The position numbers and the translations under genes are program-made. A stretch of 64,000 nt of DNA. It comes from an uncultured Pelagibacteraceae bacterium. Its GTDB lineage: Bacteria > Pseudomonadota > Alphaproteobacteria > Pelagibacterales > Pelagibacteraceae. The stretch spans positions 1 to 64,000 of the forward strand of contig CABYQM010000003.1 of assembly GCA_902521075.1 (NCBI GenBank). The letters run 5' to 3'. The notes under the pieces are model-generated. The model made no database searches and was not told where the DNA came from. It saw only the letters and a program-made list of their open reading frames with translations. Of this stretch, positions 1 to 64,000 are shown piece after piece (positions within the stretch are counted from its first letter, which is position 1; every line of letters begins with the position of its first letter).

Positions 1-1
1 A

Positions 2-478
2 AAAAATTTCAAAAAAATAATAGATAATTTGTATTTAAATTTAAAAATCAAACACAAAGTGTTTGTACATAGAGATTTTCACGTCTCAAACATGATGTTT
101 TATAAAAATAAAATCGCTTTAATAGATAGTCAAGATGCTGTATTGGGTAATCCAGCATATGATTTGGCCTCACTTATAGATGATGTAAGAATTAAAACTT
201 CAAATAGTTTTAAGTCAAATATTTTAAAAGTATTTCTTAGTAAATTTAAGTATAAAAATGAATCTCAATTTATTAATGATTTTGAAATTTTATCTGTTCT
301 AAGAAATCTAAAAATAATTGGTATATTCACAAGACTTGCAAAAAGAGATAAAAAAAGAAAATATCTAAAATTAATACCTTATGCGTGGAAATTAATCGAT
401 AATCGTATTAAAAATAATCCAAATTTCCATGATTTAAAAAATTTTCTACAAAAAAACCCAAGAATAAAAAAAATATGA
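2..478 (+). CDS. amgK: AmgK-like sugar kinase, C-terminal part (cut by window edge)
   Basis: The reading frame is open from base 2, so the listed TTG start at 29 is an artefact of truncation. The visible part is the C-terminal lobe of an aminoglycoside-phosphotransferase-fold kinase. It has the catalytic loop HRDFHVSN (Brenner-type HxDxxxxN) followed by IDSQD, which supplies the metal-binding Asp. The next gene overlaps by 4 bp (ATGA) and is a sugar-1-phosphate nucleotidyltransferase. This pair matches AmgK-MurU, which turns MurNAc/GlcNAc into UDP-sugars during peptidoglycan recycling. The fold is clear from sequence. The AmgK assignment is inference from the neighbour, and another small-molecule kinase is possible. 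Confidence 0.65.
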   Translation, partial: KNFKKIIDNLYLNLKIKHKVFVHRDFHVSNMMFYKNKIALIDSQDAVLGNPAYDLASLIDDVRIKTSNSFKSNILKVFLSKFKYKNESQFINDFEILSVLRNLKIIGIFTRLAKRDKKRKYLKLIPYAWKLIDNRIKNNPNFHDLKNFLQKNPRIKKI

Positions 479-1167
479 AAATTAAAACAGCAATAATTTT
501 ATGTGCAGGATTTGGAAAAAGATTAATGCCATTGACTGAGAAAACACCAAAACCACTCTTAAAAATTAATGAGATTAGCTTATTAGAAAATACTATAAAT
601 TTGATAAAAGTATTAGAAATAAAATCTTTAAAAATTAATACTTTCTATTTAAGTGATAAAATAAAAGATTTCATTTTTTCAAATAATTTTGGTTTAGAAA
701 TTCAAATTATAGAAGATGGTAAAGAAATATTAGATACAGGGGGTGGTCTTTTAAATGTAGTAAATAATTCAGTTGAAACAGATTTTATAGTTTTCAATCC
801 TGATACAATTTGGAACGCTGAATATGTAAATGAAATTAAGAAGATGGAAAATATATATTTTAAAAATAACTTAGAAAATATTTTAATGGTTGTAAAAAAA
901 GATTTAAGTTTTGATAAAAGACTTAAAGGTGATTTTTCTATGGATGGCAACAATTTAAAAAAGAACAATGATAAAAATTATATTTATACAGGGTGTCAAA
1001 TTATAAATAAAAAAATATTTAAAAATTTTTCAAAAAAAATATTTTCAATGAATGAGATTTGGGATAACTACATTGAAAAGGAAAACTTGCATGGTTTCGA
1101 GAGTGGTATTGAGTTTCTTCATTTAACAGATAAAGATATTTACGAAAAACTTCTTCAAAAAGGTTAG
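475..1167 (+). CDS. murU: MurU/RmlA-type sugar-1-phosphate nucleotidyltransferase
   Basis: This 230-residue protein opens with the nucleotidyltransferase signature AIILCAGFGKRLMPLTEKTPKPLLKI-like core (GxGxRLxPLT then PKPLL), which binds the NTP and metal. NPDT near residue 105 is the second metal-binding Asp region. It lacks the left-handed beta-helix of GlmU/RmlA2 types, so it is a single-domain MurU/mannose-1-phosphate guanylyltransferase-like enzyme. ATGA overlap with the upstream kinase suggests translational coupling. Known MurU makes UDP-MurNAc from MurNAc-1-P. The exact sugar here is inferred, not seen. The gene ends 4 bp inside the convergent gpmA stop. Confidence 0.65.
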   Translation: MKIKTAIILCAGFGKRLMPLTEKTPKPLLKINEISLLENTINLIKVLEIKSLKINTFYLSDKIKDFIFSNNFGLEIQIIEDGKEILDTGGGLLNVVNNSVETDFIVFNPDTIWNAEYVNEIKKMENIYFKNNLENILMVVKKDLSFDKRLKGDFSMDGNNLKKNNDKNYIYTGCQIINKKIFKNFSKKIFSMNEIWDNYIEKENLHGFESGIEFLHLTDKDIYEKLLQKG

Positions 1168-1874
1168 AATTTAATTAAATCCTTAGATCTACTCTGATCT
1201 AGGTATTCAGCTTCTTTTATATTCTTTTTTTCAAATTTCAAAAGTAAAGGATTTCCTGTTGGTATTTCAAGTTTAGAAATTTCATTGTTATCAATTTTAA
1301 ATAAATATTTTAATAGTGATCTAATAGAATTACCATGAGCAGATATAATTATATTATCCTGCAAATTTTTTTCTATGTTTTCAACAAAATAGGGCACAAC
1401 TCTTTCATAAGTATCTTTGAGAGACTCTGTATCTGGAATTAGTTTACGGGGTATATCATTGTAAATACTTATATTTTTTGGATGATATGGACTATTTGTA
1501 TTCAATGGGTTTGGTGGATTATCCCAAGATCTTCTGAATTTGTGAACTTCTTCTTCTCCTAATTTTTTTCTCATTTCATCTTTGTTTAATCCTGTCAGCG
1601 ATCCGTAGTGCCTTTCATTTAATTGCCAGGCCTTAATAATATTATCTGGTTTTACTCTAATTGTATTTAAAATGAGTTTTAAAGTATCAATCGATCTTAG
1701 TTGATAAGAAGTATAAAAATGTTTGATTTCTAAATTTAATTTTTTTATTAACTCTCCTGCTTTGCAGGCTTCTAATTTTCCTTGTGGTGCAAGCTCAACG
1801 TCGACCCATCCTGTAAATTTGTTTTCTAAATTCCATTCGCTTTGACCATGCCTAACAAGTATTAAGTGACTCAT
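1164..1874 (-). CDS. gpmA: 2,3-bisphosphoglycerate-dependent phosphoglycerate mutase
   Basis: This 236-residue cytosolic enzyme interconverts 3- and 2-phosphoglycerate in glycolysis/gluconeogenesis. It has the histidine-phosphatase signature RHGQSEWN, with the phospho-accepting His at residue 9. The dPGM motif ERHYG places the acid/base Glu at residue 87, and the second catalytic His (AHGNS) is at residue 180. The length is normal for dPGM. The ERHYG segment separates it from generic phosphoglycerate-mutase-like phosphatases. It is divergent from the ATPase zeta gene across a 196-bp spacer and convergent with the nucleotidyltransferase by a 4-bp overlap. Confidence 0.95.
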   Translation of the reverse strand: MSHLILVRHGQSEWNLENKFTGWVDVELAPQGKLEACKAGELIKKLNLEIKHFYTSYQLRSIDTLKLILNTIRVKPDNIIKAWQLNERHYGSLTGLNKDEMRKKLGEEEVHKFRRSWDNPPNPLNTNSPYHPKNISIYNDIPRKLIPDTESLKDTYERVVPYFVENIEKNLQDNIIISAHGNSIRSLLKYLFKIDNNEISKLEIPTGNPLLLKFEKKNIKEAEYLDQSRSKDLIKF

Positions 1875-1988
1875 TTACGATTTTGAATATAGATTAACTA
1901 TGAATATCATAAAACAATTATTTTACTTATCTACTATTAATTTTTATTATTTTGCAATTCTACTATTTAATAATTTTCTAAAGATGAT

Positions 1989-2016
1989 TTGAAATAAATG
2001 ATATGTTTGGTAATAT
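1989..2016 (+). promoter_or_regulatory. Candidate sigma70-type promoter for the zeta-subunit gene
   Basis: TTGAAA (1989-1994), 16-bp spacer, TAATAT (2011-2016), placing a start site about 45 bp before the ATG at 2071. It lies in the 196-bp divergent spacer 1875-2070, one of the longest in the window. The rest of that spacer is AT-rich with no RNA gene or convincing ORF. AT-rich DNA gives chance matches, so confidence is moderate. Confidence 0.45.
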
Positions 2017-2070
2017 ATATGTTTTTATATCATTTTTAATTTTTGAAATAATATAATAGGGTAGATAGCA

Positions 2071-2379
2071 ATGAGTTCATTTGATGATAGAAAAAAAGGT
2101 TTTGAAAAAAAATTTGCTCATGATGAGGAAAAGCAATTCAAAATTAATGCAAGAAAAAATAAATATTTAGGAGAGTGGGCCTCACAAATTTTGGGATACG
2201 ATGAGGAAAAAAAAAATCAATATGTTCAAGATGTAATTAAAGCAGATTTTGCCGAGGCAGGTGATGAAGATGTTTATAGAAAGCTTTATGAAGATTTAAA
2301 AGACAAAAATATATCAGAAGATCAAATTAGAAAAAAAATGCAAGAATGTAATGAAAAAGCAACTACTGAAGTTAGTTAG
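2071..2379 (+). CDS. ATP synthase zeta subunit / DUF1476 protein
   Basis: This 102-residue helical, charged protein begins MSSFDDRKKGFEKKFAHDEE and continues INARKNKYLGEWAS, the conserved core of the alphaproteobacterial DUF1476 family. The family member in Paracoccus is the zeta subunit, whose N-terminus inserts into F1-ATPase and blocks ATP hydrolysis. The C-terminal half (DEDVYRKL...DEDQIRKKM-like) matches the four-helix part. The family is restricted to alphaproteobacteria, which supports the taxonomic call. The next gene starts 29 bp before this one stops. Whether it inhibits hydrolysis in this organism is not shown. Confidence 0.85.
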   Translation: MSSFDDRKKGFEKKFAHDEEKQFKINARKNKYLGEWASQILGYDEEKKNQYVQDVIKADFAEAGDEDVYRKLYEDLKDKNISEDQIRKKMQECNEKATTEVS

Positions 2380-2863
2380 TTTTCTATTTTTATTTACATT
2401 TGTAGCAACAAATTACTTACTGTCAGAAACAATCCTAATTTCAGATAACGTTAAAATAATTGATGGTGATACAATCTTATTAGATAATAAAAAAATTCGT
2501 TTTTCAGGAATAGATGCACCAGAAACTAAATTTAAAGGAAAGCAACAGTTTTGCTTAAAAAATAAAAAAAAACTTAATTGTGGAAAAATTTCAAAAAATT
2601 CTCTTACAGAAAAAATTATAAATAAAAAATTAAAATGTTTAATCGAGCCCCAAAAAGACTATTTTGGAAGGTATTTAGGTGAGTGTTTTATCAATAATGA
2701 GAGTGTTTCAGCTTACATGGTAAGAAATGGATTAGCCTTTGATTATCCAAAATATTCAAAAAAAAAATATTCTAAAGATCAAATTTATGCAAAAAACAAT
2801 AAGTTAGGTTTATGGAGTATGGAATTTGATTATCCATGGATATGGAGAAAAAATAATAGATAA
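2351..2863 (+). CDS. Secreted thermonuclease-like (SNase domain) protein
   Basis: This 170-residue protein has a hydrophobic N-terminal segment (residues 7-22) that looks like a signal peptide or anchor. A staphylococcal-nuclease fold follows. The three catalytic positions of SNase appear kept: Arg50 (IRFSGID), Glu58 (DAPET) and Arg107 (YFGRYLG), together with VxDGDT near residue 40. Extra cysteines (68, 77, 96, 112) could form periplasmic disulfides. The ATG lies inside the end of the zeta gene (29-bp overlap), and the signal sequence right after it supports that start. The likely role is extracytoplasmic cleavage of nucleic acid. The substrate is unknown. Confidence 0.85.
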   Translation: MKKQLLKLVSFLFLFTFVATNYLLSETILISDNVKIIDGDTILLDNKKIRFSGIDAPETKFKGKQQFCLKNKKKLNCGKISKNSLTEKIINKKLKCLIEPQKDYFGRYLGECFINNESVSAYMVRNGLAFDYPKYSKKKYSKDQIYAKNNKLGLWSMEFDYPWIWRKNNR

Positions 2864-2876
2864 TTTATATTAAACT

Positions 2877-3476
2877 GTGATTCTTTTTAGAAAGTATTTT
2901 TTATTTTTTGGTCTATTATTTTTAACTGCTTGCTCATCGATACCACGAAATACAGCAGATGGCTGTTCAATATTTTCTGAGAGATATCTTTGGTATAAAC
3001 ACGCGAAAAAAACTGAAAAAAAGTGGGGAACACCAATCAACTTACAATTAGCAATAATAAAAATGGAATCTGATTTTGACTGGCTCGCTAAGCCTGCACG
3101 TCAAAAATTATTTAAAGTTATACCTTATAAAAGACCTTCTAGTTCATTTGGATACTCACAAGCTATTAAAGGTACTTGGAAACAATATAAAGATGAGACT
3201 GGAAATAAATATGCTTTAAGAACTAGATTTAAAGATAGTGTTGATTTTATTGGCTGGTATACAAACAAAACGGAAAAAATTTTAAAGGTTTCAAAAAAAG
3301 ATGCTTTCAGACAATATATTGCTTATCATGAAGGCTGGGGAAATTATAAAAATTATAAAAACAATCAGAAAGTTATAGTATTGGCAAAAAAAGTAGAGGG
3401 TTATTCAAATAAATTCAAGAAGCAGCTTAATAAATGTAGTAAATCTTTGACTACTAGAAAATATATTATTTTTTAA
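2877..3476 (+). CDS. Lipoprotein with lytic-transglycosylase-like (SLT) domain
   Basis: The GTG start gives a 199-residue protein with a lipoprotein signal whose lipobox LTAC puts the lipidated Cys at residue 19. The mature part resembles lysozyme-fold SLT domains: IIKMESDF (candidate catalytic Glu64), then FGYSQAIKGTW (the GYxQ motif) and a late AYHEGWGNY. This suggests a membrane-anchored peptidoglycan-cleaving enzyme, but the region between is divergent and activity is inferred. It lies 13 bp behind the nuclease gene and overlaps the convergent RND permease gene by 11 bp. Confidence 0.75.
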   Translation: MILFRKYFLFFGLLFLTACSSIPRNTADGCSIFSERYLWYKHAKKTEKKWGTPINLQLAIIKMESDFDWLAKPARQKLFKVIPYKRPSSSFGYSQAIKGTWKQYKDETGNKYALRTRFKDSVDFIGWYTNKTEKILKVSKKDAFRQYIAYHEGWGNYKNYKNNQKVIVLAKKVEGYSNKFKKQLNKCSKSLTTRKYIIF

Positions 3477-6400
3477 TCAATTGCTTTTCTAGCTCCAGAT
3501 CTACTGCATCTATTCTCTTGGTATTTTTTGCTAGTGTTAAATACATAGTTGGCGTCACATATAATGTAAAGAATGTTGAAATAATCATTCCACCAAAGAT
3601 TGTTGATCCAACTGCTAATCTAGACGCCTCACCTGCGCCTGGACCTATGTTACCTACTATAAGAGGCAACATTGCAATCATGGTGCTTAATGAAGTCATT
3701 ATGATGGGTCTTATTCTTAATTTGCAAGCTTCCATCAATGCTTCCTCAATTTTTGCACCTGTAGTTCGAATTTGATTAGTATAGTCGACGATTAAAATAC
3801 TATTTTTAGTGGATATACCGATTAATATAATCAAGGCGATTTGTGAAAATATATTTATCGAACTATTTAGAAATAAAATGAATACAAGACCTCCAAAAAC
3901 TGCAAGAGGCACAGTCAATATTATAATAAATGGATGGACAAAGGAGTTAAAAGTAGCAGCCATTACTAAATATGCAGTTATTAATGCTAAAGCGAAAATA
4001 AGAAATATTTCGTTACTAGTCTCTTTTAGTTCTTCAGACTTACCTTTCCAAGTTATTTGATTTTGAGGAGCAACTCTCAACATTACGTCTTCTAAATATT
4101 TTATAGCTTCAGACAATGTGTATTCTTCAGATAAAGCTGCCGATATAGTTACTGCTCTTTGTCTATTATATCTAGGTAATGACTCAGCAGTTCCTTTCTC
4201 TTCAAATTCCACCAAACTTGCAACTGACACTAATTTTCCTGTAGTTTCAGATCTTACAAAAATCTTTGATAAGCCATCTTTATCTCTTCTATCTGCTAAA
4301 TACTGCTGAAGAATAATGGGATATTCTCTTCCTTCTTTATTATATGTTGTAACCCTCTTTCCACCGTATAATGTTTCTAGTGTTCTGCCTATATTCTCTA
4401 TTGAAACTCCTAAATCATTTGCTCTATTTTTGTTAGTAATTAATTTTACTTCAGGTTTATTTTTTGTGTAATCACTTTCAATTCTAAACATATTTCTATT
4501 TCTTCTTAGCTCTCTTAAAACTTGGCTTTGAATTTGTTCTAACTCTTCATAACTTGTCCCATAAATCACCATTTGAACAGGTTTATTGTAGCTAGAAACT
4601 CTTATAGATTGAGGTGATATAGGAAACGCAAACGTCTCAGGCACACTAACAACTTGTCCAATAGCTTCTCTTAAAACAACTTGTGTGCTCTTTTCTCTAT
4701 TTTTCCATTCATCTAAAAGTGCTATTATAATAAAAGTATTATATGAAGTTGCGGACTTACCAAAACCAGGTACCCTCATAATTAATCTTTGGTAAGGGCT
4801 GTCTTCTGCTTGTAACAATTTTAATATTCTTCCCTCAATTATTTGGGCTTTTTCTTGTGTGTACTCGAATGAACTTCCTTCGTCTGTGGAACCTATAATT
4901 AAATAAGCTCCTCTATCTTCTAATGGTATCAATTCTTTTTTTGTGAAATTAAATAAATAAACTGAGGCTGCAATTAACAGAATTATAAATATCGAAATTG
5001 TTTTCTGTTTATTAATCCAAAATTTTAGGGTATCGGTATAAAATTCTGTAAAAGATTTAAATCCATTATTGAATTTTTTTACAAAAAAATTAATTTTTTC
5101 TTTTTTATTTAAAAATTTACTTCCCAACATTGGTGAAAGAGTTAAAGCTACAAACGAAGAAACAACAATTGAGAAAGATAGTGCTATTGCAGTTTCCTTA
5201 AACAAGGTACCAGCTATACCTTCTATAAAAATTAAAGGTAAAAAAACTGCAACTAAGATTAAAGTTGTAGCTATTATCGCAAATGTTATTTGTCTTGAGC
5301 CTTTATAAGCAGCTACAAGTGGCGTTTCTCCTTTTTCAATTCTTGTATAAATTGCATCTGTCATTATTACAGAATCATCAGTTATTATTCCAATTGCTAA
5401 AATAAAACTTAGGAGAACAAATATATTTATAGAAAGATCAAATATATATAAACCTAAAAACGAACCAATTAAACTTACTGGCAAAGCTACAGCTGGTACA
5501 ATTACAGCTTTTAGGTTTCCTAAAAACAAGTAAATTATTACTACAACCAAAATAAAAGCAATAATTAAACTTTTATAAACTTCCTGTATTGCAGTTCCTA
5601 CGTAAGTTGCTCTATTAAATGCTATTTCTAACTTTAAACCATCTGGTAAAGATTGATTTAGAACGTTTATTTTCTCTTTGATTTGATTTGAAAGTTCGAC
5701 AGTTGATGCTCCACTTTTTGCGTATATTCCAATCCCAACTGTTTTTAAATTAGCTGCATTTTTTCTTTGAGCTTTAAATAAAGTTTTCTCAGAAACTGGA
5801 CCAAGCTCAACATTTGCAATATCAGAAAGGGTTGTGACTTTATCTTTGTTTTTCTTAAGAGGAAGCTGCTTGATTGTTTCAATGTTAGAGTAAGACTTAT
5901 CAATATTAAGAGTTAAATCTTTGTTACTAGCTTCTAAAGTTCCAGCGGGGATGTTTATATTTTCATTTCTTAATGCTCTCTCGACTTCCTGAATAGTAAG
6001 ATTATTGGCTGCTAATTTGATAGGATCTACCCAAACTCTAACGCTTAGTTCTCTTAATCCACCGACTAAAATTCTACCAACATTTGGTACGCTCGAAAAG
6101 GCATCTATAAGATATCTTTCTGCATAATCACCCAAATCCAAATCATTCCAAGTTGGTGACGATAGCGCAACCCACATTGTGGTAGTAAAACCTGCTGCTT
6201 GTTTCAAAATTTGAGGCGGGTTTGCTTGATCTGGTAAATTGTCCGCAACTCTTGATACTCTTTCTCTTATGTCATTTGCTGCATCATCTAAATCTATATC
6301 TGTATTAAAATAAATATTAATTCTACTTCTTCCATTAAGCGAACTAGAATCAATGTTCTTAATTCCTTCCGCTCCTCCTATAACATCTTCTATTTTTTGT

Positions 6401-6594
6401 GTTATTTCTTCGTCAACAATTTCAGCTGAAGCAGATTTATAATCAGTTTGTACTTGTACCACTGGAGGCTGAATGCCATCTGGTAATTCTCTAACAGGTA
6501 ATTCCCAAAATACAAAAATTCCAAAAATAATTAGTATCATTGACATTACCCATGCAACGACAGGTCTTTTAATACTAACTTCAGTTATATACAT
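3466..6594 (-). CDS. RND efflux transporter permease (AcrB/HAE1-like)
   Basis: This 1042-residue inner-membrane pump subunit has the usual RND plan: TM1, large periplasmic loop, TM2-6, a second large loop and TM8-12. It starts ITEVSIKRPVVAWVM, the typical 'KRPV' RND opening. The proton-relay residues appear kept: the Asp-Asp pair in IGIITDDSVIM (TM4) and Lys in GISTKNSILIVDYTNQ (TM10, matching AcrB K940). The adaptor gene ends 7 bp upstream, so the two form one unit. No TolC-like outer-membrane gene is in the window. The substrate cannot be read from sequence. Confidence 0.93.
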   Translation of the reverse strand: MYITEVSIKRPVVAWVMSMILIIFGIFVFWELPVRELPDGIQPPVVQVQTDYKSASAEIVDEEITQKIEDVIGGAEGIKNIDSSSLNGRSRINIYFNTDIDLDDAANDIRERVSRVADNLPDQANPPQILKQAAGFTTTMWVALSSPTWNDLDLGDYAERYLIDAFSSVPNVGRILVGGLRELSVRVWVDPIKLAANNLTIQEVERALRNENINIPAGTLEASNKDLTLNIDKSYSNIETIKQLPLKKNKDKVTTLSDIANVELGPVSEKTLFKAQRKNAANLKTVGIGIYAKSGASTVELSNQIKEKINVLNQSLPDGLKLEIAFNRATYVGTAIQEVYKSLIIAFILVVVIIYLFLGNLKAVIVPAVALPVSLIGSFLGLYIFDLSINIFVLLSFILAIGIITDDSVIMTDAIYTRIEKGETPLVAAYKGSRQITFAIIATTLILVAVFLPLIFIEGIAGTLFKETAIALSFSIVVSSFVALTLSPMLGSKFLNKKEKINFFVKKFNNGFKSFTEFYTDTLKFWINKQKTISIFIILLIAASVYLFNFTKKELIPLEDRGAYLIIGSTDEGSSFEYTQEKAQIIEGRILKLLQAEDSPYQRLIMRVPGFGKSATSYNTFIIIALLDEWKNREKSTQVVLREAIGQVVSVPETFAFPISPQSIRVSSYNKPVQMVIYGTSYEELEQIQSQVLRELRRNRNMFRIESDYTKNKPEVKLITNKNRANDLGVSIENIGRTLETLYGGKRVTTYNKEGREYPIILQQYLADRRDKDGLSKIFVRSETTGKLVSVASLVEFEEKGTAESLPRYNRQRAVTISAALSEEYTLSEAIKYLEDVMLRVAPQNQITWKGKSEELKETSNEIFLIFALALITAYLVMAATFNSFVHPFIIILTVPLAVFGGLVFILFLNSSINIFSQIALIILIGISTKNSILIVDYTNQIRTTGAKIEEALMEACKLRIRPIIMTSLSTMIAMLPLIVGNIGPGAGEASRLAVGSTIFGGMIISTFFTLYVTPTMYLTLAKNTKRIDAVDLELEKQLIKK

Positions 6595-6601
6595 GTATTA
6601 A

Positions 6602-7618
6602 TTATTTTTTATTTTCTTGTTTTTCAGAGTCAGACTTTTTAAATATATTTAATTTTTGTAACCACGCAAACATACCATTCTTGTTTTCTTTAGTATCTTT
6701 TTTCTTTTTTCCACCCCAACCAGATTTGTTTTGATTAGCTACTTTAGCACCCTTTTTTATAGGTCTTATTATTAAATTTGGTCTGACTTTTTTTGTGCCC
6801 TCAGCAACAACTTTGTCACCAACTTTTAGACCATTTAAAACTTCAACAAAACCAAGGTATCTATCGCCAGTATCAATATTTGTTTTTAATACTTTATTTT
6901 TTTCGTCAACTTTATAGATAAATATATTATCACCTTCCACTATTGTGCTGGTATCCGGGATACTTAAGCTTTCTCTTGTATCATATTTTATTGAAATTTC
7001 TAAAAACGAGCCAGGCAAAATTTCACCAGATGTATTATCCATTTTTATCCTTGTTGGTAATGATCTAGTATCCTCACTAATTCGGCTAGCTAACGAGTCA
7101 ACTTCACCTTTATAGGTTTTATCTTTGTATCCAGAAAATTTTATATCAACAGGTAAACCAACCTTAATAAATGGTACAAACATTTCAGGTATATCTACAT
7201 CACAATAGATAATACTGGTATTTTCGAGATTAATTAAGATTGAAGATTTTGAAACTTCGATGTCTTCTGAAAATTCTCTTTTTCCAATTGTTCCATCAAA
7301 CTGAGCAGTAATTTTTCTATTTTTAAGTTCTGCAATTACATCACCTTTTTTTACTTTTTGATTAAAGTTGATAGGTTTAAGTATTTCATACTTCTCAATT
7401 TTATAGGATTGTGTTTTAAATGGTCTTGCTGTTCCGTATGTGCTTATTAAATTTTCAAAAACTCTATTTTCAGCTGCAGTAACAATTATTCCTGGAGGTG
7501 GTCTTTTACTAAATTTCTTCTTAAAATGATTTCCAATCATTGTTCTACCAACAATCACTGTAGCTATAATTAAAAAGAAAATTATTATTATGCTTGTAAT
7601 TTTTGTTGATCTTTTCAT
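6602..7618 (-). CDS. RND periplasmic adaptor (membrane fusion protein), hairpin-less
   Basis: This 338-residue adaptor has an N-terminal membrane anchor (about residues 7-27). A lipoyl half-motif (FNQKVKKGDVIAELKN) is followed almost at once by the second half (TAQFDGTIGKREF), so the alpha-helical hairpin normally between them is essentially missing. Beta-barrel and membrane-proximal domains follow. The last ~50 residues form a Lys/Asn-rich tail with a possible amphipathic segment (MFAWLQKLNIFKK). Family and operon position (7 bp before the RND permease) make it the pump's adaptor. The lost hairpin is discussed under findings; the Borrelia adaptor BesA is a known hairpin-less case. Confidence 0.88.
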   Translation of the reverse strand: MKRSTKITSIIIIFFLIIATVIVGRTMIGNHFKKKFSKRPPPGIIVTAAENRVFENLISTYGTARPFKTQSYKIEKYEILKPINFNQKVKKGDVIAELKNRKITAQFDGTIGKREFSEDIEVSKSSILINLENTSIIYCDVDIPEMFVPFIKVGLPVDIKFSGYKDKTYKGEVDSLASRISEDTRSLPTRIKMDNTSGEILPGSFLEISIKYDTRESLSIPDTSTIVEGDNIFIYKVDEKNKVLKTNIDTGDRYLGFVEVLNGLKVGDKVVAEGTKKVRPNLIIRPIKKGAKVANQNKSGWGGKKKKDTKENKNGMFAWLQKLNIFKKSDSEKQENKK

Positions 7619-7621
7619 ATT

Positions 7622-8434
7622 TTATATTTTACCATATTCAGCCCATGAACCATCATAAATGACTGGAAGATACTTATTATTTACTTGAGAATATGCAAGT
7701 GCCAAAACACATGCTGTGATCCCAGAACCGCACGAAAACACTACATTTACTGCGTCATTTAAAGATAAATCTTTAAAATAAGTAGAAATTTCAGATTTAC
7801 TTTTAAAAGTAAAATCGTCATTGATAAGGGTTTTAAACGGTAAGCAAATTGAATTAGGTATTGAACCACTTCTCACATTTCTTCTTGGGTCTGGAGTTGT
7901 GCCATTAAAACGATCTTTGCTTCTCGCATCAACTAAATCAAATTTTTTTTTAATTATATTTTGGTCAATCTGATCTTTGCTCTTAACCATTCCATTATTT
8001 TCTTTTGCTTTATAGCTAGTTGTTTGAATAATTATATTATTAGTAGAAGTTATTCTTTTTTCTTTTTTCCATTTATTAAAACCTCCATCTAAAACATGTA
8101 CTTTCTTTTTATCATGGCCAAAGTAAATTAAATTAAACCATACTCTACAAGCACTTAAAACATCAGAATTATCATAAATCACAATTTCGTCTTCGTTAGA
8201 TATGCCCATAGATGATAGTATATTTTCCCACGAACTAATGTCCGTTAACATATGTGGTAAGTCGGTTGATTTATTACAATTTTTGTCGATATCAAAAAAA
8301 ATTGCATTTGGTATATGCTCTTTATTAAACTCTTCTTTACCACTTCTATTTGCTGCAGGCATATGCCAAGAGCCATCAATTATTTTTACATTTAAGAGAT
8401 TATTTTCTAGCCACTCAGTTGATATAAGTGACAT
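7622..8434 (-). CDS. sseA: 3-mercaptopyruvate / thiosulfate sulfurtransferase
   Basis: This 270-residue tandem rhodanese has an inactive N-terminal domain (about 1-130) and a catalytic C-terminal domain. The active loop reads CGSGITA with Cys235. This fits the CGSGV[T/S]A type of mercaptopyruvate sulfurtransferases better than the CRxGV[R/T] loop of thiosulfate sulfurtransferases. It transfers sulfane sulfur from 3-mercaptopyruvate to thiols or cyanide. It shares one base with the upstream msrA stop and lies 3 bp before the adaptor gene, so it belongs to the msrA-sseA-RND operon. Confidence 0.9.
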   Translation of the reverse strand: MSLISTEWLENNLLNVKIIDGSWHMPAANRSGKEEFNKEHIPNAIFFDIDKNCNKSTDLPHMLTDISSWENILSSMGISNEDEIVIYDNSDVLSACRVWFNLIYFGHDKKKVHVLDGGFNKWKKEKRITSTNNIIIQTTSYKAKENNGMVKSKDQIDQNIIKKKFDLVDARSKDRFNGTTPDPRRNVRSGSIPNSICLPFKTLINDDFTFKSKSEISTYFKDLSLNDAVNVVFSCGSGITACVLALAYSQVNNKYLPVIYDGSWAEYGKI

Positions 8435-8880
8435 TAGAAACTTTTTTCCAAATATTTCTGATGATAATCTTCAGCTTTGTTATAATTTTTTGATTTTGAT
8501 ATTTTGGTAACGATTTTACCCTTAAATTTTTCATTAATTTCTTTCAATACTTTGTTAGCGATTTTATTTTGATTTTCATCATGAACAAATATTTCACTTC
8601 TATACTGAGTACCTACATCTGGACCTTGCCGGTTTAAAGTAGTTGGATCATGAAATTCAAAAAAGTTTCTTATTATTTCCTCATAAGAAATTTTAGTATT
8701 GTCAAATTCAACTTTAACTACTTCTGCGTGATTGGTGTCACCATAACATACTTCTTTATAAGATGTCTTCTCAGTATTACCTCCACAATATCCAACCTCT
8801 GTATTTATTACTCCATCTAACTTGCTAAATTTTATTTCGGGTCCCCAAAAACATCCAAGTGCTAAAGTTGCTATTTCCAT
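8434..8880 (-). CDS. msrA: Peptide-methionine (S)-S-oxide reductase
   Basis: This 148-residue MsrA has the active-site motif GCFWGPE with nucleophilic Cys10 near the N-terminus. Further conserved segments are VGYCGG, YEEIIRNFFEFHDPTT and YRSEIF. There is no C-terminal Cys pair of the type found in many MsrA proteins, so Cys32 or Cys45 may be the resolving residue. It repairs oxidised methionine in proteins. It is the first gene of a minus-strand operon and faces the EamA gene across only 34 bp, which must hold both promoters. Confidence 0.95.
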   Translation of the reverse strand: MEIATLALGCFWGPEIKFSKLDGVINTEVGYCGGNTEKTSYKEVCYGDTNHAEVVKVEFDNTKISYEEIIRNFFEFHDPTTLNRQGPDVGTQYRSEIFVHDENQNKIANKVLKEINEKFKGKIVTKISKSKNYNKAEDYHQKYLEKSF

Positions 8881-8914
8881 TGCTAAAAATTTTAATTAAT
8901 CTAAAGTTATTATC

Positions 8915-9796
8915 ATGCTTTCCAAAAATCAATTAGGCTTTTTTTACATGTTTTTATCAATATGTGCCTTTTCATTTATGGATGTAATAGTCAAGTGGTC
9001 ATCAGATTATCCAATTGGACAGGTAATGTTCTTTAGAGGTCTATTTGGTATTTTGCCAATAATTTTTCTAGTTCCTAAGACAAGATTTAGAGATTTTTAC
9101 AAAACAAATAGACCAGGATTACATTTAATAAGATGTTGTTCAGGACTGATAGCTTTAGCTGCAATTTTTTTGGCACTAAGAAACCTACCACTTGCAACAG
9201 TGACAAGTATTTCATTTGCTGCACCTATATTTACAACTTTGCTATCAATATTTTTACTAAGTGAGAAAGTAGGAGTATATAGATGGGCCGCAGTATTTGT
9301 TGGTTTTATTGGTGTTTTAGTAATTACCCAACCAGGATTTTCTAGCTTAAATATTTATTATTTATTTCCAATTATCTTTTGTATTGGAATGTCTTACGTT
9401 GCAATTACAATTCGAAAACTTTCATCCACAGAACCAGTCTGGTTGATCTCATTCTTTTTTTCTTTTGCAATTACAATTGTTGGAGTTTTATCAATACCAT
9501 TTGGATGGATCATGCCAACTTTTAATGATTTCTTACTATTATGTACAATTGGCTTGTTGGGAGGAACAGCTAATTTATTATTAAGTCAATCATATAAATT
9601 ATCTGAGGTTTCTCTGGTTACACCTCTTAAATATTTAGGATTAATATTTGCAATATCTTTTGGATATTTTATTTGGGATGAAATTCCCACAATTAAAACA
9701 TTGATGGGTGCTTCACTGGTAATAATATCATCAATCATTATATTTCGAAGAGAAATATATTTAAATAAACAAGTAACGGTAAGTAGAAATGAGTAA
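8915..9796 (+). CDS. EamA/DMT-family membrane transporter
   Basis: This 293-residue integral membrane protein has about ten predicted hydrophobic helices in two EamA repeats. The first repeat has a conserved SFMDVIVKW and FFRG segment, and the second has GLLGGTANLLLSQSYKL. Family members export or import small metabolites such as amino acids, nucleobases or S-adenosylmethionine. The protein resembles the alphaproteobacterial RhaT/EamA group, but the substrate cannot be assigned. The alkA-like gene starts 8 bp inside its end, so the two are probably co-transcribed. Confidence 0.88.
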   Translation: MLSKNQLGFFYMFLSICAFSFMDVIVKWSSDYPIGQVMFFRGLFGILPIIFLVPKTRFRDFYKTNRPGLHLIRCCSGLIALAAIFLALRNLPLATVTSISFAAPIFTTLLSIFLLSEKVGVYRWAAVFVGFIGVLVITQPGFSSLNIYYLFPIIFCIGMSYVAITIRKLSSTEPVWLISFFFSFAITIVGVLSIPFGWIMPTFNDFLLLCTIGLLGGTANLLLSQSYKLSEVSLVTPLKYLGLIFAISFGYFIWDEIPTIKTLMGASLVIISSIIIFRREIYLNKQVTVSRNE

Positions 9797-10415
9797 GGCA
9801 CCGACATATTGGAAAAAAGCTAGAACATATCTTTCAAAAAAAGATAGTATTATGAGATCATTGATTAAAAAATATAAAGATAATAATTTAACTACTAGAA
9901 AAGATGTCTTTTATTCTTTATGTAAAAGTATAATAGGACAACAAATAAGTGTTGCTGCCGCAGACTCTGTCTTCAAAAAATTTGAATTGGCATGTAAAAA
10001 AAAAATTAATCCAAAAATTGTTTCAAAGCTTAAAACATCACAACTTAAAAAATGCGGTCTTAGTCGTCAAAAAATAAGGGGTATCTTGGAAATGTCTCAA
10101 AAATTTAAAGATAAAAGTTTTAATCCAAGATTAATTTCGAAAATGAGCGATGAAGAAGCAATTGTATACCTATCAACTTTAAGACAAATTGGAAGATGGT
10201 CAGCAGAGATGATTTTGTTATTTACTTATAATAGGTCTAATATCTGGCCAGTTCAGGATATTGGGTTATTAAGAGCAATATCAAACAACTATAAAAAAAA
10301 ATATTTTCCACCTGAAATTTTTGTAAAAAAGCTTCAAAAAAGATTTTCTCCATACTGCTCTGTTGCCACTTGGTATTTGTGGCGTTCAATTGATGACGAT
10401 ACTATTCAGTATTAG
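9789..10415 (+). CDS. DNA-3-methyladenine glycosylase II (AlkA/HhH-GPD family)
   Basis: This 208-residue base-excision repair glycosylase has an early IIGQQIS segment (49-55), the helix-hairpin-helix LRQIGRWSAEMILLF (131-145), and the catalytic Asp157 in WPVQDIGLL. It removes alkylated bases and leaves an abasic site. It lacks the N-terminal extra domain of E. coli AlkA, like many short bacterial AlkA homologues, and has no Cys cluster, so it is not an EndoIII/MutY-type enzyme. It overlaps the EamA gene by 8 bp and the convergent DUF1330 gene by 14 bp. Confidence 0.9.
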   Translation: MSKAPTYWKKARTYLSKKDSIMRSLIKKYKDNNLTTRKDVFYSLCKSIIGQQISVAAADSVFKKFELACKKKINPKIVSKLKTSQLKKCGLSRQKIRGILEMSQKFKDKSFNPRLISKMSDEEAIVYLSTLRQIGRWSAEMILLFTYNRSNIWPVQDIGLLRAISNNYKKKYFPPEIFVKKLQKRFSPYCSVATWYLWRSIDDDTIQY

Positions 10416-10698
10416 CACCCTCCACAATAAACATATGTCTTTTTGTAGTTTGTTCTGCATAAGACCAAGCTTTTAAATAATCTTCTGAGTCATGACAAGA
10501 TATGGCCATGTCATAACTGGGAAATTCCCAAATGACGGTCCTTAATATTTTGTCACCACTATAATATTTTAGTTTGCCTCCTCTAACTACAGGAGTACCA
10601 CCAAATTTTTTTATAACTGGTATTGCATTTTCACCATATTTTTTTAGGTTATCTTGATCTGAAATCTCTGTATACAAACTCACCCAATATGCCTTCAT
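10402..10698 (-). CDS. DUF1330 family protein (second tandem copy)
   Basis: This 98-residue protein starts MKAYWVSLYTEI and has the family features FGGTPVVRGGK, LRTVIWEFPSYDMAI and CHDSEDYLKAW. It is predicted to adopt a dimeric ferredoxin-like alpha/beta barrel fold, similar to antibiotic-monooxygenase or ABM-type proteins. No catalytic activity is established for the family. It lies 18 bp after a paralogue with the same layout and overlaps the end of alkA on the other strand. Role unknown. Confidence 0.85.
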   Translation of the reverse strand: MKAYWVSLYTEISDQDNLKKYGENAIPVIKKFGGTPVVRGGKLKYYSGDKILRTVIWEFPSYDMAISCHDSEDYLKAWSYAEQTTKRHMFIVEGANTE

Positions 10699-10716
10699 AT
10701 TTGCCCCTTTTCTAAG

Positions 10717-11007
10717 TTATTCCATTCCTTCAAATATCATATGTTCTCTAATTACATTATCTTTAAGATATGTTCTTGCCTCAACATATTCTTCAGAGTC
10801 GTAGCATTTTTTTGCAGTTTCCACGTCTGGGAACTCTGCAAGTGCTATTCTAACCATTTCTCTACCCTCAAGTGCAATGTTATTAGCACTTCGAGCTAAA
10901 ATTTTTCCAGAATGTTTTAATACAGCTTCCTTTGCTTTATCTGCATATTTTTTCATTCTTTCAGGGTCTTTAATTTCACTGTAAGTTGCAATCCAGTAAC
11001 CTTTCAT
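10717..11007 (-). CDS. DUF1330 family protein (first tandem copy)
   Basis: This 96-residue paralogue of the next gene shares the same N-terminus (MKGYWIATYSEI), the AEFPDVETAK segment and CYDSEEYVEAR. By eye the two share roughly a third of residues, so the duplication is old rather than a recent repeat. A good Shine-Dalgarno (AGGAG) sits just before the ATG. The short 5' spacer (27 bp) is shared with the divergent phosphoribosyltransferase gene and includes a T12 run. Function unknown. Confidence 0.85.
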   Translation of the reverse strand: MKGYWIATYSEIKDPERMKKYADKAKEAVLKHSGKILARSANNIALEGREMVRIALAEFPDVETAKKCYDSEEYVEARTYLKDNVIREHMIFEGME

Positions 11008-11049
11008 AATTCTCCTTTTTAATTTTTTTTTTTTATGTTACCAAATTTT

Positions 11050-11571
11050 ATGGCAGAAAAATTAATAATCAATTATGAAGATTATAAATTAGCAGTTGAA
11101 AAGTTAGCTCTTACAATTGAAAAAAATTACAAACCATCTGTTTTAGTTGGAATAATGAGGGGTGCAGCACCTATAATTGATATGCTATCAAGAATATTTA
11201 AATTGCCCACTGCTTATGTTGTTATTCAAAGTTATTCTGGAGAAACTGTAGAAAATAAACAGGGCGAACTTATTTTTGCAAGAGACATAAGCTCAATAGC
11301 TAAAAATGAAGACTTTAAAAATGTTTTATTAGTTGATGATTTATCTGATACTGGACTTACATTAAATGAAAGTATTAAATGGTTAAAAAATTATGCTCCA
11401 GTGAAAAACCATATTCAAGAAATAAAAACAGCTTGTCTTTGGAAAAAAAAATCCTCTTCTTTTACTCCAGATTTTTGTCCAATTTTACTAGATGGAGATC
11501 CTTGGATAGTTCAACCTTCAGAATATTATGATGAAATAGATATTAATGGTTTAAAGAAAAAACATTCATAA
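11050..11571 (+). CDS. Purine-type phosphoribosyltransferase
   Basis: The PRPP-binding signature VLLVDDLSDTGLT is intact and GIMRGAAP forms the PPi loop. The C-terminal GDPWIVQPSEYY resembles the base-binding region of xanthine/hypoxanthine phosphoribosyltransferases of the Gpt/COG2236 type. It would convert a purine base plus PRPP to the nucleotide. I prefer the internal ATG at 11050 (MAEKLIINYEDY); the track's start at 11035 adds MLPNF directly after a T12 run. Neither start has a Shine-Dalgarno. It converges on a nucleoside ABC transporter operon, which fits purine salvage. The exact base is inferred. Confidence 0.8.
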   Translation: MAEKLIINYEDYKLAVEKLALTIEKNYKPSVLVGIMRGAAPIIDMLSRIFKLPTAYVVIQSYSGETVENKQGELIFARDISSIAKNEDFKNVLLVDDLSDTGLTLNESIKWLKNYAPVKNHIQEIKTACLWKKKSSSFTPDFCPILLDGDPWIVQPSEYYDEIDINGLKKKHS

Positions 11572-11609
11572 AAAAAAGGCCAACTATGTAAGTTGGCCTT
11601 TTTAATTTT
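11572..11609. terminator. Bidirectional intrinsic terminator
   Basis: Perfect inverted repeat AGGCCAACT / AGTTGGCCT (11577-11599, 5-nt loop ATGTA) flanked by an A-run on the left and a T-run on the right. It can therefore stop transcription both of the phosphoribosyltransferase gene (+) and of the BMP transporter operon (-). It is one of only two GC-rich hairpins between convergent genes here. Confidence 0.9.
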
Positions 11610-11619
11610 TTTTTAAAAA

Positions 11620-12684
11620 TTATTTTGGAATATCTCCTTCAACACCTTTTACATAAACACTCATTCCAGCTAACATTCCATCATCAGCAACTTTCCCTTC
11701 TGCTACTAATATATTACCTTTTTGGTCATATATAGGACCTGTGAACGAATGAACTTTTCCTGATGCTAGATCTTTTTGAAGCTGCTCTACTTCTTTAACT
11801 AAGTCAGCACCCATTGCAGAATTATATGGTCCCATAGCAACCATACCTTCCTTTAATCCATGCCATGTATCTTGTTGATTCCATTTACCATCTCTTGCAG
11901 CAATTGCTCTTTCAACATAATATGGTGCCCAATCATCAATAATTGAAGTCAAGATTGATTTAGGAGCAAATCTCTGCATGTCACTTGCTTGACCAAATGA
12001 CCAAACACCTGCTTTCTCTGCTGTTTGAACTGGTGCTGTACTATCTGTATGTTGCATAATTACATCTGCACCTTGATCGATTAAAGCTTGCGCTGCTTCA
12101 GCTTCTTTACCTGGATCATACCAAGTAAATACCCATACAATTTTAGTTTTAATATTTGGATTGACTTTTTGTGCAGCAAGGGTCATTGCATTAATTCCTC
12201 TTATTACTTCAGGAATTGGAAAAGATGCAATATAGCCAATCGTGTTAGTTTTGGTCATTTTTCCAGCAATATGGCCTAAAAGAGTTCTTCCTTCGTAAAA
12301 TCTTGCAGAATAGGTAGAAACATTTGGGTGCTCTCTTTTATAACCTGTTGCGTGTTCAAATTTTACGTTTGGAAAATCTTTTGCAACTTTGTTAGTTGGA
12401 TCCATATATCCAAAACTAGTTGTAAAAATTAAGTCGTGGCCAGATTGAGCCAGTTGTCTTATCACTCTTTCTGCATCAGCACCTTCTGGAACACTTTCAA
12501 CAAATGTTGTTTTTATTCCAGCTGCCTCTACAGCGTTTCTACCTTCGTGATGTTGAAATGTCCATCCATGGTCACCAGTTGGACCAACATAAACAAAACC
12601 AACTTTAAAATCCGCATTTGAGTTTACACTAAACCCAAGTAGAAAAATTGCAGAAATTAAATATCTAAAAAAGTTTTTATACAT
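11620..12684 (-). CDS. BMP-family substrate-binding protein of a nucleoside ABC transporter
   Basis: This periplasmic binding protein starts MYKNFFRYLISAIFLLGF with a signal peptide ending near SNADF. I place the start at 12684: AGGGGAAA lies just upstream and the signal peptide begins there. The track's 370-aa version adds 16 charged residues. Core features are VGFVYVGPTGDHGWTF-like N-terminus, GHDLIFTTSFGY and ADVIMQHTDST, typical of the Med/BMP (PnrA-like) family that binds purine nucleosides. It is the last gene of the operon, 88 bp after the second permease. That spacer carries an AT-only dyad next to a T10 run and may hold its own promoter. Confidence 0.92.
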   Translation of the reverse strand: MYKNFFRYLISAIFLLGFSVNSNADFKVGFVYVGPTGDHGWTFQHHEGRNAVEAAGIKTTFVESVPEGADAERVIRQLAQSGHDLIFTTSFGYMDPTNKVAKDFPNVKFEHATGYKREHPNVSTYSARFYEGRTLLGHIAGKMTKTNTIGYIASFPIPEVIRGINAMTLAAQKVNPNIKTKIVWVFTWYDPGKEAEAAQALIDQGADVIMQHTDSTAPVQTAEKAGVWSFGQASDMQRFAPKSILTSIIDDWAPYYVERAIAARDGKWNQQDTWHGLKEGMVAMGPYNSAMGADLVKEVEQLQKDLASGKVHSFTGPIYDQKGNILVAEGKVADDGMLAGMSVYVKGVEGDIPK

Positions 12685-12772
12685 TTTGAATTTCCCCTCT
12701 AAATTTTTTTTGTGAAGCTTTAAGTTAATCAAAATTCATAAAAAAAAAATAATTATTTTCGAATAGCTAACA

Positions 12773-13705
12773 TTACTTTTCCTTATAGAATATTCTTCCT
12801 AAGGAGGTAGGAGTATTCAGTTTTATTTTTCTACTGTCACGAGAGATTACAACTAAAACTATTATTGTCATTAGATAAGGTAATGCACTTAAAAATTGAA
12901 CTGGTATTCTAAACCCAATTGCTTGCATATGTAATTGCAGAATTGTAATCCCACCAAAAATTAAAGCACCAATTAAAACTTTTATAGGACTCCAGGTTGC
13001 AAATACAACCAAAGCCAAAGCTATCCATCCTCTTCCAGCTGTCATATTTTCAATCCACTGTGGAGTGTATATTAAGGATAGATATGCACCTGCCAAGCCA
13101 CACATAGCTCCTCCATAAAGAATACAACAGTATCTAACTATAATAACATTTATACCTTGATTAGATGCCGAAACAGGCGAATCACCAACAGCTCTAACAA
13201 CTAAACCTAATTTAGTTTTTTTCAAAAAATAATTAGTTAAAAATGGTAAAGCAAAAGCAAAATATAATACTATAGAGTGTCCAAATAATATTGGTCCAAA
13301 AAATGGAATACTTTCTCTTAAACTTGAAAATAAAATTGGAAATTCTTTTCCAGGGATACCAACAAAATTCTTTCCCAACATTGCGGATAAACCAATGCCA
13401 AAAATAGTTAATGCCAAACCTGTTGCAACATGGTTTGTAAGAAGAGATTGCGTTAAAAATCCAAAGATCAGTGAAATTATAACTCCTGAGAACATAGAGC
13501 CTACGATTGCTATAAAAAGGTTGTCTGTTATTACCATTAAAGCAAAACCAGATATTGCTCCGATTATCATCATTCCTTCGACACCTAAATTTAAAACGCC
13601 TGATCTTTCAGTAATTAATTCACCTGACGCAGCAAGTATTAATGGCACAGATGAAGCCATTATTGATCCTATCAGAATTCCTATAAAACTAATGTCTAAG
13701 CTCAT
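12773..13705 (-). CDS. ABC transporter permease, NupQ/YufQ-like
   Basis: This 310-residue integral membrane protein has about eight to nine hydrophobic helices. It carries family segments LGVEGMMIIGAISGF, NHVATGLALTIFGIG and AVGDSPVSASNQGINV, the last being the cytoplasmic coupling region that contacts the ATPase. It is one of two non-identical permeases expected for BMP-type nucleoside importers. Its start overlaps the end of the upstream permease by 17 bp. Confidence 0.92.
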   Translation of the reverse strand: MSLDISFIGILIGSIMASSVPLILAASGELITERSGVLNLGVEGMMIIGAISGFALMVITDNLFIAIVGSMFSGVIISLIFGFLTQSLLTNHVATGLALTIFGIGLSAMLGKNFVGIPGKEFPILFSSLRESIPFFGPILFGHSIVLYFAFALPFLTNYFLKKTKLGLVVRAVGDSPVSASNQGINVIIVRYCCILYGGAMCGLAGAYLSLIYTPQWIENMTAGRGWIALALVVFATWSPIKVLIGALIFGGITILQLHMQAIGFRIPVQFLSALPYLMTIIVLVVISRDSRKIKLNTPTSLGRIFYKEK

Positions 13706-14768
13706 TTTTTTTTAAATTTAAAATTTTAACTTTGAAAAAAAGCAAATAATCAGATGCGAGCAAAAAAAATAAGATCATACCCTGAAATACTTGGCCAGTA
13801 TATTTTGGTATTTGTAAAAAAATTTGAGCCGTTTCAGCACCGAGGTATGTCAATGCAACAACCAAAGATGCAAAAATTATGCCAAAAGGATTAAGACGAC
13901 CTAAAAAAGCAACAATAATTGCTGTAAAACCGTAATCGGGGGATATCATTCTATGCAGTTGTCCAATAGGCCCAGTAATTTCACCAACACCAGCTAATCC
14001 CGCACAAGCACCACTAATCATAAAAACAACCAAAATCATGGTTTTTCCTTTAAACCCAGCATACTTAGCGGTTTTTAAACTTAGACCAGATACTTTAATC
14101 TGAAAGCCTAAATAGGTTTTATAAAGAATAAACCAACTCAGCATAACTGCTGCAAGAGCTAAAAAAATACCAGCATGAATTCTCAAACTCTCAAATAATA
14201 ATGGCATTCTAGATGAGTCACTAAATTGTCTTGTTTCAGGAAAATTAAAACCTTCAGGATTACTCCATGGCCCAACTACCAAGTAATCTAAGAGTAGCTT
14301 TGAAACGTAAACCAACATAAGACTAACTAAAATCTCGTTTGTATTAAAATATGTTTTAAGAATTGCTGGGATAAGTGCAAAGATCATTCCTCCGATTGCT
14401 CCAGCAAGTATAACTAAAGGAAGTATATAAAAACCTTCTTGATTATAAAATAAAAGAGCAACCCCACCTCCTACAATTGCACCAAAAGTTAATTGTCCTT
14501 CTGCACCAATATTCCAATTATTACTTTTAAAACAAAATGATAAACCAATAGCAATTAAGCAAAGGGGTGTTGCTTTGAGTAACAATTCACTGAGGCCATA
14601 TAAATTTGAAATTGGAGTTATAAAGTAAAACTTAAGTGCTTCTATTGGATTAAAACCTAAAATATAAAAAATTATACCACCACCTAAAATTGTAAGTATG
14701 ATTGCAATAAAAGGAGTAAAAAAATATAATGCCATTGGTACATCATTTCTTTTTTCAATTTTAATCAA
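13689..14768 (-). CDS. ABC transporter permease, NupP/YufP-like
   Basis: This 359-residue permease has multiple hydrophobic helices and the family marks LIAIGLSFCFKSNNWNIGAEGQ, NTNEILVSLMLVYVS and the coupling segment VSGLSLKTAKYAGFKGK. It pairs with the smaller permease to form the membrane channel. Its start overlaps the ATPase stop by 8 bp, indicating coupled translation. Assignment to nucleoside rather than sugar transport rests on the neighbouring BMP-type binding protein. Confidence 0.92.
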   Translation of the reverse strand: MIKIEKRNDVPMALYFFTPFIAIILTILGGGIIFYILGFNPIEALKFYFITPISNLYGLSELLLKATPLCLIAIGLSFCFKSNNWNIGAEGQLTFGAIVGGGVALLFYNQEGFYILPLVILAGAIGGMIFALIPAILKTYFNTNEILVSLMLVYVSKLLLDYLVVGPWSNPEGFNFPETRQFSDSSRMPLLFESLRIHAGIFLALAAVMLSWFILYKTYLGFQIKVSGLSLKTAKYAGFKGKTMILVVFMISGACAGLAGVGEITGPIGQLHRMISPDYGFTAIIVAFLGRLNPFGIIFASLVVALTYLGAETAQIFLQIPKYTGQVFQGMILFFLLASDYLLFFKVKILNLKKNELRH

Positions 14769-16260
14769 TGGAACCTCCTCCCATTAGAAGTCCTAATTTT
14801 TCTGGAGTCACTTCCTCTGAGGGCATTATTTTTGAAAGCTTGCCTTTGTAAATAACTGCAATTCTATCACTTAGTTTTAATAACTCCTCCGTGTCTGTAG
14901 AAATCAAAATCGTTGATTTTTCTTGATTATTAATTTTTATAAGTGTTTCATGAATATAATTGATTGCACCCACATCGAGTCCCCATGTTGGATTGTAACA
15001 AATTAATAATTCCGGAGCTGTAATTAATTCCCTCCCTAAAATAAGTTTTTGCAAATTTCCACCCGATAGAAATTGACTTTTTAATTCTACATTGTCAGTA
15101 TTTACTGAGAAATCAGATAATATTTTCTTAGAATGCTCTTTAATTTTTCTTTCATTTACCAAACCTTTTTCAAAAAAATTTGATGACTTGAAATTATTTA
15201 AAGCTACATTTTCGTATATTTTTAATTCAGGTACAGCTGCTTGAGATATTCTATCTTCAGGAGAAAAAGCCATTAAATACTCTCGTCGTTGCTTTGGATT
15301 AAGCTTAGCAATTTCTTTATTTCGAAAAATGATTGATGTATCAGGTGTAATAATTTCCCCACTCAAAATTTGAAAGAGTTCGTTTTGACCATTACCAGAA
15401 ATACCTGCTATACCTAAACATTCTCCTTTCTTTACAGAAAAGTTTAGATTAACTAAATTTGTTTCAAAAGGATCATCGCTATAAAAATTTAAATGTTTTA
15501 CTTTAAATATCTCATCTTTATTTTTGGAAATATTAATTTTTTTCTTAATTTTCGCTAGTTTTTGACCAACCATCTTATTTGCGAGAGTTTCAACTTTTTC
15601 ATTTTGTGTTTGGCTAACAGATACGACCTTACCTTTTCGCATTACTGCAACTTCATCGCATAAAGACAAAACTTCTTTTAATTTGTGAGTAATGTAAATA
15701 ATTAATATTCCTTCATCACAGAATTTTTTTAAAGATATAAATAATTCTTCTGTTTCTTGCTCAGTCAAAACAGATGTAGGCTCGTCCATGATTAAAACTT
15801 TAGGGCTTCTTAAAAGGCATCTTATAATCTCAACTTTTTGCTTTTGTCCTGCTGATAAATTTAATACAGGAACATCAAGGTCAATACTAAAGTTATATTT
15901 TTTTAATATTTCATTTATTCTTACCCTTAAACTTTTGTTATCTTCAGTTGCATCTATACTTAAGTTTTCAAATACTGACAAAGTTTCAAATAAATTGAAA
16001 TGCTGAAAAACCATTCCAATTTTATTTTTTTTGGCATCTAGTGGAGAACTTAATTTTAAATTTTTTTCATTTAAAAAAACCTCACCATTATCTGGGCTTA
16101 TTACGCCAGACAAAATTTTTACCAATGTGGATTTACCAGCTCCGTTCTCTCCCAAAAGTGCGTATATTTTTCCACTTTTAAATTGAAGAGATACATTATC
16201 ATTAGCTACACATCCTGGATATATTTTTGATATATTTGATATTCTTAAGTCTGTTGCCAT
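14761..16260 (-). CDS. Nucleoside ABC transporter ATP-binding protein (two ABC domains)
   Basis: This 499-residue protein has two fused ABC domains. Domain 1 is complete: Walker A GENGAGKST, signature LSAGQKQK, Walker B VLIMDEPTS. Domain 2 has a degenerate Walker A (GISGNGQNE), an intact signature LSGGNLQK and a Walker B region with NPTWGLDVGA in place of DEPTxGLD. This asymmetry is normal for the NupO/YufO/RbsA group. As the first gene of the operon it is preceded by the 138-bp divergent spacer 16261-16398, which contains an 8-bp inverted repeat. Confidence 0.94.
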   Translation of the reverse strand: MATDLRISNISKIYPGCVANDNVSLQFKSGKIYALLGENGAGKSTLVKILSGVISPDNGEVFLNEKNLKLSSPLDAKKNKIGMVFQHFNLFETLSVFENLSIDATEDNKSLRVRINEILKKYNFSIDLDVPVLNLSAGQKQKVEIIRCLLRSPKVLIMDEPTSVLTEQETEELFISLKKFCDEGILIIYITHKLKEVLSLCDEVAVMRKGKVVSVSQTQNEKVETLANKMVGQKLAKIKKKINISKNKDEIFKVKHLNFYSDDPFETNLVNLNFSVKKGECLGIAGISGNGQNELFQILSGEIITPDTSIIFRNKEIAKLNPKQRREYLMAFSPEDRISQAAVPELKIYENVALNNFKSSNFFEKGLVNERKIKEHSKKILSDFSVNTDNVELKSQFLSGGNLQKLILGRELITAPELLICYNPTWGLDVGAINYIHETLIKINNQEKSTILISTDTEELLKLSDRIAVIYKGKLSKIMPSEEVTPEKLGLLMGGGSID

Positions 16261-16338
16261 AGCATTTCTTTAATATAATAAATCAATAACTCAATAATCT
16301 TTAAAATTTCCTATCTTTTCAAATTTGTATTAAATTCA

Positions 16339-16370
16339 AACAATTTAATGAAAGTTTTGAACAAATTGTT
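16339..16370. repeat. Inverted repeat in divergent promoter region (possible operator)
   Basis: AACAATTT (16339-16346) and AAATTGTT (16363-16370) are perfect reverse complements, 24 bp centre to centre. They lie between the nucleoside ABC operon (-) and a lipoprotein gene (+). A repressor site is possible, but the arms are AT-rich and could be chance. Confidence 0.3.
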
Positions 16371-16398
16371 AACATAATTCAACTTTAGGTATGTATTA

Positions 16399-16731
16399 AT
16401 GATTATCGCTTTTAAATATAATACTTTATCAAAAAAGTTTATTGCTCTGTTTATCACATTAACAATAATTTTTTTAACTGGATGCCAGACAATTAAAAAG
16501 AAATCTGATGAAGTGGCTGAAAAAGAGAACGAGAAATTTGGTCAATTCGTTGGAAAAGAAGTTAATGAGATGAGATTAGAATTAGGCTCACCTTCAGAAG
16601 ATTTTGTAAATGAACTTGGAAATGAAATGCTTATCTACAAAACAAAAAAATATGGAATTCCTTGTGAAAGAAAATTTGAGGTGAATGCATCAGGAGTCAT
16701 TATCGGATTTAGCTCTAGCGGATGTATTTAA
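16399..16731 (+). CDS. Small SmpA/BamE-like lipoprotein, unknown role
   Basis: This 110-residue protein has an N-terminal hydrophobic segment and lipobox FLTGC (Cys29), so it is a probable lipoprotein. The mature part contains FGQFVGKEVNEMRLELGSPSEDF, a pattern (short helix pair, then G-x-P) seen in SmpA/OmlA (BamE-like) folds. Late Cys residues (about 93 and 109) could form a disulfide. I do not recognise a specific orthologue. The similarity is suggestive only. A GC-rich hairpin follows the stop. Confidence 0.7.
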   Translation: MIIAFKYNTLSKKFIALFITLTIIFLTGCQTIKKKSDEVAEKENEKFGQFVGKEVNEMRLELGSPSEDFVNELGNEMLIYKTKKYGIPCERKFEVNASGVIIGFSSSGCI

Positions 16732-16732
16732 T

Positions 16733-16755
16733 CTTGTGGGGACTAGCCCCACAAG
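16733..16755. terminator. GC-rich hairpin between convergent genes
   Basis: Nine-bp perfect stem CTTGTGGGG / CCCCACAAG with a 5-nt loop sits between the lipoprotein stop and the hsp20 stop. Neither side has a proper T-run, so it may act as a 3'-end stabiliser or a weak bidirectional terminator rather than a classical one. Confidence 0.55.
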
Positions 16756-16763
16756 CAAGGTAC

Positions 16764-17210
16764 TTATTTAATTTCAATAAGTTTCTTTTTTTTATGGTCC
16801 GGAATAATCCTTTCACATGCAATTGTTAAAAGACCATCTTTTAACTCTGCACCATTCACTTTTACATCATCAGCAATTGTAAATGATCTTGCAAATTGTC
16901 TTTGCGATATACCTTTGTGGATTATTTCCCCATCTTGGTTTTTATTTTCACTTCTATCAACTTGTTTAGTTCTTACAGTTAATAGATTATCTTCAAACTC
17001 TACCTCAACATCTTTTTTGTTAAAACCAGCTAAAGCAACCTCAATTGAGTAGTTATCTTTGCCAGTTCTTCTTATGTTGTAAGGTGGGTAGTTTGATTGC
17101 ATACTTAAACCACCATTGCCCAACATGCTTTCGAATTGGTCAAACATATCGTCAAAACCAATTGAGAAAGGCCGAAGTGAGTTGAAAATTGATAGATCCT
17201 TACTTGTCAT
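16764..17210 (-). CDS. Hsp20 / IbpA-type small heat shock protein
   Basis: This 148-residue chaperone that holds unfolding proteins has a short N-terminal arm (FNSLRPFSIGFDDMF) and a central alpha-crystallin domain (about 42-135) with YSIEVALAGFNKKDVEVEFEDN and a final LTIACERIIP strand. A C-terminal I-x-I anchor (LIEIK) is used in oligomer assembly. Strong Shine-Dalgarno AAAGGAGG precedes the ATG but can be masked by a ROSE-like hairpin, and a CTTGAAA/-10 pair typical of RpoH promoters lies upstream. Expression is therefore likely heat-controlled at two levels. Confidence 0.95.
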   Translation of the reverse strand: MTSKDLSIFNSLRPFSIGFDDMFDQFESMLGNGGLSMQSNYPPYNIRRTGKDNYSIEVALAGFNKKDVEVEFEDNLLTVRTKQVDRSENKNQDGEIIHKGISQRQFARSFTIADDVKVNGAELKDGLLTIACERIIPDHKKKKLIEIK

Positions 17211-17268
17211 ATTATCCTCCTTTAATTAAGCAAGTTTATTTATTGATAGCCCCATTAGGCGACTAACG
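17211..17268 (-). promoter_or_regulatory. ROSE-like RNA thermometer in hsp20 leader (candidate)
   Basis: Read in the hsp20 direction, the leader has CTTGCTT, then AATTA, then AAGGAG. This pairs as C-G, U-A, U-G, bulged G, C-G, U-A, U-A around the Shine-Dalgarno. It matches the UUGCU/AGGA core of ROSE elements found before small heat-shock genes in proteobacteria. A second hairpin CGTTAG-TCGC-CTAATG (17253-17268) starts where the RpoH-type promoter predicts the transcript to begin. Structure is inferred from sequence only. Confidence 0.6.
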
Positions 17269-17274
17269 ATGTAT

Positions 17275-17302
17275 ATATGGTAATTAATTTTGATATTTCA
17301 AG
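17275..17302 (-). promoter_or_regulatory. RpoH (sigma32)-type promoter for hsp20
   Basis: On the minus strand, CTTGAAA (17296-17302) matches the sigma32 -35 box exactly. After 13 bp comes TACCATAT (17275-17282), matching 6 of 8 positions of CCCCATNT. The spacing is in the known range. It lies just after the stop of the upstream oligopeptidase gene (17304). The groES promoter shares the same TTTCAAGATC block. Confidence 0.75.
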
Positions 17303-17303
17303 A

Positions 17304-19385
17304 TCAAGTATTTAATTTGCCAGCTATTTTCAAAGCGAATGCGTAGTCTACTGCAATCTCCTCAATTGCTCCATCTCTTCCAGATTTTCCTCCATGACCC
17401 GCATTCATTTCTGTTTTTAATAAAAGTAAATTGTTATCGGTTTTGTACTCTCTTAATTTTGCAGTAAATTTTGCTGGCTCATCAAACAATACCCTATTAT
17501 CACTTAGACTTGTTGTTATCAAAATATTTGGGTAATCCATCTTTTTAATATTGTTGTAAGGCGCATATGAAAATATGTAATCAAAGTGTTCTTTTTTATC
17601 TTTAGCATTTCCAAATTCATCAAATTCGCCGACTGTTAATGGTAAGGAATGATCTAAGTTCGTGGTCAACGAGTCAACGAAAGGAACAGCCATAACAATA
17701 CCCAAAAATAAATCAGGCGCTTGGTTAACAACTGCACCCATTAAAAGACCTCCAGCAGATCCACCCATTCCAATAATATTACCTTTAGACGTAAATTTTT
17801 TTTCAATTAAAAATTTTGCAGAAGCGATGTAATCTTCAAATGTATTTTTCTTGTTTAATAATTTTCCTTCTTTCCACCATTTCATTCCTTTTTCCATACC
17901 GCCTCTAATATGAGAAGTTACCCATATAATATCTCGATCTATCAGACTTATTCTGGTTGAAGAAAAACTTGGTGACATAGAACTACCGTATGATCCGTAT
18001 CCATATAATAATAATTTTGCTGAACCATCTAATTCAGTTTTTTTATGTCTTGTTATTGTAAGAGGAACCATCCTTCCATCATGAGAGGCACACTCTAATC
18101 TTTCAACTATATAATCATCAGAATTATGGCCACTAGGAATCTCTTGTTCTTTAACTAATTTTTTTTCTTTTGTTTTAAGATTGTATAAGTAAGTCCTTCC
18201 AGGAGTTTTTGGTGATGAATATGATAAATAAACGGTATCAGTATTTCTATTTCTTTGGGTTAACGAAACACCGGGTACTATAACTTTTTCATCTGAAAAA
18301 AATATTTCTTCTTCTTCATTATTTTTTGGATTTCTTAATATTAATTTTGATAATGCATTAGAAGTTTCAGATCTTATAATCCAATTATTTAAGAAAATTA
18401 ATCCACCAATTAAAACCTCTTCTCGTGCAGGTATAAATGTTTCCCAGATATTTTTTTCTAAATTATTTGTTTTTTCAATTTTAAAATCTTCTGCATCTTC
18501 ATTTGTGTGTTTATAGAAATTACCATTCCATGAATTAACCGAATAAATTATCCCTCTTTTTCTTTTATCAATCAGTTTTGGTTTTGGAATTATTTCATCT
18601 GATTTAAAATAATACTGTTCTGAGGTATTATGATCAGATGACGTAATAAAAAAATACTTCTCATCAGAGCTAAGTCCTATGCCTACAGTAAAAGCTTCAC
18701 TTTCTTCTCTAAAGATAAGAATGTCTTTACTAGTAGGAGTTCCAATTTCGTGCCTATAAATTTCTCTCGGTCTATGATTGTCATCAAGCTTTGAGTAAAA
18801 AATATATTTGTCATCTAAGCTAAATGTTATTCCGCCACTAGTATTTTCAATTTTTTCACCAATTTGATTTTTATTTTTAATATCTCTTATATGTATGGTG
18901 TAATATTCAGAACCTTTTAAATCTAGGGAGTAAGCTAATAATTTATCATTATAACTTACCTCTAAGTCTCCAAGCCCAAAATACTCTGTTTTTAGCTTTT
19001 CTTTTTCTAAATCACCATTCCAAATTTCCTCTATTTCATCAGAGTCAATTTTTTTTCTTAACTTTATAGAGTAGTTTCCTTTTGTTGTTGTTTTTGTCCA
19101 GTAGCTATATCTTACATCTTTAAATGGAAGAGACTCATCATCAAGTTTAATTCTACCTTTTATCTCATCAAACAAAACTTTTTGAATTTCCTTTGTATCT
19201 GACATTTGATGACTAAAATAATCATTTTCATCCTCAAGATATTTTCTAACCTCTGGTATTAATTTTGAACTATCTTTCAATACCTCAAGTATGTTTTCCT
19301 GATGTATCCAACTATAATCGTCTTCCCAGGTTACGTTGTGACAAGATTTTAATTCTGGTTTTTTTTTAAGCTGTGGTATTTTCAT
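17304..19385 (-). CDS. ptrB: Oligopeptidase B (prolyl oligopeptidase family S9A)
   Basis: This 693-residue cytosolic serine peptidase cleaves short peptides after basic residues. An N-terminal beta-propeller (about 70-410) gates a C-terminal alpha/beta-hydrolase domain. The catalytic triad is readable: Ser543 in GGSAGG, Asp629 in SLSDNRV and His664 in NAGHGGKSGR. The GGSAGG loop and YGYGSYG segment fit PtrB rather than prolyl endopeptidase. The length is the family norm. It faces the J-domain gene across 17 bp. The hsp20 promoter lies just beyond its stop. Confidence 0.93.
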   Translation of the reverse strand: MKIPQLKKKPELKSCHNVTWEDDYSWIHQENILEVLKDSSKLIPEVRKYLEDENDYFSHQMSDTKEIQKVLFDEIKGRIKLDDESLPFKDVRYSYWTKTTTKGNYSIKLRKKIDSDEIEEIWNGDLEKEKLKTEYFGLGDLEVSYNDKLLAYSLDLKGSEYYTIHIRDIKNKNQIGEKIENTSGGITFSLDDKYIFYSKLDDNHRPREIYRHEIGTPTSKDILIFREESEAFTVGIGLSSDEKYFFITSSDHNTSEQYYFKSDEIIPKPKLIDKRKRGIIYSVNSWNGNFYKHTNEDAEDFKIEKTNNLEKNIWETFIPAREEVLIGGLIFLNNWIIRSETSNALSKLILRNPKNNEEEEIFFSDEKVIVPGVSLTQRNRNTDTVYLSYSSPKTPGRTYLYNLKTKEKKLVKEQEIPSGHNSDDYIVERLECASHDGRMVPLTITRHKKTELDGSAKLLLYGYGSYGSSMSPSFSSTRISLIDRDIIWVTSHIRGGMEKGMKWWKEGKLLNKKNTFEDYIASAKFLIEKKFTSKGNIIGMGGSAGGLLMGAVVNQAPDLFLGIVMAVPFVDSLTTNLDHSLPLTVGEFDEFGNAKDKKEHFDYIFSYAPYNNIKKMDYPNILITTSLSDNRVLFDEPAKFTAKLREYKTDNNLLLLKTEMNAGHGGKSGRDGAIEEIAVDYAFALKIAGKLNT

Positions 19386-19402
19386 TTAAATTTAATTAAT
19401 TT

Positions 19403-19912
19403 ATGAATATTTTTTTTGCAATACTAATTATCTTTATAATTCTTTATATTTTACTCAATTGGTTTGCTAAAACTTCAACAAAAAAAATATCAAAATTTGT
19501 AAGAACATTTATTATAATTTCTTCAATATTGTTAGCGGTAATAATGGCATATGCTGGAAGGTACATTTTTTCTTTACCTTTTATGTTGGCCATTTTGCCA
19601 TTAATAAAGACAAAGGCTGGTATTTCGTTATTTCAATTGTTTAGATTATGGGGCCTTTTAAGAGTATTGAAAAATTCTGGGAGGTTTAATTTTAACCAAT
19701 TTAACCAAAACGTTTCATCTCAAGCAATGTCTATTGATGAATCTTATAGAATTTTAAATTTAGATCCCAAAAAAAAATATACAAAAGACGAAGTATTGCA
19801 ATCTTACAAAAAAATAATGAAAAAAATACATCCTGATAGAAGTCCAGAATTAAATAATATTGCAACATTGGTAAATGAAGCCAAAGAGAACGTTATTAAA
19901 AATATTAGCTAA
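19403..19912 (+). CDS. Membrane-anchored J-domain protein (DnaJ-like)
   Basis: This 169-residue protein has two or three N-terminal hydrophobic helices (about residues 2-18, 34-48, 52-66) followed by a C-terminal J domain (about 112-169). The domain carries YRILNLDP and the DnaK-activating HPD motif (KKIHPDRS). This arrangement, TM segments first and J domain last, resembles the mitochondrial Tim14/Pam18 type and similar alphaproteobacterial proteins. It should recruit DnaK to the membrane; the client is unknown. The end overlaps the convergent GT9 gene by 8 bp. Confidence 0.85.
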   Translation: MNIFFAILIIFIILYILLNWFAKTSTKKISKFVRTFIIISSILLAVIMAYAGRYIFSLPFMLAILPLIKTKAGISLFQLFRLWGLLRVLKNSGRFNFNQFNQNVSSQAMSIDESYRILNLDPKKKYTKDEVLQSYKKIMKKIHPDRSPELNNIATLVNEAKENVIKNIS

Positions 19913-20864
19913 TTAAGTTCTGAAATTTTTCAAAGATTTTTAACGGATTTATTCGCTCCTTACCCTCTGTTCCATGAGTAACCTTTTCTACACCATCTGG
20001 TATAAGTGGATGCATTTTGGAACTATAACTTCCATATATTTGTGGGGTATCTGACATTAAAACAATAGTTTGTTTTCCTAACCCAGCAGATAAATGGCTG
20101 AAACTTGAGTCATTACAAATAGCAATATTGCAATTTTTTATTATAGGTAAAGTTTCAGAAATACTAAGTTCATTTAATGGAGTACATAAATTCTTATGGT
20201 AACTTAAAATTTCGTTCATAATTTCAATTTCTTCACTTTTATTACCCGTAGCTAAAAAAAATCTGCATTTAAAGTTTTTTAAACATAAATTCATAAACTC
20301 TATAAATACTTTTGGTGGAATTCTTTTTGTTGGTCCCGATCCACCAATTCCTAACAATATATTTTTCACTTCATCACTAAAATTAAATTTTAACTTTATC
20401 TTTTGAACATTTTCATCTTTAACATCAATAACTGGGTCACTTTTAATTTCTAGATTAAAATTATTTTTTAATAATTTATTAGCAGCTTCTATAATATGCT
20501 GATTTTTTTTTTTAAATAATGGATATTGATAAATATCATTAATTCCTGCAAACTTACAAACTAATTTATATCTAAGTGAAGAATTAAAAATTAGTACTTT
20601 ATCAAATTGATATTTTTTAATATCAGAAACTAGTCGAAAAAATCCGTTCAATCCGTCGTGAAAACCTTTCTTAGTTTGATCTCTTTTTAAAATAATAATT
20701 TCATTAATGTATTTATTATCTTTAATTAAGTGTTCAGCTTTTGAATTTTCTTTTACTAATAAAGTTACTTGACTGTTATATTTTTTTGCAACGGCTTCTA
20801 TATATGGAAGAAATATTACCATATCACCGATTCCCATTCTGTTTTGAATTGCTAAGATTTTCAT
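19905..20864 (-). CDS. Glycosyltransferase family 9 (heptosyltransferase-like)
   Basis: This 319-residue GT-B fold enzyme starts MKILAIQNRMGIGDMVIFLPY, the family's GxGDxxxxxP N-terminal loop. Its second domain has GIGGSGPTKRIPP and NDSSFSHLSAGLGKQTI, which form the nucleotide-sugar pocket (D-S-S/G-x-x-H-x-A-A/G). Family members add heptose or related sugars to the LPS core. The lipid A and Kdo genes are 25 kb away, so the acceptor is inferred. It is divergent from the DapA-family gene. Confidence 0.85.
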   Translation of the reverse strand: MKILAIQNRMGIGDMVIFLPYIEAVAKKYNSQVTLLVKENSKAEHLIKDNKYINEIIILKRDQTKKGFHDGLNGFFRLVSDIKKYQFDKVLIFNSSLRYKLVCKFAGINDIYQYPLFKKKNQHIIEAANKLLKNNFNLEIKSDPVIDVKDENVQKIKLKFNFSDEVKNILLGIGGSGPTKRIPPKVFIEFMNLCLKNFKCRFFLATGNKSEEIEIMNEILSYHKNLCTPLNELSISETLPIIKNCNIAICNDSSFSHLSAGLGKQTIVLMSDTPQIYGSYSSKMHPLIPDGVEKVTHGTEGKERINPLKIFEKFQNLIS

Positions 20865-20912
20865 GTATTTTTAAAACCTTTACTATTTTATATTTTTATA
20901 TAAATTTTTGGT

Positions 20913-21797
20913 ATGGGATATTTCAATGGTATTTATGCGGCAAGCCTTTCTATACTAGATAATAATTTACAGTTAGACTGCGAAAAAACATTAAAACATG
21001 CTGAAAATCTAATTAAAAAAGGTTGCCATGGAGTAATATTTTTTGGCAGCACAGGTCAATCTCAATTAATTTCGTTAAGCGAGAAAATTAAACTCATTAA
21101 TATTTTACCTAAGAGCAAACATAAAGATAAATTTATTATTGGAACTGGCTTAAATTCGTTGGGAGATAATATTAATTTGCTTAATATTTCAAAATCAATT
21201 GGCTTTGAAAATTTTTTAGTAATGCCACCAGCATACTATAAATATAACGATGATGATGTTTTTAATTTTTATTCCAAATTAATAGAAAATGTCAAAGATT
21301 GTAGAATAATTTTATATAATTTCGAAAAGTTATCTGGATATAAATTTAGCATAGAATGTGTTTCAAAGTTAGCAAAAAGCTTTCCTAAAAATGTTCTTGG
21401 AGTAAAGGATAGTAGTTACAACTTGTATGAAAATTTAAAGATTGAAAATTTTTCTGTCATGCCTGGATCTGAAAGTAAGTTGCTGAAGGGCCTAGAATTA
21501 GGATGCTCAGGTATTATTACAGCAACAACAAATGTCACCTCTTATTTAGCAAGAGATGTGTATGACAAATTTAAAAATAATTTAAATCAAACATCAAACG
21601 AAAAACTTTGTATGGTTAGAAGTATATTTGACAAATATAATCTCATTTCAGGCCTGCATACATTTATGAGCACAGAAGATTCTGATTTTAAAAATTTAAT
21701 TCCACCTTTAAAACTTTTATCAAAAGATGAAGAAAAATTATTTTTTTCAGAATTAGATAAATTAAACTTTAATATAAACAACCTTAAAGCAGCTTAA
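20913..21797 (+). CDS. DapA-family aldolase/lyase (not dihydrodipicolinate synthase proper)
   Basis: This 294-residue TIM-barrel has the Schiff-base Lys165 (VLGVKDSS) and the catalytic Tyr135 (IILYNFEKLSG) of the DHDPS/NAL superfamily. Two features argue against DapA: the GTTGE loop reads GSTGQS, and the Arg that follows YNxPSR in DapA (E. coli Arg138, binding aspartate semialdehyde) is replaced by Leu. A 2-keto-3-deoxy-sugar-acid aldolase or N-acetylneuraminate-lyase-like role is more likely. It shares one base with cfa (TAATG), which suggests co-expression but no obvious shared pathway. Confidence 0.85.
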   Translation: MGYFNGIYAASLSILDNNLQLDCEKTLKHAENLIKKGCHGVIFFGSTGQSQLISLSEKIKLINILPKSKHKDKFIIGTGLNSLGDNINLLNISKSIGFENFLVMPPAYYKYNDDDVFNFYSKLIENVKDCRIILYNFEKLSGYKFSIECVSKLAKSFPKNVLGVKDSSYNLYENLKIENFSVMPGSESKLLKGLELGCSGIITATTNVTSYLARDVYDKFKNNLNQTSNEKLCMVRSIFDKYNLISGLHTFMSTEDSDFKNLIPPLKLLSKDEEKLFFSELDKLNFNINNLKAA

Positions 21798-22984
21798 TGA
21801 AACTTATAAATTTTTTAAACGATTTATTTAAAGAAGATGGCTTTATATTAATAGATTATAATTCTAACAGGTATGTTATAGGAAAGCCTTTGAAAGAAAT
21901 TCCTATAGAATTACAGTTGTTAGATAAAAGTTTGCATAAAAAACTACTTTTCCATCCAGATCTATATTTTGGTGAGGCGTATACAAATGGTTCTTTAAGA
22001 TTAAGAAATGGAACTTTGACAGAATTTCTTGATATAGCTTTTAAAAATATTGGAAGAGCAGATATTAATATTTATGGAAAGACATTAAATAAAATAAAGG
22101 GAACTTTAAAATACTTAACAAGTTTTAATAAAATTGTTAAATCTAAACAAAATGTTGCACATCATTATGATATTTCAGAAAAATTATATGATTTATTTCT
22201 TGATAAAAAAAGACAATATTCATGCGCATACTTCAAAAATGAAAATGACACTTTAGAAACTGCTCAAGAAAATAAAATTGATCACATAATTAAAAAACTT
22301 CATATACAACCTAACCAAAAAGTTTTGGATATTGGCTCAGGGTGGGGTACACTTGCAATCGATATTGCAAAAAAAACAAAAGCTTCAGTTACAGGAATTA
22401 CACTTTCAGAAAATCAATTAAAATATAGTCAAGAAAAAGCTAAAGAATTAAATTTAGATAACCAAGTTGAATTTAAATTAATAGATTACAGACAATTGAA
22501 TGAAAAATTTGATAGGATAGTTAGTGTTGGAATGTTTGAACATGTTGGAAAAAAATTCTATCAAACCTATTTTAATAGGGTGTCTCAAATGTTAAAAAAA
22601 GATGGAGTAGCTCTAATACACACAATTGGATCAAATCTTCCACCTAGAGACCCACAGCCTTGGATAACAAAATATATTTTCCCAGGCGGATATACCCCTA
22701 GTTTAAGCGAAATAGCAAGGCCAATCGAGGATTCTGGACTGATAGCTACAGATATTGAGATTTTAAGGATGCACTATGCCCACACTTTAAGAAATTGGAA
22801 AGAGAGATTCCTATCAAAAAAAGATAAAGTTTTAGAAATGTTCGACGAAAAATTTTTAAGGATGTGGGAATTTTATCTTACAAGTTGTGAAATGGCTTTT
22901 AAATGGGGAGATCAAGTTGTATTTCAACTTCAGCTAACTAAAGATATAAGATCTGTTCCTAATACTAGAGACTATATTTATTAA
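21797..22984 (+). CDS. cfa: Cyclopropane-fatty-acyl-phospholipid synthase family methyltransferase
   Basis: This 395-residue enzyme transfers a methylene from S-adenosylmethionine to double bonds of membrane phospholipid acyl chains. An N-terminal lipid-binding region (about 1-110, including FGEAYTNGSL) precedes QNVAHHYDISEKLYDLFLD and the SAM motif VLDIGSGWGTL. Further family marks are SVGMFEHVG and the C-terminal HYAHTLRNWKERF. Its length is close to E. coli Cfa. It overlaps the upstream aldolase by one base. Confidence 0.92.
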   Translation: MKLINFLNDLFKEDGFILIDYNSNRYVIGKPLKEIPIELQLLDKSLHKKLLFHPDLYFGEAYTNGSLRLRNGTLTEFLDIAFKNIGRADINIYGKTLNKIKGTLKYLTSFNKIVKSKQNVAHHYDISEKLYDLFLDKKRQYSCAYFKNENDTLETAQENKIDHIIKKLHIQPNQKVLDIGSGWGTLAIDIAKKTKASVTGITLSENQLKYSQEKAKELNLDNQVEFKLIDYRQLNEKFDRIVSVGMFEHVGKKFYQTYFNRVSQMLKKDGVALIHTIGSNLPPRDPQPWITKYIFPGGYTPSLSEIARPIEDSGLIATDIEILRMHYAHTLRNWKERFLSKKDKVLEMFDEKFLRMWEFYLTSCEMAFKWGDQVVFQLQLTKDIRSVPNTRDYIY

Positions 22985-23013
22985 AAATTAGCTGATAAAG
23001 CTGTATTTCTTAA

Positions 23014-24213
23014 ATGAAAAAAAAGAAAAAAAAACCTAAAAAAAAAAATATAAAAATAAAGGTTAAAAAATCAAAAAATAGATCCAAGTTAAAATTTAAA
23101 AAAAAAAAATCACAATTTAAAAAAAAAAAATTTAAATTAAAAAAAAAAACGACAAAAAGATTAAACCAAAGAAAAAAAATTAAAAAAGTTAAAAAAAAGA
23201 TAATTCCTGAAAAGGGTATAATTTCAAGAACAGTTAGACTTGAGGAAGATTTAAAAAATAAGTTTTCTTTCAAATTTAATTTTAATTTACTGGCTATAGA
23301 TAAATTAATACAAAAGTTTTTTCAAAGTATAGAATTTAGATTAATGCGTTTTAAAGAGATAAGAGCTGAGGAAAAAAGACAAATTAAACTAGAGAAAATA
23401 GAACAGGCAGAAAAAGAAAAAATCGAAATTGAGAAACAAAAGAAAGCACATGAAGCAGCTTTTTTAAAAGAAAAGGAAATCCAGTTAAAACAAGAGCAAA
23501 AATTAGAAAGAGAAAGAGCAAAGGATATAAAATTATTTTTAAGAAAGGAACAAGCCATACTAAGAAAAGAGCAGGCGGAGAGACAAAAGAAATTTTTACA
23601 AGAATTAAAATTAGAAAAACAAATCGAAAAATTTAGAATAAGAGAGGTAAAAGAACTAGAACAGCTAGAAAAATTGGCTTTAAGAGAAAAGAGAGAGGAT
23701 TATTCAGGATTACAAGAGCGTATCGAAAAACTAAAATTAAAATATCAACAAATACGAGATCAAAAAATAAGAGAACGAGTTGAGGCACTAGGTGTAGAAA
23801 CCCAAGAAGGAGATGATAGAGCAAAATTACTTCAAAGAGAAAGAGAGTATAATTTAGCTAGGCAAAAAATTGAGTTTGCACTTGAAAGTTTTTATAGAAG
23901 TGCGAATAGTTTAGTTTTTCAACTTAATAAAAGATATATAACTAAACATATGTCTATCTTGAGATGCATAGATAGAAGATTTGAAACCGGAGAGATTTTT
24001 ATAAAATGGGATGAAACAATTGATGATGATTGGTTAATACTAATTTATATAAAAAATAATTCTCCAGACGAAGGTATAGTAATAGAAGATAAAACAAATG
24101 AAGAAAAAAATATTTCACATGAATTTAAACCAAGTGAAATTTTTAAAGCCTCAGATTTAATGGTAGATTCATTAACGCAGCTGATTGCAAAAAAAAGATC
24201 TAAGAATAATTAA
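23014..24213 (+). CDS. Lys-rich N-terminus plus long coiled-coil protein, unknown
   Basis: This 399-residue protein has three visible parts. Residues 1-65 are histone-H1-like: about 36 of the first 62 residues are Lys and acidic residues are nearly absent. Residues about 105-290 form a highly charged (E/K/R/Q) heptad-rich coiled coil. Residues about 290-390 look globular, with SFYRSANSLVFQLNKRY and GEIFIKWDETIDDDWLILIYI. The basic tail suggests binding to nucleic acid or acidic membrane. I recognise no family. The coding sequence holds A12, A12 and A11 runs near its start. It follows cfa by 29 bp and overlaps the convergent TPR gene by 4 bp. Confidence 0.8.
   Translation: MKKKKKKPKKKNIKIKVKKSKNRSKLKFKKKKSQFKKKKFKLKKKTTKRLNQRKKIKKVKKKIIPEKGIISRTVRLEEDLKNKFSFKFNFNLLAIDKLIQKFFQSIEFRLMRFKEIRAEEKRQIKLEKIEQAEKEKIEIEKQKKAHEAAFLKEKEIQLKQEQKLERERAKDIKLFLRKEQAILRKEQAERQKKFLQELKLEKQIEKFRIREVKELEQLEKLALREKREDYSGLQERIEKLKLKYQQIRDQKIRERVEALGVETQEGDDRAKLLQREREYNLARQKIEFALESFYRSANSLVFQLNKRYITKHMSILRCIDRRFETGEIFIKWDETIDDDWLILIYIKNNSPDEGIVIEDKTNEEKNISHEFKPSEIFKASDLMVDSLTQLIAKKRSKNN
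23098..23149 (+). repeat. Three A11-A12 homopolymer runs inside coding sequence
   Basis: A12 at 23098-23109, A12 at 23119-23130 and A11 at 23139-23149, all encoding Lys-rich stretches of the coiled-coil protein. Runs this long are known slippage sites for polymerases. The frame as given is intact. Confidence 0.9.
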
Positions 24214-24758
24214 ATTTGTTGGTCTTTGATAATTTTTTCTATTAACTTAATATTTTCTCCGCTTTTGATTAATGGATAAATTGACTTTGCTTTTTTCAAG
24301 TCATCAACTGCTTTTTCATATTCTTTTAAGCTTAAGTATATTTGCGCCCGTCCAGATAATGCTCCAAAATGTCTTGGTTCTAAATCTAAAACTTTTTCAA
24401 TATCATCTAAAGATTTCTCATAATCCCCTAATATAAATAGCAATGTGGCTCTCTTATTCCAACCCTCCGCCCACTTTGGGTCCTCATTAATCACATCTGT
24501 AAATAGTTTTAATGCCATTCTATAATGCTGATGGTACATGGAATAAGTTCCGTTCTCTAATTTGTTCGTCAGATAATCATTGTTTGGGTGTCTTGTCCAA
24601 TTATTCCAAATTTGATCCTCTAGCTTTTCTGCTTGTTGTAAATTTTTTGCATTAAGCAATTCTTTAAACAATATATTTAAATTGTCCGAATACACATTAT
24701 TTGTACTGATAAATAAAAATATAATTATAAAACTTATATGTTTTTTAATCACTGACAT
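24210..24758 (-). CDS. Exported TPR-repeat protein
   Basis: This 182-residue protein has an N-terminal hydrophobic signal segment (IKKHISFIIIFLFISTN), then helical repeats. Clear TPR units are WAEGWNKRATLLFILGDYEKSLDDIEKVLDLEP and HFGALSGRAQIYLSLKEYEKAVDDLKKA. TPR domains mediate protein contacts, and no enzymatic domain is seen. The start overlaps the ScfR-like gene's end by 14 bp, so the two are probably co-transcribed and the protein may belong to the same stress or carbon response. That link is only positional. Confidence 0.85.
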   Translation of the reverse strand: MSVIKKHISFIIIFLFISTNNVYSDNLNILFKELLNAKNLQQAEKLEDQIWNNWTRHPNNDYLTNKLENGTYSMYHQHYRMALKLFTDVINEDPKWAEGWNKRATLLFILGDYEKSLDDIEKVLDLEPRHFGALSGRAQIYLSLKEYEKAVDDLKKAKSIYPLIKSGENIKLIEKIIKDQQI

Positions 24759-26169
24759 ATACAGATACTCCTCTAGAATTAATGTCTACATCAAATTTTT
24801 TATGTAATGGTGGAAAAGCTCTTTGAGAACAATCCAGTCTATCACAAGTTCTACATGAAACCCCCACAGGTATCTCTGATTTTTTATCATTCAAATCTAA
24901 GTTTTCTGTATAAACAAAATCTTTTGCATATTTGGCTTCACATCCAAGTCCAATAGATAACATACTTTTTTTTTGTCCATACCTTCCTATACCTTTTTCA
25001 ACTGTTCTTGCTATACATACATACTTTTCACCATTAGTCATTTTACTTACTGCTGCCTGTATAACACCAGGTCTAGAAAAAGCCGAATACACATTCCATC
25101 GAGGACAAGCACCACCATAACGTGGTATTTCAATGCCTGACAATGAAAATCTTTTTGAAATATTACCAGCGACATCAACTCTCAAAAAATGAAAAGGAAC
25201 CCCAGGTAATTTTGGATCATTCAAACATGTTACTCTATGTGTGACTTGTTCAAATGAAGTTGCAAAAGTATTTTGCAATAACTCTAAATCATATTTAAGT
25301 TTTTTACATTCAGAATGAAATAATTTATAGGGCATTAAAATTGCTGCACCACAATAATTTAATAAAGCAACTTTTGTTAATTTTTTCGATTCTTCATTTG
25401 GATAATTAAAAGTATCAAGATAAGAATTTATTATATCACTAGCTCCCTCTTGTACAATTTGAGCTGCAGCATGTAATTTCTTTGTTTCCAAAGACAAATA
25501 ATCAGACAATAGCAACTTTCTATTTTTGTTATCGTAAATTTTTGAGAATGGTTTTCCTTCCTCAGGAATTATATCTTGCACTTCAATTTTATACTCTGAT
25601 TTTAAATAATCACATAAAGCAATATATCTTGTTCTATTATTTTGTTTTATTTGTTCAAAGATTTGATTTGCAAATTCCTCTAGTTTTGGAAAAAAATTTC
25701 TATTTTCTTGCAAAAAATCTGAAATTACTTCTCCAGGAAATGAGTTTTTTCTATTATCTACAATTTTTCCTGAAAGTTTTTCAATCTTGTTAACCAATTC
25801 ATGATCTTTTTTTTTCAAAATGTCTCCTAATCTTATTAGAGCCTTACCAATTTTTGGATTACTATTTGCTAGATCTTTAACTTCTGGACCAACTATATCC
25901 AAATCTTCAAAAAGTTGATCATCAAGCAATTCTGAAATTGTGTTGACCATATTGATATCTGATTTATTTGTTAGATCGCTAATGTTGATGCTTAACTCCT
26001 CACAAATTTTTAAAAGTAATTCCCCGTCAATTTTTCTTTTACCTCCCTCGATTAAAGCTAGATAACTCGGTGAAATGTTAAGTTGTGAGGCTAGTTTGTT
26101 TGCCTGCATACCTAGCTGTCTCCTAAAAGCTTTTATTTTTGGACCAATATTTAATTCTACTTGACTCAT
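24745..26169 (-). CDS. ScfR/RamB-type XRE regulator (short-chain fatty acyl-CoA regulator family)
   Basis: This 474-residue regulator has an N-terminal helix-turn-helix (about 10-65, QANKLASQLNISPSYLALIEGGKR). A central IrrE/ImmA-like region has a degenerate HExxH (LHAAAQ). The C-terminal DUF2083 domain has RYGGACPRWNVYSAF and a Cys cluster CRTCDRLDCSQRAFPP. Known members (RamB, PccR and relatives) sense short-chain acyl-CoAs and control glyoxylate-shunt or propionyl-CoA genes. Here it is divergent from isocitrate lyase with repeat operators between, so it very likely controls aceA and itself. Confidence 0.9.
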   Translation of the reverse strand: MSQVELNIGPKIKAFRRQLGMQANKLASQLNISPSYLALIEGGKRKIDGELLLKICEELSINISDLTNKSDINMVNTISELLDDQLFEDLDIVGPEVKDLANSNPKIGKALIRLGDILKKKDHELVNKIEKLSGKIVDNRKNSFPGEVISDFLQENRNFFPKLEEFANQIFEQIKQNNRTRYIALCDYLKSEYKIEVQDIIPEEGKPFSKIYDNKNRKLLLSDYLSLETKKLHAAAQIVQEGASDIINSYLDTFNYPNEESKKLTKVALLNYCGAAILMPYKLFHSECKKLKYDLELLQNTFATSFEQVTHRVTCLNDPKLPGVPFHFLRVDVAGNISKRFSLSGIEIPRYGGACPRWNVYSAFSRPGVIQAAVSKMTNGEKYVCIARTVEKGIGRYGQKKSMLSIGLGCEAKYAKDFVYTENLDLNDKKSEIPVGVSCRTCDRLDCSQRAFPPLHKKFDVDINSRGVSVYVSD

Positions 26170-26175
26170 TTACTA

Positions 26176-26265
26176 TTTGTAAACTTTGTAAATTATTATT
26201 TACAAAAAATTTATTGTATTTACTAGACTTTTAACATTTTTTGTAGATTTTGTAAATATTGTAAA
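26176..26265. promoter_or_regulatory. Phased TTTGTAAA repeats: probable ScfR-type operators
   Basis: Cluster 1: TTTGTAAA at 26176 and 26185 (9-bp phase) plus inverted ATTTACAAA at 26198-26206. Cluster 2: TTTGTAGA at 26240, TTTGTAAA at 26249 and ATTGTAAA at 26258, again every 9 bp. The region lies between the divergent regulator and the small-ORF/aceA unit. RamB-family regulators bind TTTGCAAA-like sites, so these are likely operators. Binding is inferred. Confidence 0.65.
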
Positions 26266-26278
26266 TTATAAAGTTTAC

Positions 26279-26440
26279 ATGGATAAAAACACTATAAAAA
26301 ACATTGAAACTAGTTCTCAAACTACAAATCACCAAGAGCACCAAGAGCATAGAAGCAGAGGGGTTTATTTAAGAGATGACCACTGCGATTGGGGATCAAG
26401 TGGAATGAATGAGTTTACAGAAGAATATAACGAAAAGTAA
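26279..26440 (+). CDS. 53-residue small protein upstream of isocitrate lyase
   Basis: Not in the ORF track (too short). ATG at 26279 gives MDKNTIKNIETSSQ... ending EEYNEK. The N-terminal half is polar with a repeated HQEHQEH, and the second half has RGVYLRDDHCDWGSSG, with no TM segment or signal. It starts 14 bp after the last operator-like octamer and stops 26 bp before aceA, so the two genes would share an mRNA. I do not recognise it. Its placement, aa composition and the absence of another function for this 160-bp stretch support it as a real gene. Confidence 0.6.
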   Translation: MDKNTIKNIETSSQTTNHQEHQEHRSRGVYLRDDHCDWGSSGMNEFTEEYNEK

Positions 26441-26466
26441 AAGGAATTAGTTTTAAAGGAGGAATA

Positions 26467-27741
26467 ATGTCAGCCGAGAAAATCTCGTACGAGTTGAAAA
26501 GATTTGCAGGAATACAAAGGGATTATAAGCCAGAAGAAGTAGAAAGGTTAAGAGGATCCATTAAAATTGAGTATTCAATGTGTAAACAGCAATCTCAAAA
26601 GCTCTGGAGATTGTTAAATACAGAGCCATATGTAAACACACTTGGATCTTTGTCGGGAAACCAAGCCGTTCAACATGCAAAAGCAGGTCTAAAAGCGATT
26701 TATTTAAGTGGTTGGCAAGTTGCAGCAGACGCAAACAGTGCTGGTGAAATGTATCCTGATCAATCTTTATATCCTTACGACAGTGCACCTAAATTAGTTG
26801 AGTCTATGAATAATTCTTTAATTAGAGCCGATCAAATCCAGCATATGGAAATAGCAGATGGAGATATGAATAGCAGCGAAAGAACCGACTACATGTTGCC
26901 AATTATTGCAGATGGCGAAGCAGGATTTGGTGGACCGTTAAATGTATTTGAGCTAACAAAAAAATTTATAAAAGCTGGCGCAGCCGGAGTTCATTTTGAA
27001 GACCAACTAGCTAGTGAAAAAAAATGTGGACATATGGGTGGTAAGGTACTTGTTCCTACTGGAACCATGGTCCGAAATCTAAAAGCAGCAAGATTGGCAG
27101 CTGATATTGCCGACGTTCCTCTCATTATTCTTGCAAGAACAGATGCCAACGCTGCGAAACTAATAACAAACGATTTTGATGAAAATGACAAACCGTTTTT
27201 AACAGGAGAAAGATCACCTGAAGGCTTTTATTATGTAAAAGATGGTATTGATCAAGCAATCTCAAGAGGGTTAGCTTATGCACCTTACGCGGATTTAATA
27301 TGGTGCGAAACTGCAACACCTAATTTAGAAGAAGCAAAAAAATTTGCTGATGCAATACATGCAAAATTTCCTGGCAAAATGTTAGCTTATAATTGCTCTC
27401 CATCATTTAATTGGAAGAAACATTTATCTGATGATGACATTGCAACATTTCAAACTAAAATTGGGATGATGGGGTATAAATTTCAATTTATAACTTTAGC
27501 AGGTTTTCATACGCAAAATATTGCTATTTTCGAGCTTGCAGAGAAATACAAGAAGGAAGGTATGACTGCTTACTCTAGAATACAACAAAATGAATTTGCT
27601 AGAGAAAAAGATGGATATACCAGTGTTAAACATCAACGAGAAGTTGGAACTTCTTATTTTGATGCAGTTTCCAATACAATAAGTTCTGGAAAGAGCTCCA
27701 CAACAGCAATGGAAGGCTCAACAGAATCTGAGCAATTTTAA
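26467..27741 (+). CDS. aceA: Isocitrate lyase
   Basis: This 424-residue glyoxylate-shunt enzyme splits isocitrate into glyoxylate and succinate. It has the catalytic loop KKCGHMGGK with Cys187, LSGWQVAADAN near residue 80, VHFEDQ and the late YNCSPSFNWKKHL. It is a short, bacterial-type isocitrate lyase. Strong AAAGGAGG lies 6 bp before the ATG. It is controlled, by inference, by the divergent ScfR-like regulator through the phased repeats. Malate synthase is not in this window. The stop overlaps the convergent djlA-like gene by 4 bp. Confidence 0.96.
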   Translation: MSAEKISYELKRFAGIQRDYKPEEVERLRGSIKIEYSMCKQQSQKLWRLLNTEPYVNTLGSLSGNQAVQHAKAGLKAIYLSGWQVAADANSAGEMYPDQSLYPYDSAPKLVESMNNSLIRADQIQHMEIADGDMNSSERTDYMLPIIADGEAGFGGPLNVFELTKKFIKAGAAGVHFEDQLASEKKCGHMGGKVLVPTGTMVRNLKAARLAADIADVPLIILARTDANAAKLITNDFDENDKPFLTGERSPEGFYYVKDGIDQAISRGLAYAPYADLIWCETATPNLEEAKKFADAIHAKFPGKMLAYNCSPSFNWKKHLSDDDIATFQTKIGMMGYKFQFITLAGFHTQNIAIFELAEKYKKEGMTAYSRIQQNEFAREKDGYTSVKHQREVGTSYFDAVSNTISSGKSSTTAMEGSTESEQF

Positions 27742-28457
27742 TTACTCTTTAGCTTTTGGATTTGATCCCAGGCTGAATTAATAGCTCTCATTTTCTTTTT
27801 ACTTTCCTCAATAACTTCCTGAGGAACTCCTTTACTTAGAAGTAAGTCAGGATGATGTTCTTTACTTAATTTTAAATATCTTTTTCTAATATCTGTAAGA
27901 TTATCATCAGGTTTACTCTCTAATACCACATATGGATTGAGTTTATCTGATGATTTCCTACCCTCAACTATTCCATTGAACTGGGCATCACTAAGACCAA
28001 ATAGTTGAGAAACATGTTGTATCATTCTAAATTCTTGATCACTTATATTTCCATCAGCTTCTGCAATATAAAATAATATATTAATGACTTCTTCCAACAC
28101 ATTTATATTTCTCTGATAGATCTGAGCTATTTGTTTTGCATATGGTTCGTAACCAGTGCTTTCTTCTTTAGCTTTATTAAAAATTTTTCCAACTTGATCT
28201 AATTCATGTTCTGGAATTTTGAGTTTATCTTTTACCGCTATTAATTCCTCTCTACTGACCTGACCGTCTGCTTTACTCAGTTTAGCTGATAAAACTATAA
28301 GAGCTAATGCAAAAACTTGTTGAGGTTGTGCAAAAGATTTAAATGACGATCTTGATCTTGATACTTTTCCACCAATTAAGGAACCTAATAGCATCCCAAA
28401 CGGTCCTCCTAAAGAAAAACCGATCATTCCACCAATTAAACTTCCCCAGATAGACAT
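27738..28457 (-). CDS. DjlA-like protein: glycine-rich anchor, TerB domain, J domain
   Basis: This 239-residue protein has a glycine-zipper membrane segment (GSLIGGMIGFSLGGPFGMLLGSLIGG), a TerB-like helical domain (about 50-160, KADGQVSREEL and EADGNISDQEF) and a C-terminal J domain (about 175-235) with HHPDLLL (HPD motif). This order matches DjlA, a membrane co-chaperone of DnaK tied to envelope stress. It is the second membrane J-protein in 10 kb. It is convergent with aceA (4-bp overlap) and divergent from a small membrane protein. Confidence 0.88.
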   Translation of the reverse strand: MSIWGSLIGGMIGFSLGGPFGMLLGSLIGGKVSRSRSSFKSFAQPQQVFALALIVLSAKLSKADGQVSREELIAVKDKLKIPEHELDQVGKIFNKAKEESTGYEPYAKQIAQIYQRNINVLEEVINILFYIAEADGNISDQEFRMIQHVSQLFGLSDAQFNGIVEGRKSSDKLNPYVVLESKPDDNLTDIRKRYLKLSKEHHPDLLLSKGVPQEVIEESKKKMRAINSAWDQIQKLKSN

Positions 28458-28489
28458 ATAAAAAAAATTTAATATAATTTAATATATTT

Positions 28490-28783
28490 ATGTTCTCAAC
28501 TTTTTTAGCTTTAACATTTTTATTTTTAATGTTTATGTGGTCATTGGCTTGGGTAAATTATTACAATAAACTAGATAAAAGATTTGGTTCATCTTTATGG
28601 AGATGGAGTTATGATTATCCAGTGCCAGGTGATAGAGATATTTCTTTTCTTGATGATAAAAAATTTGTTATTTTAAGAAGAAAGAGAAATAGAGCAGTTA
28701 CAGCTATGTATTTTATTTTATTTTTCTCTTTTTTTATATTTTTATCTTTTGTAACCCAGATTTTATACGCTATTCAAAATTAG
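28490..28783 (+). CDS. Small two-helix membrane protein, unknown
   Basis: This 97-residue protein has a hydrophobic helix at about 3-22, a polar middle with WRWSYDYPVPGDRDISFLDDKKF, and a second helix at about 70-92. Both short loops carry basic residues (RRKRNR). I recognise no family. It is conserved-looking in composition and fills the space between two annotated genes. It overlaps the convergent DCC-family gene by 4 bp. Confidence 0.65.
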   Translation: MFSTFLALTFLFLMFMWSLAWVNYYNKLDKRFGSSLWRWSYDYPVPGDRDISFLDDKKFVILRRKRNRAVTAMYFILFFSFFIFLSFVTQILYAIQN

Positions 28784-29124
28784 TTTAGTTGATGTTTATT
28801 TTTTAAATACAAAAAGAACGCTACAATTTCATATCCAACATAAAATAATTGGTAAATGACTGGGAGTTTAAAAAATTTATAAAGAAACTTGTATTTTGGA
28901 ATACTTTTCCAAATAAGTAAAAAAGCATCAATACCCACATAGATTTTTCCATCTTGTTCCACATGAAGTCTTCTTAGTAGCTCTTTATCAGTTTTTTTTG
29001 TTTCTAATTCGGCATTTTTATTTTTAGTAATGTCTATCCAATTCAAATTTTCTATTTTTTCTTTTTTATAAATATTAATTTCTGCTCTGCAGATTTTGCA
29101 TGAATTATTAAAAAAAACCTTCAT
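28780..29124 (-). CDS. DCC-family (DUF393) thiol-disulfide oxidoreductase-like protein
   Basis: About 114 residues from the ATG at 29124 (MKVFFNNSCKICRAEI); the track's start two codons earlier also works. The N-terminal CxxC (SCKIC) in a thioredoxin-like first strand, followed by NLNWIDIT, fits the DCC family. YVGIDAFLLIWKSIP in the second half matches the family's G-x-x-A-x-x-x-[IL]-W block. The C-terminus has a hydrophobic stretch (YQLFYVGYEIVAFFLYL), suggesting membrane contact. The redox partner is unknown. It is divergent from tldD. Confidence 0.82.
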   Translation of the reverse strand: MKVFFNNSCKICRAEINIYKKEKIENLNWIDITKNKNAELETKKTDKELLRRLHVEQDGKIYVGIDAFLLIWKSIPKYKFLYKFFKLPVIYQLFYVGYEIVAFFLYLKNKHQLN

Positions 29125-29209
29125 AATCAAACTATATTTGAATATTTTATTTTTACAAATGTGCCAAATAAGCAGTTGATATATTAATAATCACTACTAC
29201 ATTCTTCGA

Positions 29210-30622
29210 ATGTCAAATTTCTTCAAAGATACAGATATAGATACATCACAAGCTGAAGCAATTGTTACCAAAACCTTAAAAAATTGTGACGACGGAGAAT
29301 TATATTTAGAAAATCATAAATCAGAGTCTATTGTTTTAGATGATAATAAAATAAAGAGCTCAACTTATAACTCTGATCAAGGTTATGGTTTCAGAGCTGT
29401 AACAGGAGAAGTTGTTGCCTACTCTCATTCTAATGATATTTCAAAGGAATCATTAAGAAAATCAAGCGAAAATTTAAAAGATACTTTAAAGTCAAAAAAA
29501 GGAGTCTACAATCATGAAATTCCTAAAACTAATAGCAAATATTACGAAAACATTAATCCTATTGAAAGCAAGACCTTCGACTCAAAGATAGATTTGCTGA
29601 ACAGTGTTAATAACTATTTAAGATCTAAAGGCTCAATTGTAAATCAAGTAACTGCAAATTTTTTAGGTGAACATAAATCAATAGAAATTATTAGGTCTGA
29701 TAATCAAGTTTTGAAAGATGATAGACCATTAGTCAGATTCAACGTTTCTGTAGTATTAGATAAAGATGGAAAAAAAGAAACAGGTGTTTATGGAGTTGGA
29801 GGAAGACAAAGTTATGATGATTATCTAAAAGATGGAAGCTGGAAAGATGTTTGTGATGAAGCTTTTAGAATCGCAAATGTGAATTTAGAAAGCAAACCAG
29901 CTCCAGCAGGAGAAATGAAAGTTGTTTTAGGTCCTGGATGGCCGGCAATTTTAATTCACGAAGCGATCGGACACGGTCTTGAGGGAGATTTTAATAGAAA
30001 AAAAACTTCAGCTTTTCATAATTTAATGGGGCAGCAAGTAGCTAGCGAAGGAGTTACGATTGTAGATGACGGCACCTTACATCAAAGAAGAGGAAGTTTA
30101 ACGATAGATGATGAAGGAACGCCTACTGAAAATACAGTTTTAATAGAAAATGGAATTTTAAAAAACTATATGCAAGACCGTTTAAACGCTCGTTTGATGG
30201 GAACTAAGTCAACAGGTAGCGGAAGAAGAGAAAGTTATAAACATGTGGTTTTACCAAGAATGAGAAATACAATGATGTTGTCAGGTAAATATTCGCAAGA
30301 TGAAATGATAAGTTCAGTTGATAAAGGTATTTTCGCTGTAAGTTTTGGGGGGGGACAAGTAGACATAACTTCAGGAAAATTTGTATTTAATTGCACAGAA
30401 GCATACGAAATCAATAATGGTAAAATTGGATCACCAATCAAAGGTGCTACATTAATTGGAGATGGACCGTCAATTTTAAAAGAAGTTTCATTAGTCGGTA
30501 ATGATATGAAATTAGATCCAGGTATAGGGACATGCGGGAAAGCTGGACAAGGTGTTCCAGTAGGAGTAGCTCAGCCATCAATTCTTATAAATAAGATGAC
30601 CGTTGGTGGAACAAAACTTTAA
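29210..30622 (+). CDS. tldD: Metalloprotease TldD
   Basis: This 470-residue subunit of the TldD/TldE (PmbA) protease carries the zinc site HEAIGH (His250, Glu251, His255) and GLEGDFNRKKTS beyond it. Known roles include microcin maturation and CcdA degradation. In free-living bacteria without those it probably clears unfolded peptides. It is followed 5 bp later by pmbA, so the two subunits are made together. A G8 run at 30347-30354 is notable in such AT-rich DNA but keeps the frame. Confidence 0.95.
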   Translation: MSNFFKDTDIDTSQAEAIVTKTLKNCDDGELYLENHKSESIVLDDNKIKSSTYNSDQGYGFRAVTGEVVAYSHSNDISKESLRKSSENLKDTLKSKKGVYNHEIPKTNSKYYENINPIESKTFDSKIDLLNSVNNYLRSKGSIVNQVTANFLGEHKSIEIIRSDNQVLKDDRPLVRFNVSVVLDKDGKKETGVYGVGGRQSYDDYLKDGSWKDVCDEAFRIANVNLESKPAPAGEMKVVLGPGWPAILIHEAIGHGLEGDFNRKKTSAFHNLMGQQVASEGVTIVDDGTLHQRRGSLTIDDEGTPTENTVLIENGILKNYMQDRLNARLMGTKSTGSGRRESYKHVVLPRMRNTMMLSGKYSQDEMISSVDKGIFAVSFGGGQVDITSGKFVFNCTEAYEINNGKIGSPIKGATLIGDGPSILKEVSLVGNDMKLDPGIGTCGKAGQGVPVGVAQPSILINKMTVGGTKL

Positions 30623-30627
30623 TACAA

Positions 30628-31944
30628 ATGATAAGGGATCAGGAATTTTTAAAAGATATAGCGTCTTATTGTATTGAAAACTCTAAAAAATTAGGAGCCA
30701 CAGATGTTGGTGTAAAAGTAATTCACTCTGTCTCAGAAAACGTTAGTTTTAGAAACAAAAAATTAGACGAGTCAAATAGAGCAGATAGTTTTGCTGTTAA
30801 TTTAACTACTTATATAGAGAAAAAAAAATCAAGCATTAATTCATCAGATTTATCTAAATCAAACTTAGAAAAATTAATAGAACGTTGTATTGACGCTACA
30901 AAAATCACTCCATCAGATGAAAATAATTCGTTACCAGATAAAGATTTAATGTCTAAAGAGATAAGAGACCTTAATCTCTATGATGAAACACATTATCCAA
31001 ATGATAAAAAGATTGAATTTTTAAATAAAGTTGAAGAAACAGCATCAACGGAAGAAAAAATAGTTAATACTGAAGCTGGTTTTACTGAAAATAAAAATAA
31101 TTTTATACTCGCAAACAGTAATGGTTTTTTAAGTGGATACAAAACCTCAAATTTTTCATCTTCATGTGTAGCTGTATCAAAAATTAATGGTGCAATGGAA
31201 AGAGATTATGAGTTTGGTAGCACAAGATTCTTGCAAGATATGATGAAACCAGAAGAAATTGGAAAAATAGCTGCTGATAAAGCAATAAAAAAGTTAGGCC
31301 CAAAAAAAATCAAGAGTGAAAAAATTGGGGTTATATTCGATAAAAGAATTTCCAAAGGAATATTAAGCACACTAGCAAGTGCAATAAGTGCGAGTGCTAT
31401 TGCAAGAGGAACTTCTTTTTTAAAAGATCAAATCAATTCTGAAGTTTTTCCAAATTCAATTAATATCATCGATGATCCAAAAATTGAAAAAGGATTAGGC
31501 TCCCAAAACTTTGATAGCGAAGGCGTCGAAACCAATTCTTTGAAACTAGTTGAGAACGGTATTTTAAAAAATTATTTAATTGATACTTATTACGGTAAAA
31601 AGTTAAATTTAAAATCTAATGGAAGATCTGGAGGAACAACAAATTTATACTTTGAAAATGGTGATTTAAGTTTCAAGGATTTACTAAATTTAGAAAAAAA
31701 GTTTCTATACATAACAGAGACTATAGGCCACGGAGGCAATATCATTACTGGAGATTACTCAGTTGGAGCTTCAGGATTTATGGTTGAGGACGGAGAATTA
31801 ACTTACCCGGTAAGTGAAATAACTATAGCTGGAAATTTTAAGGAAATGTTTAAAAATATTACTTTAGCAAATGATTTAGAGATGAAGTACTCAACAAATG
31901 CTCCTACTTTGTTGATTAATCAAATGACAGTGGCGGGAAAATAA
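30628..31944 (+). CDS. pmbA: TldE/PmbA, partner subunit of TldD
   Basis: This 438-residue homologue of TldD lacks the HExxxH zinc motif, as expected for the non-catalytic TldE subunit. Conserved parts include GATDVGVKVIHSVSENVSFRN near the start, SEGVETNSLKLVENGILKNYLIDTYYGKKL and the C-terminal LTYPVSEITIAGNFKEM. It forms a heterodimer with TldD. It lies 5 bp after tldD and abuts the convergent next gene. Confidence 0.94.
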   Translation: MIRDQEFLKDIASYCIENSKKLGATDVGVKVIHSVSENVSFRNKKLDESNRADSFAVNLTTYIEKKKSSINSSDLSKSNLEKLIERCIDATKITPSDENNSLPDKDLMSKEIRDLNLYDETHYPNDKKIEFLNKVEETASTEEKIVNTEAGFTENKNNFILANSNGFLSGYKTSNFSSSCVAVSKINGAMERDYEFGSTRFLQDMMKPEEIGKIAADKAIKKLGPKKIKSEKIGVIFDKRISKGILSTLASAISASAIARGTSFLKDQINSEVFPNSINIIDDPKIEKGLGSQNFDSEGVETNSLKLVENGILKNYLIDTYYGKKLNLKSNGRSGGTTNLYFENGDLSFKDLLNLEKKFLYITETIGHGGNIITGDYSVGASGFMVEDGELTYPVSEITIAGNFKEMFKNITLANDLEMKYSTNAPTLLINQMTVAGK

Positions 31945-32622
31945 TTATTGAATTTTTTTAAGTCTATATTCCCATAGACCCATTCTCTTATAAGCTACTT
32001 TTATAATTAAAGCTTTTTTCTTATCGTACCATATTTCAAAATTTAATTTTTTATCATCAGGTAGATTTGGGTCAGTAGAAAATAGTCTAAAATGTTCAAC
32101 ATTATATTCTTTATTATAAAGTTTTATTTTTTTTTTCCCAAAAAATTCTATGTTTTGTTTTTTTACACTTCCAGATAATGGACTTATTTGTGTCTCGGTT
32201 TGCAAAATTCTATGATTCCACCAATGACCAATTATATTTTCTTTATCCGCCTCACCCTTATATGAAGATCCATCAATTATAAACTTCTCTTTTTTTTCGT
32301 CAAAAATTAAATTTACATATTTTCTCTTATCGTTTTGAAATGTTTCTGAGTTAAATGAAATTAACTGATCTCCAATATATTCTTCAGTTCCTCTACTTTT
32401 TATTGAGAATAATGTAACACCTAATAATTTCACTTCAAAATTAGTTGAATTTTTTACAATAAATTTATCTTCTTCTTTTTTAAATGTAAAAATGCTTTCT
32501 CCTATTTTTTCATCTTCTTTAAAAATTTCCATTTCTATACTTGAATAATTTTTATAGTGATCAGTATGTGCTTGCAAAAAAAGAGAGGATAAAACCAACA
32601 AAATTACCAAGAATCTTCTCAT
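31945..32622 (-). CDS. Exported protein, DUF6134-like, unknown role
   Basis: This 225-residue protein has a clear signal peptide (RRFLVILLVLSSLFLQAHT). The mature part is mostly alternating beta-strand (SIEMEIFKEDEKIGESIFTFK, VKLLGVTLFSIKSRGTEEY, IGHWWNHRILQ) and ends with a KVAYKRMGLWEYRL-type strand. This resembles a periplasmic beta-rich protein family sometimes labelled DUF6134; that label is tentative. Function unknown. The stop abuts pmbA's stop. Confidence 0.7.
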   Translation of the reverse strand: MRRFLVILLVLSSLFLQAHTDHYKNYSSIEMEIFKEDEKIGESIFTFKKEEDKFIVKNSTNFEVKLLGVTLFSIKSRGTEEYIGDQLISFNSETFQNDKRKYVNLIFDEKKEKFIIDGSSYKGEADKENIIGHWWNHRILQTETQISPLSGSVKKQNIEFFGKKKIKLYNKEYNVEHFRLFSTDPNLPDDKKLNFEIWYDKKKALIIKVAYKRMGLWEYRLKKIQ

Positions 32623-32701
32623 TATTTCATATTATTTTAATTAACTTGTTAGAACTTTATATAGAATTTCTATGTTTAAAAGATAAATAGTCTAAATAAT
32701 T

Positions 32702-33349
32702 ATGTTTTTAACCATTAAAAATATTCCCTCAAAATCCTGGAGTTCAGAAAAACCTTTAAATTTAAAACCTAAATTTACAACTTTTATACTCTTATGTGTT
32801 GGATTAACTTTATTTGGTTTGGGGGAGGGTCTTTTATTAGTTTCTACTACTGGTAATTCTCCATGGTCTGTTCTTGCAGAAGGGTTATCAAATATATTAA
32901 ATATCTCGATTGGCTTATCTACATTCATAGTAAGCATTGTTGTTTTAGGTTTTTGGTTTCCACTAAAGCAAAAACCAGGAATTGGTACAATTTTAAATAT
33001 TTTAATTATAGCAGCCATAATTGATTTGACGCTTTTTCTTTTTGATCCACCTTTGACTACTTTTTCAAAATATATTCTTGCTGTATTTTCTGTATTGCTT
33101 GTCGGTCTAGGAAGTGGAATATACTTAATTGCAAATTTAGGTCCTGGTCCAAGAGATGGATTGATGACAGGTCTAACAAGAAAAACTCAACTTCCTATTG
33201 CTTTAATTCGAGCTACTTTAGAAATTTCAGCTGTTATATCTGGTTGGTATTTAGGAGGAACTGTTGGTTTGGGCACTATAATATTTGCATTTGGGATAGG
33301 TCCTGCTGTTGCTTTAGGAATTTATATTGTGGATAAAGTTACGAAGTAA
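32702..33349 (+). CDS. YczE/YitT-like integral membrane protein
   Basis: This 215-residue protein has about five hydrophobic helices. It carries the family marks LFGLGEGLLLVSTTGNSPWSVLAEGLS and LGPGPRDGLMTGL, seen in the YczE/YyaS/YitT group of membrane proteins. Substrate and role are not established. The first 25 residues are soluble. It is followed by another small membrane protein gene on the same strand. Confidence 0.8.
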   Translation: MFLTIKNIPSKSWSSEKPLNLKPKFTTFILLCVGLTLFGLGEGLLLVSTTGNSPWSVLAEGLSNILNISIGLSTFIVSIVVLGFWFPLKQKPGIGTILNILIIAAIIDLTLFLFDPPLTTFSKYILAVFSVLLVGLGSGIYLIANLGPGPRDGLMTGLTRKTQLPIALIRATLEISAVISGWYLGGTVGLGTIIFAFGIGPAVALGIYIVDKVTK

Positions 33350-33409
33350 ATGTTTTTGGTGGACAATTAGTCGATTGTTTATATTGAATAAAAATTGTAA
33401 ATATAAATT

Positions 33410-33865
33410 ATGTCTATAAAAAATTGGATGAAAGAATCGGCAAATATACTTTTTGACGATAGTAAAAACGATTTAAGAGCACTTCCCAAAACTGTGAGAT
33501 TACAAATATTGTTAGTTTTGAGTTTTATATGGACTACAGTATTTAGCTTATACGTATTTTCGTATGCTACTTTTGCATTTGGTTGGGCCGGGACCTATGT
33601 TGCTCATATAGGTTTAATATTTGCTGTTTATTATACGTTTAAACAATTTCATAGAGCTGAAGCAAAAGCTGTTAGTGTTTTTAAGACAAAAAACTTTGAT
33701 CCATTTAAAATTATGACAATTGTTTTTGTAATAGTTTTTATTTTTGTTTTCTCTAAAGGTATTGAAGTATTGACAAGAACGAACTCTTACTCAATTCCAT
33801 ATGATGGGCCTAGTAAATCAGCATTTGAAAAGTGGCTGCCTTTTACTAAAAATAAATCTGAATAA
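33410..33865 (+). CDS. Three-helix membrane protein, unknown
   Basis: This 151-residue protein has helices at about 31-53, 60-78 and 100-118. The cytoplasmic-looking loop between helices 2 and 3 is basic (KQFHRAEAKAVSVFKTK), and the C-terminal 30 residues are polar. I recognise no family. It ends 7 bp before the stop of convergent typA. Confidence 0.65.
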   Translation: MSIKNWMKESANILFDDSKNDLRALPKTVRLQILLVLSFIWTTVFSLYVFSYATFAFGWAGTYVAHIGLIFAVYYTFKQFHRAEAKAVSVFKTKNFDPFKIMTIVFVIVFIFVFSKGIEVLTRTNSYSIPYDGPSKSAFEKWLPFTKNKSE

Positions 33866-33872
33866 TAATTTT

Positions 33873-35699
33873 TTAAGAAGCTTCTGATAATTTAGAGAGC
33901 TTTTTTCTCTCGTGGGGATCAAGTACAGCTTTCCTTAATCTGCATGAATTTGGAGTAATTTCTAGTGCTTCATCAGAATTTAACATGCTCAATTGCTCAG
34001 CAATAGACATCTTTCTTACGGGGGTTAAAACAACATTTTCGTCTGTTCCTTGTGTCCTCATATTTGTAAGTTTTTTACCTTTCATGACATTTATAATCAT
34101 ATCACCAGGCTTAGGTGACAATCCAACAATCATACCCGAATAAACTGGATCGTTATGAGTAACAAACATTTCTCCTCTTGCCTGTAGATTATAAATTGCA
34201 AATGCTACTGCTTTTCCTTGTTCCATAGAAATTAATGCACCATTTCTTCTGCCTTCCATATCTCCCTCAAATTTTCCATAAGAATGGAATATTCTATTTA
34301 TTACTCCTGTTCCTTTAGTTAGAGTAAGAAATCTACTGGTGTATCCCATTAAACCTCTAGTTGGCGCATGAAAGATTAATCGTTTTTTATTTTTTCCAGT
34401 ATCTTTAAGATCTATTAATTTTCCTTTTCTTTTATTCATGGAGTCTATAACTTTAGAAGAGAATTCTTCGTCAAGATCCATAGTAATTTCTTCAATGGGT
34501 TCTAATTTTTCACCATTTTCATTTTTTTGAAATAAAACTCTAGGAGGGCATACTGTCATTTCAAACCCTTCACGTCTCATTTGTGTCAATAATATTTCTA
34601 ACATCAATTCACCTCTTCCGCTTATTTCAAATGAATCTTTGTTTTCATTTTCTGAAAATGAAATCCCAACATTATTTTGAGCCTCTTGAACTAATCTCTC
34701 TCTAATTTGAGTACTTGTAAGTTTTTTACCCTCAGTTCCAGCTAATGGAGAACTATTTACAGTTATCTTAATAGACATCGTTGGAGGATCAATCGGGGTT
34801 GCTTGAATTGGTATATCTACCTCAGTATCACATATTGTATCAGCAACATTTGCTTTTTCTAATCCAGCAATAACCACAATATCTCCAGCTTCACCAACTT
34901 CTATTGGAACTTTTTTAGTTCCTTCATATCTAAATATTTTTGTTAATCTACCTTCGTCAACTTTTTCTCCATCAAGATTAATTGCCTTGATTTGTTGATT
35001 TGCTTTTGCAGTACCTTGAGAAATTCTACCAACTAAACTTCTACCCAAAAAACTGTCTGCATATAAAAGAGTCGAAAGCATCGCAAAAGGCTTTGTTTTG
35101 TCAAATTCTGCTGGCTTAACATGATCTATTACCAGATCTAATAAAGGATTAAGATTATCTCGTGAACCATCTATTTCTTTGGATGCCCAGCCAGATCTTC
35201 CACTTGCGTAAATAACTGGAAAGTCTAATTGCTCCTCGTTGGCATCTAAGCTGACAAACAAGTCAAAAGTCTCATTTAAAACTTCATCAGCCCTTTGGTC
35301 AGCTTTGTCTAACTTATTAATAACCACTATTGGTTTAAGGCCTTGTTTAAGTGCTTTAGCTAATACAAATTTAGTTTGAGGCATTACCCCTTCGGCTGAG
35401 TCTATTAACAATAATGCACCATCTGCCATACTAAGAACTCTTTCAACTTCTGCAGCAAAATCTCTGTGTCCAGGTGTATCAATAATATTAATTCTAGAAT
35501 CTTTCCAATTTATGGAAGCTGGTTTGGCAAGAATTGTAATACCTCTTTCCTTTTCAAGTTCTCCAGAGTCCATTAGTCTTTCATCAACAATTTCATTTTC
35601 TCTGAAAGAACCACTCTGTTTCATTAAGTTATCAATCAAAGTAGTCTTGCCATGGTCAACGTGAGCAATTATGGTGATGTTACGTATTGTTGTTGTCAT
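33873..35699 (-). CDS. typA: Ribosome-associated GTPase TypA/BipA
   Basis: This 608-residue translational GTPase has intact G motifs: HVDHGKTTL (G1), RGITI (G2), DTPGHRDF (G3) and NKLDKADQR (G4). EF-G-like domains II, III and V follow, then the BipA-specific C-terminal region (GLMGYTSRFLTLT, MFVTHNDPVYSGMIVG). It assists 50S assembly and growth under stress or cold. It follows groEL on the same strand but is separated by a strong terminator, so it has its own promoter in 35700-35740. Confidence 0.96.
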   Translation of the reverse strand: MTTTIRNITIIAHVDHGKTTLIDNLMKQSGSFRENEIVDERLMDSGELEKERGITILAKPASINWKDSRINIIDTPGHRDFAAEVERVLSMADGALLLIDSAEGVMPQTKFVLAKALKQGLKPIVVINKLDKADQRADEVLNETFDLFVSLDANEEQLDFPVIYASGRSGWASKEIDGSRDNLNPLLDLVIDHVKPAEFDKTKPFAMLSTLLYADSFLGRSLVGRISQGTAKANQQIKAINLDGEKVDEGRLTKIFRYEGTKKVPIEVGEAGDIVVIAGLEKANVADTICDTEVDIPIQATPIDPPTMSIKITVNSSPLAGTEGKKLTSTQIRERLVQEAQNNVGISFSENENKDSFEISGRGELMLEILLTQMRREGFEMTVCPPRVLFQKNENGEKLEPIEEITMDLDEEFSSKVIDSMNKRKGKLIDLKDTGKNKKRLIFHAPTRGLMGYTSRFLTLTKGTGVINRIFHSYGKFEGDMEGRRNGALISMEQGKAVAFAIYNLQARGEMFVTHNDPVYSGMIVGLSPKPGDMIINVMKGKKLTNMRTQGTDENVVLTPVRKMSIAEQLSMLNSDEALEITPNSCRLRKAVLDPHERKKLSKLSEAS

Positions 35700-35738
35700 T
35701 TTCGCGTTCTTATATATTCAAAATATTTTTTTTCAATT

Positions 35739-35776
35739 CAAAAAAAAAGGGCAGTAAAAACTGCCCTTTTTGAATT
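35739..35776 (-). terminator. Intrinsic terminator of groES-groEL
   Basis: In the groEL direction: AAAAAGGGCAG, 6-nt loop, CTGCCC followed by T8. The stem is GC-rich for this genome and the T-run is on the correct side for the minus strand. It lies 22 bp after the groEL stop. Confidence 0.9.
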
Positions 35777-35797
35777 TTTGTTTGAGATAAATGGGGA

Positions 35798-37465
<1,668 letters not shown>

Positions 37466-37472
37466 TTATTAA

Positions 37473-37766
37473 TTATTTACCTGTTGCAATACCCATAATG
37501 TCAGATTCTTTCATTATGCTGTACTCTTTACCATCAATTTTAACTTCTGTTCCTGACCACTTACCGAATAAAACTTTATCTCCTACTTTAACGTCCATAG
37601 GTATTAGTTTTCCATCTTCAGTTTTTGCACCTCCGCCGACAGCAACAACTTTACCTTCTTGAGGTTTTTCTTGAGCTGTATCTGGAATAATTATGCCACC
37701 AGCAGTTTTTTCGCTGCTATCTAAAACTTCTATTAAAACACGGTCATGTAACGGTTTAAACTTCAT
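37473..37766 (-). CDS. groES: Co-chaperonin GroES (Hsp10)
   Basis: 97 residues, starting [29 protein letters not shown], which contains the mobile loop (about 17-32) that binds Gro[24 protein letters not shown] is the conserved C-terminal half. It caps the GroEL cavity. AAAGGAG precedes the ATG. It is the first gene of the groES-groEL unit with an RpoH-type promoter upstream. Confidence 0.98.
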
Positions 37767-37792
37767 ACGAATTCTCCTTTAAATTAGCTGTC

Positions 37793-37829
37793 ATATAGAG
37801 ACATATTTAATAATTTTCAAGATCTTGAA
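37793..37829 (-). promoter_or_regulatory. RpoH-type promoter of groES-groEL with palindromic -35 region
   Basis: On the minus strand CTTGAAA (37815-37821) is followed after 14 bp by CTCTATAT (37793-37800, 6/8 to CCCCATNT). The -35 box is part of a perfect 14-bp palindrome TTCAAGATCTTGAA (37816-37829). The hsp20 promoter shares TTTCAAGATC at the same place. Predicted start about 20 nt before groES. Confidence 0.7.
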
Positions 37830-37888
37830 TAAAAATTATGGTCTAAAAAACCCAAGAATAAAGCATATTTTTAAGCTATACCTCAAGT

Positions 37889-38704
37889 ATGCCCCAAAAC
37901 TTAGACAAAGATGGATTAAGATCTAAAATAAATAGTTACGAATTATTTTTTATCGACATATGGGGAGTGATCCATAACGGATTACAAATTTTTGAAGATT
38001 CTATTGAAGTATTAGAAAATTTAAAAAAAAATAATAAAGAGTTTGTATTACTTACCAATGCTCCAAGACCAAATTCTACAGTTATTGATTTTTTAAAAAA
38101 AATGGGACTCAAAAAATATTATGAAGATGTATACACCTCAGGAGAAGCTTCATTAAAATATTTAATGGAAAATTTTCTAAATGCAAAATTTTATCATATT
38201 GGACCACCAAGAGATTTTGACTTATTTAAAAGATTTGAACAAAATAAAGTTAGTAATATTAGTCAAGCTGATTATTTTATTTGCACAGGGTTATTTGAAG
38301 ATCATGAGACAAAACTTGAATATTATAAAGATTTACTTGAGAAATTTTCAAATAAAAAATTTGTGTGTACTAATCCAGACCTAATTGTTGATAGAGGAGA
38401 TGTTAGAGAGTTTTGCGCTGGATCAGTTGCAAAAATATTTGAGGAAATTGGTGGGAAAGTAATTTACTTTGGAAAACCTTATCCTCCAGTTTATAATTTA
38501 TCTGCTAACATAAATGGTAAAAATGTTTTATGTATCGGAGATAATATGAATACAGATATAAAAGGAGCTAATATTCAAAATTTTGACAATTTGTTAATAA
38601 CGAGTGGTATACATAAAAAAGAATTAAGTAGTTTAAATATTGATAAATTAGAAAAAAAATATGGAGTGAGTGTGAATTACACTCAAACAAAATTAAAATG
38701 GTGA
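37889..38704 (+). CDS. HAD-superfamily class IIA hydrolase (NagD-like)
   Basis: This 271-residue protein has the HAD motif I in the form DIWGVIHNG, typical of the alphaproteobacterial HAD-IIA subgroup (D-x-W-G-V-x-H-N-G), motif II LLTNAPRP and motif III/IV with KPYPPVYN then CIGDNMNTDIKGA. Expected to be a phosphatase on a small phosphorylated metabolite; the substrate is unknown. It overlaps ribF by 7 bp and begins the HAD-ribF-ileS-lspA run. It is divergent from groES. Confidence 0.88.
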   Translation: MPQNLDKDGLRSKINSYELFFIDIWGVIHNGLQIFEDSIEVLENLKKNNKEFVLLTNAPRPNSTVIDFLKKMGLKKYYEDVYTSGEASLKYLMENFLNAKFYHIGPPRDFDLFKRFEQNKVSNISQADYFICTGLFEDHETKLEYYKDLLEKFSNKKFVCTNPDLIVDRGDVREFCAGSVAKIFEEIGGKVIYFGKPYPPVYNLSANINGKNVLCIGDNMNTDIKGANIQNFDNLLITSGIHKKELSSLNIDKLEKKYGVSVNYTQTKLKW

Positions 38705-39624
38705 ACAAAATTAAAATTTATAAAAATTTTGAGATTTTAAAAAAACATCAAAATGCCATGATACTAATCGGTAATTTCGATGGATTACACTTAGGACATC
38801 AAAAATTATTCAAAGAAGCAAAAAAATATAAAAAAAAATATAATTCTAAAATTGGAGTGGTGACATTTGATCCAATACCAAAAATGTACTTTAATAAAAG
38901 TATTACGAATTATCGACTTTCAAATCTTAATCAAAAAAGCAGATATTTTAATGATTATAACGTTGATTTTTTAATAAATAAAAAATTTGATAAAAAATTC
39001 TCTAAAATATCTTGTCATGATTTTATAAAAAATATTTTATGCAAAAAGTTAAGTGCAGATTATATTTTTGTTAGTAATAATTTTAGATTTGGAAATAAGA
39101 GAGAGGGGGACGTAAATCTATTAAAAAAACTTCAAAAGAAATATGATTATAAATTAATTAACCCAAAACCATTATATAAAAAAAATAAAATTATCTCTTC
39201 AACATTAATAAGAAAATTAATCGAAAATGGTAATATAAAAATTGCAAATCAACTTTTATCTAGAAATTGGTCAATAGAAGGTGTCGTTGAAAAGGGTAGA
39301 ATGATGGGAAGAAAAATTGGTTTTCCGACGTGTAACATAAATATAAAAAACTATGTAATACCAAAAGTAGGAGTTTATGCAGTTGATGTTTATATCGAAA
39401 AAAACAGAAAAAAGATCAAAGGAATAGCAAATATTGGTTATAGGCCTACTTTTAATCAAAAAAAATTATTATTAGAGGTAAATTTATTTAAATTTTCTGG
39501 AAATCTTTATAATAAAAATCTAACTATTAATTTTACAAAATTTATTAGAGGAGAAACCAAATTTAAAAATATTGATGCTTTAAAAAAACAGATAAAGAAA
39601 GATATTAAAATAGCCAAAAGATAA
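38698..39624 (+). CDS. ribF: Bifunctional riboflavin kinase / FAD synthetase
   Basis: This 308-residue enzyme makes FMN and then FAD. The N-terminal FAD synthetase (about 1-180) has the nucleotidyltransferase motif GNFDGLHLGHQ and SSTLIRKLI. The C-terminal flavokinase (about 185-308) has GRKIGFPTCNI and GVYAVDVYI. The Lys/Asn/Ile content is very high, as expected from the base composition. ATG at 38698 overlaps the HAD gene by 7 bp; a GTG one codon later is an alternative start. ileS follows after 6 bp. Confidence 0.95.
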   Translation: MVNKIKIYKNFEILKKHQNAMILIGNFDGLHLGHQKLFKEAKKYKKKYNSKIGVVTFDPIPKMYFNKSITNYRLSNLNQKSRYFNDYNVDFLINKKFDKKFSKISCHDFIKNILCKKLSADYIFVSNNFRFGNKREGDVNLLKKLQKKYDYKLINPKPLYKKNKIISSTLIRKLIENGNIKIANQLLSRNWSIEGVVEKGRMMGRKIGFPTCNINIKNYVIPKVGVYAVDVYIEKNRKKIKGIANIGYRPTFNQKKLLLEVNLFKFSGNLYNKNLTINFTKFIRGETKFKNIDALKKQIKKDIKIAKR

Positions 39625-39630
39625 AATATC

Positions 39631-42384
39631 ATGAGCAAGGAACATATAAATCTACCTAAAACAAAATTCTCAATGAAGGCAAATTTGCCAAATAAGGAGC
39701 CAAATTACATTGAATTTTGGAAGAAAATTGACCTGTACAATTTGTTAAGAAAAAAAAGCAAAGGGCAAGAAAAATTTGTGCTCCATGATGGGCCTCCATA
39801 TGCAAATGGAAATATTCATATGGGTACCGCTTTGAATAAAATTTTAAAAGACATAATTACAAAATTTCATCAAATGGATGGAAAGGACTCAGTTTATGTT
39901 CCTGGATGGGATTGCCATGGGTTGCCTATCGAGTGGAAAATTGAAGAACAATATAAAAAGAATAAAAAAAATAAAAATGATGTTCCAATAATTGAATTCA
40001 GAAAAGAATGTAGGGAGTTTGCAAACAAATGGATAGATGTTCATAAAGGAGAATTTACAAGACTTGGGGTAATTGGTGATTGGGAAAACTACTATTCAAC
40101 AATGTCATTTGATGCTGAAGCTCAAATAGTCAGAGAACTTGGAAAATTTCTTAAAGAAGGAAGCCTTTATAGAGGTTACAAGCCAGTTCTTTGGTCTACT
40201 GTTGAAAAAACAGCTTTAGCTGATGCTGAGGTTGAATACATGGATCATGTTTCAGATACTATTTATGCTGCATTTAAAGTGAAATTTTCAAATTTAGATA
40301 TAATTAAAGGTGCTGACGTAATAATTTGGACTACAACTCCCTGGACTATTCCTGCAAATAAAGCATTAGCTTACAATGCTAGCCTTAAATATGTATTGCT
40401 TGAAATTAATGATAACAAAAATTTTGTTAACAGAAAAATTGTAATTGCAAAAGATTTATTAGAACCTTTTAAAAAAGATACCTCTATAGAAAATATTAAA
40501 GTTTTAAACGAATTTTTAGGAAAAGATTTAAATGGAACTATTTGCAGTCATCCATTTTCTAAAATGGAATATAATTATGATATTCCTATGCTTGAGGCTA
40601 ATTTTGTCACCACTGAACAAGGAACAGGTATTGTACATTGTGCTCCGAGCCATGGACCAGATGACTTCAATCTTTGTTTAAATAATAATATCAAAGCAAT
40701 TGAAACAGTTGATGGTGATGGAAAATATACAAGTGAAATTAAACTTTTTGAAGGTTTACATATTTTTAAGGCTAATAACTTAATTATAGAAAAATTAGAT
40801 GAACAAAAAAATTTAGTAACAAATGGAAAACTAACTCACTCTTATCCTCATTCTTGGAGATCAAAAGCTCCACTAGTTCATAGGGCAACGCCACAATGGT
40901 TTATATCAATGGAAAGTCACGGGTTAAGAGATAAAGCATTAAAAGCTATCGATAATACAGATTTTTATCCTTCCAAAGGAAAAGAGAGAATAAAATCAAT
41001 GATTGAAACTAGACCAGACTGGTGTGTATCAAGACAAAGAGTTTGGGGTGTGCCACTACCAATTTTTATTTCAAAAAAAACTGGTGATGTTTTAGTTGAT
41101 GATGAAGTATTTGAAAATATTGCAAAAATTTATGAAAAAGAAGGTTCTGATTGTTGGTTTAATGACGATTATCAGATCTTTCTTGGAGACAAGTATAAAG
41201 CAGAAGATTATGAAAAATTATCAGACATAGTTGAAGTTTGGTTTGACAGTGGATCCACTCACTCTTTTGTTTTAGAGAAAAGAGACGACCTTAAATGGCC
41301 AGCATCTATGTATTTAGAGGGCTCAGATCAACATAGAGGATGGTTTCACTCCTCATTACTTGAATCATGTGGAACAAGAGGAGTCGCTCCATTTGAAAGC
41401 ATTCTTTCTCATGGTTTTGTCGTAGATGGAAAGGGTCTAAAAATGTCAAAGTCAACAGGTAACGTAATTGCTCCACAAGATATATTAAAAAAATATGGAG
41501 CTGATATATTAAGAATTTGGGTTGCATCTTCAAATTATGCTGAAGATTTAAGAATAGATTATTCAATTTTAGATCAACACGCTGAGTCTTATAGAAAAAT
41601 TAGAAATACATTTAGATATCTATTAGGAAATATTCAAGATCAATACGAAAATCTTGATCTAGAAAAAGTTAAATTTGAAAACTTTGATTCTCTTGAAAAA
41701 TTTATGCTTCATAGAATTTATACAATAAATGAGAATTTTAAAAATAATTTTAAAGTTTATAACTTCCATAATTTATACAAAGAATTACTAAATTTTTGCA
41801 CAGTAGAGCTTTCTGCTTTTTATTTCGATATCAGGAAAGATACTCTATATTGTGATGCTTTAAATTCCGATAAAAGAAAGAACTGTATAACTCTTTTAAA
41901 TATTATTTTGCAGTGTCTCCTAAAATGGTTTGCACCAATATTATCATTTACAACTGAAGAAATTTATCAACTAGTTAAAAAGGAAAAAGATAGCCAAAGT
42001 ATCCATTTACAAAATTTCGTTTCAGTTCCTAATTCTTGGAACGATGAAGAACTTAGCTCAGATTGGGATTATGTTAAAAAAATTAGAGATGAGGCAAATA
42101 TTTCAATAGAGAATATGAGAGCCGAAAAGTCAATTGGTTCAAGTTTAGAAGCAACAATTGAGATAAAATTAAATAAAGAATTTTACGATAAGGCAAAAAA
42201 TATTAATTTTTCTGAAATTTGTATAACCTCATCTGCCTCTGTAATTAAAGATGAAAATTTAAAAAATAGTATTGATGTAGTTGCAAAAAAGGCCCAAGGA
42301 AATAAATGTCCTATTTGTTGGAAAATTTTTGAAACGAGTTGTGAAAGACCAAATTGTGGACTTTTAAATACTAATGGGAAATGA
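39631..42384 (+). CDS. ileS: Isoleucyl-tRNA synthetase
   Basis: This 917-residue class I synthetase carries the HIGH-equivalent PYANGNIHMGTALNK, editing domain (about 180-390), GSDQHRGWFHSS, KMSKS (GLKMSKSTGNVI) and an anticodon-binding C-terminal part. The C-terminus keeps a zinc-finger-like CPICW...CERPNCG, typical of bacterial-type IleRS. Length is close to E. coli IleRS (938). It overlaps lspA by 11 bp. Confidence 0.97.
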   Translation: MSKEHINLPKTKFSMKANLPNKEPNYIEFWKKIDLYNLLRKKSKGQEKFVLHDGPPYANGNIHMGTALNKILKDIITKFHQMDGKDSVYVPGWDCHGLPIEWKIEEQYKKNKKNKNDVPIIEFRKECREFANKWIDVHKGEFTRLGVIGDWENYYSTMSFDAEAQIVRELGKFLKEGSLYRGYKPVLWSTVEKTALADAEVEYMDHVSDTIYAAFKVKFSNLDIIKGADVIIWTTTPWTIPANKALAYNASLKYVLLEINDNKNFVNRKIVIAKDLLEPFKKDTSIENIKVLNEFLGKDLNGTICSHPFSKMEYNYDIPMLEANFVTTEQGTGIVHCAPSHGPDDFNLCLNNNIKAIETVDGDGKYTSEIKLFEGLHIFKANNLIIEKLDEQKNLVTNGKLTHSYPHSWRSKAPLVHRATPQWFISMESHGLRDKALKAIDNTDFYPSKGKERIKSMIETRPDWCVSRQRVWGVPLPIFISKKTGDVLVDDEVFENIAKIYEKEGSDCWFNDDYQIFLGDKYKAEDYEKLSDIVEVWFDSGSTHSFVLEKRDDLKWPASMYLEGSDQHRGWFHSSLLESCGTRGVAPFESILSHGFVVDGKGLKMSKSTGNVIAPQDILKKYGADILRIWVASSNYAEDLRIDYSILDQHAESYRKIRNTFRYLLGNIQDQYENLDLEKVKFENFDSLEKFMLHRIYTINENFKNNFKVYNFHNLYKELLNFCTVELSAFYFDIRKDTLYCDALNSDKRKNCITLLNIILQCLLKWFAPILSFTTEEIYQLVKKEKDSQSIHLQNFVSVPNSWNDEELSSDWDYVKKIRDEANISIENMRAEKSIGSSLEATIEIKLNKEFYDKAKNINFSEICITSSASVIKDENLKNSIDVVAKKAQGNKCPICWKIFETSCERPNCGLLNTNGK

Positions 42385-42871
42385 AAAATTAAATAAACTT
42401 CTTATAGGTTTTGTATTTTTAGTTGTTTGTTTTGCTTTAGATAGACTATCAAAAATTTATATTCTAAATATCTTAAATAATGAAGGACAAGTTGATCTTT
42501 ATATAAATCAATTTTTAAATATCTATTTAGTTTGGAATACAGGGATAGGATTTGGTTTATTTTCTTCAGAAAGTAATTTTTTTTACAATTTTTTCACTTT
42601 TATTATTATCATAATAAACTTTTTAATATTGTATTTTGCACTTATTGAAACCAAAATTAAATCCTTTTTTCTAATGATTATTCTTGGCGGATCACTAGGA
42701 AATTTGTTTGACAGATTTTACTATAAAGCTGTACCAGACTTCATTGATTTAAATTATGCAGGGTATCATTGGTTTATTTTTAATGTTGCAGATATATTTA
42801 TAACTATTGGAATTATATGTCTTATTTTCATCGAATTTATATTTTATAAGAAAAACAATGAAAAAAAATAG
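42374..42871 (+). CDS. lspA: Lipoprotein signal peptidase (signal peptidase II)
   Basis: This 165-residue four-helix inner-membrane aspartyl peptidase cleaves prolipoprotein signal peptides. The two catalytic Asp are in PDFIDL (near 122) and FNVADIF (140). DRLSKI, VWNTGIGFGLF and GNLFDRFYY are further family blocks. The neighbour downstream encodes a lipoprotein that would be its substrate. The ileS-lspA order is common in bacteria. Confidence 0.96.
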   Translation: MGNEKLNKLLIGFVFLVVCFALDRLSKIYILNILNNEGQVDLYINQFLNIYLVWNTGIGFGLFSSESNFFYNFFTFIIIIINFLILYFALIETKIKSFFLMIILGGSLGNLFDRFYYKAVPDFIDLNYAGYHWFIFNVADIFITIGIICLIFIEFIFYKKNNEKK

Positions 42872-43172
42872 ATTTAAAATATTTTTATTAATTTGTATTT
42901 TGCCTTTTCTTTCATATTGTTCGGGTTTTAAAGATGCATTCGAAGGGAAAAAAAGATCTGAACAAAGCGACGAGTTTTTAGTTAAAAAAAAAAACCCACT
43001 GCGTATGCCTCCAGATATGGATAAGCTTCCTGTTCCTGGACAAGATTTGGAGATAAATAATCAGATAAGCAACGAAGATGTAAAAGATCTACTTAAAATA
43101 AAAGATAATGATAATAAAGATTCAAGCAGTGGGTCTGATTTATTAAATAATATGAAAGAAAAAATTAAGTAA
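42858..43172 (+). CDS. DUF3035 lipoprotein (alphaproteobacterial, BamF-like)
   Basis: I use the internal ATG at 42858 (MKKNRFKIFLLICILPFLSYC), where the lipoprotein signal starts; the track's 42807 start would add 17 residues read out of frame through lspA. The lipobox ends at SYC (Cys21). The mature protein has DEFLVKKKNPLRMPPDMDKLPVPG, the signature of the alphaproteobacterial DUF3035 family, and a low-complexity Asp/Lys tail. Related proteins have been linked to the outer-membrane BAM complex; that role is inferred. It overlaps lspA by 14 bp. Confidence 0.8.
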   Translation: MKKNRFKIFLLICILPFLSYCSGFKDAFEGKKRSEQSDEFLVKKKNPLRMPPDMDKLPVPGQDLEINNQISNEDVKDLLKIKDNDNKDSSSGSDLLNNMKEKIK

Positions 43173-43175
43173 ATA

Positions 43176-44351
43176 ATGGAGACAAAAAGTATTATTTATA
43201 AAAATTTTAGTAATAAAAAAAAATTATTAAATAAAAAAAGACTTGCTAATTTATTTAACTTTAAAATAGTGTTTCAAAAATATCCGCTATTGAAATCTTT
43301 GACAAATAATTACAGTTATTCATATAAAAAAAAAGATTTAAAAAATTTAAAAAAATATACTGAGTTTAATTTAGTAGGTATGGGTGGATCAGTTTTAGGC
43401 GCTCAAGCTATATATGATTTTCTTGAACATAAAATAAAAAAAAAATTTTTCTTTTTTAACAACTTGCAGAATTTTAAAATTTCAAAATCGAAAAAAAAAC
43501 GTTTAAATATTGTAATATCTAAATCGGGAAATACTTTAGAGACGGTATCAAATTTAAATCAAATCTTATCTAAACAAAAAAAAAATAATAACTTAATAAT
43601 TACAGAAAATAAAAAAAATATACTAAGATTAATTGCGAACAAGATTAGATCTGACATTATAGATCATAAAAATTACATTGGAGGAAGATATTCAGTATTG
43701 TCTGAAGTTGGAATGGTTCCTGCTGAGTTAATGGGACTAAATGAAAAAAAATTTAAAAGATTAAATTACTTAATAAAAAATAAAAGTTTCATGAATTATT
43801 TAATTCATAATGTATCATCTATTCACTCGAATGTTACTCGAGGAAAAAAAAATTCTGTAATTTTAAATTATGATGAAAAATTAAATAACTTTTTAAAATG
43901 GTACCAGCAATTATCTGCAGAGAGTTTAGGAAAAAAAGGTAAGGGCTTCTTCCCAATCATTTCTACCATGCCAAAGGATAATCATAGTCTTCTACAACTT
44001 TACTTAGATGGTCCTAAAAATAATTTCTTCAGTTTTTTTAGTTCAAGAGAGAAATCTTCATTTAAATTTAATAAAAATTTTTTAATTAATGAATTAAAAC
44101 ATATTAACAAAAAAAATGTTGATCAGTTATTACAAGCTCAAAAAAAAGCTACTCAAAATGTATTTAGTAAGAAAAAATTTTCTTTTAGAAGCTTTGAAAT
44201 TATTAACAGAAATGAGGAAACACTTGGTGAGCTTTTTACATTTTTTATATTAGAAACTTTAATGTTAAGCACATTATCAAATGTAAATCCTATTAACCAA
44301 CCTTCTGTTGAATTAATAAAAATTGAAACAAGAAATATTCTAAGAAAATAA
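43176..44351 (+). CDS. pgi: Glucose-6-phosphate isomerase, short form
   Basis: This 391-residue enzyme interconverts glucose-6-P and fructose-6-P. SIS-domain features are VGMGGSVLGAQAIYDFL, ISKSGNTLETVSNL and GGRYSVLSEVGMVPAELMG. Catalytic segments DNHSLLQLYLDGP (His) and QKKATQ (Lys near the C-terminus) are present. It is about 160 residues shorter than E. coli Pgi, mostly at the N-terminus and in loops, but the core is complete. It follows the DUF3035 gene by 3 bp and overlaps convergent rsmD by 12 bp. Confidence 0.88.
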   Translation: METKSIIYKNFSNKKKLLNKKRLANLFNFKIVFQKYPLLKSLTNNYSYSYKKKDLKNLKKYTEFNLVGMGGSVLGAQAIYDFLEHKIKKKFFFFNNLQNFKISKSKKKRLNIVISKSGNTLETVSNLNQILSKQKKNNNLIITENKKNILRLIANKIRSDIIDHKNYIGGRYSVLSEVGMVPAELMGLNEKKFKRLNYLIKNKSFMNYLIHNVSSIHSNVTRGKKNSVILNYDEKLNNFLKWYQQLSAESLGKKGKGFFPIISTMPKDNHSLLQLYLDGPKNNFFSFFSSREKSSFKFNKNFLINELKHINKKNVDQLLQAQKKATQNVFSKKKFSFRSFEIINRNEETLGELFTFFILETLMLSTLSNVNPINQPSVELIKIETRNILRK

Positions 44352-44906
44352 CTTACCAAATATTATTTTTGATAATCCATAAGTTTTTTCTCTCAATACT
44401 TTAAAATCTGCAATAAATTCTTCTTTAAACTTTTTATTTCTATGAATCACTATTAGAGTATTATTATGAGCTATTTTTAAGTCTTTAATTTTTTTTAATA
44501 ATTTATTTATATTTTTATCTTTAAATGGAGGGTCCAAATAAATTAAATCAATTTTCTCATTGTCTACATTTTCTGTTGAAATTTCGTATGCGTTTATTTC
44601 ATTTATGAATGAGTTTTTATCAATATCTAATTCTTTAAGATTTTTCTCTAAAATTTTTATAGAAGGTTTGTAATTTTCAAAAAAATACACTTTTTTTACT
44701 CCTCTTGACAAACATTCAATACCAAACGATCCAGAACCTGAAAATAAATCTAAAACAATGTCGTTTTTGAAATTAATTTTTTCATTACTAGAATGCTCTA
44801 AAATATTAAATATCGACTCTCTAACCATATCTTTTAATGGTCTTGTTGTTTTGTCTGTAGGATTATGAATTAACTTCCCCTTAAGTTTTCCACCTATTAC
44901 TCTCAT
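44340..44906 (-). CDS. rsmD: 16S rRNA (guanine966-N2)-methyltransferase
   Basis: This 188-residue Rossmann methyltransferase has an N-terminal GGKLKGKLI then RPLKDMVRESIFNIL, the RsmD start. The SAM motif is LDLFSGSGSFGIECLSRG and the catalytic tetrad DPPF. It methylates G966 in 16S rRNA on the assembled 30S subunit. It overlaps purD by 4 bp on the same strand. Confidence 0.95.
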   Translation of the reverse strand: MRVIGGKLKGKLIHNPTDKTTRPLKDMVRESIFNILEHSSNEKINFKNDIVLDLFSGSGSFGIECLSRGVKKVYFFENYKPSIKILEKNLKELDIDKNSFINEINAYEISTENVDNEKIDLIYLDPPFKDKNINKLLKKIKDLKIAHNNTLIVIHRNKKFKEEFIADFKVLREKTYGLSKIIFGKLFS

Positions 44907-46168
44907 TTATCTATGACTTTATGACCTATATCCGATCTATAAAAACCATCTTTCCAATTCAATTTCTTAATCTGATTGATGATTTCTTTTCTGCTTGATG
45001 CATAGCTATCTGAGATATTCACAAAATTTATTACTCTACCACCAACTGCTAAAATTTTATTTCCAGAACTTTTTGTTCCAGCATGAAAAATAAAATTATC
45101 TTTAGTTGATTTGAATTCTTTTAAATTTTTAATTTCAACATTCTTATTATATTTTTCAGGATAACCTTTGGAGCACAATGCAATGCACATACTTTTTTTA
45201 TTTTTCCATTTTATCTCTTGATTTTCTAATTTTGAATTACAACAAGCATCTATTATTTCTAATAAATCACTCTCAATTAAAGGTAATATAGTTTGACATT
45301 CAGGATCACCCATTCTTACGTTATATTCAATTAAGTAAGGTTCATTATTTTTTACCATCAAACCTGCATATAGAAAGCCAATATACTTCTCATCCATTTC
45401 ACTTATAGCTTTTAAAGTTGGTTCAATTATTTTTTTTAAAATTTTACTTTCTAAATCATTGTTAATTAAGTTTGAGGGTGAATAAGCTCCCATTCCTCCT
45501 GTATTCTTACCTATATCACCCTCGCCAACTCTTTTATGGTCTTGGGCTGTATTAAAAGTTTTATAACTAATTCCATCAGAAATAATAAAAAAACTCATCT
45601 CTTCACCTTCGAGGAACTCTTCGATTAATACTTGATCTGCTTGCCCAAATTTACCATCAAATATTTCATTAATAGCTGTTTTTGCCTCATCAACATTTTG
45701 ACAAATATAAACACCTTTGCCTGCTGCAAGAACATCTGCCTTTACAACAAGAGGAAAGTTGGAAGATGATACAAATACAAATGAATCTTCTTTGGATTTA
45801 CAAATTCTAAATTTAGCAGTTGGTATATTAAATTTTTTACAAATTTCTTTTGTAAATATTTTTGATCCTTCTAATTGAGCGACTTTTTTTCTAGGACCAA
45901 AAACTTTAATATTTTTTGACTCAAGGAAGTCCACCATTCCTTCGACTAATGGTTTTTCTGGACCAACAACTACTAATTCAATTTGTTCTTTATTGATAAA
46001 ATCATATAATTCATGAAAATTCTCTAAATTGAGATCAATATTTGTAGATATTTCTTTAGTACCAGCATTACCAGGTATTGAGTATAATTTTGTTATTTTT
46101 TTTGAAATACTTAATTGATTAACCAAAGCATGCTCTCGTCCCCCGCTGCCTATAATTGCAATTTTCAT
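44903..46168 (-). CDS. purD: Phosphoribosylamine-glycine ligase (GAR synthetase)
   Basis: This 421-residue ATP-grasp enzyme runs the second step of purine biosynthesis. It starts IAIIGSGGREHALV, with ATP-grasp segments FPLVVKADVLAAGKGV, DHKRVGEGDIGKNTGGMGAYSP and the metal-binding YLIEYNVRMGDPECQ. The length is the family norm. It is divergent from the DUF2093 gene with a 22-bp spacer, and overlaps rsmD by 4 bp. Confidence 0.97.
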   Translation of the reverse strand: MKIAIIGSGGREHALVNQLSISKKITKLYSIPGNAGTKEISTNIDLNLENFHELYDFINKEQIELVVVGPEKPLVEGMVDFLESKNIKVFGPRKKVAQLEGSKIFTKEICKKFNIPTAKFRICKSKEDSFVFVSSSNFPLVVKADVLAAGKGVYICQNVDEAKTAINEIFDGKFGQADQVLIEEFLEGEEMSFFIISDGISYKTFNTAQDHKRVGEGDIGKNTGGMGAYSPSNLINNDLESKILKKIIEPTLKAISEMDEKYIGFLYAGLMVKNNEPYLIEYNVRMGDPECQTILPLIESDLLEIIDACCNSKLENQEIKWKNKKSMCIALCSKGYPEKYNKNVEIKNLKEFKSTKDNFIFHAGTKSSGNKILAVGGRVINFVNISDSYASSRKEIINQIKKLNWKDGFYRSDIGHKVIDK

Positions 46169-46190
46169 TTAGTAAATATATATCTTAAAT

Positions 46191-46388
46191 ATGTTAAATA
46201 AGTTAGCTAAATTAAAATACTTAGCAAACAATTTTGAAATAATTGAAGATGGAGATCATGTGATCTGTGCAGTTTCACAAAAAAAAATACCTCTTGAAAA
46301 TTTAACTTACTGGAACGTTGAGGAACAGGAAGCCTACTTTTCATATGTTGAGGCTTCAATGAAAAGAGATTTATTAAATAAAAACTGA
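46191..46388 (+). CDS. DUF2093 small protein
   Basis: 65 residues with LKYLANNFEIIEDGDHVICAVSQKKIPLENLTYWNVEEQEAY, which matches the DUF2093 pattern (L-x-Y-x-x-x-x-F then V-x-C-A-V-x-x-x-x-I-P-L-x-x-L-x-Y-W). The family is small and alphaproteobacterial, with no known role. Its stop directly abuts the stop of the convergent lpxL-like gene. Confidence 0.85.
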   Translation: MLNKLAKLKYLANNFEIIEDGDHVICAVSQKKIPLENLTYWNVEEQEAYFSYVEASMKRDLLNKN

Positions 46389-47249
46389 TTATTTTTTCCA
46401 CCTATCATGTGTCCAGATCCACTGGTCTACATTTTTTAAAATCATTTTTTCGAGTATCTTATTAAGATGTTCAGTTATCTCTTTAATTGATTTATTGTTA
46501 CCAATTTTAATTGGTTCTGAAACGAACATTTTAAAATAATTGTTTCTTCTTCTCTCTATGTAAATAGGCACTAAATCGCATTTATATTTTTTAATTAACT
46601 GTGCAGGTATAGTTGTGGTACTAGCCGGTTTACCAAAAAAATTAACTTTCATACCCTCTCTGACTCTTTGGTCTATCATCAGAGCTACTGAATTGCCTTT
46701 TTTTAAATTTTCAATAATCTGTCTTGTGCCCGATCTTCCTTTTTTAATTTGATTTTTGCATATAAAATTTTCTCTTATTTCTTCCATTGTTTTATTAAGG
46801 AATAAGTTATTCAACGGTCTATAAATAGCACATAAATTTATTCCAGCTTTTTCTATTTGGAGCGCCATCAACTCGAAATTATTGAAATGACCAGATATAA
46901 AAACAACTCGTTTTTTTTCTTTTTTAATTTTATCAAGGTTCTCAAGACCATCTATTTCAATAAATTTATTTAATTGGTTATTTCTAAATGCTTTAAGAAA
47001 AGGATATTCAGCAAGTATTCTTCCGTAGTTACCATATATTTTTCTGATAATCTTGCTGTAATTTTTTTTGTCCACAATACCAGATTGTTCCAAATTATTT
47101 TCAATTAATTTTTTTGATCTAAATATGGGCCCAAACAAGCGTCCAATAAAATCTCCTAAATTAGATCCATTTTTATAACCAATTATAATTAGTATAAAAA
47201 AAAACAACTTTATTAAAATAAATTCAATTAAATAAAAAAACTTTCTCAT
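46389..47249 (-). CDS. lpxL: Lipid A acyltransferase (LpxL/HtrB family)
   Basis: This 286-residue membrane-anchored acyltransferase has an N-terminal hydrophobic helix and the HX4E motif SGHFNNFELMAL. MIDQRVREGMKVNFFGKP and IPIYIER-like segments complete the family. It adds a secondary acyl chain to Kdo2-lipid A. LpxL versus LpxM cannot be decided by eye. It is the last gene of the ubiA-msbA-waaA-lpxK-lpxL unit, overlapping lpxK by 4 bp. Confidence 0.9.
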   Translation of the reverse strand: MRKFFYLIEFILIKLFFFILIIIGYKNGSNLGDFIGRLFGPIFRSKKLIENNLEQSGIVDKKNYSKIIRKIYGNYGRILAEYPFLKAFRNNQLNKFIEIDGLENLDKIKKEKKRVVFISGHFNNFELMALQIEKAGINLCAIYRPLNNLFLNKTMEEIRENFICKNQIKKGRSGTRQIIENLKKGNSVALMIDQRVREGMKVNFFGKPASTTTIPAQLIKKYKCDLVPIYIERRRNNYFKMFVSEPIKIGNNKSIKEITEHLNKILEKMILKNVDQWIWTHDRWKK

Positions 47250-48169
47250 AATTTCTTTAATAAAAAATTTCTAAATTCTTTTTCTTTTTCAATTTTTAAT
47301 TCTATTTTTAGAAATTGGATATTTTTTTTTTGTATATTTGATAATCGATTGTAATCTTTTTCTGTTGTTATAATTTTTAATTTATTACTCTTAGCTATAT
47401 TTTTTATATTATTTATATCAGAACTCTTATATTTATAATGGTCAGGAAAGGTCATTATTTTTTTTATCTTAAAATTATATTTTTTTAATGTTTGTTGAAA
47501 TTCCAAAGGATTACCTATGCCTGAAAAAATTAGAAAATTATTTTTAAATTTAAAAGACTTAAGATTTTTTGGAGAGTATTTCGCCCTAAATATTTTTAAA
47601 TTTGGATTTAATTTCTTTAAAGTTTTTTCGAAACTTTTATTATTTTTTTCACCATTAAGAAATGCAAGATCATAATTTAAAATATTTTTAATTCTTTCCC
47701 TTAAAGGTCCAGCAGGCAAAACCAGCCCATTTCCCACTAGTTCTGAACTATTAAAGCAAGCGATAGAAATATCATAATTTAAACTTTTATCTTGTAAACC
47801 ATCATCTAAAATAGCTAGTTGATATTTTTTTTGTTCAGCAATTTTAAGCGCGATATCTCTAAAACTTAAACAAATTAGATTTCCATATTTTGATAAAATA
47901 TTTTGTTCATCAATTTGATCAATATATTTTTTCTTAATAAACACAGTTTTAAACTTATATTTTAACATGTCATTTATTTTTAAAACTAAAGGTGTTTTTC
48001 CAGTTCCGCCTAAGTAAATATTTCCAACACAGATTGTTTTTATTTTGAAAAATTTTTTAAGACTTAAAGATTTAAAAAAATTAAAAATAATTGTTATCAA
48101 ACTAAACGGTAAGAGCAATAATGATATGAAATTGAAACTATCCCAAAAAATGGGTCTTTTTACTTTCAT
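47246..48169 (-). CDS. lpxK: Tetraacyldisaccharide 4'-kinase
   Basis: This 307-residue inner-membrane-associated kinase phosphorylates the lipid A precursor at the 4' position. Its P-loop is VGNIYLGGTGKTPLV, followed by ILDDGLQDKSL, a family hallmark (DDGxQ). It has an N-terminal hydrophobic segment (about 12-30). It is coupled by overlaps to waaA (1 bp) and lpxL (4 bp). Confidence 0.95.
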   Translation of the reverse strand: MKVKRPIFWDSFNFISLLLLPFSLITIIFNFFKSLSLKKFFKIKTICVGNIYLGGTGKTPLVLKINDMLKYKFKTVFIKKKYIDQIDEQNILSKYGNLICLSFRDIALKIAEQKKYQLAILDDGLQDKSLNYDISIACFNSSELVGNGLVLPAGPLRERIKNILNYDLAFLNGEKNNKSFEKTLKKLNPNLKIFRAKYSPKNLKSFKFKNNFLIFSGIGNPLEFQQTLKKYNFKIKKIMTFPDHYKYKSSDINNIKNIAKSNKLKIITTEKDYNRLSNIQKKNIQFLKIELKIEKEKEFRNFLLKKL

Positions 48170-49398
48170 TATAAATAATTTTTAATTTCTTTAACGTTGT
48201 TTTCAAAAATTTTAGAACCTAAATAATTAATTTTATTAATTTTTCTATTTGATATTTTGTAATTATGATTTTTTACAAATACTTTTGCCATTTGATCAAA
48301 ATTTTTAACCTCTGAGGATATTTTTAAACTTTTTAATTCCTTATATATTTCCTTAAAATTATTTACTTTTTTACCATGCATCACGTAATTACCCATTCTT
48401 ACAGCTTCCAATGGATTTTGTCCTCCATGGTTTACTATAGACCCTCCGATAAATGTTACATTTGAAAGTTCTAAAAAATTTGACATTTCTCCATAAGTAT
48501 CAACGATGTATACATCGCAATCAGTTGACGGCTTAAGTCCACTTGATCTCTCAATAACTATTAGTTTTAATTTTTTAAGTTCTTGCTTTATTTCTTCTGA
48601 CCTATTTATATGTCTTGGAACTAATATTGTTATTAAATTTTTAAAATCTTTCTTTAATTTCAAATGTAATTTTCCTATGATTTTCTCTTCATTATAATGA
48701 GTGCTAGCAGCACATAATACTTTTCTATTTTTAAAATACTTTTGAATATTTGTTTTAGAGTTTTGTTTAAAATTTTTAAAATACTTTAAATTTCCAATAA
48801 ATTTAATATTTTTTACACCTAATTTTTTTAAATAATTTTTTGTTTCTTGATTTTGAGGTAAAGCAATAGTTATTTTACTGAAAATATCCTTTGCAAAAGA
48901 TGGAAAGATTTGCCACCTTTTAAAACTTTTACTTGTGATCCTAGCATTAATTAAAATCAGAGGAATTTTTCTTGCATTTATTTTTTTATACATATTTGGC
49001 CAGATTTCTGAATCAACAAAAATTGCTATTTTTGGGCTCCATTTATCTAAAAAATTATTACATATAAATCCAATATCAAATGGGTAATAAACATGTGTTG
49101 TTTTCTTTAATGATTTTTTTTTAATTATTGAAGCAGAGCTTACAGTAGAAGATGTAAGTAAAATTCTCTTAATAGATTTATCTTTTTCAAACTTATTTAT
49201 CAAAGGAAGAATGCTCATGATTTCACCAACACTTGCACCATGAAACCATAAAGTAGTATCAGAATTTTTTTTATTATAATAAGAATATTTTTCCAAAATT
49301 CTTTTTATATCCTCTTTTCCATTAGCTATTCTAATAAATAATATAAACGGTGAGATTAAAAAAAAAATGACTCCAAATATATTGTATAATAAATACAT
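48169..49398 (-). CDS. waaA: 3-deoxy-D-manno-octulosonic acid (Kdo) transferase
   Basis: This 409-residue GT-B glycosyltransferase with an N-terminal membrane anchor has the catalytic-base segment LWFHGASVGEIMSILPLI. NFLELSNVTFIGGSIVNHGGQNPLEA is the CMP-Kdo-binding C-terminal block. It transfers Kdo to the lipid A precursor. A 1-bp stop/start overlap links it to both msbA and lpxK, strongly suggesting one transcript. Confidence 0.95.
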   Translation of the reverse strand: MYLLYNIFGVIFFLISPFILFIRIANGKEDIKRILEKYSYYNKKNSDTTLWFHGASVGEIMSILPLINKFEKDKSIKRILLTSSTVSSASIIKKKSLKKTTHVYYPFDIGFICNNFLDKWSPKIAIFVDSEIWPNMYKKINARKIPLILINARITSKSFKRWQIFPSFAKDIFSKITIALPQNQETKNYLKKLGVKNIKFIGNLKYFKNFKQNSKTNIQKYFKNRKVLCAASTHYNEEKIIGKLHLKLKKDFKNLITILVPRHINRSEEIKQELKKLKLIVIERSSGLKPSTDCDVYIVDTYGEMSNFLELSNVTFIGGSIVNHGGQNPLEAVRMGNYVMHGKKVNNFKEIYKELKSLKISSEVKNFDQMAKVFVKNHNYKISNRKINKINYLGSKIFENNVKEIKNYL

Positions 49399-51140
49399 TA
49401 ATTACTTTTAATCTGCCTTTCATAGAAATTTTTATAAAGTGATGAATTTTTTATTAGCTCATTATGTTTTCCAGATGACTCTACCGATCCTTTATCAATT
49501 ACATAAATTCTTTCTGAATTGAGAATTGTTGATAGTCTATGTGCAATAACTATGGTCGTCTTATTTTTTGTCAATTCTTCTATTGCTTTTTGTATTTTTT
49601 CTTCTGTTTCAGAGTCGAGTGACGACGTTGCTTCATCTAAAAGTATTATTTTGCTGTTTTTCAAAAGCGCTCTGGCAATCGAAAGTCTTTGTTTCTCCCC
49701 GCCAGACAATTTCACACCATTTTCTCCAATTACCGTCTGGAATTTATTATCTAGTTTTTCTATAAAATCAGTGCACATTGATATTTTTGCAGCACTAAAA
49801 ATTTCATCATTTTTTGCATCTGGTTTTGCGTACTTAATGTTATTAAAAATAGTATCATCAAAAAGAGTGGTATTTTGATCAACGATAGATATCTCTTTTC
49901 TTAATGAATTCAGATTTAAGCTTTTTATCTTTTGATTATCTATTGTGATCTCGCCTGAATCAGCATCATAAATTCTTGGTATCAAATTTAATAAAGTAGA
50001 TTTCCCAGATCCACTATGACCTACTAAAGCTGTCATTTTTTTTCCAATAATACTGATATTAATATTTTTAAGAACAATATTTTTAAGGTTTGATTTGTAA
50101 CTAAAATTAATATTTTTAAATTCTATAGAAGCATCTTTTATCTCTAATAAATTTCCATTTTCGTTGACCAATATTGTATTTTCTTGATCTATAATAGGTA
50201 GTATTCTTTTTCCAGCAGACAAACCTTGACCAAAAGCAACATTCACGTTCGCCAAAGATTTGACCGGTTGATATGCAAGCATCATTGCAGCTAAAAAAGA
50301 AAAGAAATTATTTATACTCAATTGATCATTCATAATTAATTTACCAGAATAAAAAATTAATATTGCTATCATAATTCCAGTTACAACTTCCATAATAGGT
50401 GTTGACCTTATAAATACACTATGAATTTTTATTGTTTTTTCTTTAAGGTCATTTACAAATTTTTCCGATCTTTCATTCTCATAATTTTCTCTTTGGAAGA
50501 TTTTTATAATTTTATGGTTTTTAAAAAGATCAATTAAATATTTGTTTAAATCACCAGATTTTTCTTGTGCTTCTGTTGCAACTTTTACAATACGTTTACC
50601 TAACTTTTTTGCAGTAATTGATGCTATAGGAAGCATTATCAAGGCTATTAGAGAAAGTTTCCAATTTTGAAAGAACATTACAAATAATAAACCAATAAGA
50701 GTTAATCCATCTTTAAACAAGTTTAAAACTGCATTACTTAACATCCCAGTTATTTGATTTACATCAAAGTTTAAATTTGAAATATATTTTCCTGAATGTT
50801 TATCTTCAATTTTTTCAGTATCAGACTTAATAAAAGAAGATAGCATATCAATTTGAATATTCTTTTTTACTTCTTCAGCAGTTTTTATCATCAAAATTTT
50901 TGCTAAATATAAAGATATACCTTTGGTAGCAAAGGCCACTATTATCAAAAGCGGGATTACAAAAATTAAAGTTTGATCTTTATTTATAAAAATTTTTTCT
51001 ATTGCAGGATCTAGTAACCATGCCGTTGCTGATGTGGCACCAGCAACCAAAATAGAAAAAAATATAGCAAGTATTATTTTGTTAAGATGTTTTGATGTAT
51101 AGTCATTGTACAATCTTTTTATTATATCAATATTTTTCAT
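49398..51140 (-). CDS. msbA: Lipid A flippase MsbA (ABC exporter)
   Basis: This 580-residue fused TM-ABC half-transporter has six TM helices in the first ~310 residues. The ATPase domain has Walker A GHSGSGKSTLLN, signature LSGGEKQRLSIARALL, Walker B IILLDEATSSLD and the H-loop (TIVIAHRLS). It flips lipid A-core across the inner membrane, consistent with the surrounding lipid A genes. It begins at the last base of the ubiA stop. Confidence 0.93.
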   Translation of the reverse strand: MKNIDIIKRLYNDYTSKHLNKIILAIFFSILVAGATSATAWLLDPAIEKIFINKDQTLIFVIPLLIIVAFATKGISLYLAKILMIKTAEEVKKNIQIDMLSSFIKSDTEKIEDKHSGKYISNLNFDVNQITGMLSNAVLNLFKDGLTLIGLLFVMFFQNWKLSLIALIMLPIASITAKKLGKRIVKVATEAQEKSGDLNKYLIDLFKNHKIIKIFQRENYENERSEKFVNDLKEKTIKIHSVFIRSTPIMEVVTGIMIAILIFYSGKLIMNDQLSINNFFSFLAAMMLAYQPVKSLANVNVAFGQGLSAGKRILPIIDQENTILVNENGNLLEIKDASIEFKNINFSYKSNLKNIVLKNINISIIGKKMTALVGHSGSGKSTLLNLIPRIYDADSGEITIDNQKIKSLNLNSLRKEISIVDQNTTLFDDTIFNNIKYAKPDAKNDEIFSAAKISMCTDFIEKLDNKFQTVIGENGVKLSGGEKQRLSIARALLKNSKIILLDEATSSLDSETEEKIQKAIEELTKNKTTIVIAHRLSTILNSERIYVIDKGSVESSGKHNELIKNSSLYKNFYERQIKSN

Positions 51141-52009
51141 TAAGTTAATTTTCCTAATAACAAAATTATTAAAATAATAAGACCCAAAAGATTGTTGCTT
51201 TTAAATTTTGCTAAGCAGTCATTCCCACTTTCAGTTTTTAATTTAAGAGATTGAAAAATTAACAAATGAGTTAAAGGCACTATTAAAGCAATATAATATA
51301 AATAATTAAAATTCATTTTATAACCAACAAGAAACAATGATATTAAAAATATAATGTAACAAAACGATATAAATTTTTTTGGGTTATTTTTAAATTTAAT
51401 CGATGTTGATTTAACTCCAATTATTTCATCATCATTAATATCTTGATATCCATATATTGTGTCGTAACCTAATGTCCAAAATGTGGCTCCTAAGTAAAAT
51501 ATAATTGGTACTATAGAAACTTCATTTTGAATGGATATCCATGCCAAAACTAGACCGTAATTAAAAGTAATACCTAAAAAAAGTTGAGGCCAGTAAGTAA
51601 ATCTTTTCATTAATGGATATGTAAAAGCCAATGGCATTGAAAGAAGTGCCATATAAATAGTAAATTTGTTAAAATTTATTAAAACTATAAACGCAATTAA
51701 ACATAAAATTGCGGCATATATTGCAGCATTAAATACTGAAATTTTTTCTGACGCGATTGGTCTATTTTTTGTTCTTTCGACTAACTTATCAATTTTTCTA
51801 TCACTTATATCGTTAACAATACATCCTGCTGATCTCATAAGAATAGATCCAGAAAAAAATAAAAAAGCGTAAACAAAATAAGTATTTAAAGAAAGAGAAA
51901 AATCATATGAAATTGTTAAACCCCAAATACATGGCCAAAATAAAAGCATGAAACCAATTGGTTTATTAAGTCTTGTTAATTCAATGAAAATTTTAACCTT
52001 TTCTGACAT
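51140..52009 (-). CDS. ubiA: 4-hydroxybenzoate polyprenyltransferase
   Basis: This 289-residue multi-helix membrane prenyltransferase attaches the prenyl tail in ubiquinone synthesis. Two Asp-rich motifs that bind Mg-polyprenyl-PP are present: NDISDRKIDKLVERTKNRP (N-D-x-x-D) and YGYQDINDDEIIGVKST. About nine hydrophobic helices are seen. It is first in the run leading into the lipid A genes. The pairing with msbA appears positional rather than functional. Confidence 0.94.
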   Translation of the reverse strand: MSEKVKIFIELTRLNKPIGFMLLFWPCIWGLTISYDFSLSLNTYFVYAFLFFSGSILMRSAGCIVNDISDRKIDKLVERTKNRPIASEKISVFNAAIYAAILCLIAFIVLINFNKFTIYMALLSMPLAFTYPLMKRFTYWPQLFLGITFNYGLVLAWISIQNEVSIVPIIFYLGATFWTLGYDTIYGYQDINDDEIIGVKSTSIKFKNNPKKFISFCYIIFLISLFLVGYKMNFNYLYYIALIVPLTHLLIFQSLKLKTESGNDCLAKFKSNNLLGLIILIILLLGKLT

Positions 52010-52058
52010 AATTTACTTGTAAATAACAAAGCGTAGATTCATAATCAAATTGATTCGC

Positions 52059-52466
52059 ATGAATATTGATTACACTGTTACCGCATTAATGTTTCCCGCC
52101 ATCCCTTTAATTATGGCTGTCTATAGTAATAGATTTCATACATTAAGTGGTTTGATTAGAAAAATACACGATGAATATGTTTTTGAAAAGCATACTCCAC
52201 CAGAGTGGAAGCAGCAGCTAATTAATTTAAATGATAGAGTAAAAAATTTAAGGATTACTATACTTTTTGCAGCATTTGGTTTCTTATTTAATATGCTTAC
52301 AGTTTTTGCTCTTTATTTAGAGACATATTTTTTAGCTAGAATAATTTTTGGCTCTTGTTGTTTATCGATGATGGTATCAATAATATTTTTTATAAGAGAA
52401 ATACAAATCTCTACTAGAGCGTTAAGACTTCATCTCTCAGATATGGATGATCAATTTAAGGAATAA
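52059..52466 (+). CDS. DUF2721 membrane protein
   Basis: About 135 residues from the ATG at 52059 (MNIDYTVTALMFPAIPLIMAVYSNRF); the track's start at 52050 is a TTG. There are three hydrophobic helices. The conserved N-terminal proline-rich membrane segment followed by R-F-x-x-L-x-x-L-I-R fits the DUF2721 family. Function unknown. It overlaps the convergent quinone reductase gene by 11 bp. Confidence 0.82.
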   Translation: MNIDYTVTALMFPAIPLIMAVYSNRFHTLSGLIRKIHDEYVFEKHTPPEWKQQLINLNDRVKNLRITILFAAFGFLFNMLTVFALYLETYFLARIIFGSCCLSMMVSIIFFIREIQISTRALRLHLSDMDDQFKE

Positions 52467-53427
52467 TAACGGCTGGTCCTGTTAAAACCCTATTCTCCAA
52501 ATCTATATGAGCTTGTTTAGCTTCACTTAATTTGTATTTTTTAGAAACTTCAATTTTTATCTTCCCTGAGAGAACTGCATCAAAAACCAATTCAGCAGAT
52601 TTTTCTAATTCATCTCTTGTAATTGTATAATGCATTATTGACGGTCTTGTAAAAAAAAGACCTTTTGTATTTATATGTTTTTTAACATCTATAGTGTGAA
52701 CATAACCAGATGCATTTCCAAATGCTACCATCATCCCTCTAATTTTTAAACATTCTATTGACCCTTCAAAAGTTTTTGCTCCTACACCGTCATAAACAAC
52801 ATCTATTGCGTTTTTACCTACTATTTTTTCAACTTCTTCCACAAAATTATGATCTGTATAATTGATAACATGATGACACCCATTTTTTTTTGCTATTTCA
52901 ACTTTTTCTTTAGATCCAACTGTTCCAATAACTTCACATCCTAAAGCATTAGCCCACTGACATAATATTTGACCAACACCACCAGCTGCAGCATGAAATA
53001 AAACTTTATCTCCTTTTTTTACAGCATATGACCTATGTAATAAATATTCTGATGTTATGCCTTTTAATAAAATACAAGAGGCTATTTCATCTGAAATACC
53101 TTCAGGCACGGTAACTAATTTTTCTTCTGGCATTATTTGTTTTTCTGAGTATCCACTTATCGGAGCAGATGCGTGACTTACTCGATCTCCAACTTTAAAA
53201 AGACTTACTTCTGAGCCAATTTCTTCAACTACTCCAGATGCTTCCAATCCAAGTCCACTTGGTAATTCAATTGGATACAAACCTGTTCGATGGTAAACAT
53301 CAATATAATTGAGTCCAACTGACAAATTTTTAACTAGAACTTCCTTTGGACCAGGTTTACCAATTTCAATATCCTTGTATTCTAAGACTTCTGGACCTCC
53401 AAACTTTTCAAATCTTATAGCTTTCAT
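52456..53427 (-). CDS. NADPH:quinone reductase-like zinc-independent MDR oxidoreductase
   Basis: This 323-residue medium-chain dehydrogenase/reductase has a GroES-like N-terminal half and a Rossmann nucleotide domain with LFHAAAGGVGQILCQWANALG. No structural or catalytic zinc Cys set is visible, as in the Qor/zeta-crystallin subfamily. ENRVLTGPAVIIP is the typical Qor C-terminus. It reduces quinones or enones with NADPH. It lies 2 bp after the pirin gene. Confidence 0.92.
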   Translation of the reverse strand: MKAIRFEKFGGPEVLEYKDIEIGKPGPKEVLVKNLSVGLNYIDVYHRTGLYPIELPSGLGLEASGVVEEIGSEVSLFKVGDRVSHASAPISGYSEKQIMPEEKLVTVPEGISDEIASCILLKGITSEYLLHRSYAVKKGDKVLFHAAAGGVGQILCQWANALGCEVIGTVGSKEKVEIAKKNGCHHVINYTDHNFVEEVEKIVGKNAIDVVYDGVGAKTFEGSIECLKIRGMMVAFGNASGYVHTIDVKKHINTKGLFFTRPSIMHYTITRDELEKSAELVFDAVLSGKIKIEVSKKYKLSEAKQAHIDLENRVLTGPAVIIP

Positions 53428-53429
53428 AT

Positions 53430-54275
53430 TTACTTTACGAAATTACCATTATGGTAATCATCAATTGCTTGAAGTATTTCTTGTTTGGTATTCATGACGA
53501 ATGGGCCACCTCTTGCAATCTGTTCTCCTATCGGTTTTCCAGATATTAGTAAAAATTTAGCATTTGTTAAAGCAGTTACTTTCAAGTTTTCACCTTTAGA
53601 TAATAAAATTAAAGTAGAGTCTTTAACACTTTCATGTTTATTGTTTCCAATTTCTATTTCACCTTCAATTAGATATATGAATGAATTGTGTGTGTATGGA
53701 ACTTGATGATTAAAAATTTTACTCTTATTTAATTCTACATCAAAATAAATTGGATCGACATTGTGTTTTTTTATTGGACCTTCAGAATTTTTAAACTTTC
53801 CAGCTATTACTTTTATAAATTTATCTTCATCCTTATGTGTGCTCATCCTATCAGAGTCTATATAATGGTATTCTGGTTTGCTCATCTTTTCGCTAGCAGG
53901 CATATTAATCCATAATTGAAAACCATGAAGTTTTCCATCATTCATAGCTGGCATTTCAGAATGAATTATTCCACTGCCAGTTTTCATCCATTGTACATCT
54001 CCTGCAGTCATTTTTCCTTGACCACCTGTGCTATCTTTATGTTCAAAACTCCCAGCTAACATGTATGTAACTGTTTCAATTCCTCTGTGTGGATGAGGAG
54101 GAAAGCCTGCGATATAATCATCTTTATTTTCTGATCCAAATTCATCTAACATTAAAAATGGATCATAATAATTTGGTTCAACACCAATACTTCTTTTTAA
54201 TTTAACTCCTGCACCATCTGATGCTGGTGTTGGATCTATAATTTTTTCTACTTCGATATCTTTCATGCCTTTCAT
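53430..54275 (-). CDS. Pirin-family cupin protein
   Basis: This 281-residue two-cupin protein keeps the metal site of pirins: FPPHPHRGIETVTYML (two His), then GIIHSEMP (His, Glu). Known pirins bind Fe and include quercetinase-like dioxygenases and redox sensors. Which one applies is unknown. It sits between the haloacid dehalogenase (11 bp upstream) and the quinone reductase (2 bp), so a shared detoxification or quinone role is possible but unproven. Confidence 0.92.
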   Translation of the reverse strand: MKGMKDIEVEKIIDPTPASDGAGVKLKRSIGVEPNYYDPFLMLDEFGSENKDDYIAGFPPHPHRGIETVTYMLAGSFEHKDSTGGQGKMTAGDVQWMKTGSGIIHSEMPAMNDGKLHGFQLWINMPASEKMSKPEYHYIDSDRMSTHKDEDKFIKVIAGKFKNSEGPIKKHNVDPIYFDVELNKSKIFNHQVPYTHNSFIYLIEGEIEIGNNKHESVKDSTLILLSKGENLKVTALTNAKFLLISGKPIGEQIARGGPFVMNTKQEILQAIDDYHNGNFVK

Positions 54276-54286
54276 ATAGGATATAT

Positions 54287-54949
54287 CTAAATTAAATCAA
54301 GCAATTCTGATAAATTACTTATTTGTTGGTTAGGTTCAAAATCTAATTTATCAAAAATATTATTATTTCTATTCACCCAAACTGTGTTGTATCCATAATT
54401 CCCTGCACCAGATACATCCCATGTATTTGCACTTAGGAATAATACTTCATTCTTTTCAATATTATATTTATTTATTGGAAGATCGTATACTTTTGAATCT
54501 GGTTTAAAAATACCAGCTTCTTCTACAGAAAAAATATCATCAAAAATATCTTTTAATTGATTGCTGACTACAAGTTCATTTAAAAGGTCAGGTGTACCAT
54601 TTGATAGAATTGCTAATTTATAATTTGATTGTTTTAATTTTTTTAGAGCACCCCTTACTTCTGTAAATGGTGAAAGCACTTTATATAAATTTAATAGTTC
54701 TGATCTCATTGAATTATCAATATTGTAAAAATTCATAGATTTATCCAAACTGTCTTCAGTGATTTGCCAAAAATCTTTGTGTCTTCTCATTAAACTTCTA
54801 AGCCATGTATATTCAAGCTGTGTAGTTCTCCAATAATTAGCAAATCCTTCCCATTTATCTCCTAATTTTTCCTTACATTTTTCAGCTGCAGAATTAACAT
54901 CAAATAGGGTGCCGTATGCATCAAATATGATTGCTTTAATTTTTTTCAT
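54287..54949 (-). CDS. Haloacid dehalogenase type II
   Basis: This 220-residue HAD enzyme has motif I IFDAYGTLFDVNSA with the nucleophilic Asp near residue 9. The YGTL-x-D-V form is diagnostic for L-2-haloacid dehalogenases as opposed to phosphatases. Later motifs LAILSNGTP and LSANTWDVSGAGNYGYNTVWVNR also match. It would hydrolyse 2-haloalkanoates to hydroxy acids. It is divergent from rsmE. Confidence 0.88.
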   Translation of the reverse strand: MKKIKAIIFDAYGTLFDVNSAAEKCKEKLGDKWEGFANYWRTTQLEYTWLRSLMRRHKDFWQITEDSLDKSMNFYNIDNSMRSELLNLYKVLSPFTEVRGALKKLKQSNYKLAILSNGTPDLLNELVVSNQLKDIFDDIFSVEEAGIFKPDSKVYDLPINKYNIEKNEVLFLSANTWDVSGAGNYGYNTVWVNRNNNIFDKLDFEPNQQISNLSELLDLI

Positions 54950-54966
54950 AAATTAATTTAAATATA

Positions 54967-55665
54967 ATGAGCAATATTAGAATATTTTATCCAGAAAAAT
55001 TATCAATTAATTTAGAAACTAATTTAACTAAGTCTCAGTCACATTATTTATTGAAAGTAATGAGGATTAAACAAGGAGAGACCTTTTCAGTTTTTAATAA
55101 ATCTGGAGAATGGAAGTCAATTGTAACTGAAATTTCAAAAAGCAGCTTAAATTTCAAGGTTGTTGAACAGTTGAGACAAAAAGTTAAAGAGCAAGAAATT
55201 TGGTTAGCCTTCTCACCCATTAAATCAAATTACTTTAACTTCATGATACAAAAATCAACTGAGCTTGGAGTAACAAAATTTGTACCAATTATTTCTGAAA
55301 GGACAATTGTTAGAAAAGTAAATAATGAGAGATTAAATAAAATAATTATAGAATCGTGTGAGCAAAGTAATAGAATAAGTATACCTTCAATTGAAAAACC
55401 TCAATCATTAGATAAATTCCTGTCTAACAATTTAGATATCAACTTAATTTTTGGAGATTTAAATACAAATAATAAAAAAATTAAAATTTCTAATTCAAAA
55501 CCAAATTGTCTTTTAATTGGTCCTGAAGGGGATTATTCAGCCGGTGAAATTAAAAAGATTCTAAACTTTAAAGGGTCTCAATCGATAAAACTAAGTGATA
55601 ACATTTTAAGGTCTGAAACTGCGGTTATATCCGCGTTATCTTTGATCAATTATTTGCAAAATTGA
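54967..55665 (+). CDS. rsmE: 16S rRNA (uracil1498-N3)-methyltransferase
   Basis: This 232-residue SPOUT-class methyltransferase has a PUA-like N-terminal part (about 1-70, KSQSHYLLKVMRIKQGE). The C-terminal knot has QKSTELGVTKFVPIISERT, LLIGPEGDYSAGEI and LRSETAVISAL, all RsmE signatures. It methylates U1498 of 16S rRNA. The ctaC transcript begins just after its stop. Confidence 0.95.
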   Translation: MSNIRIFYPEKLSINLETNLTKSQSHYLLKVMRIKQGETFSVFNKSGEWKSIVTEISKSSLNFKVVEQLRQKVKEQEIWLAFSPIKSNYFNFMIQKSTELGVTKFVPIISERTIVRKVNNERLNKIIIESCEQSNRISIPSIEKPQSLDKFLSNNLDINLIFGDLNTNNKKIKISNSKPNCLLIGPEGDYSAGEIKKILNFKGSQSIKLSDNILRSETAVISALSLINYLQN

Positions 55666-55669
55666 TAAA

Positions 55670-55700
55670 TTGTCGCGAATTCTCTAGTATTTTTTATAAT
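55670..55700 (+). promoter_or_regulatory. Candidate promoter of the cytochrome oxidase cluster
   Basis: Perfect -10 TATAAT at 55695-55700 with a weak -35 candidate TTGTCG at 55670-55675 (19-bp spacing). It lies in the 59-bp gap between the rsmE stop and the ctaC ATG at 55725. The -35 match is poor. Confidence 0.4.
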
Positions 55701-55724
55701 ATTTTCGATCTATATAGAAAACAA

Positions 55725-58174
<2,450 letters not shown>

Positions 58175-58200
58175 TAACGTCTTAAGATATAAAAATTAAA

Positions 58201-59109
58201 ATGGCTACGACGTATTCTAAAGTAAAAAAATCATATTACGAACTAGGTATTATTCCTGAATTATTAAAGTTAATGAAACCAAGAGTAATGTCTCTTGTTA
58301 TTTTCACTTGTGCAGTTGGTCTGTTAACAGCTCCTACTTCAGTTTCATTTCAACAATCAGTGATTGGGATATTAATTGTAGCCTTTGGTGCTGGAGCAGC
58401 AGGAGCACTTAACATGTGGTATGAAGCTGACTTAGACAAACTAATGTCTAGAACGTGCTTACGTCCAATTCCAAGAGGAAAGCTGAACAGAAACCAAGCA
58501 TTATATTTTGGAACATCTCTGTCAGTTATTTCAGTTGTAAGCTTATACTTTGTTACAAATGCTTTATCAGCATTTCTATTATTGTTTACGATATTATTTT
58601 ACGTATTTGTTTATACAATTTGGTTAAAAAGAAAAACCCCACAAAATATTGTTATAGGTGGAGCATCAGGAGCTTTACCACCAGTAATTGGATGGGCAAT
58701 AGCAACAAATTCTATTTCATTGGAGTCGATTGCTTTTTTTTTAATAATTTTCTTTTGGACACCATCACACTTTTGGGCATTAAGCTTGTACAAAGCTGAT
58801 GATTATAAAAAAGCAGGTATTCCAATGCTCCCAGTAACTAATGGAATTCAGGATACTAAAAAGAATATTCTAATTTATTCTTTGTTAATGATACCTACAA
58901 TTGTTTTCCCATATTACATTGGATTTGTCGGTGAAGTATTCTTAACACTTAGCTTGCTACTTACATTTTATTATAATTTAATTTGTTTCCAGCTTTACAA
59001 TTATAAAGTTGGAAAATTTAATATAAAGAAAGCTAGACATATTTTCAGTTATTCAATTATTTACTTATTTTTAATATTTGTTTTTTTCTTAGTGGATAAA
59101 GTTTTATGA
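58201..59109 (+). CDS. ctaB: Protoheme IX farnesyltransferase
   Basis: This 302-residue UbiA-fold membrane enzyme converts heme B to heme O for the aa3 oxidase. The Asp-rich motif NMWYEADLDKLMSRTCLRPIPRG is intact, and WTPSHFWALSLYKADDYKKAGIPMLP is the second conserved loop. About nine helices are seen. Its stop overlaps the start of a 41-codon ORF (ATGA), which overlaps ctaG the same way. Confidence 0.96.
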   Translation: MATTYSKVKKSYYELGIIPELLKLMKPRVMSLVIFTCAVGLLTAPTSVSFQQSVIGILIVAFGAGAAGALNMWYEADLDKLMSRTCLRPIPRGKLNRNQALYFGTSLSVISVVSLYFVTNALSAFLLLFTILFYVFVYTIWLKRKTPQNIVIGGASGALPPVIGWAIATNSISLESIAFFLIIFFWTPSHFWALSLYKADDYKKAGIPMLPVTNGIQDTKKNILIYSLLMIPTIVFPYYIGFVGEVFLTLSLLLTFYYNLICFQLYNYKVGKFNIKKARHIFSYSIIYLFLIFVFFLVDKVL

Positions 59110-59231
59110 TAGTCAAAGATCAAAAATTAAAAAAGAAAAATTTATGGACAGCAGTTGGCTTGGTTGCATTTATAGTTTTCTTATTCATTTTCACACTATT
59201 TAATATTGGAGTATTTGAAAGACCTCTATGA
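59106..59231 (+). CDS. 41-residue single-helix protein in the cta cluster (CoxF-like position)
   Basis: Not in the ORF track. ATG at 59106 overlaps the ctaB stop and its TGA overlaps the ctaG ATG, both as ATGA. Translation: a basic N-terminus (VKDQKLKKKN), then one TM helix (LWTAVGLVAFIVFLFIFTLFNIGVF) and a short ERPL tail. Alphaproteobacterial cta clusters often carry a small TM protein (CoxF or similar) exactly between ctaB and ctaG. The precise coupling on both sides makes it very likely real. Its role in oxidase assembly is inferred. Confidence 0.8.
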   Translation: MIVKDQKLKKKNLWTAVGLVAFIVFLFIFTLFNIGVFERPL

Positions 59232-59776
59232 TTAAAAAAAATACTTTAACTCCACTAATTCTTGCAGGAATTTTTGTCTTTATGTTGGGATTGTCTTTTG
59301 CAGCTGTACCTTTGTATGATTTATTTTGTAGAGTAACTGGCTTTGGCGGAACAACACAAATATCGAAAGAGGCTCCTGATATAGTTTTAGATAAAAAAAT
59401 AAATGTAAGATTAGATACCAACGTTAACAGTGCTCTTGATTGGAATTTTGATGTTGATCAAAAGACAATGGATGTTCAGCCAGGCAAGGTATACAGAATT
59501 AAATTTGAAGTAGAAAACACGGGAGATGAAATTTCATCTGCTGTAGCTACATATAATGTTTCTCCATCATCATTTGGAGCATATTTTAATAAATTAGGAT
59601 GTTTTTGCTTTGAAAAACAAACATTAGATCCAGGGGAAAAGGCAAGTTACACCCTAGTTTTTTACCTAGATCCAGAATTAGTAAATGATCCAAAAACATC
59701 TAGAGTTGAGGATGTTACTATGTCATATACTTTTTTCTCATCTGAATATTATAAAAACGAAAAAAAAGAGAGTTAA
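59228..59776 (+). CDS. ctaG: Cytochrome c oxidase assembly protein CtaG/Cox11
   Basis: This 182-residue membrane-anchored copper chaperone delivers Cu to the CuB site of subunit I. It has one N-terminal TM helix (about 7-27), then a periplasmic immunoglobulin-like domain with the conserved VPLYDLFCRVTGFGGT and the copper-binding KLGCFCFEKQ. The length is typical. The ATG overlaps the upstream small ORF and ctaE starts 5 bp later. Confidence 0.96.
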   Translation: MIKKNTLTPLILAGIFVFMLGLSFAAVPLYDLFCRVTGFGGTTQISKEAPDIVLDKKINVRLDTNVNSALDWNFDVDQKTMDVQPGKVYRIKFEVENTGDEISSAVATYNVSPSSFGAYFNKLGCFCFEKQTLDPGEKASYTLVFYLDPELVNDPKTSRVEDVTMSYTFFSSEYYKNEKKES

Positions 59777-59781
59777 GATAA

Positions 59782-60573
59782 ATGTCTGCATCAGGTCAAA
59801 AACATGATTATCATTTAGTTGACCCTAGTCCTTGGCCTTTAGCCACATCTATAGCAACACTAATTACAGCTGTTGGATCTGTTTATTATTTTCATAGTAA
59901 AGTTATGTGGGCAATGGTTTTAGGTTTTTTACTTATAATTTATTGTGCCTTCATGTGGTTCAGAGATGTTGTAATCGAAGCTGAGCACAAAGGTCATCAT
60001 ACACCTGTTGTTCAAATTCATCATAGATATGGAATGACATTATTTATTGCTTCTGAAGTAATGTTTTTTGTTGCATGGTTTTGGGCATACTTTGATGCAA
60101 GTTTATTTCCAAATGAATTCATGGGAAATGTATGGCCACCAAAAGATATTGAAACTTTTGATCCATGGGACATTCCACTTATAAATACACTTGTCCTACT
60201 TTTATCTGGTACAACAGTAACTTGGGCACACCATTCTTTGTTAGAGGATGATAGAAAAGGATTTATAAATGGTCTAATCTGTACAGTAGTTTTAGGAGCA
60301 TTCTTTACGTTATTGCAAATATATGAATACCAACACGCCACATTTAGTTTTTCGGGTCATATTTATGGAGCTACATTCTATATGGCCACTGGTTTTCATG
60401 GTTTCCATGTTTTAATCGGAACTATTTTCTTAGCGGTTTGCTTATGGAGAGGTAAATTAGGACATTTTACTAAAGAACATCACTTTGGTTTTGAGGCCGC
60501 TGCTTGGTACTGGCACTTTGTTGATGTTGTCTGGTTGTTCTTATTTGCAGCTATTTACATTTGGGGAAGTTAA
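59782..60573 (+). CDS. ctaE: Cytochrome c oxidase subunit III
   Basis: This 263-residue seven-helix subunit stabilises proton uptake by subunit I. It has conserved DPSPWPLATSIA near the start, GMTLFIASEVMFFVAWFWAYFDASL, GFHGFHVLIGTIFL and the final AAWYWHFVDVVWLFLFAAIYIWG. It is coupled to ctaG upstream and to SURF1 downstream (6 bp). Confidence 0.97.
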   Translation: MSASGQKHDYHLVDPSPWPLATSIATLITAVGSVYYFHSKVMWAMVLGFLLIIYCAFMWFRDVVIEAEHKGHHTPVVQIHHRYGMTLFIASEVMFFVAWFWAYFDASLFPNEFMGNVWPPKDIETFDPWDIPLINTLVLLLSGTTVTWAHHSLLEDDRKGFINGLICTVVLGAFFTLLQIYEYQHATFSFSGHIYGATFYMATGFHGFHVLIGTIFLAVCLWRGKLGHFTKEHHFGFEAAAWYWHFVDVVWLFLFAAIYIWGS

Positions 60574-60579
60574 TAGTTC

Positions 60580-61233
60580 TTGAAAAATAAGTTATCTTTT
60601 TCAATTTTTGTATACTTTTTTATTTTAGTTTTTTTGGCATTAGGTACTTGGCAAATTATAAGACTAAATTGGAAGCTAGATTTAATAAATTCAATTGACC
60701 AATCTTTAAAAAGTGATCCAGTAGAATTTAATGGAAGTAATCCTATTAACTTTAAAAAAATCAAATTTGAAGGAATACTAGATAATTCAAAAATAATTTA
60801 TCTATATTCCTTAAATGAAAAAGGAGAGCCAGGATTTGATATTATAAATCCAGTAAGTATTAACAACAAAAGCTATTTAATAAATCGAGGTTGGGTTCCA
60901 AGAGACCTTAAATATAAAAAGTATGTTTCAAATGAAAGTAAATTCGAGGGAGTTTTAAAATTAAAAAGCAAATTTAATTATTTTAAGCCGGATAATGACG
61001 TTAATAAGAATTACTGGTTCACCCTAAAAGATGAAGATTTATTGACTTATACAGGCAAAGAATTTTCTCCATTTATTATCAACAATATTAGCAAGCAGGA
61101 AGGAATTTATCCTAAGTCAAAACAAATAGGAGCCAATATTTCAAACAACCACTTAAAGTATGCTCTTACATGGTTTTCATTAGCTGTTTCTATTTTTTTA
61201 ATATATTTATATTTTAGAAAAAAAAATTACTGA
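60580..61233 (+). CDS. SURF1-family oxidase biogenesis protein
   Basis: TTG start gives 217 residues. Two TM helices lie at the ends (about 5-22 and 195-212) with a periplasmic loop between, the SURF1 topology. Marks are LGTWQIIRLNWKLDLI, GEPGFDIINPV and INRGWVPRDLK. It helps heme a insertion into the oxidase. Context in the cta cluster supports this. The stop shares one base with the thrC start. Confidence 0.93.
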   Translation: MKNKLSFSIFVYFFILVFLALGTWQIIRLNWKLDLINSIDQSLKSDPVEFNGSNPINFKKIKFEGILDNSKIIYLYSLNEKGEPGFDIINPVSINNKSYLINRGWVPRDLKYKKYVSNESKFEGVLKLKSKFNYFKPDNDVNKNYWFTLKDEDLLTYTGKEFSPFIINNISKQEGIYPKSKQIGANISNNHLKYALTWFSLAVSIFLIYLYFRKKNY

Positions 61234-62606
61234 TGGAATATATAAGCACTAGAAATAATTCAGATCATTTTTCATTTAAAAACGTATTTCTGAAAGGTTT
61301 AGCTGATGATGGAGGTCTTTTTGTACCTAAGTCAATCAAACCATTTAGTAAAGATGAATTCAACAAACTGAGTGGTCTTAATTACAATGAATTAGCAGCC
61401 GAAGTAATTTTCCCATTTATTGGTGATTTTATGACTAAAGAAGAGTTGACTTCCATAGTATCAAAATCTTACTCAAATTTTAGAGCAAAGGATGTTGTAA
61501 AAATCTCTGATTTAGGAAATTTAAAAGTTTTAGAACTATATCACGGCCCAACACTTGCTTTTAAAGATATTGCAATGCAATTAATAGGAAATTTTTATCA
61601 ATTTCATTTAGCAAATGAGCAAAAAAAAATTAACATTATTGTAGCAACTTCAGGAGATACAGGTGCAGCTGCTATTGATGCTTTAAAAGGCAAAAAGAAT
61701 TTAAATGTTTTTGTATTACATCCAAATAACAGGATTTCACCAGTACAAAGAAGACTTATGACAATCCATGAAGAGAAAAATGTATTCAATATTGCTATCG
61801 AGGGGAACTTTGATGACTGTCAAAATCTAGTTAAAGCAATGTTTAATGATGAAAAATTTTCTAGCTCAATAAATATGTCAGGTGTTAATTCAATAAATTG
61901 GGCAAGAATTGTTGCTCAAGCTGTTTATTATTTTTATGCTTATTTTAAAATAGGAAAGGAGCAGCCACTGTCTTTTTCTGTGCCGACTGGAAATTTTGGA
62001 GATATTTATGCTGGTTATCTAGCAAAAAAACTTGGTCTTCCAATTGATAAACTTATTGTAGCTACTAATAAAAATGACATCCTTCATAGAGCAATTTCTG
62101 GTGGGGACTATACTCAAAAGAAAGTTGAGGAAACAAATACTCCTAGCATGGATATCCAGATAGCAAGTAACTTTGAGAGACTTTTATACGATGTAAAAGA
62201 CTGTAATTCAGAAGTTACAAAAGATGTAATGGATAAAATAAAAAATAATACTTATCAAATCGATAATAGTGATTTAGATGAAATAAAAAATAATTTCACA
62301 TCTGAAATGTTAGATGAAAACGAAACTATCCAAATGATAAAAGATATAAATGAAGAATATAATGTTGTGGTGGATCCACATACTGCAGTTGGAATTGGTG
62401 CTGCAAGAAAACTTGGACTAGAAGAAAATTGCGTTGTTTTATCTACAGCACACCCATGTAAATTTCCAAAAGCAATAAAGGATGCAATCTCAAAAACTGA
62501 GAAATTACCAGATAGTCTTAAATATGTTTATGATAGAGATGAAAAATTTGAAGTTATATCAAATGATTTAAATAAAGTTAAAGAATACGTAATAAACTCA
62601 ATATGA
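61233..62606 (+). CDS. thrC: Threonine synthase
   Basis: This 457-residue PLP enzyme makes threonine from O-phosphohomoserine. The PLP Lys111 is in GPTLAFKDIAMQ. SGDTGAAAIDALKGK binds the cofactor phosphate, and SVPTGNFGDIYAGYLAKK and VVDPHTAVGIGAARK are further type-2 ThrC blocks. Downstream of thrC many alphaproteobacteria have an M16 peptidase; here a peroxiredoxin and an acyltransferase follow instead. Confidence 0.96.
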   Translation: MEYISTRNNSDHFSFKNVFLKGLADDGGLFVPKSIKPFSKDEFNKLSGLNYNELAAEVIFPFIGDFMTKEELTSIVSKSYSNFRAKDVVKISDLGNLKVLELYHGPTLAFKDIAMQLIGNFYQFHLANEQKKINIIVATSGDTGAAAIDALKGKKNLNVFVLHPNNRISPVQRRLMTIHEEKNVFNIAIEGNFDDCQNLVKAMFNDEKFSSSINMSGVNSINWARIVAQAVYYFYAYFKIGKEQPLSFSVPTGNFGDIYAGYLAKKLGLPIDKLIVATNKNDILHRAISGGDYTQKKVEETNTPSMDIQIASNFERLLYDVKDCNSEVTKDVMDKIKNNTYQIDNSDLDEIKNNFTSEMLDENETIQMIKDINEEYNVVVDPHTAVGIGAARKLGLEENCVVLSTAHPCKFPKAIKDAISKTEKLPDSLKYVYDRDEKFEVISNDLNKVKEYVINSI

Positions 62607-63088
62607 AATTAAAAATAAAAGATCAAATCCCAGATATAGAAATTTTTCATCTATTAGATGGTGAGCCACAAACTAGTAAAATTAGAGATATTTTAGGAAA
62701 TGGTAAAGTTGTTTTATTCGGATTGCCTGGTGCTTTTACTTCTACTTGTTCAAAACTCCATCTTCCTGGATATGTTGCTAATGCCGATAAAATAAAAGCT
62801 AAAGGAATTAAGAATATATTTTGTTTATCTGTAAATGATCCTTTTGTTATGAATGCTTGGGGAGAAGCAAATAATGCAGCTGGTAAAATAACAATGCTAT
62901 CTGATCCATATTTATTTTTTACAAAAGCAATTGGTGCAGAAGTAGATAGAAATTCAAAAGGAATGGGTATTAGATCAAATCGGTATGTAATGCTTATTGA
63001 AAATTTAAAAGTAGTGAATATCAGGGTAGAAAAAGAGACCAAACAATGCAATTTGTCTTCTGCAGATAGAATTTTAAATATTTTGTGA
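62603..63088 (+). CDS. Prx5-type peroxiredoxin
   Basis: This 161-residue thiol peroxidase has the peroxidatic Cys49 in LPGAFTSTCSKLHLPGY (family PGAFTPTCS-x-x-H-L-P). VNDPFVMNAWG and the GMGIRSNRYVMLI strand are Prx5/AhpE-like. It reduces H2O2 and alkyl peroxides with thioredoxin or glutathione systems. It overlaps thrC by 4 bp and the next gene starts at GTG overlapping its stop (GTGA). Confidence 0.93.
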   Translation: MKLKIKDQIPDIEIFHLLDGEPQTSKIRDILGNGKVVLFGLPGAFTSTCSKLHLPGYVANADKIKAKGIKNIFCLSVNDPFVMNAWGEANNAAGKITMLSDPYLFFTKAIGAEVDRNSKGMGIRSNRYVMLIENLKVVNIRVEKETKQCNLSSADRILNIL

Positions 63089-64000
63089 AACTTTTATATC
63101 GTCCAGAAATAGATGGTTTAAGAGCGATTGCTGTTCTTGCAGTCATTCTCTATCATGCTCAAATTACTGTTTTAGGCCATCAACCATTCCAAGGTGGATT
63201 TATCGGAGTTGATATATTTTTTGTTATCTCTGGTTATTTAATCACATCAATAATTTATAAAGAATTAATTGCCTCAAGTTCTTTTTCATTTAAATATTTT
63301 TACGAAAGAAGAATAAGACGAATACTTCCAATTTATCTTTTTATTGGATTTGTTACTATTTTATTATGCTATCTAATTCTCCCACATAAATTATTCAATT
63401 TTAACTTTTCATCATTCGTTTCTTCATTATTTTTTGTATCAAATTATTTTTTTTATAATGAAGCACTGCAATATAGTGCTTTAGGCAATACTGATATATT
63501 TTTACTTCATACTTGGTCGCTTTCAGTTGAGGAACAGTTTTACTTAATTTTTCCAATTTTATTTTTATTCATATTTAAAAAATTTAATTATAAATATTTT
63601 TTTATATCATTATTTATTTTTGGATTGATGGTGTCTATATATTTCTCGTTAACTAAACCTAACTTCTCTTTTTATTCATTACCTACAAGATTTTTTGAAC
63701 TTTTACTTGGTTCACTGGTATGTTTTTATGAAAAAGATATTAAAGAAAGATTTAACCAATACTCTAAATTATTCTGTTTTGTGGGATTTTTTTTAATTAT
63801 TTTTTCAATATTACTTTTTTCTCATGAAACATTGCATCCATCTCATCTAACCTTAATACCTTTATTTGGTACAATTTTAATAATCATTTTTTCTAATAAT
63901 AACGATTATTTAATTAAAATTATTTCAAGTAAAGTTATAGTTTTTATTGGGTTAATTTCTTATTCACTTTACCTTTGGCATTATCCAATTTTTCTTACAG
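63085..64000 (+). CDS. OafA/YrhL-type membrane acyltransferase, N-terminal part (runs off window)
   Basis: Not in the ORF track because no stop lies in the window. GTG at 63085 (GTGA overlap with the peroxiredoxin stop) opens at least 305 codons. It starts KLLYRPEIDGLRAIAVLAV, the R-x-x-E-I-x-G-L-R-A start of the acyltransferase-3 family, with FQGGFIGVDIFFVISGYLIT, YERRIRRILPIYL and LHTWSLSVEEQFYLIFP next. At least seven hydrophobic helices are visible, ending near LISYSLYLWHYPIFLT. Such enzymes O-acetylate or acylate surface polysaccharide. The target is unknown. Confidence 0.9.
   Translation, partial: MKLLYRPEIDGLRAIAVLAVILYHAQITVLGHQPFQGGFIGVDIFFVISGYLITSIIYKELIASSSFSFKYFYERRIRRILPIYLFIGFVTILLCYLILPHKLFNFNFSSFVSSLFFVSNYFFYNEALQYSALGNTDIFLLHTWSLSVEEQFYLIFPILFLFIFKKFNYKYFFISLFIFGLMVSIYFSLTKPNFSFYSLPTRFFELLLGSLVCFYEKDIKERFNQYSKLFCFVGFFLIIFSILLFSHETLHPSHLTLIPLFGTILIIIFSNNNDYLIKIISSKVIVFIGLISYSLYLWHYPIFLT

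Follow-up and report, generated by a model that had tools for sequence, protein, structure and literature searches.

The hsp20 gene of an uncultured Pelagibacteraceae (SAR11) bacterium carries a real and conserved ROSE-like leader of two hairpins, which stands under an RpoH-type promoter and shows an unexplained extension into the start of the coding sequence. We consider it highly probable that the hsp20 mRNA combines the RpoH promoter with a minimal two-hairpin ROSE-like leader that is homologous to the alphaproteobacterial ROSE elements and in which the second hairpin is opened by heat. The leader is about 58 nt long, as initially annotated and as the sequence bears out, and each of its two hairpins has a bulged G, with both bulged Gs being present in all 86 leaders. 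Within the window, that is, the whole stretch of 64,000 nt that was analyzed, the locus consists of the following features:

16764–17210, minus strand: hsp20, encoding a small heat shock protein of 148 aa (PF00011, E = 3e-17)
17199–17207, minus strand: codons 2–4 of hsp20, ACA AGU AAG, frozen at synonymous sites according to codon counts and complementary to the anti-Shine-Dalgarno (anti-SD) sequence CUUGCUU
17216–17222, minus strand: Shine-Dalgarno (SD) sequence AAGGAGG, recognized by sequence
17217–17234, minus strand: hairpin II, the proposed thermosensor, CUU-G-CUU / AAUUA / AAGGAG with bulged G17231; nearly invariant, with limited compensation
17245–17267, minus strand: hairpin I, GUUAGUC-G-CC / UAAU / GGGGCUAUC with bulged G17260; pairing in 97.9% of cells and, on the hsp20 tree, 20 independent double changes
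17275–17280, minus strand: -10 element CCATAT, conserved in relatives and similar to that of the groES promoter of the same genus
17296–17302, minus strand: -35 element CTTGAAA of the RpoH (sigma-32) type; TTG invariant in 84/84 scored relatives, with a spacer of 15 nt in 75/84

In the mechanism that we propose, the hsp20 mRNA would start at the RpoH promoter and begin with the minimal ROSE-like leader. At the 5′ terminus, hairpin I would be a stable element with a structural or protective role, and in hairpin II the anti-SD CUUGCUU would lie on the SD around the bulged G and keep the ribosome off at normal temperature; upon warming, hairpin II would open and Hsp20 would be translated. We infer both this heat-opening and the temperature at which it would take place.

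The hsp20 locus and its promoter

The leader belongs to a small heat shock gene, with the AUG of the PF00011 protein ending the element. The encoded Hsp20 is 38% identical to Escherichia coli IbpA, and a prolyl oligopeptidase gene is located directly upstream of hsp20 on the same strand. Downstream, where hsp20 converges with a small lipoprotein-like gene (window positions about 16732–16752), the intergenic sequence contains an inverted repeat, TTGTGGGG-CTAGT-CCCCACAA, which looks like a shared two-way terminator. The cold-ocean setting assumed in the initial annotation is unsupported: among the closest relatives, with Hsp20 proteins 99–100% identical, are AG-894 and AG-899 single-cell genomes, and these prefixes denote GORG-Tropics genomes, which come from surface water of the tropics and subtropics (PMC12416821), so the temperature setting is probably not cold.

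The minus-strand promoter that had been proposed, CTTGAAA (17302–17296) followed after 15 nt by CCATAT (17280–17275), is found upstream of the hsp20 AUG across Pelagibacteraceae. Among 84 relatives, 73 score at least 11 of 13 against CTTGAAA/CCATAT, a level attained by 0.2% of shuffled upstream regions. The elements resemble the sigma-32 consensus CTTGAA-N(13-18)-CNCCATAT (PMC3669281), and the genome encodes the corresponding RpoH protein (TIGR02392, 354.9 bits against a cut-off of 323.1), as do all 12 of the 12 genomes, this one included, when the curated cut-off is applied. The only sigma factors reported for SAR11 bacteria are sigma-70 and sigma-32 (PMC13198564). As judged from sequence, the assignment of the hsp20 promoter to the RpoH type is well supported. 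In four distant relatives (L111, L200, L202, and L203), the leader is kept and the promoter match is poor or absent.

A second RpoH-type promoter in the window lies upstream of groES (37764–37830, minus strand; CTTGAAA...CTCTATAT), with similar sequences in relatives, including CTTGAAA...CTATAT in the same genus. The only other exact CTTGAA-N-CCATAT in the genome (L239; contig C4, 126267–126294) is located immediately before a gene whose product resembles the response regulators RegA/ActR; the start predicted from it nearly coincides with the AUG, and it may be a chance match.

In 63 of the 84 relatives, 7 nt separate the -10 element from the stem of hairpin I; the transcript start is therefore expected at the foot of this hairpin. 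The intervening nucleotides are freely variable among close relatives. The start near 17268 that was originally predicted, at the first base of a hairpin, agrees with the foot of hairpin I as redrawn below.

Hairpin I is maintained by compensatory changes

Hairpin I, with which the mRNA is predicted to begin, is formed by pairing of G17267–C17258 with G17253–C17245 around the loop UAAU, with one pair being replaced by a U.U mismatch in this genome (17266/17246). Across 84 distinct leaders aligned to fit the structure, 98.5% of the cells of the corrected two-hairpin structure are paired, compared with 92.3% after shuffling, and there are 64 double changes compared with 12.7; sliding the 3′ partner destroys the covariation signal. 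An unfitted MAFFT alignment of 37 sequences, used as a control, gave the same answer (24 double changes vs 8.3). When events were counted on a tree computed from hsp20 without its first 12 codons, double compensatory changes had arisen independently 20 times, and a further 45 changes affected one side only and preserved the pair; breaks numbered 15, and slid partners yielded 0–5 double changes. Thus counted, the compensating mutations show, at the level of sequence comparison, that hairpin I is conserved across the family, and it represents the further stable upstream hairpin that is characteristic of ROSE-like thermometers.

The first hairpin as initially drawn, CGTTAG-TCGC-CTAATG, has to be rejected. 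In 84 distinct relatives, its covariation is 0.186, the same as in shuffled columns (0.186), and 76.7% of its cells are paired, compared with 76.2%; it includes the 5′ arm of hairpin I, but joins it to the loop of hairpin I. The compensatory changes that were to be sought among relatives therefore exist for the corrected hairpin I and do not exceed shuffles for the one first suggested.

Proposed pairing of the Shine-Dalgarno sequence around a bulged G in hairpin II

The arms of hairpin II are 17234–17228 and 17222–17217, with the SD contained in the 3′ arm. The structure CTTGCTT-AATTA-AAGGAG described in the initial annotation holds at 17234–17217, with G17231 unpaired and the bulged G present in 86/86 leaders. 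By sequence, the U(U/C)GCU anti-SD paired with AGGA around a bulged G, the hallmark of ROSE-like elements, is in place; the anti-SD reads UUGCU in 83 of the 86 leaders and UCGCU in the other three, so that CUYGC is invariant in all of them, across genera with 51–57% identical proteins. Because hairpin II, which consists of the SD and its partner, is nearly invariant, covariation says little about it. Nevertheless, limited compensation is detectable: a U.G pair is changed to C-G in three sequences of genera g13/g14, and an outer C-G pair has been gained in 18 of the 22 leaders that lack the inner U-A pair, compared with 1 of the 64 others. With the inner loss coupled to the outer gain, the stem length of hairpin II is held constant. 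The pairing of hairpin II is thus a proposal from sequence that rests on conservation and this limited compensation. A string of the type TTGCT...AGGAG is not improbable in itself, with 0.67 expected by chance per window, and hence the weight is carried by conservation and place.

Relationship to known RNA thermometers

At gathering thresholds, no Rfam family matches this leader. Among 4,227 Rfam families searched on a 201-base stretch, the best is ROSE_3 (RF02523), with 17.8 bits and a library-wide E of 0.13, which, divided by the number of families, corresponds to a single-family E of about 3e-5; the alignment covers the full length of the model (1–69/69) and is in register with the AUG. The proposed covariance search with the Rfam ROSE models, thus, placed ROSE_3 first, but with a score that is far below its gathering score of 43 bits. 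This cut-off is very strict, given that the hsp20 leaders of other alphaproteobacteria are also under the ROSE threshold (28–31 of 45 bits) and that none of the 240 genomes in the class passes RF02523. The SAR11 leaders share with ROSE_3 the two-hairpin layout, the bulged G in both hairpins, and the end at AUGAC, and differ from it in their A+U-rich stems and shorter loops, in addition to the score. No match to the RF00435 model (ROSE of alphaproteobacteria, rhizobial type) was reported for the SAR11 leaders, although the two have in common a first hairpin with a bulged G and GCC-UUAU-GG as well as the UUGCU/AGGA core over the SD; the bulged G and the loop of Rfam ROSE hairpin I, cCgGccGCCuuauGGggCcGg, recur in SAR11 leaders of the type GUAAGUCGCCUUAUGGGGCUUAC. 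RF00435 elements are GC-rich and have more hairpins, the middle ones being absent from the SAR11 leaders.

Among well-characterized elements, the nearest in layout is the short ROSE-like thermometer of Pseudomonas ibpA, which has a sigma-32 promoter and a leader of about 62 nt with two hairpins, of which only the second melts (PMC3669281). Both systems involve a small heat shock gene, a sigma-32 promoter, a short leader with exactly two hairpins, a stable hairpin I, and a second hairpin that contains a U(U/C)GCU anti-SD. However, the Pseudomonas element is gammaproteobacterial and its hairpin I is GC-rich, whereas in SAR11 this hairpin shows the bulged G and the GCC-UNAU-GG loop of alphaproteobacterial ROSE; the SAR11 element differs further in its frozen coding start, which can pair with the anti-SD. 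The co-occurrence of an RpoH promoter and a ROSE-like leader, suggested from the start, is thus upheld by conservation, covariation, and the Rfam ranking, but is less notable than had been supposed: such dual control of a small heat shock gene is not new, because Pseudomonas ibpA has both layers (PMC3669281). In the literature searched, Pelagibacter and the ROSE element appear together only in one general review, and a dedicated survey of Pelagibacter structured RNAs does not mention a heat-shock or thermometer RNA; a ROSE-like leader is apparently unreported in the SAR11 lineage.

Predicted folding and the constraint on codons 2–4

When the modeled sequence ends at the AUG, the predicted opening curve of the leader is thermometer-like: the probability of an open GGAG is <0.0001 at 5 °C, reaches 0.0006 at 25 °C, and climbs to 0.037 at 45 °C. 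The E. coli ibpA leader, a known thermometer, goes from 0.0001 to 0.007 in the same folding model. When codons 2–4 are included in nearest-neighbor folding, the anti-SD moves to codons 3–4 and the SD is unpaired at low temperature, in the window leader and in many relatives. When 18 nt of coding sequence are appended, the SD is less sequestered in the real leaders than after shuffling, and with 54 nt, RNAalifold recovered hairpin I only and not hairpin II. The nearest-neighbor model ignores the non-standard pairs described in ROSE cores, so neither folding result is decisive, and with an outcome that depends on the length of coding sequence included, we dropped a thermodynamic proof of the thermometer.

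Codons 2, 3, and 4 (ACA, AGU, and AAG) are conserved in 143/144, 143/143, and 139/142 sequences of the genus, respectively, even though AGU accounts for 13% of the Ser codons and AAG for 20% of the Lys codons in the gene. They form the least-changed triplet of hsp20 at synonymous sites (4 changes vs a median of 34.5) and are identical in 32/32 sequences of a second genus; the early codons of four neighboring genes show no such freeze on rare codons. AAGUAAG, spanning codons 3–4, can form 7 pairs with CUUGCUU. Being both frozen and complementary to the anti-SD, codons 2–4 indicate that constraint at the nucleotide level extends into the coding sequence. This freeze on rare codons is a new and unexplained observation, with a two-state switch being one reading and a constraint from translation or protein binding another.

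In the former reading, the ROSE-like element itself extends into the coding sequence: the anti-SD pairs either with the SD (off) or with codons 3–4 (AGU AAG), leaving the SD looped, the balance between the two states sets translation, and selection on rare synonymous codons holds the switch in place. This possibility, which we regard as rather unlikely, fits the strong synonymous constraint and the retention of rare codons in two genera, and folding prefers the codon-paired state in about one-fourth of the relatives. Against it, the alternative pairing is largely lost in the three g13/g14 relatives (anti-SD CUCGCUU) and in L111, in all of which the leader is still kept; moreover, covariation cannot be shown because both partners are fixed, and the codon freeze could have another reason.

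It is more doubtful still that the leader is mainly a binding site through which Hsp20 represses its own translation, with heat acting through titration of Hsp20 by unfolded proteins. The precedent is E. coli IbpA, which acts on the 5′ leader of its own mRNA as a repressor and for this needs Arg93, a residue reported to be shared by alpha- and gammaproteobacterial IbpAs (PMC10474464). SAR11 Hsp20 has the equivalent residue, Arg104 (GISQRQF, compared with GIAERNF in E. coli), but in E. coli this repression works alongside the thermometer rather than in its place, and SAR11 has kept the SD-pairing hairpin with its bulged G. With the required arginine conserved, self-repression is plausible as an addition to the thermometer. 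Finally, control by RpoH alone, with hairpin I merely stabilizing the mRNA and the anti-SD/SD match being incidental, is very improbable: stems at the 5′ end, where hairpin I is predicted, can protect mRNAs, as discussed for Pseudomonas ibpA (PMC3669281), and the motif is expected 0.67 times per window by chance, but such control accounts neither for CUYGC being invariant in 86/86 leaders of genera this divergent nor for the exchange of inner U-A for outer C-G pairs (18/22 vs 1/64). The heat-opened two-hairpin leader is the reading that we prefer.

Distribution of the leader in SAR11

In this genome, a covariance model of the leader has one match, with an E of 4e-13; the next, at 1.4, and those that follow are noise, and no further ROSE-like element was found. 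Across the order, the model matches 299 of 397 genomes and 129 of the 151 near-complete ones, nearly always once per genome and before hsp20, and the matches include eight other genera (g12–g19) that were left out of model building. In the 28 genomes checked, every whole hsp20 has the leader element, and the genomes without the element, of which nine were checked, also lack hsp20, one having hsp20 fragments only. Four SAR11 genomes that are 90–99% complete (G163, G189, G229, and G062) have neither hsp20 nor the leader, which suggests that hsp20 is occasionally lost in SAR11.

In the neighboring sister family, hsp20 is about 40–44% identical, and the first hairpin of its leader again carries a bulged G; the leader also has an extra hairpin as well as UCGCUUAAGGAGG. 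These leaders (L131–L145) are longer, with the extra hairpin accompanied by UCGCUUAAGGAGGAUUAA, and their UUUAAUC can also pair with GGAUUAAA over the SD. Three recurrent CTTGCT...AAGGAG sites in the neighboring family were rejected as candidates: those of two types fall within long reading frames, and no start codon follows the third.

Biological implications

Members of SAR11 rank with the most abundant bacteria of the ocean; they possess no more than two sigma factors and a small set of regulators (PMC13198564). The family-wide retention of a likely heat-sensing RNA in such reduced genomes suggests that direct thermosensing by RNA is worth keeping, and the hsp20 leader offers a testable handle on the response of SAR11 to warming water.
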